In this document: piece by piece, positions 1 through 51,904 of the stretch
How the letters are laid out: every line of letters begins with the position of its first letter
How positions within the stretch are numbered: position 1 is the stretch's first letter
Source: Actinomycetota bacterium
GTDB taxonomy: Bacteria > Actinomycetota > Geothermincolia > Geothermincolales > RBG-13-55-18
Assembly (NCBI GenBank): GCA_030019255.1
Contig: JASEFK010000015.1
Coordinates: 1 to 51,904 of the forward strand
Direction of reading: 5' to 3'
DNA: 51,904 nucleotides
The notes under the pieces: generated by a model
The model's input: only the letters and a program-made list of their open reading frames with translations
The model's database searches: none
What the model was told of the DNA's origin: nothing
Program-made: the position numbers and the translations under genes

Positions 1-76
1 AAAGCAGTCCCTTGTCTTGGAGGGCGAGAATTTACATAGGGTTGTGGGCTTTACCTACCGGGATGCAAGCGATGAT

Positions 77-105
77 TTGCTACTATCCCGCTGATGATTC
101 ATGAT
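77..105 (+). promoter_or_regulatory. Candidate promoter for the CCG-domain gene
   Basis: TTGCTA at 77-82, a 17-base spacer and CATGAT at 100-105 make a plausible -35/-10 pair. Transcription would start near 112, about 20 bases before the SD AGGAGGG (131-137). Both hexamers match the sigma-70 consensus only 4/6. Bases 1-76 show no gene entering from the left edge. Confidence 0.3.
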
Positions 106-146
106 GGTAACATTTCTTGATGAGGCAACGAGGAGGGAAAATCAAG

Positions 147-959
147 TTGACGTCAAACAACCCGCTCATCGATGAGAACATGGTCCAGACCATATTGGAG
201 ACCGGGAATACCGCCGCCGGGTTGCCTCCAAGGGTGGAAGTCCTGGAGAAGCACGGTCTGCCCTACGACCGGGAGGCGGAGAACGTGGTGATCAGCGGCT
301 GCCAGGTTATGTACCTCCTCCCGCAGGTCATAGCCTCCCTGGCCCGGGTGCTGGAAAAGGGAGGTATGTCCTACACCTTCCTCTCCCGGGAGTACTGCTG
401 CGGCAATTACCTTTATCGCCCGGCCATCCAGGCTCGCGACCAGGAAGCAATGGAGGAATGCCGGGAACTCTCCCGGAAGTTCGTGGCCCTGAACCTTGAA
501 AAAGCCGGAGAACTCGGGGCCCGGCGCCTCATCATCTTCTGTTCTCCCTGCTACCCGATCTACCGGCACGCCTTCCCGGAGGAGGACATAGTCTTCTATC
601 CCCAGGCCTTGGCCGAGGTCATGGACGTCATCCCCTGGGAAGGGGAAGTGGATTATTACGCGGGATGTTACCGCCTGCACCGGAAATTTTCACCCGTGCC
701 CATGGACCTGGAATCCGCGGAGGAAGTATTTTCCAGGTTAAGAGGCCTGCAGGTAAACCGCATCGGCGCCCCGAGCTGCTGCTACAAGCCCGAGGGAATA
801 GCCCACCTGGTGGACAACCTCCGCGCGGACACGCTGGTCACCATCTGCACGGGCTGTTACGGCCAGGCGCTGGCCGCGGTGCCGCTGGAGAAGGGGGTTG
901 AGGTACTCATGCTTCCCCAGCTGGTGGAGAAGGCCATGGAGGGCCGGGACGCGTCGTGA
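147..959 (+). CDS. Tandem CCG-domain (HdrB/GlpC-like) cysteine-rich protein
   Basis: The 270-residue product has two cysteine-rich CCG-type units. The first is C52, C84-C85-G86, C132-x2-C135. The second is C174, C211-C212, C234-x2-C237. This pattern is known from heterodisulfide reductase subunit B, GlpC and LutA-type proteins, where it binds an unusual [4Fe-4S] cluster or zinc and serves thiol-disulfide or quinone-linked redox chemistry. No signal peptide or membrane segment is seen, so it is probably cytosolic. TTG 147 is chosen because AGGAGGG lies nine bases upstream; the in-frame TTG 117/ATG 120 precede that SD. The expected HdrA/HdrC or ferredoxin-type partner is not adjacent, so the electron partner is unknown. 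The second unit has CCY instead of CCG. Family confidence is good; the specific reaction is not known. Confidence 0.75.
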   Translation: MTSNNPLIDENMVQTILETGNTAAGLPPRVEVLEKHGLPYDREAENVVISGCQVMYLLPQVIASLARVLEKGGMSYTFLSREYCCGNYLYRPAIQARDQEAMEECRELSRKFVALNLEKAGELGARRLIIFCSPCYPIYRHAFPEEDIVFYPQALAEVMDVIPWEGEVDYYAGCYRLHRKFSPVPMDLESAEEVFSRLRGLQVNRIGAPSCCYKPEGIAHLVDNLRADTLVTICTGCYGQALAAVPLEKGVEVLMLPQLVEKAMEGRDAS

Positions 960-1102
960 ACGCGGCCCCTGCCGGATGTGGGGCGTGAGGGCGGGGATTC
1001 ATGGGAGGTAAGGTGGGCGGAGAGGGAAAATATAGAATGATGAGGGGCCGGGGTAGGGGGTCGGTGGTGACGGAACAAAAGGGGTGAAGGAAGGAGGTAG
1101 GG

Positions 1103-1321
1103 ATGCAGGAAATGACGGAGACCCAGTGGGATGAGAAGACCCGGAAAAGGGCGGATTTCTGCCTTAACAAGTGCACGGTCTGCAAGCGGGGCAGGGAGAA
1201 GGGCGGAGGGATCTTTTACCAGCTGGCCAAGCTGGAATCACGCCTGAAGTTCTGCCCCTGGTGCCGGGCCTATGAAAAGGTTTACGGGGTCCCCGCTTAC
1301 CAGAAGCCTCCACAGGAATGA
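1103..1321 (+). CDS. Small cysteine-rich protein (72 aa), possible metal-binding
   Basis: This 72-residue protein has C-x3-C-x2-C near residue 20 (CLNKCTVC) and C-x2-C near residue 51 (CPWC), a pattern fit for one zinc or Fe-S site. The SD AAGGAGGTAGGG sits just upstream of ATG 1103. Its stop codon overlaps the start of the glycosidase gene in an ATGA (1318-1321), so the two are probably translationally coupled. I do not recognise the family and assign no function. The strong SD and the coupling argue that it is real. Confidence 0.65.
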   Translation: MQEMTETQWDEKTRKRADFCLNKCTVCKRGREKGGGIFYQLAKLESRLKFCPWCRAYEKVYGVPAYQKPPQE

Positions 1322-2649
1322 CCGGGCCGGGGATCGAGCCTGGGCCGCTGACCCCCTCGGAGTGGCGCAGGCTTTTCCAGGAATCCATCCGGGTCCTCGA
1401 GCTCAACGAGGTGGACGAGGGCGAAATCTACTATCACATGCCCTCCTATCACCATTATCCCTCCCTCTTTGGGTGGGACAGCGGGTTTCACGCCGTGGCT
1501 ATGCTGCACGTAGATGTCCGCAAGGCGGCCCGGGAGCTGGAGACCCTGTTCCGGCAGGTGAGGGATGACGGCCACCTCCCCCACGAGGTCCTGTTGCCCC
1601 ATCGCACCGAGCATCCCTGGCTGCGCAACATCCAGACCTGGCTGGTGCGTTGGGAGTTCGATCGCCGGGGCGCCTCCTACATGATCGATCCTCCCAGCTA
1701 CCATTACGCCGCTCTCCTGGTGTATGAAAGGACGGGGGACAGGGAGTGGTTGAATAGGCTGTGGCCGAACATGTGCCGGAGCCTGGACTTTCTCCTGGAG
1801 AAACGGAACGTGTTCGGCGACGGCCTGGTCACCATCTTCCACCCCTGGGAATCGGGGACCGACATGTCCCCCCAGTTCTTCCAGGCCATGGGCTTGGAAC
1901 GCGGGGGGTTGCGGAGCGTGCTGCGCTCCGATCTCTACCCCACTGCCCTCTTCGCCTTCAACCGGGCGCTGGGATGGGACCCGGAAAAGCTGGCCCGGGC
2001 CGACCGCTTCGTCTGCCAGGAGCTCACCGTCAATTGCCTGACCATTCGCGCCTGCCGCAGCATGGCCCTACTGTCCCGGGAGATGGGGGAACCGGAAAGG
2101 GAGAGAAGGTACGAGGAGAGGGCAATGGACATCATGGGGGCGCTGGACGATCTGTGCTGGGACGAGGAAAAGGGATGCTACTTCCCGCGCTTCGGTTTCC
2201 GGAGGCCGCGCCTGGCCAGGAAGAAGACCGCCGATTCCCTCATGCCCCTCTTTGGGGGCCTGTGCAGGGAGGAAAGGGCGGTGAGGCTGATCGAGGACCA
2301 CCTTCTGAATCCCAGGGAGTTCTTCACCCCCTACCCCGTCCCCTTCAACCCCCTGGACGAGCTGGAGAGAGAGGAGAGGTGGGTGGAGAACAGCCTCTGG
2401 GCCGGGCACTGCGTGTGGGTCAACTTCTGCTGGATGCTTGCCATTGCGCTGGACGAGTACGGATACCGGGACGTGGCGCGAGAGATCACCCGCCGGGCGG
2501 TAAGGATGATCCTCCGGGAGGGCTTCTACGAGTTCTACGATTCCCGCGATGGGAAGGGCAGGAGGATACCCGATTTCTGCTGGCCGGCACTGGCCCTGGA
2601 CATGGTAGCCAGGTTCTGGCCGGAAATCGTAGACGAGGAGGAAGGGTAG
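1318..2649 (+). CDS. GH63-type glycosidase, possible mannosyl-/glucosylglycerate hydrolase
   Basis: The 443-residue protein is an (alpha/alpha)6-barrel glycosidase of GH63 style. Visible motifs are FGWDSGFHA (about 51-59), WESGTDMSP (177-185), ENSLWAGHCVW (about 357-367) and FYEFYDSRDGKG (about 403-414). Known mannosylglycerate and glucosylglycerate hydrolases of this family are about 420-450 residues and use an Asp acid and a Glu base; D182 and E405 are the matching residues by position and context. There is no signal peptide, so it probably acts inside the cell on a compatible solute or small glycoside. It is coupled to the upstream Cys-rich gene by the ATGA overlap. Substrate is inferred from length and motifs only; a trehalase-like or other GH63 activity is possible. 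Confidence 0.6.
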   Translation: MTGPGIEPGPLTPSEWRRLFQESIRVLELNEVDEGEIYYHMPSYHHYPSLFGWDSGFHAVAMLHVDVRKAARELETLFRQVRDDGHLPHEVLLPHRTEHPWLRNIQTWLVRWEFDRRGASYMIDPPSYHYAALLVYERTGDREWLNRLWPNMCRSLDFLLEKRNVFGDGLVTIFHPWESGTDMSPQFFQAMGLERGGLRSVLRSDLYPTALFAFNRALGWDPEKLARADRFVCQELTVNCLTIRACRSMALLSREMGEPERERRYEERAMDIMGALDDLCWDEEKGCYFPRFGFRRPRLARKKTADSLMPLFGGLCREERAVRLIEDHLLNPREFFTPYPVPFNPLDELEREERWVENSLWAGHCVWVNFCWMLAIALDEYGYRDVAREITRRAVRMILREGFYEFYDSRDGKGRRIPDFCWPALALDMVARFWPEIVDEEEG

Positions 2650-2677
2650 GGAATGCGTCACCGGGATTACCTTGCGA

Positions 2678-3091
2678 TCACTTGCGGGGGATGCGATTGG
2701 GAAAGGCGTCCCTCAACATGCCCGTGCGCAGGTAATCCAGGTACATCCTCCTCTTCTTGGCGGCCTCCAGGTAGAAGGGGATGAGGATGCAGGCGATGAC
2801 CATGGTCAGCCAGGAGCGGAAACCAAGGGCGATTCCCAGGTTCATCAACGTGCGGGCGGCGATCCTGCGGTAGCTTTGCTGCACGTGGGCCCTGCTATGG
2901 GTGGCCTTCCTGCGTCGCTGGGTTTCCATGATCCTCAGGTTCAGGAAAAAGCCCAGAAGCCAGATCAAAACCCCCAGGGGCAGGGAGATGTAGGGGCGGA
3001 GGGGAACCGACCACCCGGCCATGAGGCTGGTGGCCACGCTCATCCATACGGCCAGAAAGTGGAGCAATATTATCCAGTTTCCCTGTGGCAT
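2678..3091 (-). CDS. Small multi-pass membrane protein (137 aa)
   Basis: Hydrophobic segments at about residues 5-25, 33-52 and 88-107 flank a basic, arginine-rich middle (about 56-80, RRRKATHSRAHVQQSYRR). No family is recognised. There is no SD before ATG 3091, but TATATA (3098-3103) lies exactly six bases upstream, which suggests a leaderless transcript. The gene converges with the glycosidase gene, with 28 bases between the stops. A reading frame of this length with clear membrane segments in GC-rich DNA supports a real gene. Confidence 0.55.
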   Translation of the reverse strand: MPQGNWIILLHFLAVWMSVATSLMAGWSVPLRPYISLPLGVLIWLLGFFLNLRIMETQRRRKATHSRAHVQQSYRRIAARTLMNLGIALGFRSWLTMVIACILIPFYLEAAKKRRMYLDYLRTGMLRDAFPNRIPRK

Positions 3092-3103
3092 AGCATTTAT
3101 ATA
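3092..3103 (-). promoter_or_regulatory. Leaderless-type -10 element
   Basis: On the minus strand TATATA is followed by six bases (AATGCT) and then ATG. A -10 ending six bases before ATG puts the transcript start at the A of the start codon. No convincing -35 is seen. Confidence 0.4.
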
Positions 3104-3324
3104 CCCAAACGTAATAAACTATGCACATCCCATACATGATGATCCTACAAGTTCGGGCTGCGGGAAGGATGCGGGAGGGCTTGCCGGCGGAAGGTGGTTC
3201 GACGGTACCCGGAGAAGTTTTTCCGGAGAAATTACCGGCGGGATGATCTTACGAGGTCCCTAGGGGCCAGTAAATATTAAGAAAATATATCGCCGATCGC
3301 AGGTTCGAGGGAAAGGAGGTCTGG

Positions 3325-3939
3325 GTGAGCAGAATTTCAGAGGTCAAAACGCGGGTCGAGCGCCTCATCGGGCTGGGGTCAAGGATGAAATCGCAGCTTA
3401 CCGCCCTGGGCGGTCCGGCCGGGGAGGAGCTGAAGGGCAAACTCAAAGAGAGCGGCAAGCGAATCGCCATAGGCGCCGCCGTCGCCCTATTCGGTCTCTC
3501 GGTCATCGCGGTGGCGGCGGTCTACATCATCGCGGTGGTCACACTGCTGGTGAACATCGCTCTGGACCGCCTCTGGCTTTCCGCCCTCATCGTGGTGTTC
3601 GGCTCCTTTCTGCTGGGCGGGATCATCGTGGCCGTGGGGATAAGCATGCTCAGGAAGGGGGCCGGGGGCCTGAAGGAGCCGGGCGAAGAGGTGGTGGGAG
3701 AGATAAAGAGCACCGGGGAGGAGATCAAGGAGACCTTAGATGAATTACAGGAGATGGCTCGTAAGGAGGCCGAGGCGAGGCAGCAGCAGCTCCAGGAAGC
3801 CGTTAACCAGCTGAAGGTGGTGGCCCCTTACCTGGTGGGCGCGTACTTGGGGTACCGGCTCGTGAAAGGGGTGGTGAAGGCGAGGAGGAAGAGATTCCTC
3901 CGGCAGGTGAAGGAGCTGATTGAGGAAGAGGAAGGCTAA
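3325..3939 (+). CDS. Phage-holin-3/YqjE-like (DUF1469) membrane protein
   Basis: The 204-residue protein has an N-terminal amphipathic helix, two membrane segments (about 46-72 and 79-106), a charged coiled-coil (about 115-165, rich in E, K and Q) and a basic tail. This matches the actinobacterial holin-superfamily/YqjE group of small membrane proteins, usually chromosomal and of unknown role. GTG 3325 is preceded by AAAGGAGGT at good spacing. No lysin or phage gene is adjacent, so a lytic holin role is unlikely. An envelope or stress-related role is the usual guess for the group and cannot be shown here. Confidence 0.6.
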   Translation: MSRISEVKTRVERLIGLGSRMKSQLTALGGPAGEELKGKLKESGKRIAIGAAVALFGLSVIAVAAVYIIAVVTLLVNIALDRLWLSALIVVFGSFLLGGIIVAVGISMLRKGAGGLKEPGEEVVGEIKSTGEEIKETLDELQEMARKEAEARQQQLQEAVNQLKVVAPYLVGAYLGYRLVKGVVKARRKRFLRQVKELIEEEEG

Positions 3940-4604
3940 GACGAAGCCCCTGCTTTAACCCGACATCGATGCCGCGGGCAACAGGATGAAGGCATAAACA
4001 TAAACTTTATATTTATATAAGGGACTTCGTCGAAGTTCATTGCCCGGGGGAGGGAGGCCGGAAGTAGATTCATACCCTCACCTGGAGAAAGACAGCCATA
4101 AATGGAGTCTTTCAGAACGAATTCTATTGCGGGGGAGGTTTAGGGCTTGGGGCGGCTCGCGCGACCACTGCTTTCGAGTCTTCCACCTGCTTCTCGGTGG
4201 TAAGTTTGATTATTAAATAATAAAGTTTGCTCGCGTTAAAATTTATTTTTCAGAACGGAGAAGTCAAAATTTCGAGGACAGCGGCAATTAAAATAAACAT
4301 AAGGTTTAGGTTTATAATTCTTTTTCGACTGTGATTGGGCTCTTGCATTCACACCCGAGCGATCGTTTACTGGCTATTCGGCTGGAGGGGCTACCCTGAA
4401 CCACGATCGTTTAATTGCTATATGGCAGGAGGGGATACCCTGGCCAACGATTGGGTTCTTGCATTCACCAATGAGCGATCAGGTTGGTGAGGGAATCACG
4501 TCCATCTGGAATATCCTGCCTTGTTAAAGGCTCCACGAACCTCCTTGTCCGAAAGCCCTTGATGTCGCAGGGAGGGACTAAAATATTCGTGGGAGGTGAG
4601 CGTC
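3940..4604. other. Gene-free AT-rich segment with palindromes and nested repeats
   Basis: No credible gene is present. Base composition drops from GC-rich to AT-rich tracts (3995-4022, 4200-4320). ACTTCG-T-CGAAGT is a perfect 6-1-6 palindrome at 4024-4036, immediately after a TATATAAGG tract. TATAAT occurs at 4313-4318 without a matching -35. Nested direct repeats (listed separately) occupy 4333-4480, and a 7-bp hairpin (TCACCAA/TTGGTGA) lies at 4465-4490. The segment could be a regulatory leader, a noncoding RNA or decayed DNA. Confidence 0.4.
4333..4480. repeat. Nested imperfect direct repeats A-B-B'-A'
   Basis: A (4333-4364) and A' (4449-4480) match in about 27 of 32 bases. B (4361-4398) and B' (4405-4442) match in about 32 of 38 bases with a 44-base period. 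A ends inside the start of B at a GATC. Perfect palindromes CGATCG (4360-4365) and ACGATCGT (4403-4410) fall at the start of each B copy. The copies are too few and too diverged for a CRISPR array. Confidence 0.7.
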
Positions 4605-5810
4605 TTGATTTACTCCCACTCCCAGCTGGAGACCTACGAGAAGTGCCCCCACAAGTACCGCATACTCTACCTGGAGAGAGTGAAAGCGGGCAGGAGGAGC
4701 ATAGAGGCCTTCATGGGGTCCCTGGTCCATTCGGCCTTGGAGAAGCTTTACCGGGACCTCCGGATGTCCCGTCTTCCGGAACTGGAGGAGCTGAACCGCT
4801 TTTTCATCGACAACTGGAGGGCTTCCTACGGCGATGACGTGTTCATCGTACGCAGCGAGTACAGCGAGGAGGATTACCTGAACACCGGGCTGAGGTGCCT
4901 GGGCGATTACTACCGGCGGTATTATCCCTTCCGCGGCGGGGGCAGACCATTGTGGCTGGAGAGGAAGGTACAGATACCCCTCCGGGACGAGGAGGGCCGC
5001 CAGGTGAACTTCATCGGCATCCTGGACCGCCTGGACTACCTGGAGGGTGGGAAGTACGAGATCCACGATTATAAGACCTCGCAGATACTGCCCTCCCAGG
5101 AGGCGCTGGAAGGGGACCGACAGCTGAGCCTCTACCAGCTGGCGGTGGAGGCCGCTTTCCCGGACGCGCGGGAGGTGGAGCTGGTCTGGCATTACCTGGT
5201 CTTCGACCGCGAGCTGCGCCTCCGGCGGGAGAGGGAGAGCCTGGAGGAGGTGGCCGCGGGCGCCTTGAGGGTGATCCGGGAAATCGAGGAGGCTAAGGAT
5301 TTTCCTCCCCGGGAGAGCGAATTATGCGACTGGTGCGAGGTCCAGGAATACTGCCCCCGCCGCAAGCATCTGTACATGGTGTCCAGGTTGCCGGAGCGCG
5401 AACTGGGGATGGACCGCGGCATCCAGCTGGTCGACGAGTACGCGGAGTGGCACGCGCGGAAAAAGGAGGCGGAGGAGAACCTAGAAAGGGTGCGGAAGGA
5501 GATCCTGGAGTTCGCCGAGTTCCACGGGGTGGAGAAGATACAGGGGACCTCCAGTGTGCTGAGCCTCTCCAGAGCAGTGCGGCCGGTGCTTCCTTCCGCC
5601 GGGAGCGAGGAGAGGAGGAGGCTGGAGGAAACGCTCAGAGAAGCCGGGAAGTGGGAAGAGGTGTGTACGCTGAACCCGATCCGAGTGGGTTCCCTGGTCT
5701 CCGCGGAGGAGGTGGAGGAGGAGACCAGGGCCCGCCTACGCGAGCTCCTGTCCTGGGAAGAGAGCGTAACGTTGAGGATTCGCAAGCTGCCGGACCAGGC
5801 AGGGACCTGA
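4605..5810 (+). CDS. RecB/Cas4-type PD-(D/E)xK nuclease with Fe-S cysteines
   Basis: This 401-residue protein is a RecB-family (PDDEXK_1) nuclease. It starts with the Cas4/AddB-like motif YSHSQLETYEKCPHKY (first cluster Cys, C14), has the catalytic region GILDRLDYL and IHDYKTS, a following QLSLYQLAVE motif, and ends the domain with C-x2-C-x5-C (CDWCEVQEYC). The four cysteines are the known [4Fe-4S] set of Cas4/AddB nucleases. About 150 further residues contain a charged helical stretch and no recognised domain. TTG 4605 is preferred: GGAGGTGA (4592-4599) ends five bases upstream, while GTG 4596 lies inside that SD. No helicase or cas gene is nearby, so it is a stand-alone DNA-processing nuclease by inference. 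Confidence 0.8.
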   Translation: MIYSHSQLETYEKCPHKYRILYLERVKAGRRSIEAFMGSLVHSALEKLYRDLRMSRLPELEELNRFFIDNWRASYGDDVFIVRSEYSEEDYLNTGLRCLGDYYRRYYPFRGGGRPLWLERKVQIPLRDEEGRQVNFIGILDRLDYLEGGKYEIHDYKTSQILPSQEALEGDRQLSLYQLAVEAAFPDAREVELVWHYLVFDRELRLRRERESLEEVAAGALRVIREIEEAKDFPPRESELCDWCEVQEYCPRRKHLYMVSRLPERELGMDRGIQLVDEYAEWHARKKEAEENLERVRKEILEFAEFHGVEKIQGTSSVLSLSRAVRPVLPSAGSEERRRLEETLREAGKWEEVCTLNPIRVGSLVSAEEVEEETRARLRELLSWEESVTLRIRKLPDQAGT

Positions 5811-5890
5811 AGCTGCCTGGCCGGGATCCCGAGGCCCTTGATTCCCGAAGCGGGCGAGGAACGGGGGCGAAGCTTCCGCGGCGTCGATTT

Positions 5891-5906
5891 CCGCCTCTGT
5901 AGGCGG
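5891..5906. terminator. Short hairpin between convergent genes
   Basis: CCGCCT-CTGT-AGGCGG is a perfect 6-bp stem with a 4-base loop between the nuclease stop and the convergent hydrolase stop. There is no U-tract on either strand, so termination is only possible, not shown. Confidence 0.25.
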
Positions 5907-6010
5907 GATCGATCACGGGAGGCGCGGTTCCCGGGAGCGAGGCGAGCGGGGTCATCGTTCCCGAACCCTCAACCCGGCGAGCTTCGCCCTTCGGTCAAAC
6001 CGTGCGCGAT

Positions 6011-6832
6011 TCAGCCAAGGAAGGCCGCTATTTCCCCCGCTACCTCCACCGGGAACTGTCCGATCAGGCCATGTCCCCCACCCGGATACTCCACCAGGCG
6101 GCTGTTGGGAATGGCACGGGCCAGGATGCGCGAGTTCTCCGGCGGGATGAGGATATCCTCGGAGCCGGTGATGATCAGGGTCGGATTGTGGATATCCTTG
6201 AGGCGGGAATGGGATGACCAGTTGATGATGGCGGCAAGCTGGAGGGCGAAGGCCGCGGGAGGTATGGGGGCCAAGAGCATGGCCTTAACCACCTCCTCCA
6301 TCTTCCCCGGGTTCTCTTCAATGTATTTGCGAGGGTACAGGAGGTATAATGTGGATCGCGCTATGACCTCGGGAGAGATTCCCTCCTTCGGGGAATAGAG
6401 AACCTGAAGCACTTCCGGGGAAGCGGGAACCTGCTCCGGGCCTCCGCAGGTGGTGACCAGAAGGACCAGTTTGCGAACCCTTTCCGGGTGCTGCAGGGCG
6501 AGTTCCTGGGCGATCATTCCCCCCATGGACATTCCCAGGACATGGGCCGAGGACCACCCTAACCTGTCCATGAGCGCCGCGGCGTCATCGGCCATCTGGG
6601 GGATGGAATAGGGACCGGGAGGCTTTTCGGACCTCCCCGCGCCACGGTTATCGAAGGCCACAACGTGATACCGTGAAGCGAGGGATTTCAGGAATTTGGG
6701 CGTCCACCAGTCGACGTTGCCCCCCAGGCCCATGATAAGGAGGAGGGGGTCTCCGCTTCCCATCTCCCGGTAGTAGATGCGGATGCCATTGGCCTCCACG
6801 GTGTTTTCGCGGTAGATGCTGGCTTCACTCAT
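6011..6832 (-). CDS. Alpha/beta-hydrolase (3-oxoadipate enol-lactonase-like)
   Basis: The 273-residue protein has the full alpha/beta-hydrolase pattern: MGLGGN oxyanion segment, DNRGAGRSEKP, nucleophile elbow GMSMGG, acid GSEDILIP and histidine GGGHGL. Such proteins hydrolyse esters, lactones or C-C bonds; the substrate cannot be told. ATG 6832 follows AAGGAGGAAAGG directly, so upstream in-frame codons are not used. The start overlaps the end of the MFS gene by eight bases, indicating co-transcription and probably coupled translation. No signal peptide is seen, so it is cytosolic. Confidence 0.8.
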   Translation of the reverse strand: MSEASIYRENTVEANGIRIYYREMGSGDPLLLIMGLGGNVDWWTPKFLKSLASRYHVVAFDNRGAGRSEKPPGPYSIPQMADDAAALMDRLGWSSAHVLGMSMGGMIAQELALQHPERVRKLVLLVTTCGGPEQVPASPEVLQVLYSPKEGISPEVIARSTLYLLYPRKYIEENPGKMEEVVKAMLLAPIPPAAFALQLAAIINWSSHSRLKDIHNPTLIITGSEDILIPPENSRILARAIPNSRLVEYPGGGHGLIGQFPVEVAGEIAAFLG

Positions 6833-8021
6833 CCTTTCCTCCTTGGATCGTGGCGGCTGCCTGCGCGGAAGGCAGGGCGATGCCAACGGTGCGGGCGTAA
6901 AAGTATACGAGGGTTGATGCCGCGAGCGCCCCGCCCAGGAGGTACATGGGCGGGTATCCCAGGGAGTCGGCCACCGGACCGAGAGCGATGCCTCCCAGGC
7001 CTATCCCCACGTCGAACACGGCCATGAACATGCCCAGCGCCCTCCCCCGCATCTCCTGCGGAGTGTGGTCGAGCAGCAGGGCGGAGAGGGTGGTGGGCAG
7101 GTAAGCGAAGCCGATGGCGTAGACCAGGCTTCCGGAAAGAAGAAGGGCCAGGCTGTTCGCGTAAGCCAGCATGGCCAGGCCCACCAGGGTCATGAGTCCA
7201 GATGCGAGCACCAGGTGGCGCCGGTTTATCCTGTCGGCCTTCTTTCCCATTCCCAGCCGGAAGGCGATGAGGGTGGCTGCGAAGACGGTGAAGAACAGTT
7301 CCCCCTGGCCTACCCCCTTGCTCTGGGAGGAGAGGACGATGAAGGTCTGCAGGCTCCCGAAGGTGAGGGTGAACCCCATGGTGGCGGCGAAGATGGCCTT
7401 CTGCAGGGGGGTGAAACCGGTCTTCGCCCTCCCGTTGCGGCCGGTCGCCGTGGCGGTCATGGTCTCGGGGACCAGGAGGGAGGAAAGGAAGGAGAGCGCC
7501 GCGATGACGCCGGCCAGCAGGTACGCGGGAGTGTACCCCCAGGCCAGGCGCAAGGCCTTGGCGGCCGGGGGAGCAAGGGCTATGGAGACGTCCACGGAGA
7601 TGTAGAAGATGGCGATGGCCTGCAGGCGTCGACTCGGCGGGGCCAGGTCCCCGACCATGGCATAGGCGGCGGTGTGGAAGGCGGCCAGTCCGCACCCGTT
7701 GAGGAAGCGGATGATCAGCAGGGGCACGGCGGTGGAAAAGGAGGCGTAGAAGAAGGTGGAGAGGCCCAAAAGCAGCGTCCCCGTCGCCAGGAGACGCTTA
7801 CGCCCGTGATCGTCCGCCAGGCGGCCGAAGAAGGGGCGGAGGAGCGCCACCATGGTGGCCACGGACATGAGGAACCCTATGAAGGCGTTGGAATAACCCC
7901 TTTCCTCGAGGAAGACGGGAAGGATGGGGATGACCATGTATATGGCAAAAAATGCCAGAAAATTACTGGCGCACACCAGGAGGAAACCCCGGGTCATCAG
8001 GCGTTCCTCAGGTCCCTCCAT
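6825..8021 (-). CDS. MFS transporter
   Basis: The 398-residue, twelve-segment protein has the MFS loop 2-3 signature GRLADDHGRKRLL and the repeated loop 8-9 region GMGKKADRINRRHL. It resembles drug/metabolite exporters of the DHA/YfcJ type. ATG 8021 follows CAGGAGGGCTTG; the 30 upstream in-frame codons lack membrane or SD features. It shares an overlapping junction with the alpha/beta-hydrolase, so the pair may export or modify the same compound. The transported molecule is unknown. Confidence 0.85.
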   Translation of the reverse strand: MEGPEERLMTRGFLLVCASNFLAFFAIYMVIPILPVFLEERGYSNAFIGFLMSVATMVALLRPFFGRLADDHGRKRLLATGTLLLGLSTFFYASFSTAVPLLIIRFLNGCGLAAFHTAAYAMVGDLAPPSRRLQAIAIFYISVDVSIALAPPAAKALRLAWGYTPAYLLAGVIAALSFLSSLLVPETMTATATGRNGRAKTGFTPLQKAIFAATMGFTLTFGSLQTFIVLSSQSKGVGQGELFFTVFAATLIAFRLGMGKKADRINRRHLVLASGLMTLVGLAMLAYANSLALLLSGSLVYAIGFAYLPTTLSALLLDHTPQEMRGRALGMFMAVFDVGIGLGGIALGPVADSLGYPPMYLLGGALAASTLVYFYARTVGIALPSAQAAATIQGGKDE

Positions 8022-8060
8022 CAAGCCCTCCTGTGTCTCGGCCGATGCCCCGATGCAAAG

Positions 8061-8066
8061 ATTGTA
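8061..8066 (-). promoter_or_regulatory. Candidate -10 element of the MFS/hydrolase operon
   Basis: TACAAT on the minus strand lies about 40 bases before the MFS start. No good -35 is seen at 16-18 bases. Confidence 0.3.
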
Positions 8067-8174
8067 GCAGAGGACGGCTCCCGAATCCCCCTGGTGCCGC
8101 TTGAGGGCCATGGTGTTAAATCCCCGGATGCCGATCGAGGAACATGGTTATCAAAAAGCCTCGTGGCCGCAGAG

Positions 8175-8261
8175 TATAATGTCTACGTGGCTGGGCGTGG
8201 ATGCAATGAACCCCGGTCGCCATGGGGACTCGGGAGTGAAGGAGCAGGGGTCCTGTCGTGA
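8175..8261 (+). other. TATAAT with a possible 24-codon leaderless ORF
   Basis: TATAAT (8175-8180) is followed by six bases and GTG 8187, which opens a 24-codon frame ending at 8261. The same box could simply serve the reductase gene at 8327 with a leader of about 140 bases. No -35 is seen. The peptide has no recognisable feature, so coding is unproven. Confidence 0.2.
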
Positions 8262-8326
8262 GATCGGAAGCGAGTTTTTAAGGCCTGGAGCGGATCGATT
8301 GCGGAGAAAACAAGGGAGTGAGGAAG

Positions 8327-9352
8327 ATGAGGATGGCACTGGTAGGGGCGGGATCCATGGGCACGGTCATAGGAGCCCTTTTAACCAAAGGCGGGGAGGA
8401 CATCGTGCTGGTGGACGTAAACGAGGCGCATGTCAAGGCCATGAACGAGAAGGGAGCGCGAATCACCGGGCACATGGAACTCACCGTTCCGGTGAGGGCC
8501 ATCACGCCGGACCGGATGGAGGGGATCTACGACCTGGTCATCTACCTGGTGAAGACCACCTACGACGACCGCGCCCTGCCGGAGATTCTTCCTTTCCTGG
8601 GGGAGAACAGCGCGGTCATCACCCTCCAGAACGGGGTGCCGGAGGAGCGGGTGGCCTCGGTGGTGGGCCGCGAGCGCACCCTGGGAGGGGCCATCGGTTG
8701 GGGGGCCACCCTCCTGGAGCCAGGCGTTTCCGAGCTCACCAGCGAGGTGGAAGCCATGACCTACGACATCGGCGAGATGGACGGGTCAGTCACCGAGCGC
8801 ATCCGGGCGGTGAAGGCAGTGCTGGACAAGGCGGGAAAGGCGGAGATAACCACCAACCTGGTGGGGACGCGCTGGACCAAGCTGCTGGCCAACGTATCCA
8901 TGAGCGGCCTGGGCACCGCCCTGAACTGCACCTACGGGGACATCCTGGACAACGAGAAGGCGCTCATCGCCGCCACCTCCATCATCGTGGAGACCCTCAA
9001 GACGGCGCGGGCCCTGGGTATCAGGATGGAACCCATGCAGGGCGTGGACCCCAACGTGCTCCTGGACATCATCCGCGAGAGCGAGGAGAACGCCCTGAAC
9101 GTTATCCGCATGGTCTGGGGAAGACACCGGGACCAGGTTCCCAGTATGCTCCAGGACCTGCGCAAGGGGCTTCCCTGCGAGGTGGAGACCCTCAACGGCT
9201 ACCTGTCGGCCAAGTCGGCGGAGGCGGGGGTGCCCACCCCGGTCAACGACAAGGTCACGGAGATAATCCGGGGTATCCAGGAGGGCAGGTACCCCCTGAG
9301 CTTCGACAACCTGGACATGATCGAGGTGCGCCCCCTGAAAGAGATCGTGTGA
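8327..9352 (+). CDS. Ketopantoate reductase-family (PanE/ApbA) oxidoreductase
   Basis: The 341-residue protein has the N-terminal Rossmann motif ALVGAGSMGTVIGALL, the conserved VKTTYDDRAL segment (VKayqt-like), TLQNGVPEE, and the C-terminal helical domain with TRWTKLLANVSMSGLG. The family reduces 2-dehydropantoate with NADPH, but many members act on other 2-oxoacids. No other pantothenate gene is nearby, and thioesterase, SDR and ThDP genes follow on the same strand, so a 2-oxoacid reductase role in a catabolic cluster is equally likely. ATG 8327 is preferred over GTG 8318, which lies in the purine-rich SD region. Confidence 0.75.
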   Translation: MRMALVGAGSMGTVIGALLTKGGEDIVLVDVNEAHVKAMNEKGARITGHMELTVPVRAITPDRMEGIYDLVIYLVKTTYDDRALPEILPFLGENSAVITLQNGVPEERVASVVGRERTLGGAIGWGATLLEPGVSELTSEVEAMTYDIGEMDGSVTERIRAVKAVLDKAGKAEITTNLVGTRWTKLLANVSMSGLGTALNCTYGDILDNEKALIAATSIIVETLKTARALGIRMEPMQGVDPNVLLDIIRESEENALNVIRMVWGRHRDQVPSMLQDLRKGLPCEVETLNGYLSAKSAEAGVPTPVNDKVTEIIRGIQEGRYPLSFDNLDMIEVRPLKEIV

Positions 9353-9416
9353 TCCGTGTCACTCAAGGCCGGGACTGGGCGGGGCTCGCGCGCGTTGTGC
9401 GAGGAAAAGGAAGGAA

Positions 9417-9917
9417 ATGGAAATGACAGGGGAAGCCGGTTGGAAGGAATTGAGGGAGAAGATGGTCGCCCTGCTCAACGGGTCGCCTTACTATCGCCAC
9501 CTGGGCATGGAGGTGGTGGAGACGGGAGAGGGATTGGCCAGGTTGCGCCTAGTGGTCAAGGACGAGCACAAGAACCTCTACGGGATATTGCATGGTGGGG
9601 TGCTCGCCTCCCTGCTCGACTCCACCTGTTCCATTGCCGTAGGCACCCTCCTGTCTCCGGGGGAAGCTGCGGTGACCCTGGACCAGAGGATTAACTTTGT
9701 TTCCAACGTGAGGGAGGGGGTGCTGTACACGGAGGGAAGGGCCCTGCACAAGGGGCGCTACACGGGGGTGGGATACGGAGAGGTCAGGGACGAGGAGGGC
9801 AACCTGGTGGCTGCCGGGATGACCACCGTCTTCGTGATCCGGAGCGGCGAGTCCCAGGTGCGCGAGTCCAGGGACCCCGTCGATGAGCGCCTGAGGCGCG
9901 GGGATACGAAATCCTGA
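9417..9917 (+). CDS. PaaI-like hotdog-fold thioesterase
   Basis: The 166-residue product is one hotdog domain. It shows GILHGGVLASLLDSTCSIA, where HGG and the following Asp are the conserved active-site region of the PaaI/YbgC group, and a later VREGVLYTEGRALHKGRYTG strand pair. Members hydrolyse acyl-CoA, often aryl- or hydroxyphenylacetyl-CoA. A charged tail of about 30 residues is extra. It sits 64 bases after the reductase gene and 79 bases before the SDR gene. The substrate is unknown. Confidence 0.8.
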   Translation: MEMTGEAGWKELREKMVALLNGSPYYRHLGMEVVETGEGLARLRLVVKDEHKNLYGILHGGVLASLLDSTCSIAVGTLLSPGEAAVTLDQRINFVSNVREGVLYTEGRALHKGRYTGVGYGEVRDEEGNLVAAGMTTVFVIRSGESQVRESRDPVDERLRRGDTKS

Positions 9918-9996
9918 GAAGAGTAATGGCAAGGACTGGGCGAGCAGGAATCTTGTGGAATAAAGGGAAGTTCTTTTCTGGACCGGAAACGGGGGG

Positions 9997-10844
9997 ATGA
10001 AGGACTTCGGTGACAGAATGGTGGTGGTCACCGGGGCGGCCAGCGGAACAGGTAAGGCCATCGCCGAGGCCTTCGCCCGCCGGGGGGCTGCCCTGGCCCT
10101 TGCGGACCTGGACGCGGATGGACTGAGGAGAACAGCGGAGGAGCTGAAAAGTCACGGCGTCCCGGTATACACACAGGTGGTGGATGTCTCCGCCGCTCTC
10201 CAGGTGGAGAGTTTCTGCGAGAACGTATACCGCGAGTTCGACAGGGTGGATGTCCTCTGCAACAATGCCGGGGTCTCGGCCGGGGCTGTTCGAGGACATA
10301 ACCCTTGGGGACTGGGAATGGATAATGGGGGTAATCTCTGGGGGTCGTCAACGGGTGCCGCTATTTCTATCCCCGCATGGTGGAAGCGGGAGGGGTCCTC
10401 ATCGTCAATATCTCCTCGGGCCTGGCCCTGGCCCCGCTGCCCGGCTCCATTCCCTACTGTACCACCAAGTACGTCGTGGTGGGATTTTCCGAGACCCTCC
10501 GCGCCGAGGCGGCCCGGCACAACATTGGGGTGACGGTGGTATGCCCGGGGTTCATCCTTACCAACATCTTCCGTTCCTCGCGACAGCGAACCGTGTTACC
10601 CGGGGATAAGCCCGAGGACTCCGTGGTCCGCACCGAGAGGCTTCTCTCCCGGCGTCGCTGTGACGCGAGGAAGGTGGCGGAGAAGGTGGTGGAGGCGGTG
10701 CAGAAGAACCGGGGAGTGGTTCCCGTTTGCTGGGAGGTTCACCTGGGGGGCGCCCTTCATCGCCTGAGCCGCGGGCTTTATGCCCGACTCCTGGCTTTAC
10801 TAACCCGGGCCTGGTACCGTGGGCTCGATGGGGAAGGCACGTGA
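9997..10844 (+). pseudogene. Short-chain dehydrogenase/reductase broken by three clustered indels
   Basis: An SDR is readable across three frames. Frame 1 carries the TGAASGTG cofactor loop, DLDADG and NNAGVSA. It shifts at the G4 run 10282-10285 (one base extra) into GLFEDITLGDWEWIMGV, returns near 10332 (one base short) for NLWG, and shifts again at the G5 run 10340-10344 (one base short) into VVNGCRYFYPRMVEAGG. The rest is continuous: NISS with the catalytic Ser, and YCTTK with the catalytic Tyr and Lys. All three breaks lie within about 65 bases, two of them in G runs, while both flanks stay open. Sequence error or very recent decay are both possible. Restored, it would be a classical NAD(P) SDR of about 280 residues. 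Confidence 0.8.
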
Positions 10845-11065
10845 TCCGGGAAAGCTGAACCAGCCGGCCGCCGGAACGTTCTCCGGCGTTCCCGCGAACA
10901 ATTGGAACTACGGGAAAGGTGGGGCTTGAAATCCGGGTCCTGCCCGCCCCCGGGTGGTTAAGTTCTCCGAGGGGAGCGGGATAACGGTGGGGATGACCGG
11001 GGTCCGACCCGGGACAAGCGATCCTCCCGGATGGATAATCAACGCCGAAGCACGGTTGCAGCTCC
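10845..11065. other. Spacer before the ThDP operon promoter
   Basis: No gene is seen. A 6-bp hairpin (CGCCGG/CCGGCG, 10869-10888) shortly after the SDR end may be a weak terminator; it lacks a U-tract. Confidence 0.3.
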
Positions 11066-11110
11066 TTGATCTCGGGCGAAATGGCCAATATGATGAATGA
11101 CGTGTCATTC
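11066..11110 (+). promoter_or_regulatory. Promoter and operator-like palindrome of the ThDP pair
   Basis: TTGATC (11066-11071), exactly 17 bases, then TATGAT (11089-11094) form a good -35/-10 pair. GAATGAC-GT-GTCATTC (11095-11110), a perfect 7-bp inverted repeat with a 2-base spacer, begins at the next base and covers the expected transcription start. That position is typical for a repressor operator (TetR, GntR or MarR class). No regulator gene lies in the cluster. Confidence 0.55.
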
Positions 11111-11145
11111 TCTTCCAAAATGGCGAAAAAGAGGGGGTGATCGGC

Positions 11146-12960
11146 TTGCTGGTGGAAGGGAGAGAGCTTCTGGCTCGTGCTCTAGGTAAGGCGGGTTTAC
11201 GGTTCGCGGTTGGGAAAGAGAGTGGGGTGCTTGGTCTAACCATCCGTCTCCTGCGGGAGCGGGAAGGGGTGAGGACCATCACGCCCCTGGGGGACATAGC
11301 CGGCCCCTTCATGGCCTACGGGAACACTTATTACCATCATTTCCCAGCGGCCGTCCTATGCTCCACCCCGGCGGAGGCGGCCAACGCCTTTACCGGCCTG
11401 GGCACGGCCTGGGCGGACAAGATCCCCCTCCTCATGATGACCGTGCGTTCCCCCAGGCGCTTGGAGATGAAGCTTCCGGGCAGCACCCAGGGTGAATCCT
11501 ATTCCGCTTTCACTAAGTGGGGTACCCGGGTGTTGGACTGGGAAGACATACCAGTGGCCCTGGGCCAGGCCCTCCGGGAGGCCCTCAACGGGTGCCATGG
11601 CCCCGTGCACCTGGACATCGAGGAAGAGGCGCTCCTGGAAAGCAGGGAGGTGAAAGAGGAGGAACTGGAGGACTTGATCGAAAAGGGACTAGGCCCCCTG
11701 GAGGCCAAGGTCATGGAGGGCGATCCGGAACTCGTGGAAAAGGGGCTCAAGACGCTTTTGGAAGCGGAACGTCCCCTCATCGTATCCGGGGGAGGGGTTA
11801 TCCACGCCCAGGCCTGGGAGGAGATGGACCGGCTGGTGCGCATGCTCGGCGTGCCCGCCACCACCACCGTGGCCGGGGAGGGAGGTGTCCGGGGTGACAA
11901 TCCTTGCTACATCGGCGGTCCGAGCTACGTGGGCGGCGAGGCCTTTCACCGGGCCATCAAGCGCGCGGATTGCGCGCTGGTGGTGGGTGCCGCCCTGGGC
12001 GGCCTGGAGGGATTCGGGCAGCCGCCCTTCTGGAACCCGGACATCCGCTTCATCCAGGTGGACGTGGACCCGGTGAACATGTGCCTGAACATCCCGGTGG
12101 AGGTATCCATCCTGGGAGACGCCGGGGCGGTGCTCAAGCAGATGATCCGCCTGGTGGAGGAGGGGGCGGCCGGTCCCAACCCCGCTCATGCGGCTTGGCT
12201 CCAGCACCTCCAGGAGGTGAGGAGGAGGTGGCGTTCGCGCGTCGAGGGAGAGGCCCATGACCGCTGGCCACTCATCCACCAGGGTTACCTGGCCAGGACC
12301 ATCAGGGAGGTTTTGCCGCCCGGCACCTTCCTGGTCATCGACGGCGGCAACACAACCCTCTGGGCGGGGATGTTCTGCATGGAGCACAAGCCCAAGAGCG
12401 CCCTCTTCCCGGCGGGGATGGGCACCCTGGGGTGCGGCATCCCCGTGGCCATGGGGGTCAAGGCCGCGGACCCCGACCGCCCCCTGGCGGTCATCCAGGG
12501 GGACGGGTCCTTTCTCTACAACGTGCAGGAGCTGGAGAACGCCCGTCGCCTGGGCATGGACTTCGTGGTGGTCATCTTCAACGACGGGTGCTGGAACATG
12601 ATCAAGGGGGCCCAGGACCTCTTCTTCGGGAGCCGGCGGGTGGGGTCCATCCTGGGGGATATCGACTACGCGGCCGTGGCGCGCGGCCTGGGTTGTTACG
12701 GAAGGAGGGTGTCCCGCGCCTCGGATATCGCACCTGCCCTGCGGGAGGCGTTGGAGGCGGGAGGGCCGGCGGTGGTGGACGTCCTGGTGGACCCGGACTG
12801 TTTCCCGGAGACCCTGGCCAGTTTCGCGTTGGGCGAGTTCGAGGGTGTCCGCATCAATCCCCTGCGGGCCCTGGGGATTCCCAAGATGAAGATAGACCGG
12901 CGCCTGGTAAACCGGGCCAAGTACGCGGCCAACATACTCCTGGACTTGGATTTCCGATAG
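11146..12960 (+). CDS. ThDP enzyme, PP-competent subunit (PYR Glu replaced by Asp)
   Basis: The 604-residue protein has the acetolactate-synthase/benzoylformate-decarboxylase layout: PYR domain (about 1-165), central domain (about 190-330) and PP domain (about 365-560). The PP cofactor motif is intact: G452-D453-G454-S455 to N479 (IFND). In the PYR domain the activating Glu position reads LGDIAGPFMAYG, with D50 in place of Glu, and the usual GPG turn is STPAEAAN. The next gene shows the opposite pattern, so the two probably form a heteromer. TTG 11146 is chosen because GGGGGTGA (11133-11140) ends five bases before it; GTG 11137 lies inside that SD. The 2-oxoacid substrate is unknown. Neighbouring reductase, SDR and thioesterase genes suggest 2-oxoacid or acyl-CoA catabolism. 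Confidence 0.85.
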   Translation: MLVEGRELLARALGKAGLRFAVGKESGVLGLTIRLLREREGVRTITPLGDIAGPFMAYGNTYYHHFPAAVLCSTPAEAANAFTGLGTAWADKIPLLMMTVRSPRRLEMKLPGSTQGESYSAFTKWGTRVLDWEDIPVALGQALREALNGCHGPVHLDIEEEALLESREVKEEELEDLIEKGLGPLEAKVMEGDPELVEKGLKTLLEAERPLIVSGGGVIHAQAWEEMDRLVRMLGVPATTTVAGEGGVRGDNPCYIGGPSYVGGEAFHRAIKRADCALVVGAALGGLEGFGQPPFWNPDIRFIQVDVDPVNMCLNIPVEVSILGDAGAVLKQMIRLVEEGAAGPNPAHAAWLQHLQEVRRRWRSRVEGEAHDRWPLIHQGYLARTIREVLPPGTFLVIDGGNTTLWAGMFCMEHKPKSALFPAGMGTLGCGIPVAMGVKAADPDRPLAVIQGDGSFLYNVQELENARRLGMDFVVVIFNDGCWNMIKGAQDLFFGSRRVGSILGDIDYAAVARGLGCYGRRVSRASDIAPALREALEAGGPAVVDVLVDPDCFPETLASFALGEFEGVRINPLRALGIPKMKIDRRLVNRAKYAANILLDLDFR

Positions 12961-13052
12961 GGGGTGAGAGGAATGTACCTCCCGGAATTTCGTTTAGGAG
13001 TCCGTTCGGGCGGAACCCTGGACCTCGGATAGGGGGTGAGTGTTGTGTACCT
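12955..13052 (+). repeat. 72-base-period duplication at the ThDP gene junction
   Basis: Positions 12955-12980 and 13027-13052 match in 21 of 26 bases. Each copy contains a TAG stop, the SD GGGGGTGAG, and a start codon followed by TACCT. The copies cover the end of the first ThDP gene and the start of the second, so the junction appears to have been duplicated in tandem. Confidence 0.65.
12973..13032 (+). other. 19-codon ORF inside the duplicated junction
   Basis: ATG 12973 has its own SD (GGGGGTGAGAGG) and reads MYLPEFRLGVRSGGTLDLG before TAG 13030-13032. It starts like the second ThDP protein (MYL) and ends like the first (LLDLDFR versus TLDLG). It is best seen as a duplication relic; it might still be translated and keep ribosomes moving between the two genes. 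Confidence 0.4.
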
Positions 13053-14625
13053 GCTCAACGGCGGGGACCTGGTGGCCCGGACGCTGGCCCAGGAAGGGGT
13101 GGACCACTTCATCGGCATAGTGGGGGGCCAGGTTCTTCCGCTCTTCGACGCCGTGGGTCGCCACCCGGGCCTCCGGCTGGTGGTGCCTCGGAACGAAGCC
13201 GCGGGAGCCATGATGGCCGACGGGTACGCCCGCGCCTCGGGAAAGCCGGCGGTGATCATCTCCACGGTGGGAGCGGGGGCCATCTACTCGGCGGCGGGCA
13301 CGGCGGGTGCTTGGGCGGACCATGTCCCAATATTTTCCATATCTCCCCAGGTTCAGACCTGGAAGATGTACCCGGCGCAGGAGTCCCTGCAGGGTTGTTA
13401 CCAGGCAGAGATGATGGCTGGGATCACGCGCTGGCACTGCATCGCCTACAGCTGGAAGCGCATACCGCGGCTGGTGCAGAGAGCCCTGCGGGAGGCCATG
13501 TCCGGCGAGAAAGGACCGGTGCACATGGACGTTCCCGTGGACGTGTTCTACGAGACCCACCTGGTCACCGAGCGGAAGCTCCGCCGCCTCATACCTCCCC
13601 CGGGGAGCAGCCGCTTTCAGGGGCACTTTCACCCCGCGGCCGAGGACTTGCGGGAGGCCATCGATATCCTGGAAGCGTCTTCCAGTCCGGTCCTGGTGGC
13701 CGGCCTGGGGGTTCTGAGGGAATCCGCGTGGGATGCGGTTTCTGCGCTCGCGGAAAGATTGTCCCTCCCGGTGGCCCTCACCCCGGCCGCGCTGTCCGCC
13801 ATCGCCAGTGAAGACCCTTCCTTCGCCGGGATACTGGGCCACCCCGCACTTCCCGGCCTCCGGGAGGTGGTGGGCGGCGCGGACGCGATTCTTTTTCTGG
13901 GAGCCACCATCTCCGAGCAGGAGGCGGTCATGGAGACGGTGGATCTCTCCCGGGCGCGGATCATCCAGACTTCCCCTCAACCGGAGCTCCTGGGTGCACT
14001 GGGAAAATTCAATGCCGCCTTGGCCGGCGACGTGGCCTCCATAGCCGGAAGCCTCGCCGGAGAGGCAGGAGAGGTCCCCGTGGAGAGGAGGAGCTGGCGG
14101 GAAAAGGCCCGCGAGGCCTATCTGCGCGATGCCCGGGCGCTCAGGGAGGAGGCCCACGGTAACGCTTCTGGGCGGGCTATTTCCGCGCTGGGGGAGAGCC
14201 TGGACCCCGGGGATTATCTGGTCCTAGACGGACCCGATTCCACTTACTGGGGGTCCCTTCTTTGCCCGGCGAAGAACGCCGCCACTCGAATCCGGTCCTG
14301 GGGGCTCAGGGGTAATGGGTATGGGCTTCCCCTCGCCCTGGGGGTCAAGCTGGCCCGACCACGGGACAGGGTGATAGCCCTGTGCGACACGGAAGCCCTC
14401 ATGCACCATATCCAGGAACTGGATACCGCCAGGCGGGAGGACATCCGGGTGGTGATATGCGTGGTAGGGGAGAGGTACCGCTGGAAGGAAGTGGCGGTGG
14501 GGTTCGGCCTGCACGGGGAGAAGGCCTCGACCCCCGCCGAGTTGATGGTCGCCCTGGACAGGGCGGAGAGAAGTGGCAGGGCGGCCGTGGTGGACCTCAC
14601 CGGGTTCGAGGCCGGTGGCCGTTGA
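13045..14625 (+). CDS. ThDP enzyme homologue, PYR-competent subunit (GDG...N motif lost)
   Basis: This 526-residue paralogue has an orthodox PYR domain: VVPRNEAAGAMMADGYAR carries the activating Glu (E51), followed by VGAGAIYSAAGTAGAWAD. The PP domain keeps the fold (GLRGNGYGLPLALGVKLARP, IQELDTARRE) but the cofactor motif GDGS reads C447-D448-T449-E450, and the metal-ligand Asn is V474 (CVVGERY). It should not bind Mg-ThDP in its own PP domain. Because active sites form between the PYR and PP domains of different chains, it can still supply Glu to the upstream protein. GTG 13045 is chosen, five bases after GGGGGTGA; GTG 13036 is within the SD. The two genes are 84 bases apart with no terminator. 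Confidence 0.85.
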   Translation: MYLLNGGDLVARTLAQEGVDHFIGIVGGQVLPLFDAVGRHPGLRLVVPRNEAAGAMMADGYARASGKPAVIISTVGAGAIYSAAGTAGAWADHVPIFSISPQVQTWKMYPAQESLQGCYQAEMMAGITRWHCIAYSWKRIPRLVQRALREAMSGEKGPVHMDVPVDVFYETHLVTERKLRRLIPPPGSSRFQGHFHPAAEDLREAIDILEASSSPVLVAGLGVLRESAWDAVSALAERLSLPVALTPAALSAIASEDPSFAGILGHPALPGLREVVGGADAILFLGATISEQEAVMETVDLSRARIIQTSPQPELLGALGKFNAALAGDVASIAGSLAGEAGEVPVERRSWREKAREAYLRDARALREEAHGNASGRAISALGESLDPGDYLVLDGPDSTYWGSLLCPAKNAATRIRSWGLRGNGYGLPLALGVKLARPRDRVIALCDTEALMHHIQELDTARREDIRVVICVVGERYRWKEVAVGFGLHGEKASTPAELMVALDRAERSGRAAVVDLTGFEAGGR

Positions 14626-14832
14626 CAATGGACCAGAAAGCCGGAGGGGGCGGCGGGTGAACGGCGAGGAAGCGGGATCGAGACTCGTATCCCAACCGAA
14701 AGCCCCAATAGGCGTTTCAGGTACCAAGCCGGGGGCAAGGAACGGAACCGCAGCGCGCGTGCCGTGAGTCCATCGCGCGGCGAGGGCCAGGCGGCAGTCG
14801 GCGTGGGCGCTGTTCAAGGAGGGATGAACAGA

Positions 14833-14865
14833 GGCGCCTCGCCAGCATGCGGCCTGCGAGGCGCC
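14833..14865 (-). terminator. Strong hairpin downstream of the DivIVA gene
   Basis: GGCGCCTCGC (14833-14842) pairs perfectly with GCGAGGCGCC (14856-14865) around a 13-base loop. It lies 27 bases past the DivIVA stop. There is no long U-tract, as in the intrinsic-like terminators of many GC-rich actinobacteria. It may also stop the ThDP transcript from the other side. Confidence 0.5.
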
Positions 14866-14891
14866 CCGAATCGTCGCCTACCGAAAGGCGA

Positions 14892-15545
14892 TCAGTCCCA
14901 GACGTATTTTTCCTTTTCCTCCTCCTGAGCGGCCTCTTCGGACTCGCTTTCCTTCTCCTCCGCTTCCACCCCTGGTTTTTCGGAAACGGTGATTGGCTCT
15001 TCAGTCTCTTCCTCGGTAACGACCTCCGTCGCTGCGGTTGGGGTGGCCTCCTCCTCAGCTTCCCCCTTTGCCGCAGGGATTTCCGCCTTGCGGGTATATT
15101 CCTCGTACTCGTTCAGGAGGGACCGGCTCTTCTCGAGGAGCTCCCTCATGCGGGGGATCTGCTCGATGATCTGCTCCCGCACGGAGTTTATGGAGGATAG
15201 GATGCGCTCCCTTTCTCGCTCCATCTCCTCCAGGATCCTCCCGCTTCTCTCCTGCGCTTTCCTAATGATGGCGGCTGCCTGGTTGCGCGCTTCCTGGAGG
15301 ATGTTGCCCGCGCTCTTCTGGGCGTTGGTCAGGGCGGTCTGCAGGGTCTTCTGCATCTCGTCGAACTGCGCCACCTTCTGGCGCATGGCGGCGACTATTT
15401 CCTCCAGCTCCTTGTTGCGGCCCGCAAGCCTCTCCAACTCTTCGGCCACGGCGTCGAGGAAGGAATCCACCTCTTCCTTGTCGTAACCCCCGGTGGTGAC
15501 CACGGTGAATTCCTTAAGGTGGATGTCCATGGGGCTGATCGCCAT
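14892..15545 (-). CDS. DivIVA-domain polar/septal scaffold protein
   Basis: The 217-residue protein begins with the DivIVA signature (SPMDIHLKEFTVV, then GGYDKEEVDSFLDAVAEELERL). A long coiled coil follows (about 35-150) and a Glu/Thr-rich acidic tail ends in KYVWD. DivIVA/Wag31 proteins bind curved membrane at poles and septa and direct cell-wall growth or division. ATG 15545 sits eight bases after AAAGGAGG; ATG 15551 is too close to that SD. The gene stands alone, not beside the ftsZ/ylm cluster where many divIVA genes lie, so it may be a secondary paralogue. The acidic tail is longer than needed for the scaffold and may recruit partners. Confidence 0.85.
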   Translation of the reverse strand: MAISPMDIHLKEFTVVTTGGYDKEEVDSFLDAVAEELERLAGRNKELEEIVAAMRQKVAQFDEMQKTLQTALTNAQKSAGNILQEARNQAAAIIRKAQERSGRILEEMERERERILSSINSVREQIIEQIPRMRELLEKSRSLLNEYEEYTRKAEIPAAKGEAEEEATPTAATEVVTEEETEEPITVSEKPGVEAEEKESESEEAAQEEEKEKYVWD

Positions 15546-15804
15546 CACCATCTCCTCCTTTGATGATCCGTAACCTTCCAGGGAAGACCCACGCCTTAAG
15601 AACTAAGTATAAGGTCTTTACCCTCCTTTTACCACTTCCCCCACGAGGAAAGCGCCGGCCAACCACGGAGGTTTACCGAGCAAGCCAATAGCCCATATAT
15701 TTATAAATCCAGCAAGCCCTTTCCCGCAACACCGCTGTCCCGCTCGCGCCGCCGGTAAGGGGGTTGAACGTCGCCTCGCCCGGTAATAGATTTTAGACTG
15801 AATA

Positions 15805-15833
15805 TTGTTTAATTACCATAGAGTTGACATAAT
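15805..15833 (+). promoter_or_regulatory. Promoter of the large HEAT-repeat gene
   Basis: TTGTTT (15805-15810), 17 bases and CATAAT (15828-15833) lie in an AT-rich tract. Transcription would start near 15840, giving a leader of about 100 bases. A TTGACA at 15824-15829 also exists but has no -10 at 16-18 bases. Confidence 0.5.
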
Positions 15834-15938
15834 ATCTTGGGGTGGATTGGGATAACGGGTCCGAGCACGTGGCAGGAATCCTGGTCCCGCGGGAAGTTCT
15901 CCGTGTCCGTGTCAGGAAAGGTGAAGGGGAGATCTGAG

Positions 15939-18900
15939 TTGGGAATTTTCAAGCCGTCCAAGGGGAAGCTTATCAAGCCCAACATCGAGAAGATGGAGGC
16001 CAAGCGCGACGTTTCCGGACTGATACAGGCGCTGCGGCACAATGACGTGAACGTCCGCATAAATGCCGCCCTGGCCCTGGGAAAGCTCAAGAGGGCACGG
16101 GCGGTGGCTCCACTCATAGAGACGCTGCGCGATGCCGACGAGGACGTGCGCTGGGCGGCAGCCTGGGCCCTGGGGGAGATAGGAAAGCCCGCCGCCCGGC
16201 CTCTCATCCAGGCCCTTCGGGACGAGGACGGCGACGTGAGGTGGAAGGCTGCCTGGGCTTTGGAAAAGATTGGAAAAGTGGTCGTGGACTCGCTCATCGA
16301 TGCCATGCGCACCGAGAGCGGTGAGGCCAAGGCCAAGGTAGCCCTGGTGCTGGGTTCCATCGGGGACGTACGGGCGGTCCGTCCGCTGGTGAAGGCCCTC
16401 AAGGACGAGGACGACAACGTGCGCTGGGCGGCAGCCTGGGCCCTGGAGAAGCTGGGGCCAACGGCGGTGAAATATCTCATCAACAATCTCACCCTGGAGG
16501 ATACCGAGGCCCGCAAGGAGGCGGCTGTCGCCCTGGGTGTGATCCGCGACGAATCGGCCATCGACCCCCTCATCGCGGCCATGCGCGACGAGGACAGGGA
16601 GGTGCGCAGGGAGGCGGCCGCAGCCCTCGTCTCCCTGAACAGCCGCAAGGCCATCGCCGGGCTGGAGTCTTACCTGGGCAGCGGGGACGAGGACCTCCGC
16701 CGCCTGGCGGCGGCGGTCCTGGCCAAGCTTGGCTGGCAGCCGAGGCGGGAGGAGGACCGCGTTTTCCTGCACCTGGTGAACCGGGACTGGGATAAGCTGG
16801 CGGGGATGAACGCGGAATCCTTCCCCCACCTTCTGCGCGCCCTGAAGAAGGAGGGGTGGGAGACCCGGAGCAGGGTGGCGGCCCTGGTCCGTGAAAACTC
16901 CCAGAGGCTGCTGCCCCCGCTTATGCAGGCCCTAGAGGACGAGGACGAGGAGCTGCGCCGGGAGGCGGCCCTGCTTCTCAAGGAGATGGGCGGAGCCGAA
17001 ACCCTGGATGTCCTCTTGCAGGCCATGCGGAACCGCGACTGGTTCGTGCGCCGGAGCGCGACCCTGGCTCTGGGAGAGGTGGGTGATCCCCGTTCCCTCG
17101 ACGCCCTGATCCAGGCCCTCAAGGACGAAGATGAGGACGTGCGCCGCGCCGCCGCCTGGGCCCTGGGCAAGATGGGTGATCTGGCCACGGAGCCGCTCAT
17201 GGAACTTCTGCTGCAGGGTGAGGTGGAGGAGCGCCGGGGTGCGGCCTGGGCTTTGGGGGTCATAAGGGACGCTCGGGCCTCGGAGGCTCTGGTCCGGGCC
17301 CTCAAGGACGAAGATGAGGACGTGCGCCGCGGCGCCGCCTGGGCCCTGGGCGAGCTCGGCGAGCAGGCCCTGCCTTCCCTGGACAGGGCTCTGGAGCTGG
17401 AGGGAGTGGCCGAGATAGCCCGCGAGATCGTATCCCGAATCCTGTCCGGGGAGGGGCGCGAGGCGGAAGCAGCCGAAATGGAAAAGGTCCTCGAGGCGGA
17501 AGAGGAAGCTTTCTTGAGTCCCTTGGAGCTGGAGGAAATCAGCCTGGAATCGGGGATGCCGACGCTCGAGGAGGAAGTGGTCGAGGAGGCGGCGGCCCAG
17601 GTGGTATCGGAAGTGCTGGGAAAGATGGGCTGGAAGCCGGGAGAGGAGGAGGAAAAGGCCGACTACTTCATCGCCAGGCGACAGTGGGACAAGGTTACGG
17701 AGATGGGTGAGCTGGCGGTGGATTCCCTGATCAATGCCCTGGGGGACGAGGACGAGGAGGTCCGGTCCAGGGCGGCCTGGGCCCTGGGGGTGATCGGCAG
17801 CCCTCGTGCCGTAGACGCCCTGGTATCCGCGCTGGAGGATCCGGTGCGGGATGTGAGGGTGAAGGCCGCGGGGGCACTCAAGAAAATCGGTACCCCGTGC
17901 ACCGATGCCCTCATCCAGGCCCTGCAGGAAGGAGGGGACGAGCTGCGCAAGGAGGCGGCCAGGGTTCTCGGCGACATTAAGGACCTGCGGGCCATACCCT
18001 TCCTGGTGAAGGCCATGGGGGATCCCGAGGAGAAGGTGAGGGGGAGAGCGGCCAACGCCCTGGAGAAGATAGGCGAGCCCGCCGTGGAAGCCCTGCAGGC
18101 GACACTGTCGGCCGAAGATCCCAACGCCCGGGCTCTTGCGGCTTCCGTCCTCACCAGGATGGGCCTGAAGCCATCCGAATTGGTGGCCGCGGAGGGAGGC
18201 CCGGCGATGGAGAGGCTGGAAGGGACCAAGGCGAGGGAGCTGATCCTGGAGGGCAAATGGGAGGAGGTGGCCACGCTGGGGGAGAACGCCGTAGAGGCTC
18301 TCCTGGAGGCTCTCGAAGACCAGGAGCCCGAGGTTCGTCGCGGAGCGGCCTGGGCCCTGGGGGTCATCAGGAATCCCCGCGCCGTGGAACCCCTGGTATC
18401 CCGCCTCCGGGACGCGGACGAATCGGTGCGCAGCGGTGCCGCCTGGGCCCTGGGGGTCATTGGTGATCCCCGCGGCGTCCCCGCGCTTGTCGATGCGCTA
18501 CGGGACAGCAGTCCGGAGGTCCGACGTAAGGCCGCCTGGGCCCTGGGGGAGATAGGGGAGCGGGAAGCTGTCGACGCCTTGGTGCAGGTCCTCGAGGACG
18601 AGGACCTGGACGTACGCCGGGTGACTTTCCTGGTGCTGGAAAAGCTAGGCTGGAAACCCACGGAGGAAGAGGAGGTGCGGCGGCTCATCGCCGAACGGGA
18701 GTGGGACCGCCTGGCGGGGATGGGGGACGTGGCCGTGGAATCCCTCATCGAGGCCTTGTCCGCCGAGGACGGAGAGACGCGCATGAAGGCTGCCTGGGCT
18801 CTCGGGGAGATCGGGGACCGGCGGGCACTCGAGCCGCTTCTCGATGTCCTCGAGGACCTTGAGCCCCAAGTGAGGGAAAAGGCGGCCAGGTCCCTGGGGA

Positions 18901-20213
18901 AGCTGCGCGATCCCGGCGCACTGGAAGGATTGCTGCGCCTCCTGGACGACGAGGACGAAGGAGTAAGGGCCGCCGCCTCCGAGGCCCTGGGGGAGCTGGG
19001 CTGGAAGCCAGAGGAAGTGGCGGCGGAGGAAACCGAGGAATTGGTGGTCGCGGAGGCCAAGGAAGTGGTATCCGTGGCGGAAGAAGAGGCCGCCGTGGAA
19101 GAGATGGAAGAAGTTACCATTTCTTCGGAGGTGGGACCGGCCGCGGAGGTGGTCGGTGAGGGAGAACCGCCACGAGAGGAAGCGACGGTCGAGGAGGTAC
19201 TCGGGGCGACGGAGCTCACGAGGGAGGTTGAGGTGCCGGCAGGAGAGCCGGTGGCCGTTTCCGCTCCACAAGAAACCGGGGTGGAAAAGCTCGAGGAGGC
19301 CGAGGCACCCCTGGAGGAAATCCTCTTGCCCGCGGTCGGGAAGGAGGAGGCCGTTCTATCGGGTGCTTCCGAAGAAAAGCCGCTGGAGGAAATACCGGTC
19401 GGTGCCATGTCCTCCCACGCCGAAGCCCTGATCGCCCAGCGCAGCTGGAAGGAATTGCTTGCCCTGGGCGAGGAAGCGGTGCTCCCCCTGGCGGAGGTAT
19501 TGAGGAGTGGGGAGAAGGGTGAACGGAAGAAGGCGGCCTTCATCCTGCGCCAGATAGGACTGCCGGCGGTGCCGACCCTGCGCAACCTGCTCCACGACCG
19601 CAAGGAGGAAGTACGCGCCGTGGCCCGGGATATCCTGGCCGAATTGGGCTGGAAGACGGGGGAGGAGGAGGAACTCGCCCAGAGCCTCATCCGAGAAGGG
19701 AAGTGGGAAGAGGTGGCCCACCTGGGGAAGCCGGCCGTGCTTCCGCTGGTGAGAACCTTGCGTGACGCGGAGGTGGAGAAAAGGCGCATGGCGGCATCTC
19801 TTCTGGGTAACCTCCCCGATGCGGCTGCCCTCGAGCCGCTGCTTTCCGCCCTCCAGGACGAGGACGGGGAGGTAAGAGGAAGGGCCGCCAGGGCCCTGGG
19901 CAAACTCGGGGACGCCAGGGCCTGCCGACACCTGGCGGAGGCTCTCTCCGACGAAGATGCGGACGTAAGGGCACGGGTGGCCGCCTCCCTTGACCGTCTT
20001 GGTTGGACACCCGCGGACGACCGCGAAAGAGCCCGATATTTCATGGCTACCCGGCAGTGGAACAAGCTGGCCGAGATGGCGGAGGCGGCGGAAGAAGCGC
20101 TGCGGGAGAGGCTGGAAGATGCGGATCCAGAGGTCAGGGAGATGGCCCGCTGCCTGCTCGACGACATACGCGGATCCCGGGAATTCAAGGAGCTTCTCCG
20201 AGAGCTGGACTGA
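15939..20213 (+). CDS. Giant HEAT/PBS-lyase repeat protein (1,424 aa)
   Basis: Nearly the whole protein is about 30-residue HEAT repeats of PBS-lyase type (for example AAWALGEIGKPAARPLIQAL with D-E-D-x-x-V-R joints). Seven larger modules start with a Trp-anchored helix: (R/E)xWDKLxxMG followed by AVxxLIxAL, at about residues 284, 583, 774, 921, 1169, 1256 and 1373. Most are preceded by an LGWKPxxEEE linker. Two Glu/Val-rich unstructured linkers lie at about 510-565 and 1028-1150. HEAT solenoids are protein-protein scaffolds; no enzyme motif is visible. TTG 15939 with SD AAGGGGAG gives MGIFKPSKGKL, which fits HEAT-protein starts better than upstream codons. No signal peptide or membrane segment is present. 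Its partner is unknown. Confidence 0.8.
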   Translation: MGIFKPSKGKLIKPNIEKMEAKRDVSGLIQALRHNDVNVRINAALALGKLKRARAVAPLIETLRDADEDVRWAAAWALGEIGKPAARPLIQALRDEDGDVRWKAAWALEKIGKVVVDSLIDAMRTESGEAKAKVALVLGSIGDVRAVRPLVKALKDEDDNVRWAAAWALEKLGPTAVKYLINNLTLEDTEARKEAAVALGVIRDESAIDPLIAAMRDEDREVRREAAAALVSLNSRKAIAGLESYLGSGDEDLRRLAAAVLAKLGWQPRREEDRVFLHLVNRDWDKLAGMNAESFPHLLRALKKEGWETRSRVAALVRENSQRLLPPLMQALEDEDEELRREAALLLKEMGGAETLDVLLQAMRNRDWFVRRSATLALGEVGDPRSLDALIQALKDEDEDVRRAAAWALGKMGDLATEPLMELLLQGEVEERRGAAWALGVIRDARASEALVRALKDEDEDVRRGAAWALGELGEQALPSLDRALELEGVAEIAREIVSRILSGEGREAEAAEMEKVLEAEEEAFLSPLELEEISLESGMPTLEEEVVEEAAAQVVSEVLGKMGWKPGEEEEKADYFIARRQWDKVTEMGELAVDSLINALGDEDEEVRSRAAWALGVIGSPRAVDALVSALEDPVRDVRVKAAGALKKIGTPCTDALIQALQEGGDELRKEAARVLGDIKDLRAIPFLVKAMGDPEEKVRGRAANALEKIGEPAVEALQATLSAEDPNARALAASVLTRMGLKPSELVAAEGGPAMERLEGTKARELILEGKWEEVATLGENAVEALLEALEDQEPEVRRGAAWALGVIRNPRAVEPLVSRLRDADESVRSGAAWALGVIGDPRGVPALVDALRDSSPEVRRKAAWALGEIGEREAVDALVQVLEDEDLDVRRVTFLVLEKLGWKPTEEEEVRRLIAEREWDRLAGMGDVAVESLIEALSAEDGETRMKAAWALGEIGDRRALEPLLDVLEDLEPQVREKAARSLGKLRDPGALEGLLRLLDDEDEGVRAAASEALGELGWKPEEVAAEETEELVVAEAKEVVSVAEEEAAVEEMEEVTISSEVGPAAEVVGEGEPPREEATVEEVLGATELTREVEVPAGEPVAVSAPQETGVEKLEEAEAPLEEILLPAVGKEEAVLSGASEEKPLEEIPVGAMSSHAEALIAQRSWKELLALGEEAVLPLAEVLRSGEKGERKKAAFILRQIGLPAVPTLRNLLHDRKEEVRAVARDILAELGWKTGEEEELAQSLIREGKWEEVAHLGKPAVLPLVRTLRDAEVEKRRMAASLLGNLPDAAALEPLLSALQDEDGEVRGRAARALGKLGDARACRHLAEALSDEDADVRARVAASLDRLGWTPADDRERARYFMATRQWNKLAEMAEAAEEALRERLEDADPEVREMARCLLDDIRGSREFKELLRELD

Positions 20214-20270
20214 GCCGGAGGCCCGGATAAAGGATCGAAATCGGGGAGCGAACTCTCGGGAGGGTCGACC

Positions 20271-20774
20271 TTGGAGTTGAGGGATGTCATCCTGGGGAGG
20301 AGGAGTATACGCCGGTTCCTGGACCGTCCCTTGAGCGAGGAGGATACGCATGCCCTGCTGGAAGCGGGGCGCTGGGCGCCCTCGGGGCTGAACAACCAAC
20401 CCTGGAGGGTGGTCCTGGTGGAGGACCGCTCGAAGGCCGCGGACTTGTCGCGTTGCACCCGCTATTCGTCCATCGTCGCGGAAGCGCCTTTGCTCATCGC
20501 CGTTTTCCTTGACCATTCTTCGTCCTACGACCGGGACAAGGATGTCATGTCCGTGGGGGCCTTCATCCAGAACATCCTCCTGGCGGCGCACGACAGGGGA
20601 CTGGGCGCCGTGTGGCTGGGCGAAATTCTCCGCGAAAAGGAAAGGGTGAGGGAATTACTGGAAGTCCCTCCCGAATTCGAGCTTATGGCGGTGATCGCCG
20701 TGGGATACCCGGCCGAAAGTCCGGCCCGCAGGGAGCGCAAGGCCCTTGACGAGCTGATATACAGGAGATATTGA
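20271..20774 (+). CDS. Nitroreductase-family flavoprotein
   Basis: The 167-residue protein has the FMN-binding start RRSIRRFLDRPL, WAPSGLNNQPWRVV, the central GAFIQNILLAAHDRGLGAVWLG and the end VGYPAESP. Members use FMN and NAD(P)H to reduce nitro, quinone, enone or related groups and are normally dimers. TTG 20271 follows GGGAGGG six bases upstream. It lies 57 bases after the HEAT gene and may be co-transcribed. The native substrate is unknown. Confidence 0.85.
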   Translation: MELRDVILGRRSIRRFLDRPLSEEDTHALLEAGRWAPSGLNNQPWRVVLVEDRSKAADLSRCTRYSSIVAEAPLLIAVFLDHSSSYDRDKDVMSVGAFIQNILLAAHDRGLGAVWLGEILREKERVRELLEVPPEFELMAVIAVGYPAESPARRERKALDELIYRRY

Positions 20775-21319
20775 CGGGATAAAGAAAGCCCACTCGCTTC
20801 CTTTGTTTCTGCTCCACCTTTTGGTTTCCATCCTTGGAACCATCACCCTTTTCGCACTCCCCTGGAGACATGCGGCGCGGAGGCAAGTCTTGAAAGGGGG
20901 AGGCGGTGGAGGATTCCCGCGGAGTGCCACGCCTCCGATATAAGAAAATATAACTTGTCATATTTCATTAATTCCGATAAGCTTGTTCACGACGGCAAGA
21001 GGGAGAACAAGGGGGCATTTTCGATTACCGCGTAAAACGTGCGGAAAACGTCAGAATCCGCTTTCCGGGCCAGTGTTTCGCGATGCCCGTATACCGGGCA
21101 CATGAAAGGTGAGGAGAAAGTCCTGGCTTTAGGGGGGTTGCGAGGCCGGACCGGCTTTAAAAGAAAGACTGACACGAAAGGGTAGGAACTTGCCTTCTGT
21201 GCATGAACTCCCGGCTATATCGTTCAAGGTTCCGAGGACGGCACCGACGGAAAGGGGATATCGGCGGGATCAAGCGTTCTGGTCGTGATGAAGGCGGAGG
21301 CGACAGGGAGGTGGAGTCG
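20775..21319. other. Gene-free segment
   Basis: No gene is supported. An AT-rich patch (20938-20990, with TATTTCATTAATTCCG) may hold a promoter for the downstream repeat protein, but no -35/-10 pair with proper spacing was found. Upstream in-frame codons from 21203 lack an SD and signal-peptide character. Confidence 0.3.
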
Positions 21320-24266
21320 ATGAGGGGTGTTTTTAAAAAGGCGCGGCGGATTCTGGCCATGGCTCTCACCCTGGCGGTGGGCTTGACCCTTATCTTCGTC
21401 TTCCCGGCTTCTGGAGCGGAATCAAGCGGTGAGGATGAGGAAATAGAGATCATGAGCTCCGAGGCGGTGATCCTGGAAACCGATCACCGGGGCAAGGTGG
21501 AGAAGGGCAGGATCGTGACCTTTTTCGGCCTCACCGGTCGGGGAAGCGTGGATGTGGCCAAGCACGTCGATCTCGAGGGAGACGGAAGGTGGCAAGGAGT
21601 GCACGGTTTCACTGTGCCCCGGTTGGAGGGGGATGAGCTGGTGTGGCGCAACCTGAAAGTCGACGGCGTCCGCAACGTTATGAGCTCCATGGAGTTCAAG
21701 GGGGCTACGGCCGAGGAAGTGAGGATGAAGATACCCCTCCGCCTGGAATACCGTTACTTCCTTGACGGCCGGGAGGTGGAGGACCCCGAGTCCATAACCG
21801 GAAAGGACGGCCGCTTCCGCCTCGAGCTCACCATGACCAACACCAGCAAGGAACCGAGATCAGTTCGCTACAGGGATCCGGAGACGGGCGAGACGAGGGA
21901 AGATGAGGTGGAAGTCTATCTCCCCCTGGTCATCCTGCCCTACGACTGGTACTTCGACAACGACGTCTTCTTCAACCTGAAAGCCGACCCCACCGGTGTG
22001 GCCATCCCCTTCCCGGACCACTGGCAGGTAGGATGGTCCATACCCCTTTTCCCGCCGGCCACCGAGGAGAGCCACACCATCTGGGTGGAGGCGGACGTGA
22101 AGGATTTCCGGCTTCCACCCCTGGTGCTCTCGGTCAACTTCACCTTTCCACGGACCAACCAGAGGGATACCCTCACGGAGTTCGTAGCCGGCTTGGAGCA
22201 GCTCTTCGACGGCGTCAAACAGCTCCACGAGGGACTCCTGGAGGGGGTGGAAGGCCTGGGGAGCCCGGACCAGGAGGACACGATTTTATATGGGACCTCC
22301 GCCATCCTGGACGGCCTGCGGCGGATGGCCGATACCCGGAGCGGTCTCCCCTACGCCAAGGTCAACCTTGACTCCCAATTATTACCAGGAGTCGACCAGA
22401 TGGTCCAGGGCGTGGGGAACCCTTCCACCCCTGACACCCTGCTTTTCGGGGTGAGCGAAGCCACCAAAGGCCTGGTCCAGATGCTGGCGGGCATAGGTGG
22501 CCCTGGCGTTGCGGATACCCTTCTTTACGCCATGGCTGCCATGCGCCAGGGACTCGGCGAGATGCTCAGCGGGGTGGGGTCGGAAGACCAACCGGACACC
22601 CTGCTCTACGCCGTGGACCAGGCCTCCAAGGGACTGGAGGAGATGAGCCAGGGGATCGGCGACGCCGCATTACCGGACACCCTCCTTTTCGCCACGGACC
22701 GGATGGCCGGGGGTCTGGAGGAGATGAAGAAGGGCATCGGCTCTCCCACTACCCCGGACACCCTGCTCTATGCCCTATCCACCATGCAGGGCGGGCTGGA
22801 GGAAGCCAGGGCGGGCATCGGTTCATCCTCGACGCCCGACACCATGCTCTACGGGCTGGCTGCGGTGGCCGATGGCCTGAACCAGATTTTGGAAGGCCTT
22901 GGTAGCGAGACCATCCCGGATACCCTCCTCTACGGGATAAGCGAGTTGAGCAAGGGGCTTTCCAGCGGTGACCCCGCCAACCCCGGGGTGCTCGAGGGTA
23001 TCCAGGAGATAAGAGATGGTCTGCACGAGATATGGTTGAACACTTCTACCGACGGGCCCATTTATCAAGGGCTTAATCTCATCCGTATCCTGGCCCCCTG
23101 GACGGGCCCCATTGTGGACCAGCTGGAGCAGGGTATCGTTTTAAGCACCGACCCGAACAACCCCTCCATCCATTATGGGTGCCAGTTGATGATGGGGGGA
23201 GCCGATCAGATGATCGCTGGCATCGGCTCTCCTGCCACCCCGGACACTCTGCTCTACGCCGCGACCCGGATCAAGGGCGGCCTGGAGGAGATGAAGGAGG
23301 GCATCGGCTCTCCCACCATACCGGGAACCCTGCTCTATGGGGTGGCCCAGGTGCAGGGAGGACTGGAGATGCTCAAGGCAGGTATAGGCGACGCCGGGAT
23401 GCCGGACACCCTGCTCTATGCTGTGGACCAGGTCCAGGGGGGGGTTGAACCTTATGCTCCAGGGAATAGGCTCACCGGTGTTCGAGGACACCCTCCTCTA
23501 TGCCGTGGCCCAGGTGGATATGGGGTTGAGGTTGATGAAGGCGGGCATCGGCTCTCCCGCTACCCCGGACACCCTGCTTTACGCCATGTCGGCCATGGAC
23601 ATGGGCCTGAACCAGATGAAGGCGGGCATAGGCAGCGAAACCGCTGCGGACACCCTGCTCTACGCGGTGGCTCAGGTACAGAACGGGCTGGAGCTCATGA
23701 AGGCGGGCATAGGCGATGTCGAAGCGCCGGACACCCTCCTTTACGCCATGGCTCAGGTACAGAACGGGCTTTACCGGGTGAAGAACGGCCTTTCCTCGGG
23801 GAATATGAGCGCCCCGGGCATCAAGGAAGGCCTGATCATGATTTCCGCCGGGCTGGGCGAGGCGGTGACCGGGCTGGGAAGCACCACCTCTCCGGACACC
23901 CTCCTGTACGGGGCCGACCAGGTGAACAGCGGTGTGGAGAAGGTCAAGGAAGGACTGACGCAGGCCACCTCCGAAGGGACCGCGGTGATGTATGCGGGAC
24001 TGGCGGAAAACCTGGCCCAGCTCTATCTCACGCAGGGAGAACTGGAGGCCATCAAGGAGCGGGGCGAGGAGTTCGACCATATCCTGGGAAGGGTGGATGA
24101 CGCGGAGGTCAACAGGCTGACCTTTGTCTACCAGACGCCGCCCACCTATAATTACCGGAAGGGCTCGAATCTCAGCGTGTTCGTCTCCGGGGTCCTTTCC
24201 CTTCTCTGTATCCTGGTCATACTGGGCCTCTCCTTCGTCCTCAGAAGATACCCCGTGGTGGGATGA
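21320..24266 (+). pseudogene. Exported 27-aa-repeat membrane protein, frameshifted at a G8 tract
   Basis: ATG 21320 (SD GGGAGGTGG) starts a protein with a signal peptide (about 8-34, ending FPASGA), a beta-rich N-domain (about 40-300) and about sixteen 27-residue repeats of the form GIGSPxxPDTLLYAxxxxxxGLEEMKx. A charged linker and one C-terminal membrane helix (FVSGVLSLLCILVILGLSF) follow. The N-domain and the leucine/glycine repeats resemble YhgE/Pip-type surface membrane proteins (inference). At 23437-23444 eight G residues replace the seven needed, moving the reading frame. The open frame before and after is clean in the expected phase, so a one-base slip, real or from sequencing, is the only lesion. 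Read literally, translation would lose the membrane anchor and end at 24100. Restored length is about 981 residues. Confidence 0.7.
22252..23970 (+). repeat. Array of about sixteen 81-base coding repeats
   Basis: Units of 81 bases encode a GxGxxxxxDTLLYA core and a GLxxMxx end. Eight units lie before an insert (about 22950-23205) and eight after it, partly interrupted near 23790-23870. Copies differ at many silent and coding sites, so the array is old rather than freshly amplified. Confidence 0.8.
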
Positions 24267-24989
24267 TCTCCGCGATTCCTCAGCCCGGAGGCTGTGGGGA
24301 AAGGGCGTCTTAGGGGTGGAGCAACAGTCCGCCCTTTTGTTTGTCCAGCCCGGAAATCAGGTGGTAAAAAGGGGTGACCTGGAGGTCGGGCAAACAGGGA
24401 TAGCCGGCAGCGTGCCGTGTCCATGACGATGCGGCAGGCTTCGGCCTTCAGCACATGGGTTCGTATAAAGAACAGGTAGATTTGGGGAAATCTCCCCATA
24501 AAAGGAGAGAAACATTAGTGATCCCCTATCCTGCCGCTTGGGGTATAATCGGGAGAGGCGACCCTATGGCTTCGTGGGACTCTCGGCTTTCCGGAGATCG
24601 TAGGTGGCGGGCGCCGGAGGTTGAAGGACGAGTAGTAAGGGGGTTTGCCTTGCCGGGGGAGGGGGCAGACTGACGGCTGAATGAAAATAGCAGGAACGCC
24701 TCCAGATTCTTCCATCAAAACGTTCACCCGAAGCGTGAAGATGTACGAGTGTAACCGGACTTTCCGTTTGCGGTCGCCGTCCGAGATAAGAGAAGGTTTG
24801 CGCCGCGGATTTCCCTGGTCCGCTCGCCGTCGTACCGCACGGGAAACGGTTTAGGGGAAGGACTGAACGATTGGAAGTTAAATATTTATAAATAGAGGAG
24901 GAAGATGTCGCGCGTCTGGAAGCCCTCGGTCGTAGGGACATCCCCTTGGAAGTGAAGTATTGAATCTTTTACGGAAGGGCGGGTTGGTG
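24267..24989. other. Long spacer with two possible small ORFs
   Basis: No conserved gene is seen. GGGTATAATC holds a TATAAT at 24544-24549; GGGAGAGG (24551-24558) and ATG 24567 then open a 35-codon frame ending at 24674. Further on, AGAGGAGGAAG precedes ATG 24905, opening a 16-codon frame (MSRVWKPSVVGTSPWK) that ends at 24955, just before the kinase gene. A hairpin GGGGA-AATC-TCCCC lies at 24484-24497. These may be leader peptides or chance. Confidence 0.3.
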
Positions 24990-27900
24990 ATGGAACTCAA
25001 GGACGCGGTGGATTTCTACCGGGAGGTACTGAGGAGGTATTCGGAGGGTTTTTCCCTGGAGGAGGTCCTGGGAAGCGTGGTGGACGCGGTGGGCGGAGAG
25101 AGGGCCATTCTCTTCTCCCGGCGGCCATCCTCTTCGCTCCTCGAGCCCCGGCTGACGTGGAACCTGGTGCAGAGGGAGCGGGAATCGTTGCGGGGAAGGT
25201 TCCTTCCCGTGGAATGGATTTCCCGACAGGCAGCTCGCCGCTTCCTGACCCTGGACAGCCGGGTCCTCTCGGAGCTGGGGCTGGACGAGCTGGCCAGGGA
25301 AACCGAGGAGAAACTCATCCTCTTCCCCATTCGGAGCCACGCCTATCTGCGGGCGGCCTTGGTGATAAGCGTGCCGCGGGATAGACCCCTTCCCGACCCC
25401 CAGTCATTCCAGGCGGCGGCGATAAGCGTGGTCCTGGAGAAGCTGGTGGAGATGTTCTCCGCCGAGGAGAGGATGGAGGAAGTGAGGGAGGGGGTCGGTA
25501 GGCCGGAGGTCGAGCTGGGTATCCTCTCCGACTACCTCATCGCCAGGGCGGATGTGGTGCAGGCCGCCTCCCTGAGCCTAGATCTGCTCATCAAGATGCT
25601 CAACATGGAGGGGGGGACCATCCACCGGGTGCGTTATTCGGGAGGGGAGAGGTCAACCGCCCTGATGGCTTCCCGCGGATGGGGCGGGATGCCGGACATC
25701 ATCGAACAGCTCTTCGAGGACGGACTGCTTGATTACCTGCAGGAGATACGGAATTCCGGGGAGGGAGAGTTCAGCCTGGACGCGGGACGCATCAGCGAGG
25801 CTTTCCCGGCGGTCAAGCCGTACTTCCACGCCAACCAGGTGAAGTCCTTTCTCCTCACCCCCATATTCCGGGACGAACTCCTGGTGGGTCTCCTCACCCT
25901 CTTCGGCCGTACTTACACGGCCATGGGACAGCAGGATATGGACCTCCTGGCACGGGTCACCCACCGACTGGGCGACCTCTTGGCAGGCGAGGAATTGAGC
26001 CCGGCGAGTTCCCGTCCGGCCGGTGGGGCCGGGATCTCCTCCCTGGTGGAGGATTTCGTGCGCCTGGCGCGCCAGTCCCCGGAGGTCAGGGATTTTATCT
26101 CCTCCTGCCTGCGCCTCCTTTCCCTGGAAATATCATCCAGAATGTCCTTTGCCTACGCGGGGAAGGGGGACGACGGGAAGAGGGAGTTCCTGTGGTTCTC
26201 GGATTCCGTTTACGGAGGGGAGAAGCTGTTCCGCACCACCCCCGGGCTGGAGCGCACCGCGGCGAGCCTCCGCCGCATGGCAGTGGTCAAGCCGGATAAT
26301 CCGGCGATGCGGGAAATGCCCGCCGCCGAGCAAGCCCTGGCCGAAGGGCTGACGCTCCTCCTGGTGCCCGCGAGGCAGGAGGACCGCTTCCTGCTCTGTG
26401 GATTTTACCTGGGAAGCGATGCCCGGCTTACCAGGACGGAGATCGAGGCGCTCCCCGCCCTCATGTACCTGATCATTGGACTCTCCGAAGGGGTAGGGGA
26501 AAGGATGCTTGCCGAGGGTTACCGGCGGGCCCTGGAGAGGCTGGCGGAACTGGAGGGGGAGCTCTCGGTCTGTGAGGACCTGGAGAGCGCCCTCCGGGTG
26601 CTGGCCCGGGGATCGAGGGAGCTCCTGGAGTGCGACCGTGCCCTTGTCCTGGTGATGGACAGGGAAGGGGGCACTTTCCGGGGGATACTGGAAACAGGAA
26701 GCGGAGTGGAGGAAGCGGACGTCTCCCTGCTGGCCCGCAGGGAGCTGGTGGAGGCCTTGGAGAAGGGATACCTGGTACAGTCCGGGGAGGAGGAAAACGG
26801 CGGCTCGGCGGCGGATTTCGCGCGTCTGGCCATCCCCCTGTCCGGAAGAAGGGGTGTCCTGGGAGCCCTGCTCTTGGAGCGCCTTCCCGGGGGGCGGGAT
26901 TTCATGGAATACCAGAAGCGGCTGGCCTACTTCCTGGCCGGCCAGGCGGCCACGGTGATGGAGGCTTTCCGGGAGAGGGAGCGCGGAGAGGGGCTGGCCG
27001 TGGAGTCCCGGGCGTTGCTGGACATCACCAGGCGCCTGGCCGTTTCTCCGACGGTGGAGGAGGCGTGCGCGGCGTTTTATCAGGAGCTGGGGGAACGCAT
27101 CGGGCTGGACCTGGCCGTCTTCTCCTTCCAGGGAAAGACGGGGACCAGGAAGATGGGATGGTGGAAGGGAGGCCCGCTGGAGAAAGAGTTCCTGGACGAG
27201 ATCGCCGACAGCGAGGGATGGATCCCCCTGAACCTTTCCCGCTTGGGCCGCCTGGCCCGCAACAACCTCAACGCCTTCTTTCAGGAGCCCGGCGAGGACC
27301 TTCTGGCCAGGAAGGGGATCAGATCCTACGCCGCCTTCCCCCTGGTCGGCGAGGGCTTCAAGGGTTTCGTCCTGGTGGGCAGCGAAAGGAATGGCACCTT
27401 CGGAGAAAGGGGGGCTAGCCTGGTGGAGAACGCCGCCAGGATACTGGGAGAAGTCCTCTCCACCCCGCTGCGCGTGGAAGGTCTGCAGTCCAGGATACGG
27501 CTTCTCGAGGACATGTGCCGCCGCCAGGAGGAGAAGTTGAGGACCAAGACCGATCTCATCAACCTGGCGTCCCACGAGATAAGGCACCCTCTTACTCTCA
27601 TCATGGGCTTCTCCGAGGTGCTACGCGACTATCGGGACAGGCTGGACGGGGCGGAAAGCAGGGAGATAATCGAGAAGCTGGGCAAGGCTGCGGATCGCCT
27701 GCGGCGCAGCGTGGTCAACATGATGGAGATCTCCAGTCTGGAGTCCGGCAAGCTGCCCGTGGACCTGGAGGAGGTTAACGTAGGACAACTCCTCGAGGGT
27801 CTGGTGGAGGAACTGCAGGCCCGCAATTCGGACCATGTGCTGGAAGTGGATATCGCAGAAGAAGCGCGCTCGGTGCTGGCGGACCGGGACAAGCTGGAGA

Positions 27901-28265
27901 TCGTGCTCTTCAACCTCATGGATAACGCGGTTAAATACTCTCCCTCCGGCACCCGGGTGGAGGTGTTCGCCAGGAAGGAGGGCAGGGAGGTCCTGCTCGG
28001 GGTCAGGGACCAGGGCCCGGGGATCAGCGAGGAGAGCCTCAACCTCATCTTCGAGCCCTTCCGCAAGGGAGAGGGCGTGGAACGCGGGACCATCAAGGGG
28101 ATGGGGCTCGGCCTGTACCTCGTCAGGCGGCTGGTGGAGGCCCTGGGGGGAAGGATAGAGGTCCACAGTGAACGCGGCAGGGGTTCGACCTTCATCGTCC
28201 GGATACCGCAGCCGGAGGGAGGCATGTCCGGGTCCGGTTATCCCGCGGATGCCCTGCAAGCGTGA
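24990..28265 (+). CDS. Large soluble multi-GAF-like sensor histidine kinase
   Basis: The 1,091-residue protein has a long N-terminal region of GAF-like sensor domains (roughly 1-160, 180-335, 370-490, 510-680 and 690-830; boundaries are estimates). A complete kinase core follows. The H-box SHEIRHPLTLIMGF has the phospho-acceptor at H862, the N-box is NLMDNAVKYSP (about 974-984), G1 is DQGPGIS (about 1007) and G2 is GMGLGLYLV (about 1040). There are no membrane segments, so it senses cytosolic signals, perhaps small ligands or redox. ATG 24990 is the best start (purine-rich GGAAGGGCGGG upstream); TTG 24960 has no SD. No response regulator is adjacent, so it is an orphan kinase. Confidence 0.85.
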   Translation: MELKDAVDFYREVLRRYSEGFSLEEVLGSVVDAVGGERAILFSRRPSSSLLEPRLTWNLVQRERESLRGRFLPVEWISRQAARRFLTLDSRVLSELGLDELARETEEKLILFPIRSHAYLRAALVISVPRDRPLPDPQSFQAAAISVVLEKLVEMFSAEERMEEVREGVGRPEVELGILSDYLIARADVVQAASLSLDLLIKMLNMEGGTIHRVRYSGGERSTALMASRGWGGMPDIIEQLFEDGLLDYLQEIRNSGEGEFSLDAGRISEAFPAVKPYFHANQVKSFLLTPIFRDELLVGLLTLFGRTYTAMGQQDMDLLARVTHRLGDLLAGEELSPASSRPAGGAGISSLVEDFVRLARQSPEVRDFISSCLRLLSLEISSRMSFAYAGKGDDGKREFLWFSDSVYGGEKLFRTTPGLERTAASLRRMAVVKPDNPAMREMPAAEQALAEGLTLLLVPARQEDRFLLCGFYLGSDARLTRTEIEALPALMYLIIGLSEGVGERMLAEGYRRALERLAELEGELSVCEDLESALRVLARGSRELLECDRALVLVMDREGGTFRGILETGSGVEEADVSLLARRELVEALEKGYLVQSGEEENGGSAADFARLAIPLSGRRGVLGALLLERLPGGRDFMEYQKRLAYFLAGQAATVMEAFRERERGEGLAVESRALLDITRRLAVSPTVEEACAAFYQELGERIGLDLAVFSFQGKTGTRKMGWWKGGPLEKEFLDEIADSEGWIPLNLSRLGRLARNNLNAFFQEPGEDLLARKGIRSYAAFPLVGEGFKGFVLVGSERNGTFGERGASLVENAARILGEVLSTPLRVEGLQSRIRLLEDMCRRQEEKLRTKTDLINLASHEIRHPLTLIMGFSEVLRDYRDRLDGAESREIIEKLGKAADRLRRSVVNMMEISSLESGKLPVDLEEVNVGQLLEGLVEELQARNSDHVLEVDIAEEARSVLADRDKLEIVLFNLMDNAVKYSPSGTRVEVFARKEGREVLLGVRDQGPGISEESLNLIFEPFRKGEGVERGTIKGMGLGLYLVRRLVEALGGRIEVHSERGRGSTFIVRIPQPEGGMSGSGYPADALQA

Positions 28266-28409
28266 ACGTCGGGCACGGAGCTCCCACCATGCCCTCCGGT
28301 CCCGAGGGGGTTTTGGGGCGGAGCTTCGGGGGCCTGGGTTCAGTGGAGTTGCTGCGCGGGACCGGCTTGAGAGAGGGGCAGGCCGACCGGCGCGGCAGGG
28401 GAGGCCGTT

Positions 28410-29309
28410 TTGAGGATTGCCTACACCAGTGACCTTCACGTGGACATCTCCCAGCGCAACTGGGAACTGGTCCCCTACCTCGCCGAAGTTCTGAAGATGG
28501 TGGACCCGGACGTCTTCGTGCTGGCCGGAGACGTGAGCCCGGAGATCGGCGATCTGGAGTACGCCCTGGACTGTTTTTCCGGCCTGCGCGGGCTGAAGCT
28601 TTTCGTGCCCGGAAACCAGGACATCTGGGTCTTGTCCGAGGAGATGCAGGGCCTGGGCCACGATTCCTACGAGAAGTATTATTTCTACCTTCCGGAGGCC
28701 TGCCGGCGCAACGACTTCATCCCCCTCTGGATGGAACCCGTGGTCTGCAGGGGGGTGGGATTCGCGGGGAGCATAGGCTGGTACGATTCGCCATTGGGCG
28801 CGGGGGAGATGGGCCTTGCCTTCCCGCGCGAACATCACTACCTGCTGGATAGCGTGTGGAACGACAGCAGGTGGGCCTGCTGGGCGGACATCGCCAACTT
28901 CGCACAGCCCGGAGAGGGGCCGGCGAAAAGGGCGGACGCCGAGGTGGCCAGGGAGTTCAACCTCCGCCTGGACCAGGATGTGGAGGCCCTCAGCCGCGAT
29001 GCGTCGGTAAGGGAGATAGTGGTGGTCACCCATTACCCGCCTTTCGCGGAGCTTTCCGTGGAGGGGATACCCTTTACCGGGTCACGGGAGACCGGAGGCA
29101 TTCTCTCCGCCCACCCCAAGGTAACCATATCCATTTCCGGGCACATCCACGACCGGAAGGACATTCTGGTGGGGAATATCAGGGCGGTGCGCTGCCCGGT
29201 GGGTTACCTGGGAGGCGACAGGCATAAATACCAGGAACTGGTAAAAAATTGCCTGGAGGTCATCCACACCCTGGAAGAGGAGGATTTCCTGGGCCGCGGC
29301 CTCACTTGA
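28410..29309 (+). CDS. Calcineurin-type metallophosphoesterase with GNQD variant
   Basis: The 299-residue protein shows the metal-binding set SDLHVD, AGDVSPE, VPGNQD, VTHYPPF and SGHIHDR of the metallophosphoesterase superfamily. The third motif is normally GNH(D/E); here the His, which assists catalysis, is Gln. TTG 28410 follows AGGGGAGG five bases upstream. The substrate (cyclic nucleotide, nucleic acid or protein phosphate) cannot be told. Activity may be altered by the His-to-Gln change. It follows the kinase gene by 144 bases on the same strand and is convergent with the acyl-CoA ligase. Confidence 0.8.
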   Translation: MRIAYTSDLHVDISQRNWELVPYLAEVLKMVDPDVFVLAGDVSPEIGDLEYALDCFSGLRGLKLFVPGNQDIWVLSEEMQGLGHDSYEKYYFYLPEACRRNDFIPLWMEPVVCRGVGFAGSIGWYDSPLGAGEMGLAFPREHHYLLDSVWNDSRWACWADIANFAQPGEGPAKRADAEVAREFNLRLDQDVEALSRDASVREIVVVTHYPPFAELSVEGIPFTGSRETGGILSAHPKVTISISGHIHDRKDILVGNIRAVRCPVGYLGGDRHKYQELVKNCLEVIHTLEEEDFLGRGLT

Positions 29310-29332
29310 GGCTGGGAACCAGCTGGCCGGGT

Positions 29333-30913
29333 TCAGTCATAGCGAATAGCCTTGCCGTAGCGCGAGCGTAGTTCTCCCTTCACCACCTTCATGGCCGCGT
29401 TACGCGGCAGGGCGTCCATAAACTCCACGTATCTGGGCTTCTTGTATCCCGCCAGGTGCTCCGCGCACCACTCCACCACCTCTTCCTTGGTCAGGGATTC
29501 ACCCGGCTTAGGGACTACCACGGCCATGACCGCTTCCCCCCAAACCGGGTCATGCACGCCGATGACTGCCGCTTCCAGGATCTTGGGATGCCGGTAGAGC
29601 ACGTCCTCGATCTCCGCGGGATAAATGTTCTCTCCGCCGGAGATGATGACGTCCTTTTTCCGGTCCACCACGTAGACGAACCCCTCCTCGTCCATGCGCA
29701 CCATGTCCCCGGAGTGGAACCAGCCTCCCCGCAGGGCTTCCGCGGTGGCCTCCGGGTCGCGGTAATATTCCTTCATCACCGTGGGTCCCCGGTACACTAT
29801 CTCCCCCACCTCGCCCGGGGGCACGTCGCGGTCCTCGTCGTCAACCACGCGGATCTCCACGTTGATCACCGCCTGGCCCACGGAAGCGGGGTGCCTCTCC
29901 GCCTGGGAGGGCTTGAGGATGGTAGTGACCGGGCTCATCTCCGTCTGCCCGAAGGCGTCGAAGAGTGAAACGTTGGGAAAAGCCAGGTTCAGTTGCTTGC
30001 GTGTTTCCGTGGGCAGGATGGCCGCGCCGGAGATGAGGATGCGCAGGCTGGAGGTGTCATAGGCCCGGACATCCACGGAGTTGAGGACGAAGGTGGACAT
30101 AACCGGGGGCATGAAGGTCACGGTCACCGCCTCCTCCTCTATCTGCCGCATGAGCTTGTCGGGCTCGAAGAAGCGGAGGATGAGCAGGGTGCCGTTCACG
30201 TACAGGGTGACCAGGGCCAGGGCCAGGGCCGCCTCGTGGAAGAGTGGAGCCACGAACTGCACCCTTTCGTGGTCCTGCCAGGGCAGCTCCTTGGACAGCT
30301 CGAAGAGGCAGTTGATGACGTTCATGAGCTGGTTCTTGTGGGTGAGAACCGCACCCTTGGGCTTTCCGGTGGTACCCGAGGTGTACATGATGAAGGCGGG
30401 ATCGTCATCCTCCACCACCACCGCCGGGTAGCCGTCGCCGCCCTCCTCCAGGAGCTCCTCGTAGGGCCGGGCGAAAGGAGGGACGTTGTTCCCCACGCAG
30501 AAATAATCGAGGTGTGGTGCGGCGGCGCGTATCTCCTCCACCACGGGAACAAATTCCTCCCCGAAGAGAAGGGCCCGCGATGCGCTGTTCTCCAGCTGGT
30601 AGAGTATCTCTCCTGCCTTGAGGCGGAAGTTGAGGGGCACGCTAACCCCTCCCATCTTGGCCATCCCGACATAGCTCTCCACCAGCTGGTTGCAGTTGAA
30701 GAGAAGCTGGGCGAGCTTGTCGCCCTTGCGGTAGCCGCGGCCGACAAGGGCATTGGCCAGGCGGTTGGTGCGGCAGTCGAATTCCCGGTAGGTGAAGCGC
30801 TTCCCCTCAAAGACCACGGCTTCCCTGCCGGGCATTTTGGCCGCGTTGCGGGAGACCATCTCGCCGATGGTCAGTTGCCGCATGTTCCTTAACCGGATTT
30901 CCTCGAGCTCCAT
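29333..30913 (-). CDS. AMP-forming acyl-CoA synthetase
   Basis: The 526-residue enzyme has the ANL-superfamily motifs: YTSGTTGKPKGAVLTH (P-loop), FGQTEMSP, HSGDMVRMDEEGFVYVVDRKKD and the C-terminal Lys region RNAAMKVVKGELR. It activates a carboxylic acid with ATP and joins it to CoA; the substrate is probably a fatty or aromatic acid. ATG 30913 follows GGAGGG at four bases; ATG 30925 lacks an SD. It stands alone on the minus strand. A second, distinct ligase is at the right end of the window. Confidence 0.85.
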   Translation of the reverse strand: MELEEIRLRNMRQLTIGEMVSRNAAKMPGREAVVFEGKRFTYREFDCRTNRLANALVGRGYRKGDKLAQLLFNCNQLVESYVGMAKMGGVSVPLNFRLKAGEILYQLENSASRALLFGEEFVPVVEEIRAAAPHLDYFCVGNNVPPFARPYEELLEEGGDGYPAVVVEDDDPAFIMYTSGTTGKPKGAVLTHKNQLMNVINCLFELSKELPWQDHERVQFVAPLFHEAALALALVTLYVNGTLLILRFFEPDKLMRQIEEEAVTVTFMPPVMSTFVLNSVDVRAYDTSSLRILISGAAILPTETRKQLNLAFPNVSLFDAFGQTEMSPVTTILKPSQAERHPASVGQAVINVEIRVVDDEDRDVPPGEVGEIVYRGPTVMKEYYRDPEATAEALRGGWFHSGDMVRMDEEGFVYVVDRKKDVIISGGENIYPAEIEDVLYRHPKILEAAVIGVHDPVWGEAVMAVVVPKPGESLTKEEVVEWCAEHLAGYKKPRYVEFMDALPRNAAMKVVKGELRSRYGKAIRYD

Positions 30914-31242
30914 CTCTCCCTCCATGCCTTTTCAGGGCCACTTCGCCGTACTCCGGGCTCCGAAACACGTTCGATAGCCGTCCAAGGCCTTCAATCATGC
31001 CGGACGCGGGTTTCCGGGCGAATACAACCCCCGACCTTCGCGGGGACTCCCGCTTTCACGACAAGCCCTTCAAGAAGGCTGAAAGATAAACCACCCGTCC
31101 GGCAAAGAGGGCGCAGCCCATTATCCGAAAGGCTTGAATTCACCGACCTCAGCCATCAGCGGAGGTGCCGTACCGGCAGGCGACCGATCCGACACGAACC
31201 GGTAGGAGCGGCTGTCTTCGCCGGGCCCTCCTTTTCCGTGCT
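30914..31242. other. Gene-free spacer
   Basis: Neither a gene nor a convincing terminator or promoter was found between the ligase start and the cupin stop. Confidence 0.4.
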
Positions 31243-31584
31243 TCAGGTCCCGGAGGAAGGGATGGTGCAAATGAAGCGCAAAAGCTGCTGGCCCGTGTTC
31301 TTGAACTGGTGCAGCTCATCCCCGGGGACGAAGACGGCAGTCCCCGGCCTCAACGGCTTCGCTCCTTCCTCGCCCACCACCTCACCCTCCCCGGAAAGGA
31401 TGTAGACCTCGTGTTCCCAGGGATGGCGGTGCGGGGGTGAATAACCTCCCGGGGAGATCTCGAAGACCCTCATGTAGTAGTTGGGAGCCCCGTCCTCTCG
31501 AGAGATGAGCCAGCGGATGGTCACCCCCCTGGTCTCCGCTCCCGGGTTCTCCGCCGGGACCTCGGTGTAATGGACGATCTTCAT
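31243..31584 (-). CDS. Single-domain cupin protein
   Basis: The 113-residue protein has both cupin motifs: GGYSPPHRHPWEHEVYILSG (metal ligands His, His, Glu) and PGDELHQFKN (third His). Such small cupins bind a metal and act as dioxygenases, isomerases or small-ligand sensors. The start ATG 31584 overlaps the stop of the upstream membrane gene as ATGA, giving translational coupling. In addition TATAAT (31591-31596) lies exactly six bases before it, so a leaderless transcript is possible. No reaction can be assigned. Confidence 0.8.
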   Translation of the reverse strand: MKIVHYTEVPAENPGAETRGVTIRWLISREDGAPNYYMRVFEISPGGYSPPHRHPWEHEVYILSGEGEVVGEEGAKPLRPGTAVFVPGDELHQFKNTGQQLLRFICTIPSSGT

Positions 31585-32174
31585 GGACCAATTATACAGG
31601 ATTGAGTTTTTTCGTCCCCTGTCCTTTCGGGTCGAAAGCGCATCAGGACACCGCCCGCGGCCGCCAGCAGGGCGGAAACGGGAAAGAGGTAGAATCCAAC
31701 CAGCGGTTTCACGGAGAAGACCACGTTCTTCCTCACCGTTTCCTCTATCCATCCCGCAACGGCTCCCAGGTAGGGGACGTCACGCAGGGCATCAAGCAGG
31801 CGCCTGTAGAAACCAAGGGTCTCGTAGGCCTCCGTGGTGATGCTCACCAGGTAGGCAATGAATACCAGCGCCAGAAGCCCGGAGACTATCAAGGCCACCA
31901 ACCAGCCCCGGGGCTTCCAGGCCAGGCTCAGGATCCCGGTGGCGGCAAGGACAACGGCAATGACCGCCAGGGTAGTATTGTCGGTGAGTTTTCCGGTGAC
32001 AGAACCCAGCTCCACGTCCCCAAGGAGAGGCATTTCCTTCCAGGTGGCCTGGGCCCTGGACCAGGGAAGTAAAAGCGTGGACACTATGCAGAGCAGGCAT
32101 CCGGTGGCCACGGCCACCTGCCCTGCGCGCCATAGGAGGAAAGATTCACGGCCATGGCGGGACAAACCTTCCAA
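31581..32174 (-). CDS. Four-segment membrane protein (197 aa)
   Basis: Hydrophobic segments at about residues 17-37, 68-86, 91-111 and 158-178 are separated by loops, one of them external and acidic (about 45-65). No family is recognised. The TTG start at 32174 has GGGAGTGAT upstream; a later TTG (32165) is possible. It overlaps the cupin gene by four bases (ATGA), so the two form an operon and may act together. Confidence 0.6.
   Translation of the reverse strand: MEGLSRHGRESFLLWRAGQVAVATGCLLCIVSTLLLPWSRAQATWKEMPLLGDVELGSVTGKLTDNTTLAVIAVVLAATGILSLAWKPRGWLVALIVSGLLALVFIAYLVSITTEAYETLGFYRRLLDALRDVPYLGAVAGWIEETVRKNVVFSVKPLVGFYLFPVSALLAAAGGVLMRFRPERTGDEKTQSCIIGP
31585..31596 (-). promoter_or_regulatory. 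Leaderless-type -10 element of the cupin gene
   Basis: TATAAT-TGGTCC-ATG on the minus strand: six bases between -10 and start. It lies inside the last codons of the upstream gene. No -35 match is seen. Confidence 0.45.
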
Positions 32175-32747
32175 ACCACATCACTCCCGGCAAGCCCGTT
32201 CGCGGCTCCCGTTTCCGACGGTTCACAAGGATTTTACCACCTGTTGCCCGTATGGCACAGCAGCTTGCGAAGGAAGAAGCTGGAAATCTGCCGAGGAATA
32301 TCTTTTGCTCCGCTTGACTCCGCCCCGTGGGACCAGGGACTTTCACGACGATTGGCCACCTTCCCTTTCTCGAACAGCTTGACCCACTCCCGCGAACTGG
32401 TTTCCAGGCTCCCGCGGGAATATACCCTTTGTATCCCCTGGACCCCCTGTCCTCTGCGCCGTCGGCAGGGGAAGGGGATATGCTCCCAGCGGGCCGCGGT
32501 TGAAGACATAAGAGGCTGGGCCCATGCCGGAGGATCGGAGGATCAGGAGTCAGTCAGCAAGGAATCCACCGAATGTCCGATGCCATTATGGTCCGGGTGC
32601 GAACAAAATTCTTCGCGAGGAGGTTTATAAACGGGGAAAAGCCTGGCGGCGGTGGAGTCCGCGTGGCGCCCCATAAGGCGGAAGTGCGGCAACGGCGTCC
32701 CTGAAGGAGTCACGGGGTTGAGACGACATATAACGAAGGCCAAAGTG
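32175..32747. other. Spacer without a supported gene
   Basis: Open frames here lack SDs and protein-like composition. An AT-containing CATATAACG patch at about 32726-32735 precedes the zinc-ribbon ORF. Confidence 0.35.
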
Positions 32748-32924
32748 ATGGGGCACCTGATTTCCTGGAGCGGTCGTTGCTGTCCCCTATGCGGAAGGCT
32801 TTCTTCCCCCGGGAGCCTTTTCTGTTCCCGCTGCGGTAGTGCCGGGGGCTTGCGCTTTAATCGCAGCTCCATCCGGGAGGAAAGGAAGAAACCCTTTCTC
32901 CCGCCGGACCTTTACTTTGCCTGA
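32748..32924 (+). CDS. Small zinc-ribbon protein (58 aa)
   Basis: ATG 32748 opens a 58-residue frame with a clean zinc-ribbon pair, CPLCG and CSRCG, twelve residues apart. A basic stretch (RFNRSSIREERKKP) follows. SD support is weak (GAAGG, ten bases upstream). Such zinc ribbons often bind nucleic acid or a protein partner. The motif makes it more likely to be real than its neighbours in this gap, but it is unproven. Confidence 0.4.
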   Translation: MGHLISWSGRCCPLCGRLSSPGSLFCSRCGSAGGLRFNRSSIREERKKPFLPPDLYFA

Positions 32925-33407
32925 CCCGGCGAGGCCGTCCGAAAGGTCGTAACCAGCGCGCCCGGTAAGCGTAGCGGACAGCCGACCTCGTGGGTCAAGG
33001 GTGCGCTGGCGGGAACACTTCCCTCTATCCCCTGCGTTCTCCCATCCCGCACGCGGCCAGCCTCGGCACCCGTGAGTATCCGATAGACGGGCCGGAATCT
33101 CCTGCCTTGCTTGAAGTGCTTGCAGGGGCGGGCCGCGATGGTCCCTGCTTACGGGGACGCCACCGGTTATCCGTCCCGGGCGGGGGGCTCCGCTTGCCGC
33201 GGTGTGTCCCTGGTTCGTACGCTGCCGGGTCCTCAGGGCCGCTCCGTATTACGCGTATGGGTTTCCCGGGGAAATGACCTCGGGATGGGGTTGGAGTATC
33301 ATTTTCCTGGGAACCACACATGGAGAGTGGCCTGAGGTGCGGCCGGGCGGCGAAAAAGAAGGAGAAGAAGCACTTCTTCGAGCAAGCGAGCGGGGGGAGG
33401 CGGGGAG
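32925..33407. other. Spacer without a supported gene
   Basis: No protein-like frame, RNA gene or clear promoter was seen in this GC-rich segment upstream of the MtaA-like gene. Confidence 0.35.
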
Positions 33408-34403
33408 ATGAACCTTTTCGACCTCGTCCTGAGCCGAGGTCGGCGCATGGTAGCCCTGCCGGGCGGAGCCGTGGCCGCCCGGCTGGCGGGAGTCTCCGTG
33501 GGGGACGCGGCGCGGGAGGCGGAAATCCAGGTGCGGGCCCTGCGCTCTTTCAAGGAGCGGTTCGGGCCGGACGTCGTCTTCACGCTCATGGATCTGACCG
33601 TGGAGGCGGAAGCCCTGGGGCTGGAGGTCGATTTTCATCCCGACTGTCCTCCGAGCCTCCCCAGGCAGGACCTCCCCAGGCTGAAACGCTTCCTGGAGCT
33701 CGAGCCTCCCGATCCGGAAAGCGCGGGAAGAATGCCCGTCCTTCTGAGGGTTCTGGAAGAACTGGCGGGGGAAGACGACGTGCTTTGGGGGACTTTCGCT
33801 ACCGGCCCTCTTACCCTTATCGACCGGCTGGCGGGTGAGGACGGCTGGCCCTCCCAGCTGAACACGGAGGCGGATTTGGCGGAAGCTCTAGGTTTCGCCA
33901 CCGCGGTGGTCGGTTCCTACGCCGCTGCCCTGGGCTCGCGTGCCGACCTGGTGGTGGTGGTCGATCCGGCCGCCGGAGAGCTTCCGGAGCGCGCCTTCGC
34001 CCGCCACTACCGACCCTACCTCAAGGCCCTCTTCGGCATCGTGAGGTCGGCGGGATCGGCCTGCTTTTACCACATCTGCGGGGACGTCACCCGCTTGCTG
34101 GGAGACATCGGCTCCGCGGGTGCGGAGGGCATACTACTGGACCCGGAGACCGAGCCCTCCCGGGCCGCGGAGGAGCTGCCCCGCAACATGCTGGTCATGG
34201 GAAACCTGGACGGGGAGCGCACTGTGAGCAGGGGCAGCGAGGACGACGTTCGCTGGGAGACGCGCCGGGCGCTGCGCTCCATGCGCCGTCACCCCAATTT
34301 CATCCTGTCCACCGGCTGCCTTCTCCCGGCGGATGCGCCACCGGTGAACATTGACGTCCTCGTGGAGGAAACCAGGAACTGGAAACCGCTGGAAGGTTTC
34401 TGA
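33408..34403 (+). CDS. Uroporphyrinogen-decarboxylase-fold (MtaA/CmuA-like) protein
   Basis: The 331-residue protein has the URO-D-like TIM-barrel layout, with the zinc triad of the corrinoid:thiol methyltransferase branch: H222-x-C224 (YHICGD) and C304 (STGCLLP). In MtaA/MtbA-type enzymes this zinc activates coenzyme M or another thiol for methyl transfer from a corrinoid protein. No corrinoid protein or substrate methyltransferase gene is adjacent, so partner and methyl acceptor are unknown. ATG 33408 follows GGGGAG. True heme-pathway HemE is unlikely because the zinc triad is present and other hem genes are absent. Confidence 0.75.
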   Translation: MNLFDLVLSRGRRMVALPGGAVAARLAGVSVGDAAREAEIQVRALRSFKERFGPDVVFTLMDLTVEAEALGLEVDFHPDCPPSLPRQDLPRLKRFLELEPPDPESAGRMPVLLRVLEELAGEDDVLWGTFATGPLTLIDRLAGEDGWPSQLNTEADLAEALGFATAVVGSYAAALGSRADLVVVVDPAAGELPERAFARHYRPYLKALFGIVRSAGSACFYHICGDVTRLLGDIGSAGAEGILLDPETEPSRAAEELPRNMLVMGNLDGERTVSRGSEDDVRWETRRALRSMRRHPNFILSTGCLLPADAPPVNIDVLVEETRNWKPLEGF

Positions 34404-34473
34404 GATCATGGGCGTTCGGTTCCGGACATTTGTCGTCTTTCATCCCTGGAGAAGGGATGATCTTAATGTTTCC

Positions 34474-36630
34474 ATGAAGATCCCTCGCCCCCTAAAGCCT
34501 CGCCGACCGGGGAGAAGGAGAAAGACCGCGGCGCTCGCTACGCTTCTTTGCCTGGTTCTCACCTTGTTCGTCAACCCGCCGAAGGCGCTGGCCGTGGATT
34601 CCCAATCCCTCCCCATCCTGCTGGTGAACGGGGCCATCTACCCACGGGTTTTCGACGTCACCGATCTTCCGGCCGCCTTCCGGGCGGATGCTCCCGGAGC
34701 GGGAACGGAGGCCCTTTACCTGGTGCAGTGCGCGGGACCCATAAGGGAGGACTGGCTGGAGGAAATCAAAAGCCGCGGGGCGAAACCGAGGGGTTACCTG
34801 GCCAACAATACCCTGGTGGCGGGCATGGACGCCGGCGTCTTCTCCCAGGTCAGCAGGCTGAGCTTCATCTCCTGGAGCGGTCTCTACCAGCCCTATTACA
34901 AAATCTCGCCGGTCCTGCAGCTACGACTGGTGCAGGGAGGGGAGGTCACGGCGCTGGCCCAGCTCTACGACGCCCGCCTGCTGGGGCCGGTTCTCGAAGC
35001 CCTCCGGACCATGCCCCTGGAAATCCTTGCCTGGGGCGGCGACGACTGGTGCGGGATCGTGGTCATGCGCCTTCCCGTGGAGGAGTTGAGAGAGGTGGCC
35101 GCCTTGCCGGCGGTGGAATGGCTGGACCTCTACGGCGCGGGAACCCTGCCTTCCCTTGTGGGGCCGGGGACCGGTGAGGTCAATGTGCCTGATGGTAGGG
35201 GGACGGCGCATGAGGGAAGGTCTTCCGTGGCGAGCACGACCGGTTTCCCGGAAACGGTGGCCGTATCGGATACCGGGCTGGAATACCCTTCCAGCAACGC
35301 CCTTCCCGCTTGGCTGGCCGGGAGGGTGGTGGAGAGGGTTTCCATGCGTGGTGGCGGGGATCCGTGGTTACCGGGTCACGGGACGGCGACGACGATGGTA
35401 CTCCTGGCCGGAGATACCCTGGACGAGCAGCAGCCGGAAGTGAAGCCCATCCGGGTTATCCTCTACGCCACGGGCTACGGCCTGGGAATCCCTCAGCTTC
35501 CGGTATCCATGTACTCCCTGCTGGAGGACACCTATACCAGGGGTGCCCGGGTCTTCCTGGGCGGGAGCGTGCCGGAGGGAGGTGAATCACTGGTTCGATA
35601 CGGAACCTATTCCTTCCAGCGGGATGCCTTCGCCTGGAGACGGCCGGACATGCTCATCGTGGAGCCGGCGGGAAACGAGGGCACGGATGCGGATGGTGAC
35701 GGCCGCGTGGACGCGGGAAGCCTCCTTGGGGGGAGTTGCGCCAAGAACGTCATAGGTGTTGGGGGATGCGAGGGCGGAAAGGATCCCGGGGACGACAACC
35801 CCACATACAGCGAACTGGACGAAAGTTTCCCGGGGAGGTTTTCCGCCCTTCCCCTGGGGAAGGATGCCAGCGTGGGCGATACCCGTGGGATAGCGGCTTT
35901 CAGCTCCCGGGGTCCCACCGACGACGGGAGGATCAAGCCGGACCTGGTGGCTCCGGCCACCGGCATCCCGGTGCCCACTCCTCTGAGCGAGGAAGGATCG
36001 TCCACCACGGTGCAGTGGAGAGAAGGCACATTGACCTGGGCCTTCGGGACCAGCCTGGCCGCCGCAATCCTGGCCGGGGAGGCCGCCCTCCTACGCGGAG
36101 CTGTCCGCACCCGCATCGGAAAGGAACCCTCGGCAGCCCTGATCAGAGCCCTCCTGGTGAACGGGGCCGAGGACCTGTACCCGGGGCAGTACGGCGAGGA
36201 AAGCCCGGAGGTGCCGCGCGCCCCCAACCCGGTTGAGGGGTGGGGCCGTCCCGATGGTTCCTGGACCGGGAACCGGTCGTCGTGGCTCAGGCTGGTGGAC
36301 GACGTGAGGGGGTTGAGGGGGGGCGACACGCGTATATATCGTGTGGAGGTCCGTTCCATGAGCGAGTTGAGGGTCACCCTGGCCTGGACGGACTATCCTT
36401 CACTTCCCCAGAGCCGCATGCGCCTGGTAAACGACCTCGATCTCCGGGTTATCGGCCCCGATGGGGAGTCTTACTATCCCAACGGAAGGCGCTCCAGGGA
36501 CCCGTTGAACAACACGGAACGCGTGGTCATCGACGTATCCGGAAGACCTGGAAAGTACACGGTGGAGGTGAAAGCCTGGAACGTTCCCCTGGCGCCGCAG
36601 CCTTATGCCCTGGTCATCCAGGGAAGATAG
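34474..36630 (+). CDS. Secreted subtilisin-family (S8) serine protease
   Basis: The 718-residue protein has an Arg-rich N-terminus and signal peptide (about 19-39, ALATLLCLVLTLF), a propeptide-like region (about 45-250) and the S8 triad: D266 (SDTG), H302 (GHGTA) and S527 (GTSLAAA), with oxyanion N401 (PAGNEG). A C-terminal beta domain (about 600-718, RVTLAWTDYPSLPQSRMRLV) resembles the P-/PPC-like domains of bacterial kexin-type subtilases. GTSLAAA replaces the usual GTSMA(T/A)P. ATG 34474 is picked to put the signal peptide at the start; ATG 34408 is an alternative. It follows the MtaA-like gene by 70 bases. Confidence 0.8.
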   Translation: MKIPRPLKPRRPGRRRKTAALATLLCLVLTLFVNPPKALAVDSQSLPILLVNGAIYPRVFDVTDLPAAFRADAPGAGTEALYLVQCAGPIREDWLEEIKSRGAKPRGYLANNTLVAGMDAGVFSQVSRLSFISWSGLYQPYYKISPVLQLRLVQGGEVTALAQLYDARLLGPVLEALRTMPLEILAWGGDDWCGIVVMRLPVEELREVAALPAVEWLDLYGAGTLPSLVGPGTGEVNVPDGRGTAHEGRSSVASTTGFPETVAVSDTGLEYPSSNALPAWLAGRVVERVSMRGGGDPWLPGHGTATTMVLLAGDTLDEQQPEVKPIRVILYATGYGLGIPQLPVSMYSLLEDTYTRGARVFLGGSVPEGGESLVRYGTYSFQRDAFAWRRPDMLIVEPAGNEGTDADGDGRVDAGSLLGGSCAKNVIGVGGCEGGKDPGDDNPTYSELDESFPGRFSALPLGKDASVGDTRGIAAFSSRGPTDDGRIKPDLVAPATGIPVPTPLSEEGSSTTVQWREGTLTWAFGTSLAAAILAGEAALLRGAVRTRIGKEPSAALIRALLVNGAEDLYPGQYGEESPEVPRAPNPVEGWGRPDGSWTGNRSSWLRLVDDVRGLRGGDTRIYRVEVRSMSELRVTLAWTDYPSLPQSRMRLVNDLDLRVIGPDGESYYPNGRRSRDPLNNTERVVIDVSGRPGKYTVEVKAWNVPLAPQPYALVIQGR

Positions 36631-36946
36631 AGGCGAGGTTACCTGCACGTTCATGAGCATTGATCGCGGTGACCCTCGTGATTCCGGGCCGCCTTAAAGA
36701 TGGCTGCACATTTGAGGAAACGGCTGCAGGGTCGTGCGAGCAGGTCTCGCTTTCCGGTTAAAGGGGTCCGGCATCATTTGGAGGGAGAAAAGGGGACTAC
36801 AAGTGCACTTACGCCATGCCAGGCGTTAGGGAGCGTTCCGGGCCGTCGCGGGGAATCCATAGGCCGCCGACCCGCCGGGATGAGTGCCTCCCACCGGCCG
36901 TCGGGTGGAGAGGATGGAGGCTCGCGGGGAGAAGAAGGGAGTCAAG
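36631..36946. other. Spacer before the HTH-ferredoxin gene
   Basis: No gene is seen. An imperfect hairpin (about 36810-36830, ACGCC/GGCGT) is present; no promoter could be placed. Confidence 0.3.
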
Positions 36947-38020
36947 GTGAGCGGGGACGAAGTCTATCGTAAGTTGCGGGAATTCCTGGACCGGATGCCT
37001 CTGGGGTTTCCTTCCACTTCGAGCGGGGTAGAGCTGCGCATCCTGAAGAGGCTTTTCAGCGAAGAGGAGGCCGAGCTGGCGGTGCTCCTTTCGCCCCTGC
37101 CCGAGGACGCCGAGTCCATCGCCTCGCGTTCCGGGATGGACTCGGAATACCTTGCGAAAAGGTTGGAGGATATGTCCCGAAAAGGATTGATCTTCCGCGC
37201 CCGTAGAGGCGGACGCACCTACTACAACACGGCCCCTTTCATGATCGGGCTCTACGAGTATTCCGTGGAGAAGATGGACGAGGAACTGGCGTCCCTATAC
37301 CGGGAATATTACGAAACCGCCTACCTGGATGAGATGGCCGCCAGCGGTATTCCCGGCTTCAAGGTCCTCCCTATCGGGGAGCGCGTCCAGGCGCCTCTGA
37401 CCGCCTACCCTTACCTCAACCTAATGGAGGAGGTGAAGAAGGCGCGAGTGATCTCCGTGGCCGACTGCATCTGCCGTAAGGAGGCTGCCCTGACCGGCCG
37501 GGGGTGCCGTTACCCCAGGGAGACCTGCCTGAGCTTCGGTGCCGCCGCCGAGTACTACATAGAGAACGGTATCGGCCGGGAGATCGACGCCGAGGAAGCC
37601 CTTAAGATATTGCGCGAGGCCGACCAGGCCGGGCTTGTCCACGCGGGGGTGAACACCAAACACCTCTCCAACATCTGCAACTGCTGCCCCTGCTGTTGCG
37701 CCTCCATGAAGGGGATCACCAAGAGGGACATGGACAAGCACTATTTTCTCAACGCCCTTTTCGAGGCGGTGGTGGACGCGGAGGAATGCACCGCCTGCGA
37801 AGCCTGCCTGGAGCGCTGTCCGGTGGGGGCGGTGCGCGTGGAGGAGACGGCCGTGGTGGACCGGGAGAGATGCCTGGGCTGCGGCCTGTGCGCGGGAACT
37901 TGCCCCGCGGAGGCCATCTCCATCGTCCTCCGTGAGGACCGCGAGGAACCCTTCGAGCGCGTGGTGGACATGGGCCTGGCCATCCTGGAGGGAAAGGAGA
38001 AGCGCCGAGGCGGATCCTAA
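36947..38020 (+). CDS. HTH plus 4Fe-4S dicluster ferredoxin-domain protein
   Basis: The 357-residue protein has an N-terminal winged-helix-like region (about 30-95, SIASRSGMDSEYLAKRLEDM and RKGLIFRARRGGRTYY). A middle part holds CICRKEAAL and a dense Cys run NICNCCPCCCASM (about 235-250). The C-terminus has two classical 4Fe-4S motifs, CTACEACLERCP and CLGCGLCAGTCP. This layout is known from ferredoxin-domain proteins of anaerobes that may couple redox state to regulation or electron transfer. GTG 36947 has AAGGGAG five bases upstream; ATG 36914 is an alternative with a poorly spaced SD. Whether it binds DNA is inference. Confidence 0.75.
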   Translation: MSGDEVYRKLREFLDRMPLGFPSTSSGVELRILKRLFSEEEAELAVLLSPLPEDAESIASRSGMDSEYLAKRLEDMSRKGLIFRARRGGRTYYNTAPFMIGLYEYSVEKMDEELASLYREYYETAYLDEMAASGIPGFKVLPIGERVQAPLTAYPYLNLMEEVKKARVISVADCICRKEAALTGRGCRYPRETCLSFGAAAEYYIENGIGREIDAEEALKILREADQAGLVHAGVNTKHLSNICNCCPCCCASMKGITKRDMDKHYFLNALFEAVVDAEECTACEACLERCPVGAVRVEETAVVDRERCLGCGLCAGTCPAEAISIVLREDREEPFERVVDMGLAILEGKEKRRGGS

Positions 38021-38067
38021 AGGGGATTAAGGCTCGGTTTTCGGCGGCTCTCATCGTCATTCGCCGG

Positions 38068-38107
38068 GGCTCCTCGTGACTCCAGGGATTTAATCCGGCG
38101 AGGAGCC
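38068..38107 (+). terminator. Hairpin terminator after the ferredoxin gene
   Basis: GGCTCCTCG (38068-38076) pairs with CGAGGAGCC (38099-38107), followed by TTCCCTTCTTC. An overlapping CGCCGG/CCGGCG pairing could compete. Confidence 0.5.
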
Positions 38108-38200
38108 TTCCCTTCTTCATCAGGGCGGCCGCCGCGGTCCTGAAAGTTTTTCTCTTATGGATAGGGTGTTCACGGGAACACGTGGTTCATTCGAAAATAC

Positions 38201-38277
<77 letters not shown>

Positions 38278-38286
38278 ACGGCATAT

Positions 38287-38315
38287 ATTATGAGTTCCGC
38301 CAAGATAAAACGCAA
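38287..38315 (-). promoter_or_regulatory. tRNA-Lys promoter
   Basis: On the minus strand TTGCGT (38310-38315), 17 bases and CATAAT (38287-38292) lie nine bases before the mature 5' end. The -10 is the same as that proposed for the large HEAT gene. Confidence 0.6.
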
Positions 38316-38390
38316 GCCGTCGGGGCATAGTCCCCGAACCCACATGGCCGTCAAGGAATCCTATATGCCCGCCGGAAAATAATTCGCCGG

Positions 38391-38419
38391 AAAAAAATTG
38401 CCGCCCCTCGCGGGGCGGC
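38391..38419 (-). terminator. Rho-independent terminator of the HU gene
   Basis: On the minus strand GCCGCCCC-GCGA-GGGGCGGC is followed by AATTTTTTT. A perfect 8-bp GC stem, tetraloop and U-tract make it a canonical terminator, 48 bases past the HU stop. Confidence 0.9.
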
Positions 38420-38466
38420 TTGATGGAAGCGATTCTTCCGTTGATTTCGGCGTGGTGCGTACGTTT

Positions 38467-38748
38467 CTACTTCTTACCCGAGACCGCCTTCTTCAGGGCC
38501 GCACCGGGCTTGAAGGACACCACCTTGGTAGCCTTGATCTTGATGGGCTCACCCGTTCTCGGGTTGACCCCCTTGCGCGCCGCGCGCTTCTTCACCTCCC
38601 AGGTGCCGAAGCCCACCAGGGTGACCTTTTCACCCTTCTTCAGCGCGCCGGTGATGATGTCGATGGTGCTGTCCACTGCTGCGGCGGCGTCCTTTTTGCT
38701 CATCTTGGTGCCCTTGGCCACTGCGTCGATCAGTTCCGCCTTGTTCAT
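38467..38748 (-). CDS. hup: HU-family DNA-binding protein
   Basis: The 93-residue protein matches HU through its length: MNKAELIDAVAKGTKMSKKDA, the GFGTWEVKKRAARKG turn, the DNA-bending arm NPRTGEPIKIKATK and the end VSFKPGAALKKAV. HU dimers bend and compact DNA. AAAAGGAGGTGAACC before ATG 38748 is a near-perfect SD, fit for high expression. The upstream 70 bases are AT-rich, as common for HU promoters, but no exact -35/-10 pair could be fixed. Confidence 0.95.
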   Translation of the reverse strand: MNKAELIDAVAKGTKMSKKDAAAAVDSTIDIITGALKKGEKVTLVGFGTWEVKKRAARKGVNPRTGEPIKIKATKVVSFKPGAALKKAVSGKK

Positions 38749-39240
38749 GGTTCACCTCCTTTTCCGTTTATTTTCAATACATTTATTCGCTTTCATTATC
38801 TTTTTTCCTTTATTTATCCATAATAAACCCGAATAAGGTTATTTTCCGGCATGATTTAAGAAAAAGCCAAAAACCGTGGTTCCACCGGTGGGAAGACGGT
38901 AAGAAGACCGTTCAAGCTGTTCTTGAGGTTGCTTTTGCCTGGTACGGCAACCGGGTTTCCGCTGGAAGGAGCGGGAAATATGAGGTTCAGCCGTCGTCTG
39001 GGGCGGGCAAGCGAGGGAGAACGCCTTACGCGGTAGGCCGGCGAATTACGGAAAGCGGGTTCGGGTTCGAGGATAAAAAGCCCGGAGGCCGCTCGACTTG
39101 GACGGCGGGGGATAGGATAGGTATAGTTGGTGGATGTGTGGCTATTTGTACGCGGCTTTCGCAATCCGGAGAAACGAGCGGAGGAAACTATCGAATAGAC
39201 AGTTGTACATCGCAGGACGCACGTGGCTCCCGGTGCGTTT
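38749..39240. other. HU leader and gene-free spacer
   Basis: 38760-38850 is strongly AT-rich and likely holds the HU promoter (minus strand). The remainder to 39240 shows no supported gene. Confidence 0.4.
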
Positions 39241-40035
39241 TCAATCCTGGGAGGCCTCGCCGATGGCTTGCAGGGCTTCATCGATGGCCCGGATGACCCG
39301 CTCCCTTCCCTCCCTTTCCCGCGCGTTTATCAGGGGTTCGACGGCTTTCCTGCTCCCGATCCTGCCCAGGGCCCGGGCCGCCTCCAGTACGTCGGTTTCG
39401 ATATCGCTCTCCAGGAGGGGCAGCAGGTAGTTAATGGCCCTCATGCAGTGCATTTCCCCGAGGACGCGGGCGGCAACCGCCCTCACCCCGGCGGACTGGT
39501 CGGCGAGCATCTCGCTTATGGGGACCCATAAGGTGGGCTCGCCCATAGCGGAGAGGGATTCCACGGCGCGCAGTCTCACGATGCTGGCCGTGTCCCCCAG
39601 GGCCTCGACGAGGAAGGGGATGGCGCGGCGGTCTCCCAGCTTGCCCAGTGCCCGGACGGAGCTGTAACGGAGGGAAAGGTTATGGCTGCGGGTGGTCCTG
39701 CAGAGGACCGGGACCACCTGGACGTCACCTATCTCCGCCAAGGCATCGACGATGAACTGTCCCACGCCGGAATTCTCCTTATCCAGGCGGTCCAGGAGGT
39801 GGCGCACGGCTCGGCGGTCCCCGATCAGGCCCAGGGCCCTCGCCGCTCCCTTGCGTACGTCGGGGTTTTCGTGGGCGAGGGCTTCTATGAGAATGGGCAG
39901 GGCGTTCTGTCCCTGGGATGCAAGGATATCGGACGCCGCCATGCGCATATAGGGCTGGGGATGACCCATGGCCTCCACCAGGGAGCGCAGGTCTCCCCTG
40001 GCTGCCATTTTCTGTAAATCCTCCCTGCCTTTCAT
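39241..40035 (-). CDS. HEAT-repeat protein (264 aa)
   Basis: The protein is about eight HEAT/PBS-lyase repeats, such as ENPDVRKGAARALGLIGDRR and YSSVRALGKLGDRRAIPFLV, with a helical cap at each end. It is a scaffold or adaptor and has no catalytic motif. It lacks the Trp-anchored modules of the giant HEAT protein. There is no clear SD before ATG 40035; it lies 22 bases after the phosphoesterase stop and is likely co-transcribed with it. Confidence 0.8.
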   Translation of the reverse strand: MKGREDLQKMAARGDLRSLVEAMGHPQPYMRMAASDILASQGQNALPILIEALAHENPDVRKGAARALGLIGDRRAVRHLLDRLDKENSGVGQFIVDALAEIGDVQVVPVLCRTTRSHNLSLRYSSVRALGKLGDRRAIPFLVEALGDTASIVRLRAVESLSAMGEPTLWVPISEMLADQSAGVRAVAARVLGEMHCMRAINYLLPLLESDIETDVLEAARALGRIGSRKAVEPLINAREREGRERVIRAIDEALQAIGEASQD

Positions 40036-40057
40036 GACAAACCCATTCTATCACTTC

Positions 40058-40822
40058 CTACTCACCCATACCCAGCCTCATGGCCAGGGGGGCTGGAAGC
40101 CCGGCGGCCAGAACTTTTTCCTGGGTGCGCCGGTAGTCGTATTCCAGGAAGCGGAATTCAACCCACATCTCATCGAGGTCCAGGACGGCCATGGTGGCCG
40201 CGGGTATCCCCCCGCGGTACTGGCCGCAGCTTCCGACGTTGAACATGTAATGGAAGCCGGGACGGATGTCTTTTCTTCCGCCGGGTTGTATGTCGAGCTC
40301 CTGGACCATTCGCCGCTCTGGGTCGAAGGCATAAGCCGCGCAGACGTGGGTATGCCCTATGAAGCAGAGGAAGTTCGCCGGAGGTTGGTAGTCGGAGACC
40401 AGAGATTTGAAGGCGTAGGCGGCCTCGAAGGGATCGAATATGTACTCGTCGGGATCCGAGGGAGAGCCGTGGAAGAGGTAGAAGCAATCGTCCACCCGGA
40501 GGACATCGGGCAGGGATACCAGCCAGCGACCGTGCTCCTCGGGAAGGACGTCGGCGGTGAACAGCAAGGCCTCCCTGGCCAGGGGGTTCATGTTGGGGGC
40601 TCTCCCGGCCTCCAGGTCGACAAGGCCGCGTTCGTGGTTCCCGCGGATGCAGCGCACGCCCTTTTCCCGCACCAGTTCCACGCATGCTGCGGGGTCGGCG
40701 TTGTAGCCGATTATGTCCCCGCAGCACAGCAACCTATCGGCCCCGCAGCGCACGGCTTCCGCGAGGACCGCTTCGAGCCCCTCCAGGTTGGAGTGGATGT
40801 CCGAGAATATGGCGTACCTCAA
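40058..40822 (-). CDS. YfcE/MJ0936-type metallophosphoesterase
   Basis: The 254-residue protein has the full motif set: FSDIHSN, CGDIIGYN, RGNHERG, FHGSP and IGHTH. This is the predicted phosphodiesterase branch close to YfcE and MJ0936, usually Mn- or Ni-dependent. Unlike the enzyme at 28410 its GNHE motif is intact. TTG 40822 is chosen because AAGGGGG lies five bases upstream, and a TATAAT box (40847-40852) is placed to start transcription near 40840; ATG 40846 touches that box and would be lost from the transcript. It leads an operon with the HEAT gene. Confidence 0.8.
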   Translation of the reverse strand: MRYAIFSDIHSNLEGLEAVLAEAVRCGADRLLCCGDIIGYNADPAACVELVREKGVRCIRGNHERGLVDLEAGRAPNMNPLAREALLFTADVLPEEHGRWLVSLPDVLRVDDCFYLFHGSPSDPDEYIFDPFEAAYAFKSLVSDYQPPANFLCFIGHTHVCAAYAFDPERRMVQELDIQPGGRKDIRPGFHYMFNVGSCGQYRGGIPAATMAVLDLDEMWVEFRFLEYDYRRTQEKVLAAGLPAPLAMRLGMGE

Positions 40823-40846
40823 ACGCGCCCCCTTCGCCTGGTTCAT

Positions 40847-40852
40847 ATTATA
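40847..40852 (-). promoter_or_regulatory. -10 element of the phosphoesterase/HEAT operon
   Basis: TATAAT on the minus strand lies 24 bases before the chosen TTG start, with the SD AAGGGGG (40828-40834) between. No -35 consensus is visible. Confidence 0.5.
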
Positions 40853-41049
40853 TCCGCGGTAACCGGAGTCTCCCACCCGGGCGTGCATGAAGGCCATGAA
40901 AGCGGCGAATTTCCCGTTATCCCCGTGGAACACGGGGCTTTCTCCATCACCGAAGCTGGAGGCAGCCCACGAGGTAATGCCTTGTGGAGGCGGTTTTATG
41001 GACGCCTGAGGCTCCTCGGTTTATGATTTAAGCGAGGAAAGGAGAGGAA

Positions 41050-41880
41050 ATGAAGAAGCTTGTCCTGTTCTTTACGATCTTGCTTTTGGCCATCGTAAGT
41101 TCTGGTTGCAGAGGGAAAGGATCCCTTGAGCCGCAGAAGGCCGACCTGCAGGCGGAGGTGCTTCCACTCCTGGAAGAATCCATTCGTTCTATGGCCGGGC
41201 TTAGTGGATACCGCATGCGGGGGTACATGGAGATGAGCGCGGGGAGCGGCGAGGCCTCCGATTCCGGCACCCTGCGGATGGACGTGCAGTCCGAGGTGCA
41301 AAACGTGGAGGGGCACACCAACCAGCACATGAGCATGGACATGGGAAGTCTTACCACCGAGGCCTATATCTACGGGGATTATTTCTACCAGGAAATTCCT
41401 GGACAGGGATGGATCAAGACCAGCCTGGCCCAGTACCAGGCCCAGAATCTTGCCACCGGGGTCATCAGCGAGGAGCAGCTGCAGCTGATCCTTGAGTCGG
41501 TGGAGGAGGCCACCATCCGGGATGAGGGAGAGGATGCTCAAGAGATGGTCCTGGTGTTGGGCAAGGAATTCCTTCTCCGCTCCCTGGAACGTTTCCGGGA
41601 GCAGGCGGGGGAGGAGGCCCGAAGCCAGATGGAAGAGTGGATGTCGGCCATGGAAGGTGCCGCCGAGGGCTTCAGTGCCACCCTCCGCCTGTTGGTGGGC
41701 AAGGAGGACCATCTCATAAGGGAGATGGAGATGACTATCGAGATGAGAGATATCCCCCAGCTGGGTACCTACCGGAGCAGGATGTACATGGAGGCCTACG
41801 ATTACAACGCCGAGATCCACATCGAGCTTCCCCCGGAAGCGGAAAAGGCCGCTCAGCGGGAAGCGGGGTCGGCGCGCTAG
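41050..41880 (+). CDS. Secreted lipoprotein, LppX/LprG-like by character (276 aa)
   Basis: A lipoprotein signal (MKKLVLFFTILLLAIVSSGC, lipobox SSGC with Cys at 20) is followed by an acidic, methionine-rich domain that alternates strands and helices. Size and the YIYGDYFYQEIPGQGWIKT pattern resemble the actinobacterial/firmicute lipoproteins that carry or sense lipids (LppX/LprG or DUF6612 type). This is a weak resemblance, not a family assignment. GAAAGGAGAGGAA precedes ATG 41050, and TATGAT at about 41020-41025 may be its -10. It is divergent from the phosphoesterase operon. Confidence 0.65.
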   Translation: MKKLVLFFTILLLAIVSSGCRGKGSLEPQKADLQAEVLPLLEESIRSMAGLSGYRMRGYMEMSAGSGEASDSGTLRMDVQSEVQNVEGHTNQHMSMDMGSLTTEAYIYGDYFYQEIPGQGWIKTSLAQYQAQNLATGVISEEQLQLILESVEEATIRDEGEDAQEMVLVLGKEFLLRSLERFREQAGEEARSQMEEWMSAMEGAAEGFSATLRLLVGKEDHLIREMEMTIEMRDIPQLGTYRSRMYMEAYDYNAEIHIELPPEAEKAAQREAGSAR

Positions 41881-41887
41881 GCCGTTT

Positions 41888-41938
41888 CGCAGCCGCAACG
41901 CCTTCACTCCGCTTTTGGAGCAGGGCCTGGCGGCTGCG
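41888..41938 (+). terminator. Hairpin after the lipoprotein gene
   Basis: CGCAGCCGC (41888-41896) pairs with GCGGCTGCG (41930-41938); an inner CTCC/GGAG stem lies in the loop. There is no U-tract, so its terminator role is inferred from place. Confidence 0.4.
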
Positions 41939-42131
41939 CTAACCGAACACGATTTCGAATGCGCCGTGGGGCATGCGGCGCGGTACAAGGACCAGGCCCT
42001 TGGAGAGTAGCCTTTCAAGCGGGCCTAGCGGGAGCCGGACATCCGGAAGGAAGCCGTGGGTCCGCAAGTGCCGTGGATTGGAATTCGAATATTTCGGATG
42101 ACCGGAGGGGGTTTCGAGAGGGAGGAGTACC

Positions 42132-43811
42132 ATGTCGGATTACGTGGAGGGGAGGACGCGCTGGTGGGGATGGGGGAACCTGGACCAGAGGTTCGACGTA
42201 GAGAACCGGGAGAACATCATGCCCTTCCTGAGGGAGAACCTGGGCATGCCACTGGACAGCGAGCGCTTCACCGATCCCACCCTGGAGGAGGTCGAAATCC
42301 CGGAGCCAAGGCTGAGCGAGAAAACCCTTGAAAAACTACGGGATCTTTGCGGCCCGGAGAACGTGTCCACGAACAAGTTCCAGCGCGTGAGCCATTCCAT
42401 GGGAAAGAGCTACAGAGACCTCCTGCGCTATCGCAAGAGGCTCATCCGCCATCCCGTCGACGTGGTGGTCTGGCCTCGCGGGGAAGGGGAGATCGTGGAG
42501 ATCCTCCGCCTGGCGGAGAGGGAGAACCTGGCCGTCATCCCCTTCGGGGGAGGCTCCAGCGTCACCGGAGGGGTCGAGCCCATGGGGGACAAGGAAGGCT
42601 ACATCAGCCTGGACATGGCGCGCATGAACCGGGTACTGCGCATGGACGCCACCTCGCATACGGCTCTTATCCAGGCCGGGGCGCTGGGGCCGGAGATTGA
42701 GGAGCAGCTGAACCCCCACGGTTTTACCCTGGGACATTTCCCGGAGAGTTTCGACCATTCCTCGCTGGGGGGCTGGCTGGCCACCCGGGCCTCGGGGCGC
42801 CAGTCCACGGGTTACGGGGATATCGAGGACATGGTGCTGGCCCTGCGCATGGTGACCCCCCGCGGGGTGGTGGACACGCGCCGGGTCCCCTCCAGCGCCG
42901 CCGGTCCCTCCATCCTCCAGCTGTGCGTGGGTTCCGAGGGTTACATGGGGGTGATAACCGAGGCCCTAATGAGGATAAGGCCCTTGCCCGAGGTACTGGA
43001 TTACCGGGGGCTCATCTTCCGCAACTTCGCCGCGGGGGTTTCCGCCATACGGGAAATGATGCAGCAGGGCCTGGTGCCCACCTGCGTGCGGCTCTCCGAC
43101 CGCACGGAGACGGCCCTGGCCCAGGCCTTCAGAAGCACCACCGGTCCCCGGTGGAAGAGGAGAGCCGAGGACGCGGCCCTGAGATTCCTGGCCCGGCGTG
43201 GGTATTCCTTCGACGACGGGGCCTTCATGGTCCTGGGGCTGGAGGGAAGCGCGGACGAGGTCGATTACCTGAGGCCTCTCATCCTCCGCCTCTGCCGGCA
43301 GCTGGGGGGCTTCCACCTGGGGACCGGACCCGGGAAGCAGTGGTACCGGAGCCGCCACGAGACGGCCTATTTCCGGGAGCAGCTCATCAACTGGGGAGTG
43401 ATGGTGGACACCTTGGAGACCGCCACCACCTGGGACAATCTCCTGCACCTCTACGGCGAGGTGCGGAGCGCCATCCGCTCCGCGCTTTCGGAGTGGGGGG
43501 ACAAGAACCTGGTGGCCTGCCACGTCTCCCATGCCTACCGGGAGGGGGCCTCGCTCTACTACACCTTTTTCGCCCCCATGGCCGGGGAGGGGAAGGAGGA
43601 GGAGCAGTGGGAGAAGGTGAAGCGGGCCGCCTCGGAGGCCATCATGGAGCATGGGGGAACCATCAGCCACCATCACGGCGTGGGCTACGAGCACGCTCCC
43701 TGGATGAGCCGGGAGGTGGGGGAAGTATCCATCCGGGCCCTCCAGGCGGTCAAGAAGACCATGGACCCTGCCGATATTATGAATCCGGGAAAGCTTCTAC
43801 CGCGTGGTTGA
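42132..43811 (+). CDS. FAD-binding oxidase, alkyl-DHAP-synthase-like
   Basis: The 559-residue protein matches the alkyldihydroxyacetonephosphate synthase branch of the VAO/PCMH flavoproteins. Visible features are the N-terminal RWWGWG, the FAD segment PFGGGSSVTGGVEP, FDHSSLGGWLATRASGRQSTGYGDIEDMV read as two motifs, the His-rich active site SHHHGVGYEH and the C-terminal DPADIMNPGKLLP. The eukaryotic enzyme makes the ether bond of ether lipids. Bacterial homologues are common, and their substrates (ether lipid, glycolate or D-hydroxy acids) are mostly untested. GGAGGAGTACC precedes ATG 42132. It overlaps or abuts the GGCT-like gene. Confidence 0.8.
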   Translation: MSDYVEGRTRWWGWGNLDQRFDVENRENIMPFLRENLGMPLDSERFTDPTLEEVEIPEPRLSEKTLEKLRDLCGPENVSTNKFQRVSHSMGKSYRDLLRYRKRLIRHPVDVVVWPRGEGEIVEILRLAERENLAVIPFGGGSSVTGGVEPMGDKEGYISLDMARMNRVLRMDATSHTALIQAGALGPEIEEQLNPHGFTLGHFPESFDHSSLGGWLATRASGRQSTGYGDIEDMVLALRMVTPRGVVDTRRVPSSAAGPSILQLCVGSEGYMGVITEALMRIRPLPEVLDYRGLIFRNFAAGVSAIREMMQQGLVPTCVRLSDRTETALAQAFRSTTGPRWKRRAEDAALRFLARRGYSFDDGAFMVLGLEGSADEVDYLRPLILRLCRQLGGFHLGTGPGKQWYRSRHETAYFREQLINWGVMVDTLETATTWDNLLHLYGEVRSAIRSALSEWGDKNLVACHVSHAYREGASLYYTFFAPMAGEGKEEEQWEKVKRAASEAIMEHGGTISHHHGVGYEHAPWMSREVGEVSIRALQAVKKTMDPADIMNPGKLLPRG

Positions 43812-43812
43812 G

Positions 43813-44199
43813 ATGGAAGAGACGCCAATCTTCGTGTACGGGACGCTTAAGCCGGGCGAGAAGATGTTCCGCCACATAAGCCATACCGTCAGGGACGCCA
43901 TTCCGGCCTGCGTTCCGGGTCGCCTTTACGAGACGCCCTTCGGCTATCCCCTTCTGGTGAGGTCGGGCGGCGAGGACGAGACCATGATCAACGGGGTGCT
44001 CCTGGTCCCCCTGGAGGGGTGCTACGAGGAGATGATGCGCATCATAGACGTCATCGAGGGGGAAGCCGGTTTCGAAAAGGGAGAGGCGGAGGTCGTACTC
44101 GGGAACGGGCACCGGGTGGAAGCTATCGTCTATTTCTACCGGGAGGCGCCGCCGTACGCGCAGCCCTATTACGGAAACGACTGGCCGGCCACGGTTTGA
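43813..44199 (+). CDS. Gamma-glutamylcyclotransferase-like (AIG2/GGCT) protein
   Basis: The 128-residue protein opens with IFVYGTLKPGE, the substrate-binding loop of the GGCT/AIG2 fold, and has GRLYETPFGYPLLV and the acidic EGEAGFEKGEAE. The fold covers gamma-glutamylcyclotransferases and gamma-glutamylamine cyclotransferases; many bacterial members have no known role. ATG 43813 is taken; GTG 43804, which would overlap the oxidase by eight bases, is equally possible. It is co-transcribed with the oxidase gene. Confidence 0.75.
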   Translation: MEETPIFVYGTLKPGEKMFRHISHTVRDAIPACVPGRLYETPFGYPLLVRSGGEDETMINGVLLVPLEGCYEEMMRIIDVIEGEAGFEKGEAEVVLGNGHRVEAIVYFYREAPPYAQPYYGNDWPATV

Positions 44200-44280
44200 A
44201 CCCTTGCTCGCGTGGTTTCCCCTTTCACCACCACCGTGATAATCGATGCCCTGGCAGGAGACTACCGGAGGGCGGACAGC

Positions 44281-45258
44281 TTAGCCGGCTTTGGAGAGGG
44301 GCAAGGTGAGGTAGAGGGATAGGCCGACTTTATCCGAGTGATCCATGCGCAGGTTCCCGGCCATATCCTCCGCCAGCCGGGAGGCCAGCCGGTACTCCAT
44401 GGCCAGGGTGGGAAGTTCCCCCTCGGGTTGGCGTGGCGGCCAGACGTCGATGACACCCAGGGTTTCCGGGTCGAGGGCCGGGTGAGGGCACCGCACGTGA
44501 AGGACGAGGTTTTCTCCCCGCACGGAACACCAGGCGGAGACCATACCCCTCTCCCGGCAGCAGCGCATGGCGAGGTCCAGCAGGTTGTACAGGAGGTCGA
44601 AGAGCCGGGAGGGATCCACCTGCATGACGGGGACATCGCTCAGGAGGCGCAGGTTTAGCCGGGTTCCGCGCGGCGAGTAGATGTCCTCCACCAGGGCCGC
44701 CGCCTCGTTCAGGGCTTCCGAGGGGTTTACCGTGGTGGTTTCCTGGTGAGCGGGCTCGTGGGCCAGTTCCAGTATCCGGGAGAGGTCGTTGATCATCCCC
44801 TCCAGGCGGGTGGCGGATACCCGGATATAATGCAGGAAATCTCGCTTCTGCTGCTCATCCAGCTTCTCCCAGTACTGGCTGAGGGTCAGTGAATAACCCA
44901 CCAGGGAGGTGAGGGGGTGCTTTATCTCCCGGGCGGCTATCCCGGCCATGCGCCGCGATTCCTCCGCTCTCCGCAGCAGACGGGAGAGGTTCTCCGCCAT
45001 CTCCAGGTGGTCCCTTTCCCTTTCCAGGATTCTGTTCATCTCGGCGCGCCGGTCTCTTTCCGACCCCAGCAGCCACCCGGAGAGCAGGCAGATGGGCAGA
45101 TTGAGGAGGACGGTGATCACCGCCGCCGGCGATTCGCGCAGCAGCTGGGCGGGACCGCCGGAGGAGAGCAGGTAGTGGAGCACGAAGAGCAGGGCCGTGT
45201 AGGCCACGGCCAGCAGGAAACCCCAAACGGCATACCGGTATCTGTAGGAGGTTCTCAT
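44281..45258 (-). CDS. Degenerate membrane histidine kinase (pseudokinase)
   Basis: The 325-residue protein has two membrane helices (about 11-31 and 47-65), a linker coiled coil (68-105), a HisKA-like dimer helix and a shrunken ATPase-like domain. The H-box reads AAREIKHPLTSLVGYS: the phospho-acceptor His is R110. The N-box reads YNLLDLAMRCC: the Mg-binding Asn is L229. The DxGxG and GxGxG loops are not found. Both functions of a kinase are therefore lost while the frame and fold are kept, so it is probably a signalling scaffold or a binding partner for a real kinase. ATG 45258 follows AAGGGCGGG. A mini-lipoprotein gene lies 34 bases upstream. Confidence 0.75.
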   Translation of the reverse strand: MRTSYRYRYAVWGFLLAVAYTALLFVLHYLLSSGGPAQLLRESPAAVITVLLNLPICLLSGWLLGSERDRRAEMNRILERERDHLEMAENLSRLLRRAEESRRMAGIAAREIKHPLTSLVGYSLTLSQYWEKLDEQQKRDFLHYIRVSATRLEGMINDLSRILELAHEPAHQETTTVNPSEALNEAAALVEDIYSPRGTRLNLRLLSDVPVMQVDPSRLFDLLYNLLDLAMRCCRERGMVSAWCSVRGENLVLHVRCPHPALDPETLGVIDVWPPRQPEGELPTLAMEYRLASRLAEDMAGNLRMDHSDKVGLSLYLTLPLSKAG

Positions 45259-45292
45259 GCCCGCCCTTTCTCTCCATGATATTTTACCCGTT

Positions 45293-45436
45293 TTACGCGC
45301 CGTTCTCCCGGCAGCCGGCGAGGAGCAGGCAGGAGAGCGCGAGGAGGGCGAGGGCCGTCAGGGGGAGGAGGGGCAGGCGCCTGCCGAAAGCGCTTCTCCC
45401 CCTTACCATCCCGCTGGATGCAGGACCTGTTCTCAT
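45293..45436 (-). CDS. Mini-lipoprotein (47 aa)
   Basis: The frame starts at ATG 45436 and has a basic N-terminus (RGRSAFGRR), a strongly hydrophobic stretch (LPLLPLTALALLALSCLLLAG) and the lipobox LLAGC. Only five residues (RENGA) follow the Cys. TATAAT (45443-45448) is exactly six bases before the ATG, so the transcript is probably leaderless. The stop is 34 bases before the pseudokinase start, and both are probably one operon. Short lipoproteins of this kind are known as membrane-bound peptides or signal precursors; its role here is unknown. Confidence 0.5.
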   Translation of the reverse strand: MRTGPASSGMVRGRSAFGRRLPLLPLTALALLALSCLLLAGCRENGA

Positions 45437-45448
45437 GTCCTGATTATA
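45437..45448 (-). promoter_or_regulatory. Leaderless-type -10 element of the mini-lipoprotein/pseudokinase operon
   Basis: TATAAT-CAGGAC-ATG on the minus strand, six bases between -10 and ATG. Confidence 0.45.
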
Positions 45449-45772
45449 TATCCCGCAGGAACGTTCTCAGGGGCGCATGAGCGGCGGTGCGATTATAATG
45501 ACGGTTGTAGCGGTGCTTGCGAGGCGGGATCGGGGAGGGCGAAAAGACGAGGTATCGAGGGATAGCCGGTTCCGCGTTTTCATGAGGCGGCGTCGCCCGG
45601 CGATGCGCGGCCCCTGAATTGGAGGAAGGGAATTCCAGTTCGATCCCGGGAGTGAGGAAAGGCGGGCTCGGCCCGCGGCGCCCCGGCTTTTCGGCCGTAC
45701 CCGTAATGGGATTGCCTGTGCGGTGGCCTTAACCCGGGTGGAGACGGATCACAACTCCCGATCGGAGGCCTT

Positions 45773-47884
45773 ATGGGAAGGATTGCAAGGCTCCTGTCCG
45801 TTGCCCTGCTGCTGGTTGCGATGTCGCCCGTTTTGTCCTGCGGAGGTTCCGTAGAATCACCTTACGGGGTTATTGACCTCGAGGGCTCACCTATACTTCC
45901 GGAGAACCTGGCCGTCTATGTCCCGGTGCCGGTTAACGCGAGGGCCCAGGTCGCACCCTACGTCGTTCCTCCCGATCTCTCCGGCGTGGCCGGCCTGGAC
46001 AGGAGGTCTCTCGCTCCGGGGGTCCTGTCCGGATTGAAGGAGAAAGGCTTCGCCGTCGTGGCGGGAGGAGAGTACGATTATGTCTTCCAGCCCTACATGG
46101 AGAACCCCGGCGCCAAGTTCGTCACCGTGGACGCCGTCTACCAGGCCTTCCTGGGGATGTGCATGGGGATAAGGTGGGAGCTGGAAAGGGTTGCTCTGCG
46201 CCGGGAATTGGAGTCCCTGGTCGTCTCCCTCCTGGAAGTTTTAGAAGGGATGTACGATGCGGCAAGGGGTGCCGTGCGCCGGGCGGCGGGCAAGGCGCTG
46301 GGGTTCATGGGCGTGGCGGCCGCGCTCCTGGGGTTGGATCCCCGATTGCCCCCTGAGGTGGGTTCCCTGGTGGAGGAGGAAGTGACGCTGGTGGAGGAGG
46401 CCTCGGAGGCCCGCATCTCTCCCCTCTTCGGGCGCCGGGAGGATTACCGTGTCTACGAGCCGCAGGGCCTCTACGCCCGGTACCCCGACCTGGCCCGATT
46501 CCACCGCGCCGTTGACTGGCTGGGGAGGTGGGAGGTGTTTCCGGCGGGCGGGGAAGGCGGGGCAGCGTTGGAGGAAAGACGTGAAGCGGCCAGGATTACG
46601 GCTCTCCTGGTGGGGGCGCTGCATACAGGGAAGGTGGACAATAAATCCCTACTGGTGTTGTGGGATCACCTGTATCAGGTGACCCGCTTCCTTTCCTGCC
46701 GTACCGTGAGCCTGAACGCCGTCTCCGCGGGCCGTGTGTTGAGCGAGGTGCTGGGAAAGAGGTTCCCCCTTTCGCGCCTGGAGGATGAAGCGCTCGTGGA
46801 CCGGCTGGCGGAGGCGCTGGAGCGAGAAGCCGGCGGGCCCGGGGACGAGAAGGACGGCTTGTGGGGTGCCTGGGGTTCCGGGTTCCGCTTTCTCGAGGCC
46901 TGTTTCGAGCCGGGCACCGGGGTGTTCCTGGAGCTGGGATCGGAAAATGTGCCCGAAAGGAAGAGACCGCGAAGCCTGGACCTTCCTGCCGCCCTGGGTT
47001 CGGACCGGGCGCTGCAGCTGCTCGACGGCTTTTACGGGGAGGCGAGCCTTCCGGGATACAAGGAGAAGGTCCGGGAGCTGCGCGGGGAAACGTCGTCCAT
47101 CGAACCCGCCTGGACCCGGGCCTGCCTTGCGTGGAGCTTATTGAAAAACGCCGTGTCCCTGCTGAGGCCACCGAGGGAGGGATACCCGGCATTCATGCAA
47201 AGCGACCCCTGGAAGGACCGGGACCTCTACCTGTTCCTGGCTTCCTGGGTGGATGGTATATCCCGGGACCGGGCGTGGAAGGAGATGGAAGGCGATGTGG
47301 TTCCCGGGAGGGGTGGGGTTGCCGGTAGTGGAGGCGTAACGGGGAAGGGTTACGTGGAGCCGCGACCGGAGGCCTACGCCCTTCTTGCTGCCGATGCGGA
47401 CCTCCTGCGCCGGGGACTCGAGGAACGCGGGCTCCTGGGCGAGGAAATGGCGCGGAAACTGGACTCCTTTTACCGGCTCTCCATGGGACTCAAGTCTATG
47501 GCCGAGAAGGAACTTCTCAACCAGCCCCTGAGTCCCGAGGAATACCAGCTACTTGCGGACTTCGGCGAGCTGCTCCTTGAGCTGGTCTCCATGCCCGCTG
47601 AAGAGGGGAACGGGTACCTGGTCCCCGACCCCTCCACCGTCTTGGAGGTCTATCGGGACCAGGAGGAGGGGACGGTGCTCCAGATGGCCCTGGGAAAACC
47701 TGCCATATACTACGTTATCGCTCCCGTTGAGGGGAGACCCACCCTGACCGTGGGGGCCGGCTATTCCCTCTACGAGCTGGTGGACACCCTGGATACCGCG
47801 CCGACTCCGGAGGAATGGCGCCTCATGGTGGAATCCGGACAGGTGCCGGAGGCCTCCGCCTGGACGTCCTCCTTCATGAGGTGA
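45773..47884 (+). CDS. DUF3160-type lipoprotein (703 aa)
   Basis: A lipoprotein signal (MGRIARLLSVALLLVAMSPV, then LSC as lipobox) is followed by a large, mostly helical extracellular domain. FVTVDAVYQAFL, RRALGW-like helices, YEPQGLYARYPDLARFHRAVDWLGR and the final YELVDTLDTAPTPEEW match the DUF3160 family of secreted proteins. The family function is unknown. GGAGGCC before ATG 45773 is the SD. The gene ends in a bidirectional terminator. Confidence 0.75.
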   Translation: MGRIARLLSVALLLVAMSPVLSCGGSVESPYGVIDLEGSPILPENLAVYVPVPVNARAQVAPYVVPPDLSGVAGLDRRSLAPGVLSGLKEKGFAVVAGGEYDYVFQPYMENPGAKFVTVDAVYQAFLGMCMGIRWELERVALRRELESLVVSLLEVLEGMYDAARGAVRRAAGKALGFMGVAAALLGLDPRLPPEVGSLVEEEVTLVEEASEARISPLFGRREDYRVYEPQGLYARYPDLARFHRAVDWLGRWEVFPAGGEGGAALEERREAARITALLVGALHTGKVDNKSLLVLWDHLYQVTRFLSCRTVSLNAVSAGRVLSEVLGKRFPLSRLEDEALVDRLAEALEREAGGPGDEKDGLWGAWGSGFRFLEACFEPGTGVFLELGSENVPERKRPRSLDLPAALGSDRALQLLDGFYGEASLPGYKEKVRELRGETSSIEPAWTRACLAWSLLKNAVSLLRPPREGYPAFMQSDPWKDRDLYLFLASWVDGISRDRAWKEMEGDVVPGRGGVAGSGGVTGKGYVEPRPEAYALLAADADLLRRGLEERGLLGEEMARKLDSFYRLSMGLKSMAEKELLNQPLSPEEYQLLADFGELLLELVSMPAEEGNGYLVPDPSTVLEVYRDQEEGTVLQMALGKPAIYYVIAPVEGRPTLTVGAGYSLYELVDTLDTAPTPEEWRLMVESGQVPEASAWTSSFMR

Positions 47885-48110
47885 GGTTTACCCTATCGAA
47901 GCGAGGGCGGGCTGCACCTGCCTTCCGGGGAGGAGATGGAGCATGCGGGAAGGTAAAGGGGCTCGTGGGAAAAGGCGGCGGGAGACCGACCCGCCCTCAA
48001 GCGATGAAGTGTTCGGCATACGAAAAAGGGCTCCGTTTCCGGGGCCTTTGGTCACCTTGCGGTCGCCCTGGGAAGGTGCGCACGGGCATGTCTGACGCTT
48101 GCAAAATATA

Positions 48111-48134
48111 AAGGGCCCCGGCACCGGGGCCCTT
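48111..48134. terminator. Bidirectional intrinsic terminator
   Basis: AAGGGCCCCG-GCAC-CGGGGCCCTT is a perfect 10-bp stem with a tetraloop. The plus strand continues TTTCTT; the minus strand continues TTTATATTTT. It serves the convergent DUF3160 and Cna-B-like genes. Confidence 0.85.
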
Positions 48135-48154
48135 TCTTACCCCCGCTTACCGGC

Positions 48155-49513
48155 TTACTGGAACTGGTACTGGAGAAGCCCTATCCACCAGAGGCCGTAA
48201 TATAATGTAGCCCAAACGGAATCCCTCATGCTCAACATGCCGAAGTCGTTGTTCACGTAGTACTTGCCGGCCTGGACGTTGATGGTGTGGTGGCCCTTCT
48301 CGCAGCCGTAAGGAGGCCAGGTAAAGAGCTTGTAGTAGGGATAGACCTGCTTCCACCCGCTCTTACTCGTCACCCATACCTTGTAAGTGGCGGGCTTGAG
48401 ACCCCGGAACTGGTAGTAGCCGCGGGCATCGGTCCTGGTGGTGGCGATCCTGCGTCCGTAGCAGTCGGTGAGGACTATGGGCCAGTCCGTCTGCACCGGC
48501 TCGTGCCATTCGCGTATCTGGTCGGCGTTGGCGTCGTACCATACTATTCCGGAGATGGTCCCCGTGGTGGACCTGATCTGGAAGGCGCGCAGCTCGGCAT
48601 CCTCTCCCACCTCGAAGTACCAGCGGTAATACAGGTTGGTGATGTTGAGGTCCACGATCCTCTCCGTGCCGTTCAGGGGATTGAAGGTGTTATCGGTCAC
48701 CAGCTGCAGCTTGTAGCGGGTCACCGCTCTCCAGTCGGTCATCACCGGGAGCTGGCTCCACCCGGCCCATCCGTGTTCCAGGACCCAGAGGAAACCGCCG
48801 TAGCCCGTCTTGTGGCTGCCGTACAGCTGCCAGTTGCCGTCCTCGTCCAGCCTGTACAGGTTGACGGTTATCCCGTCCACGCCTTCCAGCTTGGGATCGG
48901 ATACGTTGGGGAGCACCAAGTCGTCCCACACCGCGACCTCGATCTTCCCTATGTTCTCCACGGGCACGGCGCTCACGTTCTTGATCTCGAAGGCCGGCTG
49001 TTCCGCTTGGCCGAGATTCCCCATCTCGAAGTACCAGCGCCTGTATAGATTCCAGAAGTTGAGCTCGATGACCCTCTCCGAGCCGTTGAGGGGAACGAAG
49101 GAAGGATCGGGGACAAGTTCCAGCTTGTAACGAGTGGACGTGGAAGTGTTCACTGGGAGATTCTCGAAGGTCACCAGGCCTCCAAGGATGATCTCGCCGG
49201 TGACCTTGCTCTGGCCGGGGGCGGTAACCAAGGGTTCGCCGTATTTTTCCCAAATGATATTACCCGAAGCGTCCGTGCCGTTTTCCTTGTATAACTGCAC
49301 CCGGATACCGTTGATGCCCTCTTCCTTGGCCTCGCTCTTGTCCGGGATAAGGCCGTCATACCAGACGATGGCCTCGATGATCCCTTTATTTTCCGTGCTT
49401 TGAGCGGTAGTGGTCTGGGTCTCCGCGGCGACCATTATGGAGCCCAGCATGGTGCACGCGGCCACCAGGGAGATGATCAAGAGGGAAATGGCGCATCTTA
49501 CACCCTTCGACAT
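48155..49513 (-). CDS. Secreted Cna-B/SdrD-like beta-domain protein (452 aa)
   Basis: A signal peptide (SLLIISLVAACTMLGSIMVAA) precedes three beta-sandwich domains. The first two are paralogous (AIVWYDGLIPDKSEAKEEG, VAVWDDLVLPNVSDPKLEG), each ending in an LNGSER/LNGTER segment and a YRRWYFE/YYRWYFE motif. The third is SdrD-B-like (ISGIVWYDANADQIREWHE, then DARGYYQFRGLKPATYKVWV). Such domains build surface or matrix proteins. No LPxTG, membrane anchor or S-layer motif is seen; the tail is aromatic (LYYGLWWIGLLQYQFQ). ATG 49513 follows AGGAGG nine bases upstream; upstream in-frame codons are not used. Confidence 0.75.
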   Translation of the reverse strand: MSKGVRCAISLLIISLVAACTMLGSIMVAAETQTTTAQSTENKGIIEAIVWYDGLIPDKSEAKEEGINGIRVQLYKENGTDASGNIIWEKYGEPLVTAPGQSKVTGEIILGGLVTFENLPVNTSTSTRYKLELVPDPSFVPLNGSERVIELNFWNLYRRWYFEMGNLGQAEQPAFEIKNVSAVPVENIGKIEVAVWDDLVLPNVSDPKLEGVDGITVNLYRLDEDGNWQLYGSHKTGYGGFLWVLEHGWAGWSQLPVMTDWRAVTRYKLQLVTDNTFNPLNGTERIVDLNITNLYYRWYFEVGEDAELRAFQIRSTTGTISGIVWYDANADQIREWHEPVQTDWPIVLTDCYGRRIATTRTDARGYYQFRGLKPATYKVWVTSKSGWKQVYPYYKLFTWPPYGCEKGHHTINVQAGKYYVNNDFGMLSMRDSVWATLYYGLWWIGLLQYQFQ

Positions 49514-50149
49514 CTTCCGCAACCTCCTGCTATCCAACTGCGGTCGGCGTAAATCCCCGATACTGACCGACCTTGGGAGGACTTCAGGGTGCGCGGAAAC
49601 CGTCGGGAAAAATGGATTTAGCCGGGAAGAGATCGCCCGATATCCATGCCGAGTGAGTCCTGGAAAGGGAATGTCGGACCCTTCAGCTCCCCTTTGCCGC
49701 CCGCTTGAAGTCCGCCCGGTTTGCTTCCTCCTTTTGTCGGCCTTTCGCCCTATATTTAAGCCCGGCAACCCCTGGGTTCCCGGAATCTTCCCCCATTACA
49801 CTCCGGCGATCCGGTTAAGGTGAACAATGTAAAGCGGCTGTGTTTAAGATACCATGAAGTAACCATACAGTCAATAGTCCCGGCGTACGGTGCGGGAGGT
49901 CCTGGGCCGATATCGGAATATCGGGATCGAGGGGCTTCAACTGTCCTGCTCTCGACGGGGAAAGAGGCTTGGCAGTTTCCAATCCAGGCCTTGTCCTTAT
50001 CCTTGTCCTTATAATATTAATCGTCGCAGAACACTGCGGGCTCCGAACCATAAAGACGTTAGTGAGGGTGTCGGGACCAGGGATTCAGGTTTCTCGAGTC
50101 CCACGCGGCGTGCGTATCCGGGAGGGTATTTCAGGCAGGGAGGTGAGCC
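49514..50149. other. Gene-free divergent spacer with a 12-base tandem repeat
   Basis: No gene is seen. TTGTCCTTATCC is repeated twice (49991-50012), running into TATAAT at 50010-50015. No -35 fits 16-18 bases from that box. The segment separates divergent genes and should hold two promoters. Confidence 0.35.
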
Positions 50150-51727
50150 ATGCTTCTGTTCGAGCCGCTGGAGAGATGGGCCAGGGAGAGGCCGGACCGG
50201 GAGGCCATCGTCTACGGTGACCGGCGCATCACCTACGCGGAGTACGACCGCGAGGTGAACAAGGTGGCTAAGGGACTCCTCAAACTGGGGGTGAGGAAGG
50301 GGGATAACGTGGGCCTCTATATCCCCAACCACCCCGAGTTCATCTTCGGTTACCTGGCGTGCGCCAAGATAGGGGCGGCGGCGGTCCCCGTTTCCTGGCG
50401 CTTTGCCCCTGACGAGGTGAAGTACATCCTCGGGCACTCCGATTCCCGCGTGGTAATCATGGAGCCGGGCTTCATGGACTCGGACTTCATCGCCAAGCTC
50501 AACGCCGTGCGGGACCAGCTTCCGGAGCTCCGCCAGGTGGTGGTCATCGGGAGCGACGAGGAAGTGGCCAGGGTCCCGGGCGCCGTATCCTACGCGGATT
50601 TCCTGGTGGAGGGGCCGGAGCTGGAACAGGAGCTGGCGGCACGCAAGGCGGAGGTGGAGGAGGAGGACGTGGTCCTGCAGCTCTTTACCTCGGGGACCAC
50701 GGGGGTTCCCAAGGCTCCCATGCTCACCCACCGCAACCTGATCGAGTACGTGAAGGGACAGGTCGACGCCTCGGATATCACCGACGACGAGCGCCTGCTC
50801 ATGGACATCCCCAACAACCACGTGGGCGGGGCGGTGATGGCCATCATCAGCATGCTCTACAACGGTACCACCCTGGTGATGCTGGATACTTTCATCCCCC
50901 AGCAGGTGCTCCAGACCATCGAGAAGGAGAAGATAACCATCGTGGGGCAGGTACCCGCACAGTACATCCTCCTCTTCATGCAGCCGGACTTTGATTCCTA
51001 CGACCTCTCCAGCGTGAAGACGGCGGTGATATCCGGCGCCCCGGTGCCCCCGGAACTTGTCCAGCAGATAAAGGAAAAGATGGGCATCATCCCCTACATC
51101 GGCTATGGCCTCACGGAGGTGAGCGGGGCGGTCACCTTCACCCGCCGGGATTTCCCCCTGGAAAAGATAGCCAACACCATAGGTATCCCCAACCCGGGAA
51201 TCGAGATCCGCATCATGGACCCGGAGCGCAGGGAGGTGCCGCGCGGGGAGGCGGGCGAGATCGCCATCCGCGGTGCGGCGGTGATGAAAGGGTATTACAA
51301 GCAGCCGGAGGCCACCGCCGCCGTCTTCGACGAGGAGGGGTTCTTCTACACCGGGGACATGGGCTACATCGACGAGGATGGACATCTCCACATCCTGGGG
51401 AGGAAGAAGGAGATGTACATCCGCGGTGGGGAGAACGTCTATCCGCCGGAGGTGGAGGACGTGCTCATGAAGCACCCCAAGGTGCTCTTCGCCGCCGTGC
51501 TGGGTTACCCCGATCCCGTGCTGGGGGAGAAGGGAAGGGCTTACGTGGTGCCCCAGCCGGGGGCGGAGGTGACCGAGGAGGAGCTGAAGGAGTTCTGCAA
51601 ACAGCACCTGGCGGAGTACAAGGTTCCCGACCAGGTGGTCTTCCGGGATTCCCTGCCCCTCACGCCCCTGGGCAAGGTGCACAAGCACGCCCTTTACCAG
51701 GAACTGGAAAAGGAATTCGGCCGCTGA
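50150..51727 (+). CDS. AMP-forming acyl-CoA synthetase (second copy)
   Basis: The 525-residue protein has TSGTTGVPKAPMLTH (P-loop), YGLTEVSGAVTFTRRD, YTGDMGYIDEDGHLHILGRKKEM and the C-terminal Lys region PLTPLGKVHKHAL. It is an ANL-family acid:CoA ligase of about normal length. It is clearly different from the ligase at 29333, so the two probably act on different acids. GGGAGGTGAGCC before ATG 50150 is a strong SD. No adjacent thiolase or dehydrogenase gene is in the window. Confidence 0.85.
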   Translation: MLLFEPLERWARERPDREAIVYGDRRITYAEYDREVNKVAKGLLKLGVRKGDNVGLYIPNHPEFIFGYLACAKIGAAAVPVSWRFAPDEVKYILGHSDSRVVIMEPGFMDSDFIAKLNAVRDQLPELRQVVVIGSDEEVARVPGAVSYADFLVEGPELEQELAARKAEVEEEDVVLQLFTSGTTGVPKAPMLTHRNLIEYVKGQVDASDITDDERLLMDIPNNHVGGAVMAIISMLYNGTTLVMLDTFIPQQVLQTIEKEKITIVGQVPAQYILLFMQPDFDSYDLSSVKTAVISGAPVPPELVQQIKEKMGIIPYIGYGLTEVSGAVTFTRRDFPLEKIANTIGIPNPGIEIRIMDPERREVPRGEAGEIAIRGAAVMKGYYKQPEATAAVFDEEGFFYTGDMGYIDEDGHLHILGRKKEMYIRGGENVYPPEVEDVLMKHPKVLFAAVLGYPDPVLGEKGRAYVVPQPGAEVTEEELKEFCKQHLAEYKVPDQVVFRDSLPLTPLGKVHKHALYQELEKEFGR

Positions 51728-51904
51728 CAAGAGGTGGGAACGCCCAACAACCTCGTGGGGTCAAGCTCCCTTGGTATCCGGAAACGGATGCGGAGGTTAA
51801 CCCCAAATCCGTTCGGGAAGGAGAACGGGGATTGGCCCACGTCTCGCGGGGTAGCGTCAAGGATTTTGTGTCAGCCACCTAGCCTTCCTCCTCCCATCCC
51901 AGGT
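51728..51904. other. Right-edge spacer
   Basis: No gene, terminator or promoter could be identified in the last 177 bases. Confidence 0.4.

Follow-up and report, generated by a model that had tools for sequence, protein, structure and literature searches.

The gene pair and its surroundings

The window, i.e., the whole stretch of 51,904 nt that was analysed, belongs to a genome of 2.93 Mb (43 contigs, 98.8% complete) from an uncultured actinobacterium of the class Geothermincolia and carries two adjacent genes, designated A and B, which encode three-domain paralogues of ThDP-dependent enzymes. Both genes are complete between the coordinates listed below. The starts assigned in the preliminary description (TTG 11146 and GTG 13045) held and are preferred over those of longer open reading frames because each follows a good Shine-Dalgarno sequence at 5-nt spacing.

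11133..11140, + strand: Shine-Dalgarno GGGGGTGA of gene A, 5 nt before TTG 11146 (sequence)
11146..12960, + strand: gene A, putative ThDP enzyme subunit, 604 aa, PP half-site intact, PYR half-site degenerate (sequence, Pfam, alignment)
12947..12980, + strand: imperfect 34-nt direct repeat at the A/B junction, copy 1
13019..13052, + strand: imperfect 34-nt direct repeat, copy 2, containing the Shine-Dalgarno and start of B
13032..13039, + strand: Shine-Dalgarno GGGGGTGA of gene B, 5 nt before GTG 13045 (sequence)
13045..14625, + strand: gene B, full-length ThDP paralogue, 526 aa, PYR half-site intact, PP half-site degenerate

The two repeat copies at the junction are 79% alike and lie 72 nt apart, so that the Shine-Dalgarno is present twice. 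A and B are separated by 84 nt in the window and by much less in relatives. Directly after the stop of A, the codons (TAGGGGGTGAG) form the Shine-Dalgarno of B in the window and in several relatives, which is consistent with coupled, roughly equimolar translation of the two genes. A and B share one reading frame in the window and in five relatives (L085, L088, L089, L090 and L092), with a single TAG or TAA between them in the relatives; this is likely to be a coincidence, as in other relatives the genes are out of frame. Promoter-like sites were seen upstream of A only, and inspection of the locus revealed no terminator-like site between A and B. The earlier suggestion that the genes share one promoter is thus plausible as a sequence-based inference, although it remains unproven.

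Immediately 5' of A, a short-chain dehydrogenase (SDR) gene is broken over at least two frames (9997-10844), with Pfam adh_short detected in each half (N-terminal, 9997-10533; C-terminal, 10377-10844); either gene decay or misassembly would explain this. In G013 and G028 the pair has intact SDR genes next to it, four of them in tandem in G013. Further along the window, positions 15837-20213 encode a 1458-aa repeat protein, HEAT-like by eye, with a long open frame of 931 aa on the opposite strand (17663-20458); it is conserved beside the pair in G005 and G009.

Domain content and active-site motifs

Pfam domains TPP_enzyme_N, TPP_enzyme_M and TPP_enzyme_C (PF02776, PF00205 and PF02775) were found in that order in both A and B, all above the curated cut-offs. 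No NCBIfam equivalog cut-off was reached by either protein among the equivalogs shown. Against TIGR00118, the acetohydroxyacid synthase large subunit model with a cut-off of 538, A scored 236 bits and B 219 bits; the true IlvB of this genome is encoded elsewhere, on contig C16, and scores 856 bits. On the heteromer reading proposed below, the automatic labelling of A and B as two "acetolactate synthases" is wrong on both counts. The best PDB matches by sequence and fold were acetohydroxyacid synthase (AHAS), 2-hydroxyacyl-CoA lyase (HACL), benzaldehyde lyase and oxalyl-CoA decarboxylase; for HACL and oxalyl-CoA decarboxylase the likeness is one of fold and sequence only.

For the active-site positions, E. 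coli IlvI, IlvB, Gcl, Oxc and PoxB served as alignment references, together with family C. The latter is a third, single-gene ThDP family of Geothermincolia (G000:C1:247188-248843, L053); it has all motifs intact, meets no NCBIfam cut-off and is the nearest relative of A and B. The following positions were assigned in the window:

11293..11295, + strand: A D50 (GAC), at the catalytic PYR Glu position (alignment)
12499..12507, + strand: A G452-D453-G454, GDG motif, Mg-diphosphate binding (alignment)
12580..12582, + strand: A N479, Mg ligand of GDG...N (alignment)
13195..13197, + strand: B E51 (GAA), conserved PYR-domain glutamate (alignment)
14386..14394, + strand: B D448-T449-E450, in register with the GDG of A, motif lost (QEL anchor)
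14467..14469, + strand: B G475, in register with A N479, Mg ligand lost (alignment)

A therefore lacks the Glu and B lacks GDG...N, so that a catalytic Glu and GDG...N are supplied only by the pair together and by neither chain alone. The preliminary description had given A an intact GDG (452-454) and N479 with D50 in place of Glu, and B a retained E51, all of which held: D50 falls exactly in the catalytic Glu column of IlvI, IlvB, PoxB and Oxc, and E51 occupies the same column. It had read C447-D448-T449 and V474 at the degenerate site of B, which is one residue off; an ungapped anchor on the conserved QEL (A 461-463, B 457-459) gives D448-T449-E450 and G475 as the correct register, and the loss of GDG and Asn stands in either register. 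The losses in both proteins are larger than first described. The PYR domain of A also lacks the GG turn and the GPG loop, which B retains as GGQ and GAG, and in the PP domain of B about 26 residues are deleted just after the Asn position.

Motif states were read in 14 A and 13–14 B sequences. The catalytic Glu column contains E in IlvI, IlvB, Oxc, PoxB, family C and all B proteins, V in Gcl, and D in 12/12 close A orthologues. None of the 13 B sequences with PP-domain coverage has GDG, which is replaced by DTE, DSE and similar, with Gly in place of Asn; the hydrophobic residue before GxG is an invariant Leu in A and N, F, V, T, I or C in different B proteins. A survey of the superfamily reported Glu51 in 94% of members and Val in 3%, with G443 98% and D444 91% conserved (PMC3534367). 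Set against the frequencies of Glu51 and G443, the invariant Asp of A and the consistent lack of GDG in B indicate more than chance loss. Pseudogenes or an assembly error were considered and rejected, as the substitutions and the deletion in B are shared by every orthologue covered; low dN/dS in all domains (see below) also counters the pseudogene reading.

Distribution, reciprocal divergence and order of losses

A search of 59 relatives, 31 genomes of the class and 396 Actinomycetota genomes identified 14 genomes with both A and B and none with only one of them. All 14 carriers are among the 31 Geothermincolia genomes, and none was found outside the class among the 396 Actinomycetota; named carriers include Candidatus Solincola daggyaiensis and Ca. 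S. tengchongensis (NCBI: Ca. Geothermincolia). Twelve carriers are of the window's type, and two are divergent at ~38% and ~32% identity. The finding that would have refuted the heterodimer according to the preliminary description, namely A or B alone with the same substitutions, was thus searched for in those genomes and not found. A is followed directly by B in 13 genomes, with order and strand constant in all; in G028, the first 117 codons of B follow A before the contig ends, and B of G002 is also cut by a contig end.

The possibility of a widespread family was rejected after a contig scan of 84,980 GTDB species, in which orthologues occurred only in Geothermincolia and all matches elsewhere were ordinary IlvB-type proteins. 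The scan required exact matches to two short peptide patterns and could have missed remote relatives. While A and B stay adjacent, their flanking genes vary between genera: SDR, ketopantoate-reductase-like and thioesterase genes lie upstream of the pair in some, and acyl-CoA synthetase, 3-hydroxyacyl-CoA dehydrogenase, SCP2, MaoC or acetoacetate-decarboxylase-like genes adjoin it in others. These neighbours hint at acyl or keto metabolism; as no gene is constant, they were not relied on for function.

If only the PYR domain of B together with the PP domain of A forms a working site, these two domains are expected to evolve slowly, and they do. Mean amino acid distances over 45 genome pairs were 0.554 (PYR), 0.267 (middle domain, MID) and 0.236 (PP) for A, and 0.205, 0.606 and 0.458, respectively, for B. 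The PYR domain of A thus diverges 2.3x faster than its PP domain, and the PP domain of B 2.2x faster than its PYR domain, with the predicted direction in 45/45 genome pairs for each protein; these pairs share branches and are not 45 independent tests. In the single-gene control, family C, PYR is slightly slower (0.323 versus 0.417 for PP), so that the skew of A is opposite in direction and that of B larger. Column permutation gave p = 5e-5 for A and for B, with columns treated as independent. The middle domain tracks the PP domain of its own chain, being conserved in A and fast in B, and likeness to family C resides in MID and PP of A and in PYR of B.

The ratio dN/dS is below 1 in every domain, indicating purifying selection throughout, A-PYR and B-PP included. 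dN is lowest in B-PYR and A-PP, and every close pair tested shows this pattern, the divergent G019/G020 among them. Glu, GG and GPG of B and GDG...N of A are fully conserved, although the identity per domain between the two lineages is only 21–49%; nowhere in the pair is conservation higher than in the PYR domain of B, which holds the cofactor motifs.

In the tree, the clades of A and B are sisters (97/92) and adjoin family C, with the divergent pair branching first in each. The join of A and B is weaker in quick trees without long-branch rows (SH-aLRT 69 and 84). In G019/G020, the PP site of B is already dead, and A lacks GG and GPG but keeps its Glu, which places the loss of the B PP site and the onset of A PYR decay before the Glu-to-Asp change. 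We suggest that the pair arose by gene duplication, with the PP site of B lost first and the PYR site of A decaying later, a decay that ended in Glu-to-Asp in the window's lineage.

For joint modelling, A and B were translated by stop read-through in one frame (13045-11146 = 633 codons) with a flexible linker. In-frame read-through is possible in the window and five relatives, and the joint alignments with such rows (A6 and A7) were correctly aligned; it serves as a modelling device only, since the stop codons are genuine and A and B are not in frame at other loci. AlphaFold2 returned a mean pLDDT of 79 and a pTM of 0.83, and a pTM of 0.81 for a second species. Two roughly equal halves placed independently would hardly exceed a pTM of ~0.55, by our own reasoning, and the halves are therefore taken to be confidently placed against each other. 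That the A:B interface is the canonical one is inferred from the family, and the distance from E51 to GDG was not seen. Searched against PDB chains, the model matched 2-hydroxyacyl-CoA lyase/synthase, AHAS, benzaldehyde lyase and oxalyl-CoA decarboxylase with TM ~0.85 of the target, one half only; such matches say nothing about the dimer.

A putative one-site heteromer and known ThDP enzymes

Motifs and rates strongly indicate that the PYR and PP functions reside on different gene products, in the absence of a biochemical demonstration. The predictions of a heterodimer were met, i.e., co-occurrence with adjacency, reciprocal conservation, parallel phylogenies and a confident joint model. We therefore regard A and B as, very probably, two subunits of one obligate heteromeric ThDP enzyme with a single catalytic site. 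The computed support consists of motifs, co-occurrence, reciprocal rates, phylogeny and joint-model confidence; the dimer and its one-site chemistry are inferred, with no biochemistry. The heterodimer with one complete and one dead site proposed in the preliminary description is supported in this sense, its assembly and activity remaining inferences.

In the superfamily fold, each site forms where the PYR domain of one chain meets the PP domain of its partner. The basic unit of the enzyme would be an A:B dimer, two of which probably associate. At the working interface, GDG...N of the A PP domain is predicted to hold Mg2+ and the diphosphate of ThDP, and E51 of the B PYR domain to activate N1' of the aminopyrimidine towards the ylide, with GG and GPG also contributed by B. 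The A-PYR/B-PP interface, without both motif sets, would be dead and kept as a non-catalytic scaffold. Substrate specificity may come from A PP, the A middle domain and the B PYR pocket. The reaction is unknown; by analogy to the nearest structures (HACL, benzaldehyde lyase and AHAS), carboligation, cleavage or decarboxylation of a 2-oxo or 2-hydroxyacyl compound would be likeliest.

Several observations count against the heteromer. Asp50 does not vary among the 12 close A sequences, which would not be expected if a dead site drifted freely; it is possible that it is structural, with G49-D50-x-x-G53 heading a helix. A-PYR and B-PP remain under purifying selection, and the sister relation of A and B is only moderately supported without long-branch rows. 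Finally, the active glyoxylate carboligase has Val in this place, and the absence of Glu is by itself no proof that A is inactive.

The best surviving alternative, which we consider unlikely, is that A is a whole catalytic homodimer without the glutamate, similar to glyoxylate carboligase, and B a bound regulatory or stabilising pseudoenzyme. The activity of glyoxylate carboligase with Val (PMC3534367) and the invariance of Asp50 favour this reading. However, the A PYR domain has lost GG and GPG, motifs that are for the most part retained in E. coli Gcl (VPGAAINP, TSGPAG), it diverges faster than A PP, and a mere regulator would not need the strongly conserved cofactor motifs of B PYR. A real A:B heterodimer with a non-catalytic role as a ThDP-binding sensor or scaffold is very unlikely. 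In its favour, no substrate or pathway has been identified and the flanking genes vary; against it, B Glu, GG and GPG and A GDG...N are fully conserved, and pure binding would not need Glu. Equally improbable are independent homodimers, neighbours by chance and each with unusual chemistry, for although A and B each have three domains and an intact, selected reading frame, B lacks the Mg/diphosphate site in every genome, and strict co-occurrence and mirror-image rates would be left unexplained.

On the preferred one-site A:B heteromer, if true, the pair represents a different route to heteromeric ThDP enzymes and a clear case of subfunctionalisation within one active site, in which the sequence of the losses can still be traced. 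ThDP enzymes pose an alternating-site question, and a natural one-site dimer would allow the need for two communicating sites to be tested. A and B are likely to be the first obligate heteromer of full-length paralogues in the ThDP decarboxylase superfamily, a natural one-site dimer formed by reciprocal half-site decay, with a Glu-keeping intermediate surviving in related genera. No full-length complementary ThDP paralogue pair was found described in the open-access literature, where a shared site of this kind was found only for small split-domain enzymes. The preliminary description had called full-length heteromeric paralogues unusual and a ComDE-type split the closest parallel.

As proposed for A/B, the ThDP site combines PYR and PP parts from separate products in ComDE sulfopyruvate decarboxylase, RhiEF phosphonopyruvate decarboxylase and LumK/LumL quinoxaline decarboxylase, the last of which requires co-expression (PMC12141560, PMC12746152). 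Two-subunit ThDP decarboxylases were described in 2025 as rare, previously known only from rhizocticin and coenzyme M biosynthesis, with LumKL as the third (PMC12746152), and all those in PMC12746152 and PMC12141560 have one domain per subunit. A (604 aa) and B (526 aa) do not fit this pattern, being three-domain paralogues, whereas LumK and LumL are 20 and 23 kDa; moreover, RhiEF and ComDE are described as ancestral split forms, while A/B would be secondarily degenerate with one of two sites dead. AHAS, HACL, benzaldehyde lyase and oxalyl-CoA decarboxylase share the three-domain fold of A/B and have their sites at the dimer interface (PMC8760513) but are homo-oligomers with two equivalent sites per dimer, and A/B meet no listed NCBIfam cut-off. 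Glyoxylate carboligase, like A, has no PYR glutamate; it has Val rather than Asp, is homo-oligomeric and keeps most other PYR motifs, and A reaches 176 bits against its cut-off of 791. Heteromeric ThDP enzymes, as proposed for A/B, also include the 2-oxoacid:ferredoxin oxidoreductases (PMC5020499). E1 alpha/beta is likewise a heteromeric ThDP enzyme. These, however, belong to other ThDP families, in which PP and PYR are separated by a domain split and not by complementary decay of paralogues.
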